From: Deltaproteobacteria bacterium
GTDB lineage: Bacteria; Desulfobacterota; Syntrophia; Syntrophales; UBA6807
Reading direction: 5' to 3'
Length of the DNA: 44,930 nt
NCBI GenBank assembly: GCA_016935565.1
Contig: JAFGQS010000105.1
Coordinates: forward strand, 1 to 44,930
How positions within the stretch are numbered: the first letter of the stretch is position 1; each line of letters starts with the position of its first letter. The notes below the pieces were generated by a model. That model saw nothing but the letters and a program-made list of their open reading frames with translations. It ran no database searches and was not told where the DNA came from. Shown piece by piece: positions 1-44,930 of this stretch. The translations under genes were made by a program, and so were the position numbers.

Positions 1-17
1 CTATTATGAATTATAAA

Positions 18-1412
18 TTACCTGTCTATTAGGTATTTATCGATACGATAGATCAGCGTTGCCCTCGATATCCCGAGTAACCTGGCTGCTTTAGTTTTGT
101 TGCCGCCTGTTAATTGAAGAGCTTGAATTATCAATTGCCTGTTCAATCCTTCCAGATCTAAGCCAGAAGGAGGGATTGCTAGACTTACTGCATCTTTACT
201 GGATGATCCGTCACCTTTTTCCATCAAAAAATTCAAATGTCCCTTTTGAATAACATCATCATCTTCCAGGAGTACGATGCGTTCCACAGCATTTTTTAGC
301 TCTCTTATATTACCGGGCCATCGGTAATTAACAAAAATATTTTCCGCATCTTTGGAAATTCTCTGAAAAATTTTACCGAACTGCTGATTGAAAGCGTTCA
401 TAAAAAACAATGAAAGGGGGATAATATCTTCTTTTCGTTCCCGTAATGGCGGAAGTGAGATTTTTACAACATTTAATCGGTAATAAAGATCTTTCCGGAA
501 GCTGTTTTCAGCAATTGCCTGTTCCAGATTCTTATTCGTCGCGGCAACAACTCGCACATCTACCTTCTTCTTTTCCGTCCCCCCAACTGGATAGAATTCC
601 TTATCTTCCAAAAATCTCAACAGCTTCACCTGCGATGACGGTAATAATTCACTCACTTCGTCCAGAAATAGCGATCCTCCATGGGCAAGCTCAATTTTGC
701 CTTTCTTTCCTTCTTGGAGCTGTCCCGTAAAGGTTCCTTTTGCATATCCAAAAAGTTCGCTTTCTATTAGATCCTTATTGATCGACCCGCAATTGATGCT
801 GACAAAGGGCTGACCAATCCGTACAACACTCCGATAATGTATCGCCCTGGCAATGAGTTCCTTCCCAACTCCGGTTTCCCCTTCAATCAATACCGTCGTA
901 TCGTAGCTTTTAGCTACTTTTTTTGCCAATTCCAGAGCCATTTTGATACCCTTGCTTTTACCCACAATACTATCGATATTGAATTCGCTCAGATATTGCT
1001 TTCTGAGTTGGTCAACCTCTTTCTTCAACTTTAGTTTATCAAGGGCCTTTTCAATAATGAGTTCCAGTTCATCAATATCCAAGGGTTTTATCAGATAGTC
1101 CTCGGCACCCATCTTCATCGAAACAATAACAGTTTTAATATCCTCGTACGCTGTCATCATTATTACCAATGGATCATCGTCTAACTCTAACTTCTTTATT
1201 AAGTGAAGGGTCTCGATTCCATCGATCCCGGGAAGACGAACATCTAGCAAAACGAGATCAAATGAATGCTTCTGAAGAAGACGTACCGCCTCTTCTCCAC
1301 TTCCGGCGATAATAACATCGTATCTCTCCGAAAGAATATTATTCAAAGCGTTTTGCAAAAGCTTATCGTCATCAACTATTAATACTTTGTATCGATACAT
1401 CAGCATTAGCAC
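18..1412 (-). CDS. sigma-54-dependent response regulator (NtrC family)
   Basis: Cytoplasmic transcription activator, 464 residues, with three domains. The receiver (about 8-125) has the acidic pair D14/D15, phospho-acceptor D57 (LLDVRLPG) and K109. The AAA+ sigma-54 domain (about 148-370) has Walker A GETGVGKE (178-185), Walker B LFLDE (248-252) and arginines R306/R312. A Fis-type HTH (about 425-464, GGNKTKAARLLGIS) ends it. The sigma-54 contact loop reads GTFTGQ (226-231) rather than GAFTGA; the Thr-Phe core is kept but the last Ala is Gln. The start overlaps the 3' end of the histidine kinase gene. The possible starts are GTG at 1412 and ATG at 1406 or 1400, and the last two look as good. 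It is the output partner of the upstream kinase. Being at the end of the acyl-CoA cluster it may control it, but this is inference. Confidence 0.93.
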   Translation of the reverse strand: MLMLMYRYKVLIVDDDKLLQNALNNILSERYDVIIAGSGEEAVRLLQKHSFDLVLLDVRLPGIDGIETLHLIKKLELDDDPLVIMMTAYEDIKTVIVSMKMGAEDYLIKPLDIDELELIIEKALDKLKLKKEVDQLRKQYLSEFNIDSIVGKSKGIKMALELAKKVAKSYDTTVLIEGETGVGKELIARAIHYRSVVRIGQPFVSINCGSINKDLIESELFGYAKGTFTGQLQEGKKGKIELAHGGSLFLDEVSELLPSSQVKLLRFLEDKEFYPVGGTEKKKVDVRVVAATNKNLEQAIAENSFRKDLYYRLNVVKISLPPLRERKEDIIPLSLFFMNAFNQQFGKIFQRISKDAENIFVNYRWPGNIRELKNAVERIVLLEDDDVIQKGHLNFLMEKGDGSSSKDAVSLAIPPSGLDLEGLNRQLIIQALQLTGGNKTKAARLLGISRATLIYRIDKYLIDR

Positions 1413-3540
1413 TCATATAAATCGGAAATCTTATTATAAAAGCGGTTCCCTTCCCGACTTGACTCTCCGTTTCAATAATAGCATTATGTTGCTCGAGTAT
1501 TTTGTGAGTGATTGACAAACCCAATCCGGTACCTTCCGCCTTTGTCGTGAAAAAGGGATCGAATATCTTTGAAAGGTTCTCAGGTGGAATCCCCTCGCCG
1601 TTATCTGAAATATATACGGCAAGGTTTTCCACCGCGTCACTACGAGTATTCTCCTTCCAAGTTCTCACTGTCAATACCCCTCCCCTGGGCATCGCATCCA
1701 TGGCATTGATCAAGAGATTGATGAACACCTGCTGAATTTTTAAAGGATCAAGGGTCATATCCTGAACATTTTCATCGATATCTAGGTTTACACCGATTTT
1801 TCTCTTTTTTAATTGGGAATCAAGGAGAGATATTGAATCCATTATAAGATCGGTAATATTGCTTTGCCGTAATGATGGAGTGCCCGGCTTCGCAAAATCA
1901 TGTATACCCCTTACCAATCTCTTGATTCTGGTGATACCAGCCAGTGTATCATCGATAATTTCCTTTATTTTGTCATCCATGTCCATTTTCTTGGACAACA
2001 TCTGAACATTGAAATTGATGCTCGCAAGAGGGTTTCTGATTTCATGGGCGATACCCGCCGATAGCTGACCGAGAGATGTAAGTCGATCTACCCGCCTGAT
2101 AAACTCCTCCGTCTTTTTAACCTCCGTGAGATCCCGAATAATTAAGAGAACACCGATAACCTCTTTGTTGCTCTTTTTTAAAAGTGAGGAACTCACACCC
2201 AGTGCGATCTGTTGTCCACCCCCCCTGTTTATTCGAACTTCTCTATTATCTACAGTCGTATAGTTTTTCAAGGCAAGATCAACAATATCAGTAATTTTAT
2301 CTACAAACTTCTCATGTACATTTTTATGAACGACGTCCTCCCGCTTCATCTCGAAAATCTCTTCAATCCTTCTGTTAATAGAGCTGATTTTCCCTATACG
2401 ATCGACAGTGATTACTCCGTTCGGAGCACTTTCCAGAATATTTTCAGCAAAATTTCTCTCCGTCAACACCTCTTCATAGAGACGTGCATTTTCAATTAAT
2501 GTCGCCGTATGACTCGCAAAAATCATCAGCAGTTCAACATCTTCCTGTGCAAATGCCGCCGGTCTGTAGCTGTTGAGGTTCAAAACACCAACGACATGTT
2601 TCTCGTGTACAAGAGGAACCGCCAACTCCGACTTAATTCCTCCGATGATCTCCAAGTACCGTGGTTCCTTATCAACTTCTCTCACCAGTAATGGAACACC
2701 CATTTTAGCTACCCAACCGCAAATTCCTTCCCCAATTTCCAATCTGAATTTATCAATATCGATTCCTTTATAGCCTTTCTGCGACGCTATTTTTAGATAT
2801 CCTCTTTTGCTATCGACTAAAAATAAACTGCACGTTGATGCTCTCGTAATCTTTAATGCATTAGTAATAATCACATTGAACAATTTTTTGAGATCGAGGG
2901 TGGAACTTGTTTTCTTGCTTATGTTCTGGAGGGCCAGCAGTTGTTCGATTTTTCTCTTGTTTTGTTCCTGTAGGCGCGTGTTTTCTATGACGATGCTAGC
3001 CTGGTTTGCAAAAATGGAAAATAGCCTTATGTCTTTCTGGGTAAGATTTAATTTTTCGTCATTTTTATCGGCTTCGAGAAGCCCTATTACATCCTTTTTA
3101 ATTTTCAGAGGGACCGCCACAGTGGACACTCGGCTTTGTAATGCACTCACTTTCAGATCGAGTCTACTGATCCTCGGATCCTTTTGGTAGTCTTTTATGT
3201 ATACTGTTTTTCCCTTCTTCGCTACCAACGTTTCCACACAATCATCTTTTTCCAGATCAAAAGGAAAGCGAAAAGCCCGATCCGCTTCGTGCTTCCTGAA
3301 TCCTATGGCATATTTGCATTCAAGCAAATGTAAATCTTTGTTAATCAAAAAAATGCCAACTCGTGTGTATCCGAATACTCTAGATGCCTCCTCGACGATA
3401 GTCGTCAGTATCTTATCAAGTGACGTTGAGCGAGTAAGAAGGCTACTTATCTTATAGATAGAGGAAAGCAATCTATCATTCATTTTCAGCTCAGACTTGA
3501 ATTGTTGCATCATCTCACCGCGTATTTTCTTTGCCACCAT
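1372..3540 (-). CDS. soluble GAF-GAF-PAS sensor histidine kinase
   Basis: Two-component sensor of 722 residues without a membrane segment, so it probably senses a cytoplasmic signal. Two GAF domains (about 25-190 and 205-352) are followed by a PAS domain (about 365-475). A HisKA domain carries phospho-acceptor H499 in GIAHEIRNPLASI, and a HATPase domain (about 600-715) shows the N box (INLLINAMDAMP), G1 (DNGEGIPP), F box (FDPFFTTK) and G2 (GTGLGLSI). The ATG at 3540 is preceded by AGGA at 6-nt spacing. The gene overlaps the sigma-54 response regulator, so the two form a kinase/regulator pair. The tandem GAFs may bind a small molecule or nucleotide, but the ligand cannot be told. Confidence 0.93.
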   Translation of the reverse strand: MVAKKIRGEMMQQFKSELKMNDRLLSSIYKISSLLTRSTSLDKILTTIVEEASRVFGYTRVGIFLINKDLHLLECKYAIGFRKHEADRAFRFPFDLEKDDCVETLVAKKGKTVYIKDYQKDPRISRLDLKVSALQSRVSTVAVPLKIKKDVIGLLEADKNDEKLNLTQKDIRLFSIFANQASIVIENTRLQEQNKRKIEQLLALQNISKKTSSTLDLKKLFNVIITNALKITRASTCSLFLVDSKRGYLKIASQKGYKGIDIDKFRLEIGEGICGWVAKMGVPLLVREVDKEPRYLEIIGGIKSELAVPLVHEKHVVGVLNLNSYRPAAFAQEDVELLMIFASHTATLIENARLYEEVLTERNFAENILESAPNGVITVDRIGKISSINRRIEEIFEMKREDVVHKNVHEKFVDKITDIVDLALKNYTTVDNREVRINRGGGQQIALGVSSSLLKKSNKEVIGVLLIIRDLTEVKKTEEFIRRVDRLTSLGQLSAGIAHEIRNPLASINFNVQMLSKKMDMDDKIKEIIDDTLAGITRIKRLVRGIHDFAKPGTPSLRQSNITDLIMDSISLLDSQLKKRKIGVNLDIDENVQDMTLDPLKIQQVFINLLINAMDAMPRGGVLTVRTWKENTRSDAVENLAVYISDNGEGIPPENLSKIFDPFFTTKAEGTGLGLSITHKILEQHNAIIETESQVGKGTAFIIRFPIYMSANADVSIQSINS

Positions 3541-3594
3541 CTTTTATCCTGTGTTTTATCTAAGTAAAATAAATTTTATTTTATTGACCAAATT

Positions 3595-4190
3595 ATTAAT
3601 TCCATTATTCATGTCACACGTCCGATATATCCCCTGATGCGATTTTTGCAACAAAATTCATTGACACCCTTCGCTGGCATCACTGTTTTGTTTTTTATTC
3701 TTACAATACCATATAAGGAACGGTTACCAGTATTCCCGGGATCACATCTGGGGAAAAAGGATAATAGAGAACCGCAGAACAATCTCTCTTTAACCTATCA
3801 AAAAAACCATTATAAAATAAATCAGACCCTCAATTCCTCTAATTTGTTTTAACCCAAGTCTCTCGGTATATATCTGACCGTTCAAATCGATAAGTAGCAT
3901 CATGTTTATAACAAGTATATACGGATGTTCTGCAATCAAAGACGGATCTTATTATAGAGAGAGGAATAAAATTTAGAAGGGAGATTTTCCACGATAAAAT
4001 CATATAGATACTGATCACCTATACAGAACATGGCAATGGTTTAACCTTTGGGATAAGCTTCTCGATCCTTATGAACTATTTATTGGCATGCAATACCCTA
4101 ACGCATGTCCCGTCTAAAAAAATAGTCAACTTGATCTGCTTTGCCGTCAACTAAAGCAATAAGACTTTACTCCTATGTACTCTAATACTC
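3595..4190 (-). pseudogene. decayed C-terminal half of a CoA-transferase gene
   Basis: The stretch between the acyl-CoA ligase and the kinase has no open frame. Its minus strand, read in shifting frames, follows residues about 223-437 of the intact CoA-transferase at 14435-15766. Matching pieces in order are DGKADQVDYF (intact DGKHDLGVLT), IVHKDREAYPKG-stop-TIAMFCIGD (intact GIVTNERKPFHKGVTVATFCMGD region), YDFIVENLPSKFY, LIAEHP...INMMLLIDLNGQI (intact FIAQHH...INMGLLIDFSGQI), GSLLSFFP and HQGIYRTCDM. At least three in-frame stops and several frameshifts break it. The N-terminal half is missing. It is an old relic, since nucleotide identity is recognisable but far from complete. The boundaries are approximate. 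Confidence 0.8.
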
Positions 4191-4224
4191 TCCTTTTCAA
4201 CCCGTATTATCCATCTTTTATGCG

Positions 4225-5757
4225 TTATGCGTTTGCATATATCTCTCTCAGTTCACGCTTCAATATCTTACCCGAAGGATTTTTGGGAATTGATTCTGTG
4301 AACTTGATAATCTTAGGACACTTATACGAAGCCATATTTGACCGACAATATTTGATAAAATCCTCCTCGACGATCGCTTTCCCGGTCTTTGGCACAATAA
4401 CAGCCGTTACGACTTCGCCCCATTTCTCATCAGGTGTACCAATAATCGCCACTTCCAAGACATCCGGATACCCATAAATTACATCTTCTACCTCTTTTGA
4501 ATAAACGTTCTCACCACCTGTGGAAATCATATCTTTTTTCCTGTCTACGAGATAGATAAAGCCTTCTTCGTCTTTCATACCGAGATCACCCGTGCAGAAC
4601 CATCCTTTCTTAATGGCTTCTGCTGTTGCCTTTTCGTTTTTGTAATAGCCTTTCATGAAATTTCCTGCCGATACAATTTCTCCCACTACATTCGGCGGCA
4701 ACTCCTCTCCGTGATCATTGAAAATTCTCACATCGGAAAATACCAGCGGCACACCGACCGAGGCTGACTTCCTAAGCGCATCTTCGGGGGGCAGTATAGA
4801 AACACCAACACTTGTTTCAGTCAATCCATATGTATCTCCAAGTTCTGCATTCGGAAACTTATCCAAAACTTTCTGGCGCAGCTCAGAAGGCATCGTCATC
4901 CCACCGTTAATGATCAGACGCACACTTGAAACATCATATTTTTCGAAATCCGGGTAGTTAATAAGCATATTCCACAATGTACCGGGACCCCAAGAAAAGG
5001 TAATTTTTTCATCTGGGATTGCCTGTAACATCTCCTGCGGATTGACTTGTTTGTGGATAATCAAAGTTTGTCCCAAAATCAAGGCCATACCTGAAAAGGT
5101 TAAAGAAGCTAAATGATAGAGTGGTGGAACGATCTGAAGGATATCACTACGCTTAAATCGATAATCTAAAGCAATCTCTATATTACCCAAGAAATTGTTC
5201 TTGTGGGTGAGAACTGTTCCCTTAGGTAGTCCTGTAGTTCCAGAGGTGTACATTATTATAAAGTCGTCATAAAGAGTGACATCTACGTTTGGTTCATCAG
5301 GACTTCCAGAGGCGATTACTTTCTCGTATATTAATGTGCTGTCATCGCCATCACCATCACATATATAATATTTTATATTTGGAATTTCATGGCGTATCGA
5401 ATTAACCGTTTCGACAAATTCCGGACCGTAGACAATACACACGGCATCAGAATTATTGAGTTGATAGGAAAGTTCTTTGCCTATCAACCTAAAATTCAAC
5501 GGCACGCCGACTGCTCCTGTCTTGGCCACTGCATAGTGCACTTCCAAAAACTGACTGCAGTTAAAAAATAGATACGCCACCTTATCACCTTTGCTAATCC
5601 CCATTTCCCTGAACGTGTTTGCCAGCTTGTTCACTCTCTCGTTTAGTTCACAATATGTGAAACGACTCTCTCCATAATTCACTACTGCAATTTTGTCCGG
5701 ATACTTACCCGCCGTTAACCTCAATGTGTCTCCCAAACTGTCGTAATATACCCTCAT
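4225..5757 (-). CDS. AMP-dependent acyl-CoA synthetase/ligase
   Basis: Activates a carboxylic acid to its CoA thioester through an acyl-adenylate (ANL superfamily), in the cytoplasm. It has 510 residues, the usual length. Motifs in order are the P-loop YTSGTTGLPKG (170-180), YGLTETS (A5), TGDLG (A7), DRKKDMISTGGENVYSKEVE (A8 hinge) and NPSGKILKREL, whose Lys is the adenylation catalytic residue (A10). It resembles the FadD/medium- and long-chain type. It follows an acyl-CoA dehydrogenase by 32 bp and is the last metabolic gene of the cluster. The substrate cannot be assigned from sequence. Confidence 0.93.
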   Translation of the reverse strand: MRVYYDSLGDTLRLTAGKYPDKIAVVNYGESRFTYCELNERVNKLANTFREMGISKGDKVAYLFFNCSQFLEVHYAVAKTGAVGVPLNFRLIGKELSYQLNNSDAVCIVYGPEFVETVNSIRHEIPNIKYYICDGDGDDSTLIYEKVIASGSPDEPNVDVTLYDDFIIMYTSGTTGLPKGTVLTHKNNFLGNIEIALDYRFKRSDILQIVPPLYHLASLTFSGMALILGQTLIIHKQVNPQEMLQAIPDEKITFSWGPGTLWNMLINYPDFEKYDVSSVRLIINGGMTMPSELRQKVLDKFPNAELGDTYGLTETSVGVSILPPEDALRKSASVGVPLVFSDVRIFNDHGEELPPNVVGEIVSAGNFMKGYYKNEKATAEAIKKGWFCTGDLGMKDEEGFIYLVDRKKDMISTGGENVYSKEVEDVIYGYPDVLEVAIIGTPDEKWGEVVTAVIVPKTGKAIVEEDFIKYCRSNMASYKCPKIIKFTESIPKNPSGKILKRELREIYANA

Positions 5758-5789
5758 TTTCTTCCCTCCTTTTTATGAGCGTTATTCGA

Positions 5790-6929
5790 CTATAATCCCA
5801 TCATTCTTCCCACAATCACCTTCATCACCTCGGTGGTACCAGCAAAGATGGGAATGATCCTCACGTCTCTCGCAAACCGGCAGATAGGATATTCTTCCAT
5901 GTACCCATAACCACCGTGAAGCTGGACGCAGTGATATGCTACCCGATTGGCCATTTCGGACACCCAAGCCTTGGCCATGGAAACTTTTTTGACGATGTCC
6001 TTCCCGGCGATAAAATCTTTTATAAGAGAGTCAACAAATGTTCGTCCCAGTTCAATCTCCGTTGCCATCTCGACAATCTTGAAGGTGTTGTGTTGAAAAG
6101 AACTTAACGGTTTCCTAAAAATTTCTCTTTCCTTACAGTATTGAACAGTCATGTCAAGCATAGCCTCCGCCATGGACTGCGCCATAATGGCCGCAACGAG
6201 TCGTTCTCCCTGGAGTTTTTGCATCATGTAATAAAAACCCTGCCCTTCTTCTCCCAAAAGATTAGCAGCAGGAACCCTGCATTCTTCAAAGATAAGTTCA
6301 GCCGTATCCTGGCTATGCCAGCCCATCTTTTCAAGATTTCTGCCCCTCGTAAAACCCGGAGTCCCGTCTTCCACACAGATAAGACTGATCCCCTTAGAAC
6401 CAACACCTGGATCGGTCTTAACTGCCACAATAACTAGATCCGAGAGGATGCCAATGGAAATGAAAGTCTTCTGACCGTTAATGATATATTCATCGCCATC
6501 CTTCACAGCTGTTGTTCGAAGAGCTGCCAAATCAGACCCGGCACCGGGTTCCGTCATGGCAATTGCCGTGATGATCTCACCGTTAACGCAGCCGGGCAGC
6601 CATTTCTTCTTCTGCTCTTCATTTCCAAAGCTGTGGATATATGGAACAATGATATCGCTGTGTAACGGTGTGACAATGCCAGTAAATCCCCTGTAAAAAA
6701 TTTCCTCATTAATAATTACTGAATATTCATATCCGGCTCCGGCACCCCCATACTCTTCCTCAACCCAAGGGCAAAGAAATCCATTTCTGCCCATTTTATT
6801 CCATACATTTCTCGGCACAATTCCGTCTTGTTCCCACTGCTCAAAATATGGAGTTATCTCCTTGTCAAGAAATTTACCAAATGCATCGCGAAAAATAATA
6901 TGTTCTTCCTGAAATATGTCTCTACTCAT
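5790..6929 (-). CDS. acyl-CoA dehydrogenase (LCAD/IVD-type catalytic base)
   Basis: FAD flavoprotein of 379 residues that introduces an alpha,beta double bond in an acyl-CoA and passes electrons to ETF. The signature AMTEPGAGSD (124-133) and the C-terminal LHGGYGYMEEYP motif are present. At the place where MCAD-type enzymes carry the catalytic Glu (EGT) this protein has AGT (IFAGTTEVM). Instead a Glu sits at E242 in LQGERLV, matching the alternative base of long-chain and isovaleryl-CoA dehydrogenases. So it should be active but on a longer or branched substrate; this is inferred from family knowledge. Start ATG at 6929 is preceded by AAAAAGGTGTG. The 270-bp gap upstream holds no gene. Confidence 0.92.
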   Translation of the reverse strand: MSRDIFQEEHIIFRDAFGKFLDKEITPYFEQWEQDGIVPRNVWNKMGRNGFLCPWVEEEYGGAGAGYEYSVIINEEIFYRGFTGIVTPLHSDIIVPYIHSFGNEEQKKKWLPGCVNGEIITAIAMTEPGAGSDLAALRTTAVKDGDEYIINGQKTFISIGILSDLVIVAVKTDPGVGSKGISLICVEDGTPGFTRGRNLEKMGWHSQDTAELIFEECRVPAANLLGEEGQGFYYMMQKLQGERLVAAIMAQSMAEAMLDMTVQYCKEREIFRKPLSSFQHNTFKIVEMATEIELGRTFVDSLIKDFIAGKDIVKKVSMAKAWVSEMANRVAYHCVQLHGGYGYMEEYPICRFARDVRIIPIFAGTTEVMKVIVGRMMGL

Positions 6930-7199
6930 TTGTCACACCTTTTTCTATAAATTGTTGTTAAAGAACTTCAGAAATAAACCACTGTTCTCGTCAAGAGCCT
7001 AATTCAATTCTTAATAAATAGACATGCATCGAATCATAAGAAGGGTAACTTCAGAAAACACCCCTTCTCATGATTATTTAGTATCTCGGACATCCCTAAA
7101 TTATTGCAAACGATTGCTTTCATACTATAAACAGATTTTGTCCTTCTATTTGTCCGTTTATTACAATAAGCATACTCCCTGTTGTATTCAAAAAATAAG

Positions 7200-7967
7200 T
7201 CATCTTCCCGTGAAGATGGGCTTTCTCTTTTCTAGAAAAGCTGTGATACCTTCTTCAGCATCATCACTGCATTGAAGACTGATCATGATATGTTCAGCAA
7301 GCTCATATCCTCCCATTCCCCAATTAACCGCTTTCTTAATAGCCTTTAGCGATAATGGGGGCATTTGCTTAATCTCATCAGCAAGTTCAAATGCCGTATC
7401 CAGCAAATCGTCATAGGGAACTACCTTTGACACGAATCCCCATTGAACAGCTTCCTCTGCACTTATATACCTTCTCGTCATAAGGACTTCTTTTGCTCTA
7501 TAACGATTGACTTCCACCGGAAGTCTGATTAGTCCGTATGGACAGAGAAGTCCTAGATAAGTAGCAGGCCATCCAAAACTAGCTTTGTCAGATGCAATAT
7601 TGATATCAAATGCAAGAACCCACTGAGATCCATCGCCAGCTGAAACCCCATTAATTGCCCCAATGATTGGTTTTTCAAACTCATAGTATGCTTTTGTCAT
7701 AGTAAACAATGTCTTGTTTATAAATTTTTGTAACTCTGGATCTTTTCTCGCCTCCTTTAATTCATTAATATCTGCACCTGCACAAAAGGCTCGTCCAGCA
7801 CCAGTAACGATAACAACCTTTATGTTTGAATTATCTTCAAGATTTTTGAGAACATCGAGAATTTCGGTTCTCATCTCCCTATTAACTGAATTGAGCTCGT
7901 CCGGTCGGTTTAAGGTTATGAGAGCAACACCATCTCTTTCCTCAAGTATTACAGTTTTGTATATCAT
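7200..7967 (-). CDS. divergent crotonase (enoyl-CoA hydratase/isomerase family)
   Basis: Crotonase-fold protein of 255 residues with the oxyanion-hole region FCAGADINEL and the usual C-terminal FLEKRKPIF. By alignment to classical enoyl-CoA hydratase, the two catalytic glutamates are both absent. The GGGCELA segment reads GDGSQWV (Glu to Gln) and FGQPEI reads FGWPAT (Glu to Ala). It is therefore unlikely to be an ordinary hydratase. Other crotonase reactions, such as hydrolase, isomerase, C-C bond lyase or decarboxylase, are open. The start has a good ribosome site (GGAGAAAGAAG). Between it and the next upstream intact gene lies a stretch of decayed thiolase and CoA-transferase pieces. Confidence 0.88.
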   Translation of the reverse strand: MIYKTVILEERDGVALITLNRPDELNSVNREMRTEILDVLKNLEDNSNIKVVIVTGAGRAFCAGADINELKEARKDPELQKFINKTLFTMTKAYYEFEKPIIGAINGVSAGDGSQWVLAFDINIASDKASFGWPATYLGLLCPYGLIRLPVEVNRYRAKEVLMTRRYISAEEAVQWGFVSKVVPYDDLLDTAFELADEIKQMPPLSLKAIKKAVNWGMGGYELAEHIMISLQCSDDAEEGITAFLEKRKPIFTGR

Positions 7968-7981
7968 TCTTCTTTCTCCAT

Positions 7982-8128
7982 TTAAATCTTTATGTATCTA
8001 TTTTTTCTAGATTTTTTTCTGCAATTGATCGTCAGGCGAATAACATTTTCCGCCATAGTGCGTACGGTCTCTTCCCGGTGTTTTCCAAGCATGTTCATTC
8101 CTATACCAATTATGTACGCATCTTCCAT
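7982..8128 (-). pseudogene. N-terminal remnant of an SCP2-type thiolase
   Basis: A 48-codon open frame begins MEDAYIIGIGMNMLGKH and goes on with ETVRTMAENVIRL before running into a basic, AT-rich tail and a stop. This matches the start of SCP2-type thiolases (xxxYIIGVGMTxFGKH...TVxxLAxEAVR) and then ends abruptly, with no Cys motif and no C-terminal domain. It lies just upstream of the crotonase gene. It may still be translated, but cannot make a thiolase. The identity is by motif reading only. Confidence 0.55.
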
Positions 8129-8215
8129 CAGACACTTTATCTCTTCCGATCACTCTATGGAGCTTATTATAGTACAATAATCTTCATGTCGTATTTCTTG
8201 ATGCACCTGACATGC

Positions 8216-8473
8216 CTAGACCACAAAGTCGGTGAATAAGTATGGAAGTTTGACATTATATTCCGGATCAAGAATTTTTTATGGGTATATGGGTACCGCA
8301 TCGAATATCGTGACATCTTTCAGTTCTTCGGCGCGGCCAAGAATGGCTTGATAAACGCCGGGCGTGCAATTACCCAATGCAAGCCCGGTTCCTATATAAT
8401 CACCTGATTTAATCTGTCTTGCCATCTCTTCCTTCGATACGATCTTCTTCTTGAATTCATCTTCCCATTTCAT
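8216..8473 (-). pseudogene. N-terminal remnant of a CoA-transferase gene
   Basis: The open part (64 codons, starting MKWEDEFKKKIVSKEEMARQ) aligns closely with the first 64 residues of the intact CoA-transferase at 14435-15766. Shared blocks include EEMAxQIKxGDxIGT, VGNC/LGNC, YxAIL, EEL and DAVPI. A TAA stop at 8279-8281 replaces the conserved Cys of PIRPCKI. The frame then continues recognisably (KILDPEYN) until a second stop near 8216, after which similarity is lost. The start is still preceded by AAGGAGG, so the truncated peptide could be made. It may be a different copy from the C-terminal relic at 3595-4190, or the other end of the same ancestral gene. Confidence 0.85.
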
Positions 8474-8519
8474 CTTGCATCCTCCTTGTTTCTGGTAATA
8501 TTAACTGACCTACCTCCGT

Positions 8520-8655
8520 CTCCTGCGAGTCAATTTTAATAACAACAGCCTCTTTTTAAGCTATTCCGCCGAATATTGCGGCGACACCATAGCCGCCTCC
8601 ACGCCCCCAAAGTTCATAGGCCATGGTTATTTTTCTATTGATTCCAGCTTTTTAT
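8520..8655 (-). pseudogene. C-terminal remnant of a thiolase gene
   Basis: The minus strand reads MAYELWGRGGGYGVAAIFGG, then IA, a TAA stop and KEAVVIKIDSQ in the same frame. Type I acetyl-CoA acetyltransferases end with just such a segment (ELxxRGGGYGxAAxCGGxAQGEAVVIxV), so the stop most simply replaces the CAA codon of the usual Gln. The rest of the gene is gone. It sits directly downstream of the acyl-CoA dehydrogenase and upstream of the CoA-transferase remnant. The SCP2-type piece at 7982-8128 belongs to another thiolase subfamily, so two thiolase genes seem to have been lost here. Confidence 0.6.
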
Positions 8656-8670
8656 TCACCAAGGCAGAAA

Positions 8671-9819
8671 TCACCCCAGATTTCGACTTATGACCATTCG
8701 CTGGACCTCCGACGTTCCTTCAACAATCTGGAGGATTTTGCATCCTTTGTAATAGCGGGAGACGGCATATTCGTTCATGAATCCATACCCGCCGTGGATC
8801 TGGTAAGCATCACTGGCAACTTTCTCACACATCTCTGAGGCAAACAGTTTGGCATATGCTGCCTCAAGCACATGGGGCATATTATTGTCTTTCAGCCAGC
8901 AGGCCTTCAGATACATATTACGAGCCAGTTCGATGTTCATGGCCATATCGGCAATCTTGAAAGAGACCCCCTGAAAGTTGTAGATAGGCTGCCCGAACTG
9001 GACTCTCTCTTTCGCATATTTCAAAGACGCCTCGAAACAGGCTTGGGCGAGGCCGACACTCATAGCGGCAATGCTGATACGTCCCGTCTGCAAGACAGCC
9101 AGATGCTGGGCAAAGCCTCTGCCCTCTTTCCCGAGAAAGTAACCTCGAGGAATGCGGCAGTCCTCAAAAATGCACTCGTGCGTAGCGGAGTGCTGCCACG
9201 ACATCTTGTCGTACCTCTTGCCAAGGGTAAACCCTTGTGTTCCTTTGGGAACTATGTAGGTATTGATCTGATCCCGCTTTCGTTCTTCCGTTGATTTCGT
9301 GCGGGCGGTGATAATCACGATAGACGCTGTATCCAGACCAATGTTCGTTATAAACTGTTTGGTGCCGTTGATGACCCATTCATCCCCATTAAGTTGAGCA
9401 GTCGTTTTCGTCGCACCAGCATCTGACCCGGCTCCTGGCTCGGTCAATCCAAATGCACCAATCTCCTTTCCCTGTGCCATGGGAATCAACCACTTTTGCT
9501 TCTGCTCCTCCGTACCGAACTCATACAATTCCTGCGCAACAACACTGGTCGTCACATCAAGCAGGGCACCGAGCGTGGCATCACCTCGTGACAACTCTTC
9601 AATACACAGGTGCATTCCTGTCCAATCACCGCCGCTTCCACCATAATTCTCAGGAAAGGGAATCCCCATCATGCCCAGATCCGCCATCTGGGCCAAGATA
9701 TCGTAAGGATATTCTCCCGTCTTCTCAAGCTCTTCAGCCCGGGGCATTACCACATCGTCCGCAAACTTACGGGACATATCCCGTATCATTTGTTGCTCTT
9801 CAGTAAATGAAAAATCCAT
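8671..9819 (-). CDS. acyl-CoA dehydrogenase (MCAD/BCAD-type catalytic base)
   Basis: FAD-dependent dehydrogenase of 382 residues, full length for the family. The N-terminal helical domain begins DFSFTEEQQMIRD. Signature FGLTEPGAGSD, IHGGYGFMNEY and the catalytic Glu at about E367 in VEGTSEVQ are all present. It differs from the second dehydrogenase in the cluster (5790-6929), whose base is elsewhere, so the two probably act on different acyl chains. It follows the thiolase gene by about 75 bp. Electron transfer would be to ETF; no ETF gene is in the window. Confidence 0.94.
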   Translation of the reverse strand: MDFSFTEEQQMIRDMSRKFADDVVMPRAEELEKTGEYPYDILAQMADLGMMGIPFPENYGGSGGDWTGMHLCIEELSRGDATLGALLDVTTSVVAQELYEFGTEEQKQKWLIPMAQGKEIGAFGLTEPGAGSDAGATKTTAQLNGDEWVINGTKQFITNIGLDTASIVIITARTKSTEERKRDQINTYIVPKGTQGFTLGKRYDKMSWQHSATHECIFEDCRIPRGYFLGKEGRGFAQHLAVLQTGRISIAAMSVGLAQACFEASLKYAKERVQFGQPIYNFQGVSFKIADMAMNIELARNMYLKACWLKDNNMPHVLEAAYAKLFASEMCEKVASDAYQIHGGYGFMNEYAVSRYYKGCKILQIVEGTSEVQRMVISRNLG

Positions 9820-9893
9820 ATCTTCCTCACCTTCTTTCAGGATATTTTCTTCTCTATCAGACTTTGAAAAGAGCCCTGTAACCGATAGCCGTA

Positions 9894-11105
9894 TTACAGT
9901 TCATTGCCAAATATGGCCACACTGCAAACCAAGCTCCCACAGATGCCTCCATGGTTATGAGCAAGGCCGATTCTCGGATTACTTTGTAGCTGTCGTTGCT
10001 CGGGCTCAGCCTTCCCTTGGAGCTGCTTGTAGATCTCGTACGCCATCCTGATGCCCGAGGCCCCGATTGGATGGCCGAAACACTTCAGTCCTCCGTCACT
10101 TTGACAGGGTACTTGCCCATCGATGTCGTAAAACCCATCCTCTATATCGTAGCGCGACTTCCCGATGGGCGAAATCTGCAAGCTCTCATACGTCACCAGT
10201 TCACTGATGGAAAAACAGTCATGCACCTCCATCAGGTTGACCTCTTCTCGTGGCTTTTTGATTCCCGCTTCATTATATGCATTAATTCCTGCAATGCGTG
10301 TTGACTCAAAGTGAATGCCATCCCAGCTCTGGTGTCCAATTCCTGTAGCGGGGGTCAGGGAAAGCTGGAGAGCTTTGATATAAATCGGGTCAGGCCGGTA
10401 CTCTTTTGCCTTGTCAGCGGGAACAACAATCGCAGCCGCAGCACCATCACTCACTCCACAACAGTCAAACAATCCCAGCGGATCAGCAACTATGGGTGCA
10501 TTGATCAGAACATCCATACTGGGTGCACGGCGAAGATGGGCCCGTGGATTCATGGCACCATTCTGGTGACTCTTGTATGATATCCTTGAGAGAACTCTTT
10601 TCCCCTCATCCCGACTCAATCCGTACTTATCAAAATAGGCATTCGCCACCATGCCGAACATGCCCGGAGCCGTCAGATTCGGCGTATAAAACAGATTCTC
10701 CGTTCCCAGCATGGTACCGAAATCCGGCAGTCCACCGTAGCCCGTATCCTTCAACTTTTCCGCACCAAGAGCCAGGGCAACATCACAGGCACCCGAGGCG
10801 ACGGCGTAACAAGCACCTCGCAACGCCTCCGTCCCAGTGGTACAGAAATTCTCCACTCGTGTAACGGGAATGTTGGGCAATTTCAAGGCCCTGGCAAGGG
10901 GTATAGCGCCCTTACCAACATTGACCTCATCGAAGCAGCTGCCGAACCACGCAGCTCCAATATCTTTCGTCTCTATCCCTGCATCCTCTATGGCCTCTTT
11001 GTAAGCCTCAACAATCAGATCCTGCTCACTCTTGTCCCAGAATTCACCAAAGCTGGTGCATCCCATACCGATTATAGCGACTTTATTCTTAATTCCTGTT
11101 GCCAT
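9894..11105 (-). CDS. SCP2-type thiolase (acetyl-CoA acetyltransferase family)
   Basis: Thiolytic cleavage of a 3-oxoacyl-CoA to acetyl-CoA or another acyl-CoA. The 403 residues show catalytic Cys C88 in VENFCTTGTEAL, the HDCF motif (MEVHDCFSI), GHPIGASG with the second catalytic His, and the C-terminal HNHGG. The start is taken as ATG at 11105, because GGGAGG stands 8-9 nt upstream; an in-frame GTG lies at 11114 inside that site. The gene begins 16 bp after the DUF35/HMG-CoA-synthase-like gene. Such tight pairing suggests a complex like BbsA-BbsB of anaerobic toluene degradation, where a Zn-finger/OB protein partners a thiolase. That partnership is inferred. Confidence 0.92.
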   Translation of the reverse strand: MATGIKNKVAIIGMGCTSFGEFWDKSEQDLIVEAYKEAIEDAGIETKDIGAAWFGSCFDEVNVGKGAIPLARALKLPNIPVTRVENFCTTGTEALRGACYAVASGACDVALALGAEKLKDTGYGGLPDFGTMLGTENLFYTPNLTAPGMFGMVANAYFDKYGLSRDEGKRVLSRISYKSHQNGAMNPRAHLRRAPSMDVLINAPIVADPLGLFDCCGVSDGAAAAIVVPADKAKEYRPDPIYIKALQLSLTPATGIGHQSWDGIHFESTRIAGINAYNEAGIKKPREEVNLMEVHDCFSISELVTYESLQISPIGKSRYDIEDGFYDIDGQVPCQSDGGLKCFGHPIGASGIRMAYEIYKQLQGKAEPEQRQLQSNPRIGLAHNHGGICGSLVCSVAIFGNEL

Positions 11106-11120
11106 TGCGTCCACCTCCCT

Positions 11121-12578
11121 TTATGAGTTCGCTTCGTATACCGGAATTGCCTTCCAGAAATAAGCATATATTCCCCGCTGTCTATCAACAAACTTGCGAC
11201 GGAATGTCATCCTGACAGGCATCCCGACCCTCAGCGATTCCAGTTCCGTATCCGTTATATCGAGGTAGAGTCGTCCTCCTTCTTCAAAATCAATAAATCC
11301 ATACATGGCAGGTGGATCCCAGCTGAACGCCAGATTGTCACCAGTAAACGAATTGATCCGACCACTCTTATCAAAGAAAGAATAGTCCTCCATCTGATCG
11401 ATAGCACCGCATTCCGGATTAATGCAGACTCGCTGTTTCGGATACTGTGGAGTGTTACATGCCGTGCATCGAGAACCATTGAGTGCCGCTAGGGTCTGTC
11501 CCTCGCGGTTTATCACGGACATGCGCGCCATGGTGATTTCCTCTCCCCTTATTCCTGCCTCTAGGGGGAGCATGTCGCGAAACACCAGATATTTATTATA
11601 ATTTTTCAGCTCCTTCTTTATCTTGAGGTGCCCCGAGATTCCCAGCCGGTTGCGTGCCTTTTCAATTGCATCCGTGACTTCAAAAAACAGGGCATCCCCG
11701 CCGTTGCCATAACCACAGAGTAGAATCGTATCGCCAGGTTTCGCCTCTTCAAGAGCCGCAACAAACATCATCAGTGCAAGTGCAGATCCGGTATCCCCAA
11801 CATTCGTCAGCAAATTGTCCTGCACCTGTTCCTCATTGAATCCGAGTCGTTTACAGACATTTTGCAAATCCCTGCCGGGATACGAGATGATAACCTTTGC
11901 AAAATCTCCACTCGCCAGATTATATTTTTTAAACAGTCCTTCAACGAGAGCAGGAATAATCTTCATATATCCCTCATCCCTGATCCACCGCTCTTCCCAT
12001 GAATGAGAAAACCGCTCCTCCTGAATCCGGCGGTAGTCGGGAAAATCCCTGGTGAGGGAAAAACTGCCTTTGAATTCTGCTATCAGATTATTCTTGCCCA
12101 CCATGAGGGCTGCCGCACCGTCACCCAGGTTATGCTCCATGCTGCTGCCCGGCTTGCCTTGGCGGGCATCCGTGGCGCAGACAAGAAAATTCTTCGTATC
12201 ATCTGAACGTACCGCATCTAAAGCAGCAATCAGTCCCGTCGTTCCTGACTTAAGAGATGCCGTAAAATCAGCCGTTCTGATGTCCTGCCTGAATGCAAGG
12301 GCTTCGGCACAGATCGCCGCATTCTGCCGCTCCAGATACGGGAGAGTGGTCGAACACAAATAGAGCCCGTCAACCTCATTCCGTGTACAGCCATTCAGAC
12401 AATCAGAAGCTGCCGCTACCGCCATGGTCATGCTGTCTTCATCATGATTCGCTACGGCCTTTTCACCTCTTGCAGCTCCCGCCGTCGCAGCATTGAACCA
12501 TCCCATTGCTGCAAATATTGTCTTGCGGTTCATTCTGTACCGCGGAATATATGCACCATATGATGTAATACCAATCAT
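11121..12578 (-). CDS. HMG-CoA-synthase-like protein fused to DUF35 Zn-finger/OB-fold
   Basis: A 485-residue two-part protein. The N-terminal part (about 1-340) has the thiolase-like fold of HMG-CoA synthase (MIGITSYGAYIPRYRM; DGAAALMVG; LLTNVGDTGSALALMMF). The C-terminal part (about 345-480) is a DUF35 domain with a rubredoxin-like zinc site of four cysteines (CTAC and CINPEC) and an OB fold. The nucleophile Cys of real HMG-CoA synthases (ACKAGT-type) appears to be Leu here (ASLKSGTTG), and the catalytic His region reads ISYPGR. It therefore probably does not condense acyl groups and may instead bind CoA or the thiolase. It is translated just before the SCP2-type thiolase, its likely partner. 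Confidence 0.88.
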   Translation of the reverse strand: MIGITSYGAYIPRYRMNRKTIFAAMGWFNAATAGAARGEKAVANHDEDSMTMAVAAASDCLNGCTRNEVDGLYLCSTTLPYLERQNAAICAEALAFRQDIRTADFTASLKSGTTGLIAALDAVRSDDTKNFLVCATDARQGKPGSSMEHNLGDGAAALMVGKNNLIAEFKGSFSLTRDFPDYRRIQEERFSHSWEERWIRDEGYMKIIPALVEGLFKKYNLASGDFAKVIISYPGRDLQNVCKRLGFNEEQVQDNLLTNVGDTGSALALMMFVAALEEAKPGDTILLCGYGNGGDALFFEVTDAIEKARNRLGISGHLKIKKELKNYNKYLVFRDMLPLEAGIRGEEITMARMSVINREGQTLAALNGSRCTACNTPQYPKQRVCINPECGAIDQMEDYSFFDKSGRINSFTGDNLAFSWDPPAMYGFIDFEEGGRLYLDITDTELESLRVGMPVRMTFRRKFVDRQRGIYAYFWKAIPVYEANS

Positions 12579-12604
12579 TTTTGACTTCTCCTTTTGAACG
12601 TTTA

Positions 12605-13387
12605 TTACCTGTCTTTAAATTCTGGTTTACGCTTCTCCACAAATGCCTTCATTCCTTCTTTCTGATCCTCCGTAGAAAAGAGGATTTCAAAACAGCGCGC
12701 TTCATAAGCCATGGCTGATCTCATATCCATACTCATACCGCCATTCACTGAAAGCTTTGTTGCCCGAAGGGCCACTCCCGGCTGTCGGGCAATTTTTGAT
12801 GCCATTTTCCGTGCTTCGTCCATGGCTGATTCAACGGGAACGATTTTATTTACGAGACCCAACCGATACGCCTCCTGGGCATCTATGTTATCGCCCGTAT
12901 ACAAAAGCTCCTTCGCTTTGGTTACACCAATCAACCGTGGCAGCCGCTGTGTTCCCCCACCTCCGGGAATCACGCCAATTCGAATTTCCGGCTGACCGAA
13001 GACGGCGTTTTCCGCCGCTATTCTGAGATCACAGGCCATGGCAAGCTCACAACCACCCCCTAAAGCAAGACCCCTGATAACAGCAATGATTGGTTTGTCA
13101 AAATCCTCAAGCTTGCGAAAAATGTCAGCGTCTTGCAGAAATTTATAAGCATCAGTAGGAGCGGCAAGATTCGCAATTTCCGTAATATCAGCACCGGCCG
13201 CAAAGAACTTGTCACTTCCCGTAACAATGACCACTTTTACTTCATCATCTTTTGCGATTTCGGTTAAAAAAACACGACCGAGTTCACTCAACAAGGTGCT
13301 GTTAAGAGCATTCATGCTTTTGGGCCTGTTCAGGGTGATCGTTCCTATACCCTCACTTTTTTCATATAGAATCGTTGTATATTCCAT
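12605..13387 (-). CDS. enoyl-CoA hydratase
   Basis: Classical crotonase of 260 residues that hydrates a trans-2-enoyl-CoA to a 3-hydroxyacyl-CoA. Both catalytic glutamates are present: GLALGGGCELA and FGQPEIRIG. The oxyanion hole (AAGADITEI) and PGGGGTQRL are canonical. Start ATG at 13387 is chosen over the longest frame (13450) because AAAGGAG lies about 9 nt upstream and the protein then begins MEYTTILYEK, as relatives do. It sits between the SDR dehydrogenase and the HMG-CoA-synthase-like gene and supplies the hydration step of the beta-oxidation set. Confidence 0.94.
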   Translation of the reverse strand: MEYTTILYEKSEGIGTITLNRPKSMNALNSTLLSELGRVFLTEIAKDDEVKVVIVTGSDKFFAAGADITEIANLAAPTDAYKFLQDADIFRKLEDFDKPIIAVIRGLALGGGCELAMACDLRIAAENAVFGQPEIRIGVIPGGGGTQRLPRLIGVTKAKELLYTGDNIDAQEAYRLGLVNKIVPVESAMDEARKMASKIARQPGVALRATKLSVNGGMSMDMRSAMAYEARCFEILFSTEDQKEGMKAFVEKRKPEFKDR

Positions 13388-13486
13388 CACAGTTTTCTCC
13401 TTTAACGCACGTGTGACAATTATTGATGTAGACATAAGCGTAAAACGCATCCAAGTAGCTGTTTCGAATAAGCACGATACCCAGAT

Positions 13487-14254
13487 TTATTTTGGCGCCA
13501 TCCTGATGGCACCATCCAGTCTGATGACTTCACCGTTCAGCATGGGGTTTTCGATGATATGCCGCACCAGTCCGGCATACTCCGAAGCTTTTCCCAACCG
13601 CTGCGGAAACGGCACCATTTTGCCCAGAGCTTCACGTGCATCTTCCGGTAGTATGGCAAGCATTGGTGTGTGGAAAAGTCCGGGGGCAATGGTCATCACT
13701 CTTACCCCATAACTGGCACATTCCCTTGCCAATGGAAGGGTCATTCCAACGACGCCAGCCTTGGAAGCACTGTATGCAGGCTGACCGATCTGGCCGTCGA
13801 AAGCCGCCGCAGATGCTGTATTAACAATAACTCCTTTCTCGCCATCATCATTCGGGGTATTGTTAACCATTTTTTCAACTGCTAATCTAATGACATTGAA
13901 CGTGCCAACCAGATTAATCTGCACAACTCTATTAAAAAAGCTTAAGGGCATAGGTCCTTTTTTACTTAAAACTTTGGCAGGATCCCCGACTCCAGCACAG
14001 TTGACCGCCACATTAATTCCTCCGAAGGCATCGACCGTTCTGTCGATTGCCCCTTGGACACTCTCGTCGCTGGTAACATCAGTTTTAACGAAAATTGCAG
14101 CATCACCCAGTTCCTTCGCCAGTGCCTCTCCTCGATCTACCTGCAGGTCGAAAATGGCTGCACGACCCCCACCGCTTACTAAATCGCGAACTGTTGCTTC
14201 TCCTAATCCAGATGCTCCACCCGTAACAACTGCCAAACAATCCTTTACATTCAT
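13487..14254 (-). CDS. SDR-family 3-hydroxyacyl-CoA dehydrogenase
   Basis: Short-chain dehydrogenase of 255 residues, similar to type II 3-hydroxyacyl-CoA dehydrogenase (HSD17B10). It has the cofactor motif TGGASGLG (11-18), acidic D36 favouring NAD, NCAG (85-88) and the catalytic S148, Y161 and K165 (YSASK). The segment VNTASAAAFDGQIGQPAYSASK is typical of HSD10-like enzymes. The role inferred from context is oxidation of the 3-hydroxyacyl-CoA made by the neighbouring hydratase. The ATG has a GGACGGAG ribosome site. About 180 bp of non-coding DNA lies upstream, so a separate promoter is possible. Confidence 0.92.
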   Translation of the reverse strand: MNVKDCLAVVTGGASGLGEATVRDLVSGGGRAAIFDLQVDRGEALAKELGDAAIFVKTDVTSDESVQGAIDRTVDAFGGINVAVNCAGVGDPAKVLSKKGPMPLSFFNRVVQINLVGTFNVIRLAVEKMVNNTPNDDGEKGVIVNTASAAAFDGQIGQPAYSASKAGVVGMTLPLARECASYGVRVMTIAPGLFHTPMLAILPEDAREALGKMVPFPQRLGKASEYAGLVRHIIENPMLNGEVIRLDGAIRMAPK

Positions 14255-14434
14255 TGCTCCGTCCTTTCTATGAGATTTATTGTGACTACTTTATAAAAGA
14301 GCACGATGGACGCTTCGAGCCCATAGCGCTAACTTTGCACATAAGTGCTTTTGTACACGACCTGTTGCGATCAGTCGTCGTCATTTGAATAATCTATAAT
14401 CAACACAACTGAACAAACCCAAAGCTCAGACATT

Positions 14435-15766
14435 TCATGATAGGTAAAACCTCTTTCGCATAGCGTCGCGTAATTCTCCTTTCAGATCGGGATGGGCAAT
14501 ATTAATCAATGCATCAGCCCGCTCTCGGTTTGTCTTATACCTGAGATTTGCTATGCCGTACTCCGTTACGACATAGTCGGCAAATGTCCGAGGAACAGTT
14601 ATCGGTGTGTTCGCCGGGAGGGTCGGGACAATAGAAGAAACGAGGGTCCCATCTTGCAACGTCCGTGATGACGTCATTAATGTTATGCCTTTACCACCTG
14701 GTGAATGATAGGCACCAATCTGAAAATCAAGTTGCCCCCCTGTGCCGCTGATCATCCTTTCTCCCATCCCTTCGGAGGCAATCTGGCCGCTGAAATCTAT
14801 TAAAAGACCCATGTTTATTGATTTCATATTGTGATGCTGTGCAATAAATCCGGGATTATTGGTATAACAGGCGGGATAAAATTTACAAAGAGGGTTTTCT
14901 CGAGTAAAATCGTACATACTCTGATCACCCATGCAGAACGTAGCAACAGTCACTCCCTTGTGAAAGGGCTTTCTCTCGTTAGTTACAATCCCTTTTTCGA
15001 CCAATTGCGGTAAACCGGAAGGAAACATCTCTGTCAGGACGCCAAGGTCATGTTTCCCATCAAGTCCGCTGATTACCGCTTCAGGAATTGCCCCTATACC
15101 CATCTGGAAGGTATCGCCATCATTTATTAACTCAAGAACGTATTCACCAACTTTTTTTTCAATCTCTCCTGGTTCTGCCCGACCTACCGCTGGAATAGGA
15201 TTTGAATTTTCTACAAATATGTCAAAGTCAGTTACGTGCAACCAGTTATTACCGAAAATCGTTGGCATCTGATCATTGACTTCTCCAATAGTGAGACGCT
15301 GCTTGCCTGATGCCTTTCCGTCTTTGATGGCCTGCCAAGAATAAAAATTTGTCAAGCCCAGATTAACAAAGCCCTGTTCGTTTGGTGGTGTCACTTGTGT
15401 TATATATACATCTGACACCGCCGCATATTTCTCTCCCGTATCTGAACTCATCACTGTTAGAAAATCTGATACACCCTGTTGTCCCATCTTTCGTCCCAAT
15501 GGTGAGAAAAAGCATGATTGATATTCTATATGACCTTCCATGTTAGCCATGATCTCTGGATCGTGAATCTTACAGGGACGAATCGGCACTGCATCAATAA
15601 ACCTAACATTTCTCAATTCCTCCCAACGATCAAGTATGGCATGGTATACGTCAGGGGAACAGTTACCTACCGCCATAGCGGTACCGATTGTGTCTCCTGG
15701 TTTAATCTGTTTTGCCATTTCTTCGACTGTAAGCAGTCGTTTCTTATATTCCTCTTTCCAATCCAT
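14435..15766 (-). CDS. CoA-transferase (4-hydroxybutyrate CoA-transferase / acetyl-CoA hydrolase family)
   Basis: Moves CoA between acetyl-CoA (or another acyl-CoA) and a carboxylate, through a glutamyl-CoA intermediate. The 443 residues cover the whole family length. The nucleophile is likely E246 in LTEMFP. Other conserved blocks are GIGAIPEAV, GTGGQLDF and VVTEYGIANLRYK. It lies between the ligases and the beta-oxidation genes, so it could activate the substrate or recycle CoA without ATP. Two decayed relatives of this gene occur elsewhere in the window (3595-4190 and 8216-8473), which shows that this family was once present in several copies. Confidence 0.93.
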   Translation of the reverse strand: MDWKEEYKKRLLTVEEMAKQIKPGDTIGTAMAVGNCSPDVYHAILDRWEELRNVRFIDAVPIRPCKIHDPEIMANMEGHIEYQSCFFSPLGRKMGQQGVSDFLTVMSSDTGEKYAAVSDVYITQVTPPNEQGFVNLGLTNFYSWQAIKDGKASGKQRLTIGEVNDQMPTIFGNNWLHVTDFDIFVENSNPIPAVGRAEPGEIEKKVGEYVLELINDGDTFQMGIGAIPEAVISGLDGKHDLGVLTEMFPSGLPQLVEKGIVTNERKPFHKGVTVATFCMGDQSMYDFTRENPLCKFYPACYTNNPGFIAQHHNMKSINMGLLIDFSGQIASEGMGERMISGTGGQLDFQIGAYHSPGGKGITLMTSSRTLQDGTLVSSIVPTLPANTPITVPRTFADYVVTEYGIANLRYKTNRERADALINIAHPDLKGELRDAMRKRFYLS

Positions 15767-15899
15767 TTATTCTTCCTCCTTTTCAATCAAACTTTCATTC
15801 ATCGAAGAACTCACGATGTCCTTAATTGGCAAATCATTATTTGTGGCTGTAACTCTCCATGTTTCTTTCATGCAACAGACTCAGACAAAACCGTATACT

Positions 15900-17462
15900 T
15901 CAGCCAACTCTTCTCTCATGTTCCTTCCAATACATTTCTCGCAGTTCTCTTTTCAGAATTTTTCCGGCACCGCTTTTAGGTATACTCCCCATGAAATCCA
16001 CGCTCTTCGGACACTTGTAGCTAGCAATGTGTTGTCTGCAGAATTCTATTAATTCGGATTCTGTTACCGGCATTCCTTGTTTCAACACAACACAAGCCTT
16101 AACTACCTCTCCCCATCTATCATCAGGGACACCAATGACTGCAGCTTCCAATACTGCCGGATGTTTGTACACGGCATTTTCAACTTCAACCGTATAGATA
16201 TTCTCCGCACCACTGATGATCATGTCCTTTGACCTGTCAACGACATAGAGGTAATTATTTTCATCCATTTGAGCGATATCTCGTGTCTCGTACCAGCCGT
16301 CTTCGTGCAATACTTCTTCCGTTTCGATAGGTTTACCCCAATATCCCATCATAATATTGTCGCCCCTCGCCCATATCTCGCCAGCCTCACCGGGTTTTGC
16401 ATCATTGCCATCTTTATCAACAACGCGCAGTTGGACTCCTGTTACTTCTCTTCCGCACGACCTCAGGAGTTTGACCGATTCAGGATTATCAGGGTCAACT
16501 TTATGATCCTCAGGCTGTAAGACAGTCAAAATCGGTCCCGCTTCGGTCATTCCGTAAAGCTGACAGAAGTCACATTGAAAAAGATCAATCGCCTTCTGTA
16601 AAACATCGGGAGCGATGGGTGATGCACCGTAGACTATCAGCCGCAAACTGGAGAGGTCATACTTCGTGGCATCCGGGTGGTTATTCAGCATATTAATCAT
16701 TGTGGGTACCAGAAGAGCTGTTGTGCACTTAAATTTCTCAATTGCTTGAAAAACCGCCACAGGTTCAAAGGCCTTTATTGATGCGTGCGCACCCCCGGTG
16801 AGTGTTATGGTAAAATTCATCGCCCCATCGGCAAGGTGAAACATGGGCGCAGCGGACAACTGTACATGGTCTGCTCCGAAATGAACGTCAGTGGCAAAAT
16901 TTAATGCATTGGCAAGAATATTCTTATGGCTTAGCATGACACCTTTTGCTAATCCGGTTGTACCACCTGTATAGTAAATACCAAAAACATTGTCGGGTGT
17001 TATGTTTTCTTCAAAGGGTTCTGCGTCGAGCAATGAATCATACGGTATTGCTTCATCGAAGGGTGATGTTTCTCCCGTATAGACGAAATGTTCCACGGTT
17101 TTTAACGAGCTTTTAATACCTTGAACAACGTTTGTAAATTCTGGATCGAAAATCAGCACTTTGCATCCAGAATCATTAATCTGATAAAGTATCTCCGGAT
17201 TTGCCAAGCGGAAGTTTAAAGGAACCAGAATGCATCCCGCCGCAGAAAGGCCGTAATAGAGATCATACCATCGATAACTGTTGAACATTATGACCCCAAT
17301 GCGGGCTTTTTTCCCAACTCCTAACTTCCGAAGCCCACCCGAAAAGCGCCGGGCACGATCATAAATCTGTTCATACGTAAATTTTCTATCTTCGTCGTAA
17401 ACCATAAACTTTTGAGGCTCTTTCACTACCCAGTGACGTACCTGATCAAGTAAACTTCGCAT
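15900..17462 (-). CDS. AMP-dependent acyl-CoA synthetase/ligase
   Basis: ANL-superfamily ligase of 520 residues that makes acyl-CoA from acid, ATP and CoA. It has the P-loop YTGGTTGLAKG, A5 motif YGMTEAG, A7/A8 DRSKDMIISGAENIYTVEVE and A10 SGAGKILKREL with the catalytic Lys. It resembles the 4225-5757 ligase in length and N-terminal layout (both have VPLNFRL) but is clearly a separate gene. It lies 133 bp upstream of the CoA-transferase. The substrate is unknown. Confidence 0.93.
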   Translation of the reverse strand: MRSLLDQVRHWVVKEPQKFMVYDEDRKFTYEQIYDRARRFSGGLRKLGVGKKARIGVIMFNSYRWYDLYYGLSAAGCILVPLNFRLANPEILYQINDSGCKVLIFDPEFTNVVQGIKSSLKTVEHFVYTGETSPFDEAIPYDSLLDAEPFEENITPDNVFGIYYTGGTTGLAKGVMLSHKNILANALNFATDVHFGADHVQLSAAPMFHLADGAMNFTITLTGGAHASIKAFEPVAVFQAIEKFKCTTALLVPTMINMLNNHPDATKYDLSSLRLIVYGASPIAPDVLQKAIDLFQCDFCQLYGMTEAGPILTVLQPEDHKVDPDNPESVKLLRSCGREVTGVQLRVVDKDGNDAKPGEAGEIWARGDNIMMGYWGKPIETEEVLHEDGWYETRDIAQMDENNYLYVVDRSKDMIISGAENIYTVEVENAVYKHPAVLEAAVIGVPDDRWGEVVKACVVLKQGMPVTESELIEFCRQHIASYKCPKSVDFMGSIPKSGAGKILKRELREMYWKEHERRVG

Positions 17463-17593
17463 ATCAATTCCCTCCTTACTTGGATTTCTCGTTCACACTT
17501 TTTTTAAAAGGATTATGCATCATTTACACACGAATAAATCGGGCTACTGTTCTATCGCACTAATAATCATCATTTCTCTTTTCTACGTCTCGT

Positions 17594-19279
17594 TTACACG
17601 AAACCCTCTTTTTTTAGTTTATCCGCGATATCTTTTTTCAAAGGCTCTTTCATAATCTTGCCTCCTGTCGATACGGGCATTTCATCTATTATTTCAAGTC
17701 GTTCCGGCCACTTATACTTGGTAACATCGTGCTCCCCTAGATATACGGTTAAGTCCTTCAGGGTAATCTTTTCTCCCTTCATGGGGACAACGTACGCACA
17801 GGCTTTTTCGCCGAGGAGTTTATCAGGCATGGGAACAACCGCTATTTCACGTATCTTCGGATGTTTACCCAGTACATCTTCTACCTCTTTTGGGAATACG
17901 TTCTGCCCGCCCCGCAGGATCATGTCTGTACTCCTTCCAACAATTTTGATATTACCCTTTTCGTTTTTGATCCCAAGATCACCGGTATGTTGGTACCCCT
18001 GCTCATCATAACTTTCTGTTGTGAGATCGGGATCATTGTAAAACCCGTGATGCATGGCCCATATCCAGATCTCGCCAACCTCGCTAGGAGGCAGCTCATT
18101 CCCCTGAGCATCGACAATTATATATTCATCGCCAATGGGTGGATCACAGCTGAAATTCAGACAGATCTCCTTGTCATTTTCTGCGATGGATATCATGCCG
18201 GCGCTTGGCACTGACATCGATCCATAAGCACCACTTACGTGGATTCCTTTACCCCATACTTTTTCACCGATTTCAGGGGGCAACGGTGCTCCCGCATAAC
18301 TGAGTGACTTAAGAGAACTCAGATCATATTGATCGAAAAAAGGACTGCTGATGGCACGAATCATTAGTGCAGGATTGGCAAGCCATTTTGTCACATCTTC
18401 TTCCTCTGTCATCTTGCATGCATTCTCCTCGTTAAACTCCGCAAGAAAGATCGATCTGGACCCTGCCATTATGGGAGACCACACTCCCATACACCTTCCC
18501 GTGCCTCCATTCAGGGGCCCGAAAACGAGACCGCTGTCGTATGCACTTAGTCCAATTTTCGAATACCAGTCATGAACAGTGGGGAAAAAAGTCCCGATTG
18601 CTGCCAAACATGCTTTGGGAGCTCCCGTCGTACCACCGCTCGGCACAATGAGATGAGGATCAAAAGGATCGGTCTTAAAAAACCGAAGGTCAGTATCGTC
18701 CCAGATTTCTCTTATTGCCGGATTGAGGAGTTCAGTAAACGACCTTGTTCCTTCCGGGACTGCCTCATCCGGTCTATGAACCACGAAAATGTACTTTAGA
18801 TTGGAATGATTTTTTTGATAATCCAGATGCCATTTTGCTAATTGACGATCACGGTATGATGGAACGATAATGGTTACATCGGGGTTAAGTACTTCAAGGG
18901 TTTCTCTTACATCCTTTTCACCCAATTCCACCTGATTACACGCATAGATCAGTGATAGTTTTGAGGTGAATATTGTCGCATAATAATTCTCTATTACATT
19001 GGGCAGCTGGGTTATGACCATATGCTCCTTTCGTAACCCAAGATTTGCCAAATTGAAGATTATGGTGTTACAGTCATCATACACTTCTTTCCAAGTTTTT
19101 CGTCTCCGTTTATCCTTTTCAAAACCTAGAAACGTATCAACAACCGCTTCTTTATCACCCCAAAGTTCTGCATTTCTCTTGACATAGTCCCAGTAAACCA
19201 TGTCACATACTGGTGCTCCCATTTGTTGAGCTCTTTTCAACATGTTCCAATCGAACAAACCCCAATCGTATCCCCCCAT
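17594..19279 (-). CDS. AMP-binding acyl-CoA/aryl-CoA ligase
   Basis: ANL-superfamily ligase of 561 residues and the first gene of the minus-strand cluster. The P-loop is unusual (VPSGGTTGAPKAC), and the glycine-rich hinge GRSTDMILRGGQNVFPKEVE and A10 TGGKIMKEPL are complete. Its layout is closer to the dihydroxybenzoate/cyclohexanecarboxylate ligase branch than to FadD; the C-terminus TKYKWPERLEIIDEMP is shared in style with the divergent ligase at 20105-21778. The start has a strong site, AAAAAAGGAGGGTCAAA before ATG. A ring or branched acid is a possible substrate, but this is inference. Confidence 0.9.
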   Translation of the reverse strand: MGGYDWGLFDWNMLKRAQQMGAPVCDMVYWDYVKRNAELWGDKEAVVDTFLGFEKDKRRRKTWKEVYDDCNTIIFNLANLGLRKEHMVITQLPNVIENYYATIFTSKLSLIYACNQVELGEKDVRETLEVLNPDVTIIVPSYRDRQLAKWHLDYQKNHSNLKYIFVVHRPDEAVPEGTRSFTELLNPAIREIWDDTDLRFFKTDPFDPHLIVPSGGTTGAPKACLAAIGTFFPTVHDWYSKIGLSAYDSGLVFGPLNGGTGRCMGVWSPIMAGSRSIFLAEFNEENACKMTEEEDVTKWLANPALMIRAISSPFFDQYDLSSLKSLSYAGAPLPPEIGEKVWGKGIHVSGAYGSMSVPSAGMISIAENDKEICLNFSCDPPIGDEYIIVDAQGNELPPSEVGEIWIWAMHHGFYNDPDLTTESYDEQGYQHTGDLGIKNEKGNIKIVGRSTDMILRGGQNVFPKEVEDVLGKHPKIREIAVVPMPDKLLGEKACAYVVPMKGEKITLKDLTVYLGEHDVTKYKWPERLEIIDEMPVSTGGKIMKEPLKKDIADKLKKEGFV

Positions 19280-19386
19280 TTTGACCCTCCTTTTTTGCGA
19301 ATGCTATTGGAATGAACCTCCACATACTGTTGACAAATACTTTAACATTATCATTATCTTTACCCCTATCTTCCGTCTCTAGCATG

Positions 19387-19402
19387 ATCAAGATTCATGC
19401 CA
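19387..19402 (-). promoter_or_regulatory. weak candidate sigma-54 promoter for the catabolic cluster
   Basis: On the minus strand the sequence is TGGCAT, five bases, TTGAT. It agrees with TGGCAC-N5-TTGCW except for the final C of the -12 GC, which is normally well conserved. It lies about 95 bp upstream of the first ligase start and would fit control by the cluster's own sigma-54 response regulator. The mismatch makes it only a suggestion. Confidence 0.25.
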
Positions 19403-19568
19403 GCAATTCATATGTAAATAACAGATTGATAATTCTACATTTTTAAACATTTCGAATGCTCCTGGCACATTATGACTAACGCATTTAATTCAGTGGTATA
19501 CACGGCAGATAGGTTTATAAGTATGGAAAAGTGACTTATTTAAGTTGCTTCGGAAAGGAATACAGACA

Positions 19569-19605
19569 TGTAGCATATGATTCATTGCTGTAGCATATGA
19601 TTCAT
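19569..19605 (+). repeat. two direct copies of a 17-bp sequence, 20-bp period
   Basis: TGTAGCATATGATTCAT occurs at 19569-19585 and again at 19589-19605, exactly 20 bp apart, so both copies lie on nearly the same face of the helix. The core CATATG is palindromic. This looks like a paired operator for a regulator acting on one or both divergent ligase promoters. No known family binding site was recognised. Confidence 0.7.
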
Positions 19606-20104
19606 CCTCTTCGAAAGCTTACATTTTGATAGCGTAAGATCTTTTGTGTGAATTCATGAAGTCATAGAAAAAAAGGCGTTTTCCCTTTGCAAAAGATTGA
19701 GCTTAAAATCTATGAAAAAAGGAGAAAGCACGATTAGAGTTTAAATTAGCGTACCTGAAATAAAAACTTACACTAGAAATAAAGTCTCATTATAGGGCAA
19801 ATATGAGGGTTTAAGGGATGGTTTGGTGGGGTTGATCGTGCACATTATTAATCATGTATTACTCAGATCATATTAATAATACAATATCAATGCTGACTAT
19901 TGAAGATGTGAGCTTCGGCCTATCTTAAATGACATGCTACCCGTTTCAACTTGATTCCCTAATTGCAATTCTATATAATCCCCTCCGGGGGCGAAACTCG
20001 GAAGATTGTATTTTCAATCATCAATGCAATCTTCTCACGCCAAGGCTTTTCTCAAGTTTACTGCTTATAATTTTTCAACACTAACAAGAATAAGGAGGAT
20101 ACCT

Positions 20105-21778
20105 ATGATTCTGGCATCTCAGGAAATGATTACTGAATGGACGGATAAAGGAGTATGGGGAACAAAGACACTCATCGATTATTTTAAGGATAATGTGCGC
20201 AGAGACCCCGACACAGTATGCCTTGTCGATCCCCTGAACAAGGAATCCCTGGTAGGTCTGAAACCTGAACGATTGACTTTTAAGGAACTCGACACTGCCG
20301 CTGATGCAACAGCCGAGGCGCTCCTCGCGAGGGGCTTCAAAAGGGACGACATCATTCTGGTTCAACTGCCCAACTGCTGGGAATTGGCCATGCTCTATCT
20401 CGCAATCACAAGGGCGGGGGCATTGATATCTCCTATGCCGATGCAGTGGCGTACATCTGAAATAGACTATTTACTGGGTTTGACGAAAGCCCGGGGTTTT
20501 ATTACCGTTGAAGAATTTCATGGCTTCAAGCATAAGGAGATGGTGGAAAAACTTCAAACAAAATTTTCCCATCTGAAGCAGATCATCACTTTGGAGGAAC
20601 TCAGGGAGATGACGAAAGGCCCTGTAAAGGGAGTGCTTGACGACATTACAATTGACGCCAATGAAGTCTTTACTCTCTGCTGGTCTTCCGGTACCGAGGC
20701 CGAGCCGAAAGGATGTCCGCTGAGTCATAATAACTGGTTGATGCAGGGGAAGTTTCAGTACGAAACGGCACCCATGAAACCAGGCTACAACCTTATCACT
20801 GCAGGCCCTTTAGTCAACATGGCCTCCATTGGAACGGTATTTATTCCATGGCTCATGTCGGGCGGAAAATTCGTGCTGCATCATCCCTTTGACGGACCTA
20901 CATTTATCAAGCAACTCATTGTAGAAGAGATTCAGTATACACTCCTTGTGCCCGCCGTCGTTAACGCCCTTCTGAAGCATCCTCAGGTTGATCATTTTGA
21001 CCTCAGCAGGATGAAGGCCATCACCATCGGTTCGGCACCTCCCTCTCTCTGGTCCGTGCAGGAACTTAAACGGAGGTGGGGAATCGAGTTTGCGAATATC
21101 TGGGGTCAGAATGAATCAACGGCCAATGTAGCAGGTCCCAGCGATATTCCTGATCTTGAGATGCGCCTGGACCATTTTCCCCATTACGGGAAACCCGGAT
21201 CAAAGTGGACTGACGTGTCACCGCTCCGGAAACACTTTCGGCTCAAAGTTATCAATCCGTTAACGAATGAGGAGGTAAGTGATGAAGGTGCCGTGGGCGA
21301 ATTATGGTACAGGGGTCCGAACGTTATTCCCGGATACTTCAAGAAGCCTGACATTACAGAGAAAGCGTTTGATGAAGGGGGCTTTTTCAATACGGGAGAT
21401 CTCTTTCAGATAAAAGACAATGACTGTATAGGCTTTTTCGACAGAACCAAGGATATCATCATTCGCGGTGGCTTCAATATCAGTGCCCAGGAGGTTGAAA
21501 ATGTTCTGTTGGGATATCCTAATATACTCGATGTCGCGGCGGTTGCCATGCCCGACGAAGTTCTGGGGGAGAAAGTGTGCGTCTATGTGGTTCCGAAAGG
21601 AGATGAAAAAATCACCTTGCAAGACATTTCTTCATTTATGACTGAAAAGGGCATTGCGAAGTACAAAATTCCGGAACGTATTGAAATAACGAACGCCATA
21701 CCCCGTAATCCCGTGGGTAAAATCCTGAAAGTTCAACTCAGGGAAGATATCAGGGAAAAACTGGGGGCTGCATCGTAA
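20105..21778 (+). CDS. AMP-binding acyl-CoA ligase (cyclohexanecarboxylate/DhbE-like branch)
   Basis: ANL-superfamily ligase of 557 residues from the ATG at 20105, which has AAGGAGG 6 nt upstream; the longer frame from 20006 lacks such a site. The P-loop is divergent, WSSGTEAEPKG (193-203), with Glu-Ala-Glu in place of the usual Thr-Gly-Xaa. The hinge DRTKDIIIRGGFNISAQEVE and A10 NPVGKILKVQL with the catalytic Lys are intact. This pattern is common in ligases annotated as cyclohexanecarboxylate- or dihydroxybenzoate-type. It is transcribed away from the main catabolic cluster across a shared regulatory region. Confidence 0.92.
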   Translation: MILASQEMITEWTDKGVWGTKTLIDYFKDNVRRDPDTVCLVDPLNKESLVGLKPERLTFKELDTAADATAEALLARGFKRDDIILVQLPNCWELAMLYLAITRAGALISPMPMQWRTSEIDYLLGLTKARGFITVEEFHGFKHKEMVEKLQTKFSHLKQIITLEELREMTKGPVKGVLDDITIDANEVFTLCWSSGTEAEPKGCPLSHNNWLMQGKFQYETAPMKPGYNLITAGPLVNMASIGTVFIPWLMSGGKFVLHHPFDGPTFIKQLIVEEIQYTLLVPAVVNALLKHPQVDHFDLSRMKAITIGSAPPSLWSVQELKRRWGIEFANIWGQNESTANVAGPSDIPDLEMRLDHFPHYGKPGSKWTDVSPLRKHFRLKVINPLTNEEVSDEGAVGELWYRGPNVIPGYFKKPDITEKAFDEGGFFNTGDLFQIKDNDCIGFFDRTKDIIIRGGFNISAQEVENVLLGYPNILDVAAVAMPDEVLGEKVCVYVVPKGDEKITLQDISSFMTEKGIAKYKIPERIEITNAIPRNPVGKILKVQLREDIREKLGAAS

Positions 21779-21837
21779 CCAGACAGATTCGGTGGGTTCA
21801 TATGGAGACAACCGAAAAGTATGGCGATGAGAGGAAC

Positions 21838-22219
21838 ATGCATTATGTAGCAGAAACACCGGGATATTTTGAAACACTTGGAGGGGAGCGTCGAAATCGT
21901 AAAAAAGATGGGCCTCAAGGCTGTAGACTTACGGCCACGCAATGCAAAATTGATGTTACCCATCAAGCAGAACAGGAACCACATCGGGACCATTTATGCA
22001 GGGTCAATCTTTACTCCAGGGGAGATGGCAGGAGGGGTAATCTTTCTTGTGTCATTCGACTACGAGAAATTTTACCCCATTGTAAAGGAGATTACAATCC
22101 GCTACACGCGTCCAGCTACGACAGATATGACAGTTGAAGTTGAAATGACGGACGAGAAGGTTACTCGATTTCTGAAGACATTGGAGTAGACAGGCAAGGC
22201 GGATTGGAATATGAGTCCT
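21838..22219 (+). pseudogene. broken hotdog-fold thioesterase (DUF4442-like)
   Basis: The middle frame (TTG 21869 to stop 22189) encodes KHLEGSVEIVKKMG, DLRPRNAKLMLPI, NRNHIGTIYAGSIFTPGE and FYPIVKEITIRYTRPA, a DUF4442/PaaI-like hotdog thioesterase. The natural N-terminus (MHYVAETPGYF) lies in another frame and joins at the T run near 21867-21870, so one extra T seems to shift the frame. At the other end a TAG (22187-22189) interrupts, and the same frame goes on with TGKADWNM, as relatives do (GKADF). Two lesions argue for a pseudogene rather than a read error. It follows the ligase gene by about 60 bp and could have removed its CoA ester. Confidence 0.65.
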
Positions 22220-22272
22220 TCTATTTTCTATCTGAAACTTATTGATTATTTCTTCCCGCTTGAACCGATGCA

Positions 22273-22635
22273 CTACATCACCATCATCTCTATAAGACGT
22301 GCACCTATGCGGAGTGCCGTGTCATAGACCGTCAGTTCCCCGATGCCTTTAATGCCACCGATGGTTGACTCCACAGTATCGAAGAGTTCTTCAAAGGAAG
22401 CAGCACTCTCCAACCGATCAATTTCCTGAAGCAATCTATGCCGACTCTTTTCTAAAATAGCCCGCGGAATTCGGCGCTGGTGATTGAGCCGTTTTCCACT
22501 CGGACCCTGAGCGATCGCAGCTAAAGAGACGGCATCGACAAACGACGGTTGGATGGCGTACCACCATAACTCTTTCTCGGCAGCTTTACGATGCCGCTTA
22601 ATGTAATCATTTACGATTGCGCTTAGGTTGCTCAT
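22273..22635 (-). CDS. small helix-hairpin-helix-like hypothetical protein
   Basis: About 120 residues from the ATG at 22635 (a TTG at 22650 would add five). The sequence is rich in charged helices (KRHRKAAEKELWWYAIQ, KSRHRLLQEIDRL) and ends with IGGIKGIGELTVYDTALRIGARL, a helix-hairpin-helix-type segment. Similar segments occur in uncharacterised small proteins, often of mobile regions, where more residues normally follow. Here a stop comes after MMVM, so the C-terminus may be lost. It lies tail to tail with the broken thioesterase gene. No enzymatic function can be named. Confidence 0.55.
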   Translation of the reverse strand: MSNLSAIVNDYIKRHRKAAEKELWWYAIQPSFVDAVSLAAIAQGPSGKRLNHQRRIPRAILEKSRHRLLQEIDRLESAASFEELFDTVESTIGGIKGIGELTVYDTALRIGARLIEMMVM

Positions 22636-22650
22636 TATTAAGGCTAACAA

Positions 22651-23100
22651 TGTCTATAGTTTCTTGATAAAAACCTAAATACGGCAAATCTGTAATATAA
22701 GACCACTCAAAGATACCTTTGTTCGGATTATTGCCTTTTTCTTATACTTACGTCTGAAAAGCTTATGAATCGTTCTGATACTATCCGCAATAACAGAGAT
22801 GTGTCGCAGATGAATTTGGAATCCCCCACCGAAAAGCATAATTACAGAAACACAGTTAATGAAGTTTGTCAATAATTATTGAGATAACGCATTGAAAGGA
22901 TATACAAATACCGTCGAAAGAATGTTGCCGAGATTTAGATTACAAATATCTTGCCTATGCCTTTACAGAGAAAGTTCAGTATTAATCAAGGTTGGAAATC
23001 AGGTTAGAAACGTCTTTTTTAACCATAAAGAAATGGGCTGCGAATATCTTGTAACCCTTTTTATGTGCTTACATAATGCTTACATTTCTTTTAATGCAAC
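22651..23100 (-). other. non-coding stretch between the small protein and tRNA-Leu
   Basis: About 450 bp of AT-rich DNA. Short frames exist on both strands but have no ribosome site and no recognisable domain. A second copy of the motif GTAACCCTTTTT (near 23050) faces the AAAAAAGGGTTAC arm of the tRNA terminator. No integrase, transposase or att repeat was recognised. Confidence 0.5.
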
Positions 23101-23101
23101 A

Positions 23102-23136
23102 AAAAAGGGTTACAGCTAAATTAACTGAAACCCTTG
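23102..23136 (-). terminator. rho-independent terminator of tRNA-Leu
   Basis: On the minus strand AAGGGTTTCAG is followed by a 9-nt loop and CTGTAACCCTT, then TTTT. This is a stem of about 10 pairs with one bulge or mismatch and a T tract, starting 8 bp past the CCA end of the tRNA. Confidence 0.85.
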
Positions 23137-23143
23137 ATTATAA

Positions 23144-23231
23144 TGGTGCCTGGGGAGAGAATCGAACTCTCACGATCTCAAGGATCGAGGGATTTTAAGT
23201 CCCTTGCGTCTACCAATTCCGCCACCCAGGC
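23144..23231 (-). tRNA. tRNA-Leu (anticodon UAA)
   Basis: 88 nt including an encoded CCA. The acceptor stem pairs GCCTGGG with CCCAGGC. The D arm contains GGAATTGGTAGACGC. The anticodon stem AGGGA/TCCCT encloses the loop CTTAAAA, giving anticodon TAA. A long class II variable arm (CGATCCTTGAGATCG) is typical of leucine tRNAs. The T arm GAGAGTTCGATTCTCTC is complete. A perfectly spaced promoter lies upstream and a terminator downstream, so this is a single-gene unit. Confidence 0.98.
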
Positions 23232-23254
23232 ACGCATTCTTGAATGTGCTCAAA

Positions 23255-23283
23255 TTTATAGTATGTTTGAAATATCATGTCAA
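23255..23283 (-). promoter_or_regulatory. sigma-70 promoter of tRNA-Leu
   Basis: Minus strand TTGACA (23283-23278), 17-bp spacer, TATAAA (23260-23255). The expected transcription start is about 17 nt before the mature tRNA 5' end. Confidence 0.85.
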
Positions 23284-23567
23284 TATTTTAATTGCTTATT
23301 TCAACAAGTCACCACTCGTCCAGGGCCTTACCATTATTGACTTTACCCTTTTTAAAATCTTTTAGTACCTTGTCTTACTTCATCTTGCATCGCGCGTCTC
23401 TTCACATACAACAATTGAAGGATCAAGAACGATACTACTTGAAGGCCGGTGCAGCTATATGATACATAAGCCCTCGAGGCCTTTAATCATTGATAAGAAC
23501 CACTCCTGACATGGATAATGCTTAACGACCGCTTTCGCGATAACGAGAGATAAGGAGCCGTATTGTA

Positions 23568-24893
23568 ATGAGAGAAGTTGATATGATTATATCGAAAGGC
23601 AGAATTCTTCTATTAGACGATAACGACTCAATCATCAAAGACGGATCGATTGCCATCGATGGTGATTCCATCGCCGCAGTGGGAGAATCAGTGGATATTG
23701 AATCACAATACACGGGACGCAGGAAAATAGACGCGTCAGGCTGTCTGGTCATGCCCGGACTCATCAACTGTCATACCCATGCCGCTATGACCTGTTTCAG
23801 GGGAATAGCAGATGACATGGAACTCATGGACTGGCTCAATAATTACATTTTCCCCGCAGAAGCAAAAAATGTCGATCCGGATCTTGCCTACTGGGGGAGT
23901 CTTCTCGCCTGTGCAGAAATGATCAAATCGGTGACAACCACATTCTGTGATATGTATATCTTCGAAGATGAGACGGCAAGGGCTGCAAAAGAAGCTGGAA
24001 TACGATGCCTCCTCGGAGAGGTTCTATTCGACTTTCCGTCACCAAATGTTAAAACACCGTCGGAAGGCCTGGAATATACCCGTATGCTCATTGAAAAGTG
24101 GGCCGATGATCCGCTAGTCAATATCCTTGTCGAGCCGCATGCACTCTATACCTGCTCCCCTACCCTTCTTAAAGACGCCAAGGCATTGGCCGATCAATAC
24201 AATGTTCCCGTTGCAACGCATCTTCTTGAAAACAGGGGCGAACAGGAACAATTGCAGAAACTATTCGGTGTTAAAGCGACTCACTTTCTGAAAGATATCG
24301 GCTATCTTGATGAACGTTTCTTTGCATTTCATTGTGTCTGCATGGACGATGAAGACATAAAGATTTTTGCCGATCACGGATGTAAGGTCGTTCACAATCC
24401 GGAAAGCAATATGAAGCTTGCATCAGGTGTTGCACCCATCTCCAGTATGATTAAACGGGGTGTCGTGGTAGGACTCGGAACGGACGGATGCGCAAGCAAC
24501 AATAATCTCGACATGTTACAGGAAATGGATACGGCGGCGAAACTTGAGAAAGTCGAGCGTCTCGATCCGACGGTCATGTCTGCGCGAACGGTAATACGAA
24601 TGGCAACCTGTAACGGAGCAAAAGTCCTCGGCATGGAGAACCATGTCGGCTCACTGAAGGCCAGCATGAAAGCGGATATCATTATACTCGATCTGAATAA
24701 ACCTCATCTGACGCCCCTGTACAATGAGTATTCCCATCTCGCGTATGCCGTTAACGGCTCCGATGTGGATACCGCCATTATTAACGGTACGGTTGTCATG
24801 GAAAATAGAAAACTCACGACTATTGACGAAAATGAGGCAATGGCACAGGTACGGAAAATAGCTGAACGCATAAAAAAGAGTCTGGAAGAATGA
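23568..24893 (+). CDS. amidohydrolase, MTA/SAH deaminase family (copy 1)
   Basis: Metal-dependent TIM-barrel amidohydrolase of 441 residues, related to 5'-methylthioadenosine/S-adenosylhomocysteine deaminase and the triazine hydrolases (AtzB/TrzN). Visible ligands are H69 and H71 (NCHTH), H218, H255 (FAFHCVCMDD) and D306 ([11 protein letters not shown]); H191 (VEPHALYTCS) is the substrate-side His. The usual HLAET after beta-strand 5 is THLLEN here, keeping Glu (E221) but losing Ala and Thr. Start ATG has AAGGAG 11 nt upstream. It forms an operon with a close paralogue 3 bp downstream. The substrate is probably a purine nucleoside or related aminated ring, but this is not settled. Confidence 0.9.
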   Translation: MREVDMIISKGRILLLDDNDSIIKDGSIAIDGDSIAAVGESVDIESQYTGRRKIDASGCLVMPGLINCHTHAAMTCFRGIADDMELMDWLNNYIFPAEAKNVDPDLAYWGSLLACAEMIKSVTTTFCDMYIFEDETARAAKEAGIRCLLGEVLFDFPSPNVKTPSEGLEYTRMLIEKWADDPLVNILVEPHALYTCSPTLLKDAKALADQYNVPVATHLLENRGEQEQLQKLFGVKATHFLKDIGYLDERFFAFHCVCMDDEDIKIFADHGCKVVHNPESNMKLASGVAPISSMIKRGVVVGLGTDGCASNNNLDMLQEMDTAAKLEKVERLDPTVMSARTVIRMATCNGAKVLGMENHVGSLKASMKADIIILDLNKPHLTPLYNEYSHLAYAVNGSDVDTAIINGTVVMENRKLTTIDENEAMAQVRKIAERIKKSLEE

Positions 24894-24896
24894 ATC

Positions 24897-26231
24897 ATGA
24901 CTGAAGAACTCGACATCCTTATCACCGGGGGTACGGTACTGACCATGTCGGACACGTTTGATGTCATCGAGAATCCCGCCATTGGAATCAAAGACGGTAC
25001 AATCCGCTTTATCAAAACGGTTGACAACTTACTCACGCATCAATATACCGCCCGAGAAATTCTTGACGCATCGCACTCGGTTATTATGCCGGGATTGATT
25101 AATACACACACCCATCTACCCATGGTCTGTTTCAGGGGACTTGCTGACGATCTTCCACTCATGGAATGGCTGAACAATTACATCTTCCCTGCAGAAGCAA
25201 AATATGTCAACAGAGACATGGTTTACTACGGTTCCATGCTTGCCATTGCCGAGATGGTTCTATCGGGAACTACAACCTTCTGCGATGGTTATTTTTACGA
25301 AAGCAGTGTTGCCCTTGCCGCCATCGATACGGGGATGAGGGCTATGCCCTGCCAGGGTTTTATCGATTTCCCCACATCGGATAATTCCGACCCCTCAAAA
25401 AATGCACGGATTGGCGAAGCGTTTATTGAAAAATGGGCCGGTGTTTCACCGTTGATTTCTCCGGCATTTTTTTGCCATTCGCCGTACACCTGTTCTCCGG
25501 ATACGCTCTCAGGCATCAAAAAAATAGCAAGGACTGCCGGAATATTATACTTTATCCATCTGGCAGAAACTCGTGACGAAATAACGACCATACAGGACAA
25601 ATACGGTAACACGCCGGTCCGCCACCTCTATGATCTCGGTGTCCTTGACGATAAAACGGTCGGCGTTCACTGTAACTGGGTCGATGATGAAGAGATACAG
25701 ATCCTCGCCGATTGCGGTACGAAGGTATCTCATAATCCTGAAAGCTCAATGAAGCTTGCGGCCGGGGTCGCACCGATCCCCCGGATGATGGAACGGGGAA
25801 TCACCGTGGGACTAGGAACGGACGGCTGTGCGAGTAACAACGATCTCGACCTGCTGGCTGAAATGGATACAACGGCAAAGATTCACAAGGTCACGTCCAT
25901 GGACCCGACGGTCATGGATGCACAAACGGTTGTGAAAATGGCAACCCGCGACGGCGCTAAAGTCCTGGGACTTGAAGACAGAATCGGCTCAATCGAGGTC
26001 GGCAAATGTGCGGACATCATCATCCTCGACATGAATAAACCCCACCTGACACCTCTCTACAATCATTATTCGCACCTCGTTTATGCCGCATCCGGTTATG
26101 ATGTAACAACAGTCATTATCGACGGGAAAATCGTCATGCGGAATCGAGATCTTGTCACCATCGATGTTGAAGATGTCATGGAGCAGGTACGAAAGATTGG
26201 TGAGAACATCCGGAAAGATCGATCTCCCTGA
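24897..26231 (+). CDS. amidohydrolase, MTA/SAH deaminase family (copy 2)
   Basis: 444-residue paralogue of the preceding gene, sharing long blocks ([10 protein letters not shown], HNPESxMKLAxGVAPI, [11 protein letters not shown], [17 protein letters not shown]). Metal ligands are H71, H73, H221, H258 and D309, with E224 in the canonical HLAET motif and H194 in [10 protein letters not shown]. This copy therefore looks like the standard deaminase and copy 1 like the diverged one. ATG follows the stop of copy 1 by three bases, so translation is likely coupled. The gene converges on the pilus locus with only 13 bp between. Confidence 0.9.
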
Positions 26232-26244
26232 GCAAGACAAAGCT

Positions 26245-28494
26245 TCATTCCTGAACAGGCGGCAGAATGCCCGACCTGCTGCCTGATACGGCTTCCGCCT
26301 GAATGGCAAAATCATCGAAGTAAACCGATGTAGATGTATTACCGAACGTATGAAGAGCAATCTCAGGCTGATCGAAGGTGCCGCTCTCCGGAGTTGTTAG
26401 TGCACCGGTTCGTACGATTGCATCGGGCTCAACGGTAGAAATCTCAGCAGAAATACCTGTATTGAAACCAGTCCATTGCACAAGCGTCATATAGTCATTA
26501 TCCGCAGACAATTCACTAATATTATCCACGGGCCAGTGAACAGCCTGTCCGCTATCCGTAATACGGGGATTGCTTCCCCGTGTATTATCCAGCTGATTAT
26601 CATTAAACGGTCCGCCTACGGGATGTTCGTCGACATCACCATAATAGACCCGTATGAAATTTGTCTTTGTCCATGGATCTGATGGTGCCACCGCTACTCT
26701 GGCACGGGTAATACCATAAATTTTTAGTTCATCATTAAGAAGGATTGACATTCCGTCTTCAAGTTCCACATTTGACAGTGTCAGGGTTCCGGCCGCGCTA
26801 TTAACAGCCCAGTTATCAGCCGTAAGAATAGGGGTTCCATTGACCCGCGCGGTTCCAACTTGTGTCGCCCCACGCATAATGGTGATCATATCACCGTAGA
26901 GAAAGGTCGAGGGCCCTCCTCCTTTAAATTCCAGCGGATAAGCCTCGGTAAGGCGAACCTGGAGATTCGACCATTCCGTTAGACGAAGCTTTTCCGACTC
27001 ACCGGGATCCGGAGCAAAAACGATATAATCGTTCGCCGTCAGTATCTTATACGCCAGCCACGCGTAAACGCCATCTTTTTTCTGCCAGAGAACAATGGCG
27101 GGTTTTGAATAACGGAAGCGCGGGTTAGGAAAGGCCTTAGGATCAGTTTCCAAATTTCCATCAAATAAAGCTGAAATAGGAACAATATTATTTTCGATTC
27201 CATCTACATCTATGCCGTTAAAGACATTAAGCCATGTATCGTCATTATATGAATACCGCTGTTTTGCCCGTATATACGAAATGCCGTAATTTTCACTTCC
27301 CGTCTCTCTGAAGCTCATACCCGCCATATAATACGGTTGATTGTCGACCCTGATCTTAACCTGCAGATCGTAACCAAGGAGACAGCCGGACCCCTCCCAG
27401 ATATCGTTCAGGTTTGCAATCGTGTTGTCCCAATCGAAATAAATCCGGCTCCACACACCGCCTGAAGGCCCAACAGGTTCGGTGGAAGTCACATGGAGTG
27501 CCCCACCTGAAATCTCATGACTACCGACCTCTCCGGATGCGCCTGAAAATGAACCCGGCAATTCACTCCCCTCAAAGCGTTCGAGAACTTCTACTTTCTC
27601 CGTCGGCATCGTTTCGGGAATCGGGATATGATAGGTAACCTCTCGTTTTGTCTCCAGGAGGCTGTCCGGTTCCACAATACCGGTCGATGTCATTTTAATG
27701 AATTTGTCCAATACGATATCGGTACTTGCACCGATATCAATACTGAAAATACCTCCCGGATTGTTCGCCGAAGCAATGCCTTCAAGAAGAGACCCGTTCC
27801 TTCTTTTATATGTCCAGTAGCTCCATTTTGTGTGAGACTCATAGATCCTGAAACTGCCATTGAGTGCAGGAAAAGCATTTGCGGAACCTGTTGAGGTCTC
27901 AAGATTGATAGTGTTTGAATCATTACTCACTGTTTGTGGTCCGTCAGGATGACTTACGGACAAAACCGTCGTCCCACTATCAATAGACGGCCAATTACCG
28001 CTCGCATTCGTAAAGGCAACCTCGTCATTACTTCTTGCAGCGTTACTGTACTGATAAACCACATTTTCAATCTTCAACCATCCCGTGGTCAGTATCATAC
28101 CCGATGGAAAACCGCCGGATACCTTGGTGTTCAGGATTGGTGTCGCTCCACCGGGATTTGCTGTGGTTTTATAATAATAAGGATAAATACCGATGTGAAA
28201 TTTTCCGTCATCACCTGAGAGAGTATAATCCTTGTTGTGTATGGACTCCAGCTTAGCATCCTTTGCACTTTCACTTATGTTTCCAATTTCCCCCATGGCG
28301 TATCGATAACCCGACTCGGCAAGGTAATAAGCCTTCATGGTATTGTTTCCCATAATCTGACTCATTAAGGTCGTTGAAAAGAATGAAAACATGGCAGCAC
28401 CGAGAACTGATAAAACGATCATGGTTATGATCAACCCGAGCAGAACGGTACCGTTCTGTCCTGCATTACTTTTATAATAATCGCTTCCGATCAT
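26245..28494 (-). CDS. MshP/MshQ-like pilus protein with large extracellular domain
   Basis: 749 residues. The N-terminus has a PilX/MshP-like prepilin segment (about 15-45: GTVLLGLIITMIVLSVLGAAM) followed by KAYYLAESGYRYAMGEIG, a typical minor-pilin pattern. The remaining 650 or so residues are a beta-rich extracellular region ending in STSVYFDDFAIQAEA, as in LamG/concanavalin-like domains of MshQ-type adhesins. In Vibrio, MshP and MshQ are separate genes at this place, so this may be a fusion of the two. It is the last gene of the pilus operon. The likely role is pilus-tip adhesion, inferred from context. Confidence 0.75.
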   Translation of the reverse strand: MIGSDYYKSNAGQNGTVLLGLIITMIVLSVLGAAMFSFFSTTLMSQIMGNNTMKAYYLAESGYRYAMGEIGNISESAKDAKLESIHNKDYTLSGDDGKFHIGIYPYYYKTTANPGGATPILNTKVSGGFPSGMILTTGWLKIENVVYQYSNAARSNDEVAFTNASGNWPSIDSGTTVLSVSHPDGPQTVSNDSNTINLETSTGSANAFPALNGSFRIYESHTKWSYWTYKRRNGSLLEGIASANNPGGIFSIDIGASTDIVLDKFIKMTSTGIVEPDSLLETKREVTYHIPIPETMPTEKVEVLERFEGSELPGSFSGASGEVGSHEISGGALHVTSTEPVGPSGGVWSRIYFDWDNTIANLNDIWEGSGCLLGYDLQVKIRVDNQPYYMAGMSFRETGSENYGISYIRAKQRYSYNDDTWLNVFNGIDVDGIENNIVPISALFDGNLETDPKAFPNPRFRYSKPAIVLWQKKDGVYAWLAYKILTANDYIVFAPDPGESEKLRLTEWSNLQVRLTEAYPLEFKGGGPSTFLYGDMITIMRGATQVGTARVNGTPILTADNWAVNSAAGTLTLSNVELEDGMSILLNDELKIYGITRARVAVAPSDPWTKTNFIRVYYGDVDEHPVGGPFNDNQLDNTRGSNPRITDSGQAVHWPVDNISELSADNDYMTLVQWTGFNTGISAEISTVEPDAIVRTGALTTPESGTFDQPEIALHTFGNTSTSVYFDDFAIQAEAVSGSRSGILPPVQE

Positions 28495-28506
28495 TACTGA
28501 GATCCT

Positions 28507-29016
28507 TTAGTCTTTATTGTTCCTCGGAGTTATCCGTGTCGCAAACGTAACACTCAGGCCACCTTCAGAGCGTTCAATGTGCAGCTCGATTCGTATTGTC
28601 GACAGGTCGCGAATATCATCCGTCCCGATGACCCATGGCTCCTGCCCTTTATAATAGGTTAGTTGAAATAGTCCTACACGATCTACAAGCATGTCGCCAC
28701 CGGATGGGTTTTCACCTGAGACAATGTTGATAGTGTCATCGGGATCACTGAAATATAATGTGGTTGTCGTATCGTCCAGTTTCCGATACGTAACTCGTGA
28801 CTGTTCCGCCGATGTCACATCGGCAAGTTCCATCAGTTCCCTGTTTATACGGGTAAGGGCCATCTGTGCTTTCTGGGTGATTGAAACATTATCGGTAGCG
28901 AAGAGATACCCCTTAACTCCCGTCACAATTGCCATACCTGAAACGGTTGCTACAACGGCTACAATAAGAAGAACAGCAATAATCTCAATAAGGGTAAAAC
29001 CTTTCTGTTTTGCCAT
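28507..29016 (-). CDS. type IV prepilin-like protein (MshO-like position)
   Basis: 169-residue minor pilin. The prepilin peptidase site KG-FTLIEI follows a five-residue basic leader (MAKQKG). The hydrophobic helix IAVLLIVAVVATVSGMAIV is followed by a GspJ/MshO-type head with AQMALTRINRELMELAD. It lies 12 bp before the MshP/Q-like gene. The role is assembly or initiation of the MSHA-type pilus. Confidence 0.85.
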   Translation of the reverse strand: MAKQKGFTLIEIIAVLLIVAVVATVSGMAIVTGVKGYLFATDNVSITQKAQMALTRINRELMELADVTSAEQSRVTYRKLDDTTTTLYFSDPDDTINIVSGENPSGGDMLVDRVGLFQLTYYKGQEPWVIGTDDIRDLSTIRIELHIERSEGGLSVTFATRITPRNNKD

Positions 29017-29042
29017 GTTTTTTTCCTGTTCCGAACAACGAC

Positions 29043-29498
29043 CTATTTGGTAAATAGTGATGTCAATCTCTCATCGCTTGATGATACGGTCACCTTGAGA
29101 ATTGCATAACCACCGGACCCTCCATCATGAAATTCCTCGTAGTCTCCGTCTCCGTCACCATCGTTGAATATGATGTAATCGTTATATTCAACCGTGTATG
29201 AACCGTAATCACCTCCCACCACTTCAGTCCCCGCATTACCGATACGGCCTTTCAGCGTACCTAAGGGAGTTGGATTTCCATACCGCAGGACGTCGTAATC
29301 TGCGGTTATCCTCTCCATAACCTCTTTGACGACAAATTGATCCTGAACCCTGAGGAGCGGTTCCACACTGCCCGTCAGGTTCGTTCCCATAATCTGGAGA
29401 AACATTGAACCGAGAATAGCCGCTACGATAATCGTAACGATCATTTCTATCAATGTAAAACCCGCCTGACGACAGACCACCGTTTGATGTGCTTTCAT
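29043..29498 (-). CDS. type IV prepilin-like protein (MshD-like position)
   Basis: 151-residue minor pilin with leader MKAHQTVVCRQAG and cleavage before FTLIEMIVTII; Ala rather than Lys/Arg precedes the Gly. The head is short and acidic, with YNDYIIFNDGDGDGDYEEF, which may bind calcium. The gene overlaps the previous pilin gene by 4 bp, so translation is coupled. Confidence 0.85.
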   Translation of the reverse strand: MKAHQTVVCRQAGFTLIEMIVTIIVAAILGSMFLQIMGTNLTGSVEPLLRVQDQFVVKEVMERITADYDVLRYGNPTPLGTLKGRIGNAGTEVVGGDYGSYTVEYNDYIIFNDGDGDGDYEEFHDGGSGGYAILKVTVSSSDERLTSLFTK

Positions 29499-30010
29499 GG
29501 TATAAAACCCGTATTATTTCTTATGCGAATGTCTACAGTGTTTCCGCTTTGTAAAAGTGAAATAGTCCTCCATCCACCGACTTCATTCTGTAATGTTTGG
29601 GCTTTTGCATCAACATAAGGTTTTCCCCACGTGTCAAAAGAAACCGTCATATCCTCATTGATCTTTATCCCGTCAGAAAAGTACACGGGACCGGAATTAT
29701 TCGGATCGTTCCCCGGCAAACCCATATTCGTCTTTGTATCACTGGCTGGATCATACTTGAATAGCTGGTAATAGCTTGTTTTCACCCCGACAAAGAGATC
29801 GATCCCCCAGATTAAATTGGTATTCATGGCTCGCACCTGGGCATACCGGAGACGGCTTTTTGTCACTTCCATTTCTGATGTCAGCTCATACTCCGAGGGT
29901 GAATAGACACTGGACATAACAATCGCGGCTCCGACAACACAAATCAGCAGCAGAACCACAATAATTTCAATTAAAGTAAAGCCACGCTTATTCGTCCGGA
30001 AATCCGCCAT
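29495..30010 (-). CDS. type IV prepilin-like protein (GspH/MshC-like)
   Basis: 171-residue minor pilin. Leader MADFRTNKRG, cleavage before FTLIEI, and hydrophobic helix VVLLLICVVGAAIVMSS. The head has the GspH/FimT pattern (SRLRYAQVRAMNTNLIWGIDL) and ends with a beta segment. It sits where MshC is found in Vibrio and overlaps the next gene by 4 bp. Confidence 0.85.
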   Translation of the reverse strand: MADFRTNKRGFTLIEIIVVLLLICVVGAAIVMSSVYSPSEYELTSEMEVTKSRLRYAQVRAMNTNLIWGIDLFVGVKTSYYQLFKYDPASDTKTNMGLPGNDPNNSGPVYFSDGIKINEDMTVSFDTWGKPYVDAKAQTLQNEVGGWRTISLLQSGNTVDIRIRNNTGFIP

Positions 30011-30189
30011 GTCTTCAATCTTTCTCTTTTACTTGTCTTCTATACTGTATTGTGAATATCTTCGATCAGTACGAAATTGTTTGCCATGACAATCAGACCA
30101 TATCTGAATGAGCCATATCAAAACAGGTTCGGTAATTCTGATATTTTTTCATTGAAATATCAAGGAAAATACTCATGAGGAACAGAACA

Positions 30190-30483
30190 TTAGGAAAAAT
30201 CGGCAAGGCTCTCCAATATTGGAAATTATAGATTGTCAAAAATCCGAGAAATGTTATCGCTCACCTTGCATTACTGGATTCATACTGCACAATTGATAAA
30301 ATGGATCGCTATGATGGAATGATTAGATGTCTCGATCTTATGAGGGAAAATCAAAGATTAACTGATTTAATTCAGAATAATATAAAGAATATTGATGCAT
30401 TAGTTTATATGCCGAACACAAAACATCTACATTCAGTTTTGAAGGGCAATGACGGTCACACTGCGAATGGTACTAATATGTAA
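30190..30483 (+). pseudogene. possible remnant of a TPR protein gene
   Basis: In one plus-strand frame the sequence reads KIGKALQYWKL, a TAG stop, then IVKNPRNVIAHLALLDSYCTI and further helical sequence to a stop at 30483. The pattern (ALxYWKxAL-x-NPRNVxAHLALxDSY) is that of a tetratricopeptide repeat. The open part from ATG 30301 has no ribosome site and runs head-on into the end of a pilin gene. It seems to be a decayed, oppositely oriented gene within the pilin operon. The identity rests on one repeat only. Confidence 0.35.
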
Positions 30484-30847
30484 ATTGTATAATGACCCAC
30501 CTGCCCGGTGTATCCCCTGTCGGTGGCGTTCTTGAAACAACGGCCTTTCTTTTAAAGCTGTAAGAACTGATCAGCGTATTGTCGTTACTTACTATAAAAC
30601 CCTGTAAATTTGATTTGATATCATTAACGGTATAATTAACTTTATCAGATTTCCATCTTCCCCAGGCCAGGTTCTCTCTCGCATTCAATTCGACAACAGC
30701 TGTTTTCAGCGAACTTTCAGCCGCATCTTCCGGCATATGAAAAAATTTGGGGATTGCTACAGCTATGAGGATACCAAGAATAATAAAAACTACAACGATT
30801 TCAAGGAGGGTAAAGCCTTTTTGATCGCTTAGAATACCATCAACCAC
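30473..30847 (-). CDS. type IV pilin-like protein (MshA/MshB type)
   Basis: 124-residue pilin. The leader ends QKG, followed by FTLLEIVVVF with Glu5. The helix goes on as IPKFFHMPEDAAESSLKTAVVELNAREN. This closely matches the first pilin gene of the operon (30976-31425: VPKYFELQDDAAKAALKRAVAELTARDN), so the two are paralogues. The head ends with a short hydrophobic strand (RWVIIQFTY). Its start is about 130 bp after the stop of the first pilin gene. Confidence 0.88.
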   Translation of the reverse strand: MVDGILSDQKGFTLLEIVVVFIILGILIAVAIPKFFHMPEDAAESSLKTAVVELNARENLAWGRWKSDKVNYTVNDIKSNLQGFIVSNDNTLISSYSFKRKAVVSRTPPTGDTPGRWVIIQFTY

Positions 30848-30975
30848 CTTCCCATCTCCATATGTTCATATAAGTTTTCATGGTACACGTCAACGAATTG
30901 AAGCACATATATGATTCGCAATTAAATCTCATTTGATGGGTTCACCTATCCATGAGGGCGCCCCTCTGTGAATAC

Positions 30976-31425
30976 TTACGGCAATGCGGCTCCAGCCTTG
31001 GTAAAGAACGTCATACTTGAACTGTCCCAGATACCCGGTGAATTTTCTGTTGCCGCCGTTCTGTTTACAAGCGCGTATATCGTAAAATTAGTTGAGGTGA
31101 GCTTATTGCCGGTTGCGGCCATACCATCCACCGTAAAATCACCAAATGACCCATCAGCGCTTATAATTTTAGTCATGTCATTCAGATCGGCAACAGAGTC
31201 GTAATTTGGATCTGTTGTCCCTGACTTATATTTTGCCCAGGCCAGATTATCCCTTGCAGTCAACTCGGCAACCGCACGTTTCAGTGCTGCCTTTGCGGCA
31301 TCATCTTGTAATTCAAAGTATTTCGGTACAGCGACCGCCGCTAGAATACCAAGAATAATTAAAACTGCGATAATTTCGATCAGCGTGAAACCCTTTTGAT
31401 TTCCTAACGGATTCTTTTTTTTCAT
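30976..31425 (-). CDS. major type IV pilin-like protein (MshA/MshB type)
   Basis: 149-residue pilin and first gene behind a sigma-54 promoter. Leader MKKKNPLGNQKG is cleaved before FTLIEIIAVLIILGILAAVA, with the conserved Glu5. The head contains TxTDPN-type loops and no cysteine pair. A strong ribosome site (GGGAGGAAGATA) precedes the ATG. Strong promoter and ribosome site, and position, point to the main structural subunit, with the next pilin as a minor or alternative subunit. Confidence 0.9.
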   Translation of the reverse strand: MKKKNPLGNQKGFTLIEIIAVLIILGILAAVAVPKYFELQDDAAKAALKRAVAELTARDNLAWAKYKSGTTDPNYDSVADLNDMTKIISADGSFGDFTVDGMAATGNKLTSTNFTIYALVNRTAATENSPGIWDSSSMTFFTKAGAALP

Positions 31426-31500
31426 TATCTTCCTCCCTGGTAAATCCGCACGCAGACATTACTGCACTTGCATGATACGACTGTTTTGAAAGAATATTAC

Positions 31501-31516
31501 TGCACTAGTTATGCCA
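31501..31516 (-). promoter_or_regulatory. sigma-54 (-24/-12) promoter of the pilin operon
   Basis: Minus strand TGGCAT, five bases (AACTA), GTGCA. Both the GG at -24 and the GC at -12 are present with exact spacing. The predicted start of transcription is near 31490, giving a leader of about 65 nt before the pilin ATG at 31425. A sigma-54 activator gene ends about 195 bp upstream. Confidence 0.8.
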
Positions 31517-31612
31517 GCCTTTCTGTTTTAAAATACATTTGTAATTATACTGAAATTACAAGAACTTATATTTATAAAGGCAACAGATCGATTTTCTTGG
31601 CTTTCTTCTTTT

Positions 31613-31658
31613 CTCCATTATTTGTAGGAATATGTTTTAAATTCTACAAATAATGGAG
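31613..31658. promoter_or_regulatory. perfect 15-bp inverted repeat, likely enhancer site for a sigma-54 activator
   Basis: CTCCATTATTTGTAG (31613-31627) and its exact complement CTACAAATAATGGAG (31644-31658) flank a 16-bp spacer. The centre is about 145 bp upstream of the predicted start of transcription of the pilin operon, the normal place for an upstream activator sequence. A further half-site-like TTGTAGGAAT occurs near 31685 on the minus strand. There is no T tract, so a terminator is less likely. Confidence 0.7.
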
Positions 31659-31711
31659 TGATATGGCTATTTTATCAATTATTCCTACAATATATTGACA
31701 TGGGCCCACAA

Positions 31712-33133
31712 TCATTTTCCCTCTTTCAAAGTGCTTATATCTATTTCATACTTCTTAATCCGATGCCAGAGGCTCCTTTCCTTAATGCCCAGCTGTTCTG
31801 CTGCCCGTGCCTGAACTCCTTGGGTGCTCAACAATGCTTCAATAATCATTTTTATCTCAAGATCCCGTAATCGTTCATCAATTGATATCTTTTCATCGGT
31901 ATGGGATTCTTTTTCACTTTTCCTGTCTCTCCTATAATCGATCCGATCCATGCCTGAGTCTGTTAATATATTTGCCGGAATATCGGGGGGTTCAATGATT
32001 CCATCTTCTGCCATCAATGCTGTTCTTTCGACTGTATTTTTCAGTTCTCTTACATTTCCAGGCCATGAATAATTCATCAGAATCTGCAAGGCATCAGATG
32101 AGAGTCGAGCAGGCCTGGGGGCAAATTCCAGAAAATGGCTGATAAGTAACGGAATATCCTCTCTTCGTTCAGCCAGAGATGGCAATACGATCATAAATGC
32201 ATTAATTCGATAAAACAAATCTTCTCTGAACTTTCCTTCCTTAACCATCCCTTGAAGATCCTTGTTGGTTGCCGCAATGAAACGGACATCTACCTTGATC
32301 GGACGTGTACCGCCAACGCGTTCGAACTCTTTCTCCTGTAAAACACGGAGCAACTTTGCCTGAGTCTCAAGGGGCATGTCGCCAATCTCATCTAACAGGA
32401 TTGTTCCGTTATGCGCCAATTCGAATTTCCCGATCTTCCGTGCTGTAGCTCCCGTAAAAGCACCCTTTTCATGTCCAAAAAGCTCACTTTCCAGAAGGCC
32501 TTCAGGAATTGCAACGCAACTGAGCTTCACGAAAGGTTCGTTTTTCCGGCGACTGTGTTCATAAATACTCGTGGCAATGAGCTCTTTACCGGTGCCGCTA
32601 TCACCCATAATGAGAACTGTCGCATCTGTGGAAGCAACTTTCAAAATTTGGCTGAATAATCCTCGCATAACGTTACTCTGACCAATTATCTCCGGAAAAA
32701 GTTCCTTTGCTTCTACCTTGCCAAGCAGGTTTGTAACCTCCCGAAACACCATATTGAAATGATCAATTTCATTAACATTCAATGATTTTTTGTCAGACAA
32801 GGTACCAGAAAAAATCGGTAGCTTTTCTGCTTCTTTTATAAATGTTTTTACCGGTTTTAAGAGAAGCCACGTAATGAGGAGACCACATATAAAAGTAAAT
32901 CCGATAATGGCAACAAGCCAGAGGGTAATGTCCCATGACGGTTTGAGACCCTTCAGATAGTATTTACTGTAATGAAAGGCAACAATGCCCGACAAGATAG
33001 AGAGTCCCGTGAATATTACCGGTATGAGAACAAAGAGGCTTAAATGCCGAGACTTACTGAACGGCACGTTACTCATCATATCAGTCACCGCAGTTGCCTG
33101 ATGAGATTTTTCACTAATGTTACTACTACCCAT
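31712..33133 (-). CDS. membrane-anchored sigma-54-dependent activator
   Basis: 473 residues. Two transmembrane helices (31-53 and 69-93) enclose a short periplasmic loop. A juxtamembrane helix (about 94-140) leads to the AAA+ domain, with Walker A GDSGTGKE (177-184), canonical GAFTGA (224-229) and ILLDEIGDMP, then a Fis-type HTH (GVQARAAEQLGIKERSL). There is no receiver domain, so activity is probably set at the membrane. It lies between mshG-like and the pilin genes and 6 bp after mshG, so it is co-transcribed with the assembly genes. The sigma-54 promoter and inverted repeat just downstream make it the likely activator of pilin expression. Confidence 0.92.
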   Translation of the reverse strand: MGSSNISEKSHQATAVTDMMSNVPFSKSRHLSLFVLIPVIFTGLSILSGIVAFHYSKYYLKGLKPSWDITLWLVAIIGFTFICGLLITWLLLKPVKTFIKEAEKLPIFSGTLSDKKSLNVNEIDHFNMVFREVTNLLGKVEAKELFPEIIGQSNVMRGLFSQILKVASTDATVLIMGDSGTGKELIATSIYEHSRRKNEPFVKLSCVAIPEGLLESELFGHEKGAFTGATARKIGKFELAHNGTILLDEIGDMPLETQAKLLRVLQEKEFERVGGTRPIKVDVRFIAATNKDLQGMVKEGKFREDLFYRINAFMIVLPSLAERREDIPLLISHFLEFAPRPARLSSDALQILMNYSWPGNVRELKNTVERTALMAEDGIIEPPDIPANILTDSGMDRIDYRRDRKSEKESHTDEKISIDERLRDLEIKMIIEALLSTQGVQARAAEQLGIKERSLWHRIKKYEIDISTLKEGK

Positions 33134-33139
33134 TTGTTT

Positions 33140-34375
33140 CTAAAATCCTTTCCTGACGATCTTCGTTAAATCCCACATGGGAAGGAATATTGACAATGCA
33201 AAAAAACCTACAACTGCAGCCAGTCCGATAATTAATATCGGACCAATGGTTGCAGACAATCGTTTAACGGCATATTCAACCTCATCATCATAATGAATCG
33301 ATATTTCACGGAGCATCTCTTCAAGCCTTCCTGATTCTTCACCAATAGCAATCATATCCACCACCATGGGAGGAAAATACCGCGCCGATTTGAGAGGGCC
33401 TGAGATACCCCGACCTTCCTCAATAAGATCTCTCACCCTGACAAACTCCCTTGTTATTGCCTGATTGCCGATTGTACCACCCAGTATAGCGATGGAATCT
33501 AAAACATGAACGCCGCTTGATTGTAATATACTAAATACACTGGCGAAACGCGACATAATCGCCTTTTGAAATAAAGGTCCCATGATGGGAACATTGAGAA
33601 TCAATGAATCCCATAGATATCTGCCGAGTTCAGTTTTTTTATAATAGAGTCTCAGCGCAATAAATGCGATGACAATGATGGCAATTATCCATTGCCAGTA
33701 ATTCTGTAACAGATGATACAGGAGCAAGCTCACACGGGTGGGAAGAGGAAGCTCAAGGCCGGAACGAGAAAATATACTGACAAATTTTGGTATAACAAAA
33801 GTAAGGAGAACAAAAAACGCTATCATAAGGGCGACCAGAACTATGATGGGATACTGGAGAGCAGCTTTTATATCGGATTTAACCTTGTGTTCATGTTCCA
33901 GGATATAGACCAGTCTCCCAAGTACATCGGGAAGTGTGCCGCTCTGCTCACCCGCTCTGATCATATTTGTATATAAAGGAGAAAATATTCTCGGATGTTT
34001 TGTAAATGCATCATAGAGAGTCAGACCTTCCCGTATATTCAATTTCATAGAGACAATGGCATTTTTCAGCTTCTTGTTTTCCGTCTGATTTTCAAGTGTT
34101 CCCAGTAACTGGAGTATCGGAATACCTGCAATAAGCATTGTTCTGAACTGTTTCGTAAAAATAATTAACTGTTCTATCTTTACCGGCGTCAACATGGTTT
34201 CGATATTTCTTAACCATCCTGTAAATAATTCGGTACCTTCCTCTGCAACTTTCGATGGAATATATCCCTGGCCAACCAATATGTTTTCGACCATTTCAAT
34301 TGAATCGGCCCTGATTTCTCCGGACACACTTGCACCACTTGAGTCAATCGCCCTATAAATGAAGTTCTTCACCAT
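33140..34375 (-). CDS. mshG: MSHA-type pilus inner-membrane platform protein (PilC/GspF family)
   Basis: 411-residue polytopic protein with two repeated T2SSF domains (about 65-190 and 265-390). The FTKQFRTMLIAGIPILQLL and SRFASVFSILQSSGVHVLDSI segments are the family hallmarks. Membrane helices lie near 165-190, 215-240 and 375-400. It forms the cytoplasmic-membrane platform on which pilins are assembled by the ATPase MshE. It lies 15 bp after the ATPase gene. Confidence 0.92.
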   Translation of the reverse strand: MVKNFIYRAIDSSGASVSGEIRADSIEMVENILVGQGYIPSKVAEEGTELFTGWLRNIETMLTPVKIEQLIIFTKQFRTMLIAGIPILQLLGTLENQTENKKLKNAIVSMKLNIREGLTLYDAFTKHPRIFSPLYTNMIRAGEQSGTLPDVLGRLVYILEHEHKVKSDIKAALQYPIIVLVALMIAFFVLLTFVIPKFVSIFSRSGLELPLPTRVSLLLYHLLQNYWQWIIAIIVIAFIALRLYYKKTELGRYLWDSLILNVPIMGPLFQKAIMSRFASVFSILQSSGVHVLDSIAILGGTIGNQAITREFVRVRDLIEEGRGISGPLKSARYFPPMVVDMIAIGEESGRLEEMLREISIHYDDEVEYAVKRLSATIGPILIIGLAAVVGFFALSIFLPMWDLTKIVRKGF

Positions 34376-34390
34376 TTCTATTATCCTCGA

Positions 34391-36100
34391 CTAGACCATG
34401 ACTGTTGATGCTGCTTCTTCCAGAGTCGTTATTCCCTGGACTACTTTGTGTGCCGCATCATCTCTGAGTGTTCTCAGTATTCCCGCCTGTTTTGCTGCTC
34501 GTGTTATCTCCTGGGCTGTACTTCCTTTAATAATCATCTCATGAATCATATCATCATTGATGAGTATTTCGAAAATGCCTGTTCGCCCTCGGTAACCGGT
34601 ATGCATACACTGGGGACAACCCTTGCTCTTACGGAAATTGGGATTATCGATTTTATCAAGGCCCCAAGCCCTCAGGGCAGCTTCGGGAGGTTCATATGGC
34701 TCTGTACAATACGGACAGTTTGTCCGGACTAAACGCTGGGCAAACGACACCAGCAAGACCGACGCCACGAGGAACGGTTCTATTTTCATATCCAAGAGTC
34801 TCGCTACCGCTCCGGCGGCATCATTCGTATGGACAGTACTCAACACCCTGTGCCCGGTCAGAGCTGCCTGTGTAGCAATACTCGCCGTCTCCGCGTCTCT
34901 GATCTCACCCACCATGATGACATCCGGATCCTGGCGTAATATCGATCGTAATCCACCGGCAAATGTCATGCCTGCCTTTCGGTTCAGTTGAATCTGACGA
35001 ATCTTAGGAACCCTGTATTCAACGGGGTCTTCCAGGGTAATAATGTTAATGTCAGGTCGATTGATTTCTTTCAGTATCGAATAGAGACTGGTACTTTTAC
35101 CACTACCCGTCGGACCGGTACTGAGAATCAACCCATAGGGTCTGGTAATAATAGACTGTATCTTTTCGCTATCACCATCGGACATACCGAGCCTATCAAG
35201 TGAATATACACCGGAACTCATATCCAGAAGACGTAACACAAGGTTTTCACCATAAATGGTTGGAAGAGATGAAACCCTGATATTAATTTCCCTGTTTTCA
35301 ACTTTTACGGTAAATCGTCCGTCTTGAGGAATCCGTGATATGGCGATATCCATATTTGAAAGGATTTTGATTCTCGAAATAATCGGCAGTATTGTAGACT
35401 TTGGCGGAGATGGAACTTCGTGCAGTCTGCCGTCTATCCTGAACCGAATTTGAACTGCATGAGATTCCGGACTGATATGAATATCACTCGCACCCTCTCT
35501 GACTGCCTGCGTAATAATAGAATTAACCAGACGAACAATCGGCGGTTCCGCAGCTTGATCCTGAAGCGAACTCACCTGAATGTCCTCCATGCCTAAATAA
35601 CTCGCCGCTTCAGTCTCTACGTTGATCTCAATATCATCTAACTTTTCAATTTCCTCCATAAAACCGGCCTGCATGCCGTATGTTAATCTGACAAGCTGGT
35701 TCATCTCCCGTTCAGAACAAACAACCGGTTCTACTTCCATGTTGGTAATAAATTCAACCGTGTCAAGGGCATTAATGTCCATCGGATCACACATGGCAAC
35801 TGTCAGGAGATTTGTTTTTTTCTTTAAAGGGATCACTTTGTTTTTCTGGCAGATATCAAGAGGTATCAAACCGACTAAATCAGGATCTGTGGGATAGTTA
35901 TCGGGTCTGTATTTATCAATATTTAACTGTTTGCTGAGAACATCGATAAGCTGTACTTCTTGCACCATGCCTTGCTGGATCAAATACTGTCCCAGCCTCA
36001 TCCCGGCTCTCTTATGGGCAACTAACGCCTGACTCAGCTGATCCTCTTTTAATAACCCTCCTTCAATAAGGATCTCTCCCAATTTCTTTCTTGGTCTCAA
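34391..36100 (-). CDS. mshE: pilus extension ATPase with MshEN c-di-GMP-binding domain
   Basis: 569-residue hexameric secretion ATPase that powers pilus extension. The N-terminus has two tandem 24-residue motifs. The second (35-58) matches RLGxxLxxxGx6LxxxLxxQ exactly; the first (6-29) has Lys for Arg and His for Gln. This motif binds cyclic di-GMP in Vibrio MshE. Further on are Walker A GPTGSGKS (329-336), the Asp and His boxes, Walker B region (392-401) and a zinc-binding tetracysteine (C462, C465, C495, C498). The gene overlaps the upstream ATPase gene by 4 bp. Confidence 0.93.
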   Translation of the reverse strand: MRPRKKLGEILIEGGLLKEDQLSQALVAHKRAGMRLGQYLIQQGMVQEVQLIDVLSKQLNIDKYRPDNYPTDPDLVGLIPLDICQKNKVIPLKKKTNLLTVAMCDPMDINALDTVEFITNMEVEPVVCSEREMNQLVRLTYGMQAGFMEEIEKLDDIEINVETEAASYLGMEDIQVSSLQDQAAEPPIVRLVNSIITQAVREGASDIHISPESHAVQIRFRIDGRLHEVPSPPKSTILPIISRIKILSNMDIAISRIPQDGRFTVKVENREINIRVSSLPTIYGENLVLRLLDMSSGVYSLDRLGMSDGDSEKIQSIITRPYGLILSTGPTGSGKSTSLYSILKEINRPDINIITLEDPVEYRVPKIRQIQLNRKAGMTFAGGLRSILRQDPDVIMVGEIRDAETASIATQAALTGHRVLSTVHTNDAAGAVARLLDMKIEPFLVASVLLVSFAQRLVRTNCPYCTEPYEPPEAALRAWGLDKIDNPNFRKSKGCPQCMHTGYRGRTGIFEILINDDMIHEMIIKGSTAQEITRAAKQAGILRTLRDDAAHKVVQGITTLEEAASTVMV

Positions 36101-37827
36101 TAGTGTTCTCCTCTTTTAGATGTTCTGAGGTTCGTAAAAAAGACGGTATCATTCAACCAGTCCGATCGAATCTTCGCGTCTTTGAAAACCGGGGTTAGTG
36201 ATGTAAATGCACGCCTGGCCGACGCTTCCTTCATAAAACAAGCTCTCAGAAGTATCGAAAAACGCAGGCCGTCTTTACTGTTCCAGTTTGGAACGAGCCG
36301 GACGGAGGGTGTTTCCCCGGCACATTGTTGCAGAAACTTATGTGCCTCACCAAGAGTGCCTTTTTCGCTAACCTGTACCCAATATTTACAGGGTCGTAGA
36401 TCAGCTTTGATCGGAATAGCAGGAAATCTGATTATATACCCTTTTTCCACATGATTGAGATCTTCAATATGGGGGTTAGCTTTTTTCACACGTCGCAAAT
36501 AGTCGGGCTGATAATAACCATATATACTCGCTATCATCTTTGACACGATCCATCCTTCTTCCACTCGCAATTGTCCCAATAAGACAGGACGCTCAATAGC
36601 CTGAGGTGTCACATCCGATGCTGGAGCAGGGGCTGCATCTGCCTCCCGGACACCCGTTGACTGAATAACATGTACTTTAATTGAGCTGCCTTCTCCTGTC
36701 TTGTTTTCCTGTTCATCAATGATCTGTTTATCAACCAATTCGGCGGATTGGCTCTTTTGAGGTTCGCTGACATGAGTGTTTTCCATATTCTTCTTTGGCT
36801 GCATGCTCTGACTGATAACCGTTGTCCCTTCATAATGAGGGGGGTCTTTCTCCTCGATAATAGGAGAATCTAATACGTGCAACGCTCCCGAATGAATCAT
36901 GTGTTTTATAGTATCGTATCCAAGGCCCAGTATCAGTAATATTGCAATTAAAAAAAAGGAATACACTGTGATTTTTTTCCATGGCACAATTATCTTTGTT
37001 TCTGACATTGTTCTTCGAGCACAGGCATGAACCAACGACCAATGTACTTTTGTCCGATTCTGAATGATAACGGTCAGCATAATCTGATGGCAGAGTATGA
37101 CGATTTTCCGTGGATATCCTCCGGTGGTGCCGTATATTGCCCGCATGGCAGGGTACGTAAAACGTAAGGGGGTTACGCCTGATTTACTCGCCTTCATTAT
37201 CCGGTATCGAATCATTGAGCGCATGTCATTAAAATTTAACGGCCCTAATTCATACAGGAAATTAATGCGATCGGCAAAGTTACTCCGCTCCCGTAACATA
37301 TTTTGAAACTCTCTTTGAGCAAAAATCACAATTTGCAGTAATTTATATTCATTCGTTTCGTAATTGAGAAATTCCCTCAATATCTCCAGGCATATATCGG
37401 GGATTTTCTGCCCTTCATCAATGATCAGTACTACGGTATTGTCTTTAACAACTCCCTGTTCAAAAATGTAGTTTTTTATAACTTCTTTCAACTGCCACTC
37501 GGTTGCGGAACTATCGGTAATCTTGTCTATACCGAACATCTTGAAGAGTTCAGTTAAAAATTCGGTGGGAGTGCTAAAAGCAGGATCAAGAAGAAGAAAC
37601 GTTTTAATATTGTTGAACTCATCAAATTTGTTTATCAACTGGCGGCAGAGTGTTGTCTTACCCGTCCCTACATCTCCGATTACAACGTTCAATCCGCGTC
37701 GCAGACGTATTGCCAGCTCAAGATTTTGAAGACATTGTACATGCTGCAGAGATTCGTAGAAAAACTCAGGTTCGGGAGAGTTTGAAAAGGGTTCCTTGGT
37801 AAGATTTAATATCTTAAAATATTCCAT
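36097..37827 (-). CDS. mshM: MshM/ExeA-like AAA ATPase with LysM-like and SPOR-like C-terminus
   Basis: 576 residues from ATG 37827 (a TTG at 37857 lacks a ribosome site and would add ten). The cytoplasmic AAA domain begins MEYFKILNLTKEPFSNSPEP, typical of ExeA/MshM, with Walker A GDVGTGKT (51-58) and Walker B VVLIIDEGQ (132-140). One membrane helix (286-304) is followed by a Ser/Gln/Glu-rich linker, a LysM-like segment (SKMIASIYGYYQPDYLRRVKKANP) and a SPOR-like end (PCKYWVQVSEKGTLGEA). ExeA proteins use peptidoglycan binding to help insert the secretin; the periplasmic part here fits that task. It is longer than Vibrio MshM. Confidence 0.88.
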   Translation of the reverse strand: MEYFKILNLTKEPFSNSPEPEFFYESLQHVQCLQNLELAIRLRRGLNVVIGDVGTGKTTLCRQLINKFDEFNNIKTFLLLDPAFSTPTEFLTELFKMFGIDKITDSSATEWQLKEVIKNYIFEQGVVKDNTVVLIIDEGQKIPDICLEILREFLNYETNEYKLLQIVIFAQREFQNMLRERSNFADRINFLYELGPLNFNDMRSMIRYRIMKASKSGVTPLRFTYPAMRAIYGTTGGYPRKIVILCHQIMLTVIIQNRTKVHWSLVHACARRTMSETKIIVPWKKITVYSFFLIAILLILGLGYDTIKHMIHSGALHVLDSPIIEEKDPPHYEGTTVISQSMQPKKNMENTHVSEPQKSQSAELVDKQIIDEQENKTGEGSSIKVHVIQSTGVREADAAPAPASDVTPQAIERPVLLGQLRVEEGWIVSKMIASIYGYYQPDYLRRVKKANPHIEDLNHVEKGYIIRFPAIPIKADLRPCKYWVQVSEKGTLGEAHKFLQQCAGETPSVRLVPNWNSKDGLRFSILLRACFMKEASARRAFTSLTPVFKDAKIRSDWLNDTVFFTNLRTSKRGEHY

Positions 37828-37899
37828 TTTTACTACCAGAAGATAGATGGAAGGCAATGTAATTCAGTACGGCTCATAACCCGTTTTTTATCCTGACTC

Positions 37900-39522
37900 T
37901 TAATCCTCGACTCCTGATTCTTGATGTTTCTTATCTTCTCTCTTTTGTTCAGGAACAACCGCTTCTTCCTCTGCTGCAGCTGTTTTCAGAATATGGGGAG
38001 TAATAAATATAAGTACTTCTTCCATATCTTCAGCTTTATAGTCCCCCTTGAAGAGCCATCCCAGGACGGGAACATCTTTGAATCCCGGGATACCGCTGTT
38101 TTTGTCTTGACTCTTCTTTTTCGTAAGACCGGAAATGACAATGGTTTCACCGTCCCTTACGATCAGTGTCGTATCCGTCTGCTTCCTGAAAATTGCAGGA
38201 TTTCCTTGAACGGTTCGAGATTCGTTAATTTCATCCTTTTTGACGTTGATTTTCATTTTTAAATGTATCCCGTCGATGACATGAGGTGTAATTTCCAGTC
38301 TCAACACAACATCTTCAAACTTGACTTCCCGATTGCCATCCTTGTCGATGGATACGTAAGGCACCTTTTCTCCGTTTTCAGTAAAAGCGGCCTGGTTGTC
38401 AAGAGTCGTTATGGATGGACTGGAAAGGATGTTCAACTTTCCGTCGTTTTGAAGAGCTGTCAACTGCATATCGAGGATACTACCACCGATTTTCCCGAAC
38501 ATCAGTCCGAGTGATCCGGCCCCGCCGGCGGCACTTATCGACGCCGCTGACGCCGGAAAATTGACACCGTAACCATGTCCGCTTACACCGCTTGATCCGT
38601 ATGTTGGTGAATACCCCCCCGCTGACGCAGGGTTTGTTCCCACCGTTCCCCCCGTTCCACCGGGAGTAATAAAAAATTGATTACTATTGACCGTATTGCT
38701 GTACATGCCTCCCCATTGAATACCCAGACTTCGTGCCGTGTCCTTTGTCGTTTCAATAATATTAGCCTGAATGAGAATCTGGGGGATTGGTTTGTCAATT
38801 TTTTCCAGCATGGGAATTATTTTTCTGAGATCTTCCCTCGTTGCTTGAATAATAAGAGAATTCGTGTGATCGCTTACCTTCATCGATCCATAAGGATTGC
38901 CTTTATCGTCTTTGGTGAGAAATCCCGACAGGTTTTCGCCGAGTTTCTTGGGATCGGCAAAATCAATGGGCACGACCATGGGCACGAGTGGAGCTTTCTC
39001 TTTCTTTTTATCCTGGATAAGTTTCAACTGCATCTCCTTCTCCAGATCTTCAACCGTCGCAATCCGTATGATATTACCCTCCCATACATACGTCAATGCC
39101 TGGGAACTCAGGATACTGCGAAATGCTTTATCCCACGGTACATTTTTAAAATCGACGCTTACACGACCTTGAACCTCTGATTTGACCAGTATATTCTCAT
39201 TTGCTGCTCGCGCCAGGGCCTGTAGGACCATTTTAACATCAACATTGCGCATCTTAAAGTTGACGTTGTCCGTGGGAAGGGATCGTTCCTCCATTGGTAT
39301 ACCGTCTAATTTATACCCGGGCTCTGGTGGTATCTTTATTTTACGTATCTTTGCTGCCGGCGAATTTCCTTTTGATTCCTGTGCCATGATTTTCCATTTT
39401 TCGAAGAATGGGTCTTTTTTTGTCTTTTTTGTCCCGGCACATCCGAAAAAAAGCACACCCACCACAACAAGGGCTACCAAATGGATTATTTTATTTTGCA
39501 TATTCATAACTTTCAAAACCAT
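37900..39522 (-). CDS. mshL: MSHA-type secretin (outer-membrane pore)
   Basis: 540 residues. A lipoprotein signal peptide ends LFFGC (Cys 28). An STN/N0 domain (NVDVKMVLQALARAANENI) and an N1 domain follow. The secretin core has a Gly-rich gate region, VPYVSIDKDGN, DTTLIVRDGETIVISGL and the signature VPVLGWLFKGDYKAEDMEEVLIFITPHIL read in pieces. It builds the gated channel through which the pilus passes. Start could also be one of the ATGs 5-7 codons downstream. It is flanked by the PilP-like gene and the ExeA-like ATPase, as in MSHA loci. Confidence 0.92.
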   Translation of the reverse strand: MVLKVMNMQNKIIHLVALVVVGVLFFGCAGTKKTKKDPFFEKWKIMAQESKGNSPAAKIRKIKIPPEPGYKLDGIPMEERSLPTDNVNFKMRNVDVKMVLQALARAANENILVKSEVQGRVSVDFKNVPWDKAFRSILSSQALTYVWEGNIIRIATVEDLEKEMQLKLIQDKKKEKAPLVPMVVPIDFADPKKLGENLSGFLTKDDKGNPYGSMKVSDHTNSLIIQATREDLRKIIPMLEKIDKPIPQILIQANIIETTKDTARSLGIQWGGMYSNTVNSNQFFITPGGTGGTVGTNPASAGGYSPTYGSSGVSGHGYGVNFPASAASISAAGGAGSLGLMFGKIGGSILDMQLTALQNDGKLNILSSPSITTLDNQAAFTENGEKVPYVSIDKDGNREVKFEDVVLRLEITPHVIDGIHLKMKINVKKDEINESRTVQGNPAIFRKQTDTTLIVRDGETIVISGLTKKKSQDKNSGIPGFKDVPVLGWLFKGDYKAEDMEEVLIFITPHILKTAAAEEEAVVPEQKREDKKHQESGVED

Positions 39523-39537
39523 CCCCCATGTAAAAAG

Positions 39538-40047
39538 TTACTCTGCTAAGAACGGAACGGTAATCTTCCCTCCACGCCTTGTATCAACAACAGTCACACT
39601 GGATGGCGTTATGTGTTTCACTCTATATCCATTCATTTCCAATTCGTCACCAATTTGATAGTCCATCCCATTTATGACAGCAATCTTTTTTTTACCAACC
39701 TCAAGATAACCGCTATAGATGAGTCTGATTTCCTTTATTCTCCCGATTGACACGTTCGCGTTTTTGGAATGTAAAGCGTTTGATGCAGAAAAGGGATCAT
39801 TCTTCCATTCTTTCTCCGCACTCACCGCCACATATGTTTCTGCCTTTATAGTCTCATTTTCCTGTAAAACATCGGAAATTTCTTTGACGAGCTTATTCAT
39901 GTCAACCGTTTTTGCAACAGGAGTAAAACTGTGGACAACAGGAATGCTTTTTGATTTTTTCGCCGGCGACACAATAAAAAAATCATAAGCACCATACAGA
40001 ACTGTGAGAAATGCGATGAAAACGATTATTTTTTCTCTTCGTGACAT
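39538..40047 (-). CDS. PilP/MshK-like periplasmic pilus protein
   Basis: 169 residues with one N-terminal membrane helix (about 7-26, IIVFIAFLTVLYGAYDFFIV) and a periplasmic part ending in a small beta domain (YSGYLEVGKKKIAVING, GDELEMNGYRVKHITPSSVTV). This fold and its position between PilO-like and secretin genes match PilP, GspC and MshK, which link the inner-membrane complex to the secretin. It is assigned mostly by context and fold pattern. Confidence 0.75.
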   Translation of the reverse strand: MSRREKIIVFIAFLTVLYGAYDFFIVSPAKKSKSIPVVHSFTPVAKTVDMNKLVKEISDVLQENETIKAETYVAVSAEKEWKNDPFSASNALHSKNANVSIGRIKEIRLIYSGYLEVGKKKIAVINGMDYQIGDELEMNGYRVKHITPSSVTVVDTRRGGKITVPFLAE

Positions 40048-40061
40048 ATGAGACCTGCTCC

Positions 40062-40616
40062 TCAGGATACTGCAAACCAGAGCTTCAGTTTACATTCTTT
40101 ATCAGTCATTTTCTGCTGAATGTCTATTTCCTCTATATGATCAATATAGGGAACTTTCCCCAGTTCGATCAGAAAATTGCGCACATCGAAAAAACTTCCC
40201 CTCACCGTCGCATAAATTAAGAGAAAATCCTTTCTTGTTGCAAGCGTTGTAAGATCCGGATTTACCATTACAGCTTGCATTCCGGCTTTTCGCGCTATTC
40301 CTTTGATGAGGGGCGGAATGAGATCGATATTGTTTGGAGGAAGTGATTTCCTGATCGGAAGGGATAATTTATCCGGTACCGAAGCTTCACTCTTTTGCAC
40401 CAGCTTCATATAGAGAGGCAAAAGCACCTTTTGTTTCTCTGCGTTCTTATACATACCGGCAATCTCTTTATCTAACGTGCCCAATGACTGGTAATAAGGA
40501 TACACGATTACAAGAAGAAAGATCACAACGATAAATATGCTCACGCTGAGATAAATTAACGTTCTAACCGGCAGTATGTTATACCATTTTTTTTCCATAC
40601 CGTATATCCTAAGCAA
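40062..40616 (-). CDS. PilO/MshJ-like inner-membrane pilus protein
   Basis: 184 residues (an alternative start MEKKWYN lies six codons in). One membrane helix (about 20-42), a coiled-coil (SLGTLDKEIAGMYKNAEKQ) and a ferredoxin-like domain ending DHIEEIDIQQKMTDKECKL. This is the PilO/GspM layout. The gene overlaps the PilM-PilN-like gene by 8 bp. It forms, with the PilN-like part, the alignment subcomplex of the pilus machine. Confidence 0.8.
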   Translation of the reverse strand: MLRIYGMEKKWYNILPVRTLIYLSVSIFIVVIFLLVIVYPYYQSLGTLDKEIAGMYKNAEKQKVLLPLYMKLVQKSEASVPDKLSLPIRKSLPPNNIDLIPPLIKGIARKAGMQAVMVNPDLTTLATRKDFLLIYATVRGSFFDVRNFLIELGKVPYIDHIEEIDIQQKMTDKECKLKLWFAVS

Positions 40617-42486
40617 ACGTAACTATGAGATAAAAGCGAAGGACATCGCCGCTTCCCGAGGATTCTATGGTGCTTTTGTTAAGTTTTGTCTGACTGAACA
40701 TGGGCGAACTTTGTAATTTAAGAATGTACCCCACCAAATAATCTTCAAGTGAATTGAGATCGCCTGAAACAATACCTTCAAGTATCAACCTGCCACCTCC
40801 TCTTTTGCTCTCGTCGCTTAAAGCAGCAGAATCCATTCGGACAGTTACATGAAGAAGGCGAATGTTTGATGGCGTAAGTGCAGACAGCTCACCGATTGCG
40901 GCGAGAGCCATGTATCTCCTGCTGTATTCTTTTACATATTTCCTGTCTTGTTCTACCTTATTTACAAAAAGAGGGATGACATTTTCATCGACTTGAACGG
41001 TTTGCTTCCATTTTTGTTCAAGTTGAGCAAGCGCGGCCTTTTTGTTGTTGGCCATGTTTGCCAGCAAAAAGAGACCGCCGACACAGAGAGACATGATAAT
41101 GAGCAAGCTTACAATTATTGCGTGATTACTCTTCGTAATATTCAACTCTTTTTTCTTATCCTTATAGGTGAAGAGGAGATTGGGAGTTCGTGACGTGGCC
41201 GAGAGCGCAACGCCGAGGGCAGGTCCAAAAGCCACCCTTTCAGAGAGAGAAAGCCCGGACGTTATTTTGTCGACAAAAGGATTTTCCGGTTTCAGGGGAT
41301 CCAGCACATCCCGTTGAATTCCAAGATCCTCTCCGATATAATCAATCACGGGGATATATATATTTGTTGCGGTGGAAGCATATATGGAACGTATTTTTTC
41401 GTTTCCAAGAGTAACAGTATAATATCGAAAGGTTCTGTCAATCTGCCTCACCAGTCGATCCATGGCCGGTTTAATCAATGTCTTTATGGCCTCTTCATCG
41501 AGGCCAAACCGTGTTCTTATTTCTCCGTCAATTTGCGAATCTGAACTGAGACCTGACATTAACTCTCTTGCCTCTTCGATTTTCATGAAAAGGTTATCCC
41601 TCATGTTATCAGGATGAAGAATCAGATCGTCGTGCGATTTTTCCGATACCGAAGCGGATATGCTTTCATTATATCCTTCCATAAGCTCCTGGATCATACT
41701 GTTCATCCCGGTCTTTATGCCCCGGGTCATGACGAGGCTACCCTTTGAGAATATATCAATACGTGACCATCCCCTCCCGATATAGAGGGTGGCCACTGTT
41801 TGATCAGAGGACAGCATCCATTTTGTTCTGAACAGATTCTGAATTCCAAACGGTACAATTGTCAGCCCATCCAATGGGTATCCAATGCCGGCAAAGAGAT
41901 CCTCTATTTCCCGAACCTCTTTTCTGGGGGCCGCGTAGACCATAGCAGCAATCTTCGTTACCCCGCTTTCAACAACGTCACCTTCCACCTCAAAATCAAA
42001 GACAAAGTCTTTTTCATCAAAGGAAATGTTCTTCCTTGCAGTCCAGTAAATAGCATTCTCTATCTGTTTTTTCGGAAGTTTTGGAATTCGAACGGACGCT
42101 ACTTCAACCCGGGCGGAAGACATATTAGCCCATAAATTAAATTTTTTTGCGGAACCACGAAACTCGGCAAGTTCGGACATCAAAAAGTTCGCAAATTCCT
42201 GTGTACCTTTCGGAGCGTCAGTTCTAAAAGGCACACTTCGGCACGCAAGAAGTTTCCATTGATTGTCGATCGTTTCAGCTACTTTAACAAATCGCAGTTC
42301 CCGGTAACCGATATCGACACCAATAGAAATCGCTTTACCGTTCTGAAATATCTTTGAAGATAGAAATTTCTCCGTTTTTATCAAAGGAGACAAATCCGAT
42401 GCTCCAATAAATTCGTCTGATGTTTTCTTATTGCGTATAACATCAAGTAATTTCTCTGTTGAAGATACTTCTTTCTCTAACGACAA
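40609..42486 (-). CDS. mshI: MshI-like protein: PilM-PilN fusion
   Basis: 625 residues. The N-terminal part (about 50-430) is a PilM/FtsA-like actin-fold domain (SIGVDIGYRELRFVKV; ATLYIGRGWSRIDIF; ASTATNIYIPVIDYIGEDLG). A membrane helix (456-477) leads to a PilN-like periplasmic part. In many type IV pili PilM and PilN are separate; here they are one chain, as in MshI-like proteins. The start is TTG at 42486, with AGAAGGGG about 8 nt upstream. It is the first gene of the assembly operon, with a 5' leader of some 200 nt if the -10 noted at 42710 is real. Confidence 0.85.
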   Translation of the reverse strand: MSLEKEVSSTEKLLDVIRNKKTSDEFIGASDLSPLIKTEKFLSSKIFQNGKAISIGVDIGYRELRFVKVAETIDNQWKLLACRSVPFRTDAPKGTQEFANFLMSELAEFRGSAKKFNLWANMSSARVEVASVRIPKLPKKQIENAIYWTARKNISFDEKDFVFDFEVEGDVVESGVTKIAAMVYAAPRKEVREIEDLFAGIGYPLDGLTIVPFGIQNLFRTKWMLSSDQTVATLYIGRGWSRIDIFSKGSLVMTRGIKTGMNSMIQELMEGYNESISASVSEKSHDDLILHPDNMRDNLFMKIEEARELMSGLSSDSQIDGEIRTRFGLDEEAIKTLIKPAMDRLVRQIDRTFRYYTVTLGNEKIRSIYASTATNIYIPVIDYIGEDLGIQRDVLDPLKPENPFVDKITSGLSLSERVAFGPALGVALSATSRTPNLLFTYKDKKKELNITKSNHAIIVSLLIIMSLCVGGLFLLANMANNKKAALAQLEQKWKQTVQVDENVIPLFVNKVEQDRKYVKEYSRRYMALAAIGELSALTPSNIRLLHVTVRMDSAALSDESKRGGGRLILEGIVSGDLNSLEDYLVGYILKLQSSPMFSQTKLNKSTIESSGSGDVLRFYLIVTFA

Positions 42487-43200
42487 ATCAATATCCCCTT
42501 CTGATTATCCCGACATATGTATTTCATTGTATTACACTTTATATCGATACCGTGAAGATCGGGATGATCGACAGTCTATACTGCCTGCTTGTATCGCCGC
42601 CTATGCAACAAACGCTACTAACACTATCCGATAATTGTCGTTTCTTCAAGAGAATTTTAAATAATTCACTCATTTGCACGCAATCGTTCTCGGCACCATA
42701 TCATATGCAATTATAGTACCGCCAACACAAACACAGTATTGAGTTATTGATACAACAGGGAGAAAACGGCGGCACACATCGGCATAACAACTTATTTATA
42801 TTGATTATTATTTTAACTGCTTCTCCAGGTCCATCTTTTTCAGTTCCGGTAACATATTCCGATCATTCCTGATCCAACTGATACCTTCCATGATCATCGC
42901 TGCAGTAGTGTCAAAATGTTGACGAGGTCATAGAACATTCATGTATTATGGTAGTGCGTTCTCAAATATATTTAGAGAGTATCTCTCAGAATCCATATAC
43001 CTTTTATGTTCTTGAAAGATGTGTTTTTTCAGTGTATCATTACGCGAATCATACAGCATTATAATGGGACATACGCTTTTTCAGATATTGATCTACATCG
43101 ATCAGAATGGCACGAAACGATACATAGTATTGTTAACATATCCGCATCGAAGTCAAAACACTTGAACCAACAAACAAAAATGTAGCAAGGGACATATCAC
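42487..43200. other. intergenic region between pilus operon and cyclase gene
   Basis: 714 bp between divergent genes. It holds a candidate -10 for the pilus operon (42710-42715) and, at 42808-42927 on the minus strand, a 36-codon fragment HFDTTAAMIMEGISWIRNDRN...ELKKMDLEKQLK that is protein-like and bounded by stops, probably the end of a lost gene of unknown family. A TATAAT also lies at about 43062 on the plus strand, without a clear -35. Confidence 0.5.
42710..42715 (-). promoter_or_regulatory. candidate -10 element for the pilus assembly operon
   Basis: Exact TATAAT on the minus strand, some 220 bp upstream of the mshI-like TTG. No good -35 at 16-18 bp, so it would need an activator. No -24/-12 site was seen here, unlike at the pilin gene. 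Confidence 0.3.
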
Positions 43201-44139
43201 ATGAAGAACAAAAATAAAAATCGTGTCTACCTGACGGATCATTTGGTATTGATTGGATTTGGTCTTGGTTTATTTTACTGGGTTTATGAAGCTTTTTTTA
43301 ATATATTCCTGGCAAAATCAGGTCTTAATCCATTTCAGTTGCTTGTTACCCCTGATTCGAATCCGAGTTGGACGCGGTTGATTGTTTTATGCCTTTTTAT
43401 TATGTTCGGGGCTCATGCACAATTTAATCTCAATGAGCGCAGAGAGTCGGCAAGGCAAAGCGAACGGGAAGCAGCAACACGCGAGCGGTTTCGACGGTTA
43501 CTGTCACCTGACCTGGCCGAGCTGGTCGTTTCGGGCCAATTGGAGGTAAAAAAGGGGGGCGAGAATCGTGAAGCTACGGTAATGTTTGCTGATGTCCGCA
43601 ATTTCACCAAAATGAGCGAAAACACAGACGCATCGGAAGTTTTGAAGCTGTTAAATGACTATTTCGAACTGATCGTTGATGTTGTATTCCGACATAAAGG
43701 AACTGTCGATAAATTCATAGGAGATGAAATAATGGTAATATGGGGAGCACCGATAGCACATGATAACGACCCGGTTCGTGCAGTCCGTGCCTCCCTTGAA
43801 ATTCAATCGGAGCTCGCAAAATTCAATGCTCACCGCGCAGCTGAAGGCTTGCGAGAAATTCAGTTTGGAATTTCAATCAATACGGGAAATCTCGTTGCCG
43901 GTTACATCGGATCAACACAGGCAATGAGTTATTCTGTAATCGGTGACATTGTCAATGTGGCACATGGAATTTGTCCGGCAGCAGAGCCCGGTCAGATCAT
44001 CATTTCAGAAAGTACTTACGAATATGTGCACAATCATTTCGACGCAGTCAAACTTGAACCGATTCAGGTCAAAGGTAAAGATGAAGCAATCTCGGTATAC
44101 GAAATCCTCGGAGAAAAGCTTTCGGCAATACAAACCTGA
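43201..44139 (+). CDS. membrane-bound class III nucleotide cyclase
   Basis: 312 residues. Two membrane helices (about 14-34 and 57-75) precede a cytoplasmic helix and a class III cyclase domain (about 122-310). Metal-binding D131 (MFADVRNFT) and D175 (KFIGDEIM), base-contacting K171 and D249, and transition-state N252 are present. The transition-state Arg normally four residues after that Asn (VNLAxR) is Gly256 here (VNVAHG). So it may be a weak or altered cyclase, or rely on another Arg. The start has AGCAAGGGA upstream. It is divergent from the pilus operon; a link to pilus control is possible but not shown. Confidence 0.88.
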   Translation: MKNKNKNRVYLTDHLVLIGFGLGLFYWVYEAFFNIFLAKSGLNPFQLLVTPDSNPSWTRLIVLCLFIMFGAHAQFNLNERRESARQSEREAATRERFRRLLSPDLAELVVSGQLEVKKGGENREATVMFADVRNFTKMSENTDASEVLKLLNDYFELIVDVVFRHKGTVDKFIGDEIMVIWGAPIAHDNDPVRAVRASLEIQSELAKFNAHRAAEGLREIQFGISINTGNLVAGYIGSTQAMSYSVIGDIVNVAHGICPAAEPGQIIISESTYEYVHNHFDAVKLEPIQVKGKDEAISVYEILGEKLSAIQT

Positions 44140-44186
44140 CATTCCTCATCTGTAACTATTCGGAATTTTGGCAAATTCAGAATTTC

Positions 44187-44606
44187 CTATTCCTTGCATA
44201 TTAAAAAGGTGGCTGATGAACGGGATATGACCATCCCGTCATCATTGGTAACAATACAATCTCCAACAACAAGAGAACGACCCTTTTTAAATATTGTAGC
44301 TTCTGCCGTAAGCGTTCCCCCTTTTGCCGGCGCGATGAAATTATTTTTCAATTCGACCGTAGCAATTTCCTCACGAGAACCAAGCAAGGTCATAATGGCA
44401 TGTGCTATGGTTTCATCTGCCATAGCTACTATAAGTCCTCCCTGCATAACCCCGTTACATTGCATGTACTCGCACCGTATGGGCATACAAAATCGCGCAT
44501 ATCCTTCTTTTATCTCTTCCAGTTTCATATCAAGGAAATTCAGAAACGGGTTTGACGAGCTGTCGCCTGATTGAAGCTGTTTCAAGTAGCCATTATAATC
44601 AAACAT
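44187..44606 (-). CDS. PaaI-like hotdog thioesterase
   Basis: 139 residues. The hotdog helix and active-site stretch read CNGVMQGGLIVAMADETIAHA, followed by ELKNNFIAPAKGGTLTAEATIFKKGRSL and ISRSSATFLI. This is the PaaI/YdiI-type acyl-CoA thioesterase pattern, although the His usual before Gly-Gly is Gln. It probably hydrolyses small or aryl acyl-CoA esters. The gene has its own strong sigma-70 promoter and appears to be a single-gene unit. Confidence 0.88.
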   Translation of the reverse strand: MFDYNGYLKQLQSGDSSSNPFLNFLDMKLEEIKEGYARFCMPIRCEYMQCNGVMQGGLIVAMADETIAHAIMTLLGSREEIATVELKNNFIAPAKGGTLTAEATIFKKGRSLVVGDCIVTNDDGMVISRSSATFLICKE

Positions 44607-44930
44607 TACTCTTTCCTCTTAATAATATCCAGTGAGCTGAATTTCTTTTCATGGTAGACGTTTCAAGGCGACTATAGAAAAGGTATGAGGCCGTGTCAAC
44701 GATAAAACGAACCGTGCACATGCGAAATCAATAAGGAAAGTATCATTCCCCACAAAACAGAAATTATTCAGCGACAAAACCTTGATTTTTATATCACGAG
44801 AACGTATAGAAGGTATCCCGATCACACAGGGAGTACTGTTCCAAACTTAGTACTTCGATTCATAAATTCGGTTACGTATTTAAGCGGCCAGTCGTTTCAA
44901 AGTTGACTGCGCCAAATTGATTTTATTAAG
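44607..44930 (-). other. upstream region of the thioesterase gene
   Basis: 324 bp with one clear promoter (44671-44699). No gene or remnant was recognised in the rest. Confidence 0.5.
44671..44699 (-). promoter_or_regulatory. sigma-70 promoter of the PaaI-like thioesterase gene
   Basis: Minus strand TTGACA (44699-44694), 17-bp spacer, TATAGT (44676-44671). The leader to the ATG at 44606 is about 60 nt. Confidence 0.8.

Follow-up and report, generated by a model that had tools for sequence, protein, structure and literature searches.

A predicted sigma-54 enhancer-promoter for pilin genes and its neighbouring activator in a member of the Syntrophales

Introduction

The 286-bp intergenic region between the gene of a sigma-54 activator and the first of a series of pilin genes carries a promoter-like -24/-12 element and a perfect inverted repeat, and raises the question of whether these two elements form a dedicated switch for the pilins and, if so, which protein operates it. 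A reading of the sequence alone had proposed a self-contained switch, in which the assembly genes and the activator form one unit and the pilins a second, activator-driven unit. The stretch of DNA analyzed here (the window, 44.9 kb) is the entire contig C94 of assembly G000 (3.06 Mb, 196 contigs), and its features are listed in Table 1. The pilus cluster has a gene order that we take to be MSHA-like. Assignment to the MSHA type by the secretin was rejected, as this protein scored 103.8 of 250.2 bits with the MshL model, below the curated cut-off, and it passes the PilQ subfamily model (326.3 of 284.35 bits). Inspection by eye revealed no sigma-54 promoter before the assembly operon. Beyond the pilus cluster, at 23568-26231, lie two tandem genes of 441 and 444 aa that, judged from sequence, are similar to each other and amidohydrolase-like.

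Table 1. Positions of the regulatory elements and genes in the window (site centers relative to the expected transcription start)
Feature	Position	Strand	Basis or remark
Sigma-54 -24/-12 promoter, TGGCAT-AACTA-GTGCA	31501..31516	-	Sequence and pattern conserved in orthologous loci
Predicted activator site, promoter-proximal, CTACAAATAATGGAG	31613..31627	-	Center ~-131; 18.0 bits, joint best match in the window
Predicted activator site, promoter-distal, CTCCATTATTTGTAG	31644..31658	-	Center ~-162; 18.0 bits, joint best match
Possible third site, weak, GTCAATATATTGTAG	31685..31699	-	Center ~-203; 6.0 bits
Sigma-54 activator, 473 aa	31712..33133	-	Pfam, hydropathy, HTH comparison
First pilin of downstream unit, GFTLIE prepilin motif	30976..31425	-	PF07963, TIGR02532
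Further downstream genes, same strand	26245..30847	-	ORFs
Prepilin-like genes	30473-30847, 29495-30010, 29043-29498, 28507-29016	-	PF07963
749-aa protein	26245-28494	-	ORF; no NCBIfam match
Assembly genes in the activator's unit	33140..42486	-	ORF list, gaps <45 bp; Pfam and NCBIfam
T2SSF	33140-34375	-	Assembly unit
MshE/GspE-like ATPase	34391-36100	-	Assembly unit
ExeA-like ATPase	36097-37857	-	Assembly unit
PilQ-type secretin	37900-39522	-	Assembly unit
Small genes	39538-40616	-	Assembly unit
PilM-like	40609-42486	-	Assembly unit

A Conserved Promoter Before the First Pilin

The -24/-12 element that the sequence-only reading had placed before the first pilin is indeed present on the minus strand with the exact GG-N10-GC spacing. 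This element, TGGCATAACTAGTGCA, differs from the consensus TGGCAC-N5-TTGCA at two positions, with 75 bp between its end and the ATG of the first pilin (31425), and transcription of the pilins would be expected to start near 31490, approximately 12 nt past the GC. The genome contains a single sigma-54 gene (rpoN). Conservation in close relatives, the absence of which had been named as a refuting outcome, was borne out for the promoter: of 51 orthologous loci, 37 have TGGCA-N8-GCW between the activator and the first pilin, within 350 bp upstream of the latter, compared with none for the reversed control and 0.2 expected from shuffling. The median distance from this pattern to the ATG is 81 bp; seven loci, all of family f6, place it at 306-312 bp. 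A strict match is absent in some loci (e.g., L127, L159, and L133), and degenerate forms may exist.

The window also contains a direct repeat, ATTACTGCACT (31458-31468 and 31496-31506), by which the -12 region is duplicated 38 bp downstream; the downstream copy falls in what would be the 5′ leader of the pilin mRNA.

The Inverted Repeat as a Pair of 15-bp Sites

The perfect inverted repeat of the sequence-only reading was reproduced in both coordinates and distance: 15-bp arms separated by a 16-bp spacer lie between the activator stop codon (31712) and the promoter, centered approximately 145 bp upstream of the expected start. Among 4000 Markov simulations of the intergenic region, none gave perfect 15-bp arms and 0.3% gave arms of 12 bp or longer. 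The arms do not qualify as dispersed repeats, as near matches elsewhere in the genome are few and below the control.

Motif discovery from random seeds in 53 loci, from which the closest relatives of the window were excluded, yielded a 15-bp palindrome, CTACAATAATTGTAG (CTACAA-WWW-TTGTAG), with a log-likelihood of 386 compared with 41-51 for dinucleotide shuffles, and the result was repeated both with one locus per genus and with only the non-coding DNA after the activator stop. When the model was trained without the window's family, the two arms ranked first and second in the whole window, with the next match at 7.9 bits, and each arm corresponds to exactly one 15-bp site of the model. Thus, what is conserved is not the repeat itself; rather, each arm represents one predicted site, and the two sites are 31 bp apart. 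It is speculative to regard GTCAATATATTGTAG as a third activator site; a weak site at -204 in the relative L158 is similarly placed.

Pairs of sites recur among the relatives at an exact spacing of 21 bp in 23 loci and at 29-32 bp in eight, with approximately 0.2 expected per class. These spacings equal two or three helical turns, as expected if dimers were to bind on one face of the helix. A spacing of 30-31 bp is common to four of the five closest relatives. In L084 and L085, two copies of CAACAATATTTGTAG form a direct repeat with a spacing of 30 bp, and in L086 and L158 the two sites have diverged and are spaced 31 bp apart. The anticipated conservation of the inverted repeat therefore holds for the pair of 15-bp near-palindromic sites and fails for their orientation, which may be direct or inverted. 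The window itself, with sites at -131 and -162, has the layout of an upstream activating sequence, for which two or more dyads facing the same side of the helix are expected at roughly 80-200 bp upstream.

The placement of the sites relative to neighboring genes varies. The sites have moved along with the pilin in L148, L132, and the G140 locus (L003/L198), and in L087, where a displaced promoter lies 456 bp away from the activator stop, they are still located at -132 and -153. In L152 and L099, the site has remained at the end of the activator gene, approximately 390-460 bp from the promoter. No site of at least 13 bits was found in eight of 59 loci, several of which have no nearby pilin. In families f15, f6, and f16, the predicted site spans the stop codon of the activator (CTACAATAATTGTAG, CTACATAAAATGTAG, and CTACAAAAAATGTAG) in three registers relative to the stop (-1, 0, and -7). 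Neither the conserved bases past the stop nor the differing registers are explained by protein constraint alone. Loci with a predicted palindrome across the activator stop codon include L126, L130, L139, L089, and L094, among others.

The Activator and its Link to the Sites

The neighboring gene was confirmed to encode a sigma-54 activator with an intact GAFTGA loop (EKGAFTGATA) in a Sigma54_activat domain (PF00158, 242.6 bits). The C-terminus carries a Fis-type HTH (PF02954, above cut-off, residues 422-462) with KERSLWHRIKKY, and hydropathy reveals two hydrophobic segments in the first 100 residues, with predicted membrane helices at approximately 33-52 and 68-90. No match to Response_reg was found in the protein with Pfam. 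The activator is thus predicted to be a membrane-anchored one-component protein and not PilR. It is apparently undescribed; a search of the open-access literature for a pilus sigma-54 activator that is membrane-bound or of the MSHA type found none.

Among the order's 155 genomes, 60 (counting that of the window) encode an orthologue of the activator (E <= 1e-125), and in most of these loci the gene after the activator is a pilin. The recognition helix RSLWHR hardly varies among the orthologues, and none of the genome's other activators with a readable C-terminus showed it. The strict palindrome CTACAWWWWWTGTAG is present in 38 of 60 activator-positive and in five of 95 activator-negative genomes of the order (odds ratio 31), although the p-value is not to be taken literally because the genomes are related and the counts are not phylogenetically independent; the reversed palindrome, used as a control, shows no association (7/60 and 12/95). 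Outside the order by name, the locus of Salidesulfovibrio brasiliensis (L004), which was included among the motif-training loci, has kept the helix and pairs a 14.0-bit site with a weaker one at a spacing of 21 bp. More distant activators of other phyla were rejected as comparators, being without RSLWHR or without sites and pilins, and only L003 and L004 were informative. The co-occurrence of sites and activator and the conserved recognition helix point to the neighboring activator as the likely binder, short of proof.

A Second Predicted Target

The sole strict palindrome in assembly G000 lies on another contig (C79:3078-3092) and is accompanied by a second site 29 bp away (pair C79:3078-3121; L163, L224). 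The sigma-54 promoter that follows (C79:3322-3337) precedes a gene for a sugar transferase (PF02397) that belongs to an exopolysaccharide-type cluster. Sites scoring 18 bits or more, together with a sigma-54 promoter, are likewise present at the orthologues of this gene in G002, G003, and G004, and this arrangement is found in four activator-positive genomes of the family. In G001, a genome of the same family that is activator-negative at the threshold used, the sugar-transferase gene has neither sites nor promoter, and no site in five more distant homologues reaches 8 bits. The exopolysaccharide sugar-transferase gene therefore appears to be a second predicted target of the activator. Because its promoter appears to use the same sites, the term “self-contained” was slightly too strong for the proposed switch, whereas the module of activator, sites, promoter, and pilins is supported.

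Further palindromes were noted elsewhere. Genomes of family f6 have one or two extra strict palindromes without a recognizable sigma-54 promoter nearby (G028:C3:453431 and G028:C4:375184), with counterparts in G010, G042, and G114-G116. In another family, a palindrome and a sigma-54 promoter, TGGCATATCTCTTGCT, lie before genes of small secreted-looking proteins (G019:C6:113340; L166), which may be an additional target.

Alternative Explanations

The -24/-12 match could have arisen by chance, with pilin transcription driven by a sigma-70 promoter or continuing from the upstream operon. In the genome, TGGCAYN6TGCW occurs 43 times and the reversed pattern 10 times; a match taken alone is weak evidence because approximately 10 of the 43 are expected by chance. 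The evidence for the promoter is nevertheless strong because the element is conserved in relatives, at matching positions in most orthologous loci, and sigma-70-like matches in the region are not above the shuffle level, so that a chance match seems extremely improbable. It is also conceivable that the sites serve another regulator, either a different enhancer-binding protein or a repressor, since the genome encodes approximately 24 full-length activator domains. However, the sites co-occur with the neighboring activator, whose HTH is conserved and differs from those of the readable paralogues, and the helix was seen to be altered in a single orthologue, L099 (RRSLVYR), whose site is weak (11.4 bits). 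Binding by another regulator is accordingly considered unlikely.

The inverted repeat might instead work as RNA, that is, as a terminator, an attenuator, or a 3′-end stabilizer of the assembly-activator transcript, given that it lies 53 bp past the activator stop and has a folding energy of -20 kcal/mol (z -7.7). An intrinsic terminator, consisting of a G+C-rich stem followed by a T-run, was rejected: the stem is A+T-rich, there is no T-run, and no terminator was called. Rfam gave only sub-threshold matches of the hairpin to animal microRNA models, which were attributed to chance. Moreover, the family relative L084 has direct repeats and no hairpin (z +0.7), L086 has no significant fold (z -0.85), and the 3′ end of the activator's coding sequence and the site overlap in other families. 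As relatives with direct repeats cannot form the hairpin, a terminator or other RNA role is not the conserved one, and it is highly unlikely to account for the repeat, although the hairpin may have a secondary RNA role limited to this species.

Discussion

It is highly probable that the region is the enhancer-promoter of a dedicated sigma-54 switch for the pilins that is driven by the neighboring activator. In this model, the activator would be made from the end of the pilus-assembly operon, and its Fis-type HTH would bind the two near-palindromic sites, at approximately -131 and -162 on one helix face. Looping of the DNA would then bring the AAA+ domain to the sigma-54 RNA polymerase at TGGCATAACTAGTGCA, and the polymerase, once remodeled, would transcribe the pilin genes. 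The signal may enter via the membrane-spanning N-terminus of the activator. Binding, looping, activator dependence, and the signal are what we infer from the sequence.

A sigma-54 pilA promoter is cited as mapped by 5′-RACE in PMC2725144, and PilA is regulated by PilS-PilR (PMC6058289). As in the PilS-PilR/pilA systems of Geobacter sulfurreducens and Pseudomonas aeruginosa, a Fis-type enhancer-binding protein and a sigma-54 promoter would drive the pilin here. Unlike PilR, the activator described here lacks a receiver domain, has two predicted membrane helices, and is encoded inside the assembly operon; the site predicted for it reads CTACAA-N3-TTGTAG. In the PEP-CTERM/PrsR regulon, motif 1 ends with TTTACA and its mean distance to the -24/-12 element downstream is 63 nt, and PrsR is a response regulator (PMC1569441). 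The two systems share a conserved upstream element with a -24/-12 promoter, the assignment of one activator by phylogenetic profile, and a link to exopolysaccharide loci; by contrast, the sites reported here form a different palindrome and are located at least ~100 bp upstream. Single-component enhancer-binding proteins of Desulfovibrio vulgaris mostly have regulons of one to four operons with cognate motifs, and sites within coding regions were anticipated in that reconstruction (PMC4641369). The small regulon with a cognate motif is a shared feature, whereas DVU2114, the only pili regulator there, is a two-component response regulator (PMC4641369).

The conserved promoter and sites, which recur in relatives and before the sugar-coat gene, indicate a real on-switch of an ordinary type, the parts of which were probably undescribed until now. 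The switch has a newly defined predicted operator sequence, a conserved second target, and an activator with predicted membrane anchoring. It is tempting to speculate, albeit tentatively and with some doubt, that the membrane-anchored activator directly senses the assembly machine or the pilin pool and co-activates the pilins and exopolysaccharide synthesis via phased palindromes. The position of these palindromes inside the activator stop codon in many relatives would make the activator gene and the enhancer inseparable.

Known members of the Syntrophales live in close contact with partner cells. For this largely uncultured, anaerobic order, the predicted operator sequence and a two-target regulon comprising the pilins and an exopolysaccharide sugar transferase are concrete and testable, and a kinase-free, membrane-anchored activator could couple pilus assembly to pilin supply in one protein.
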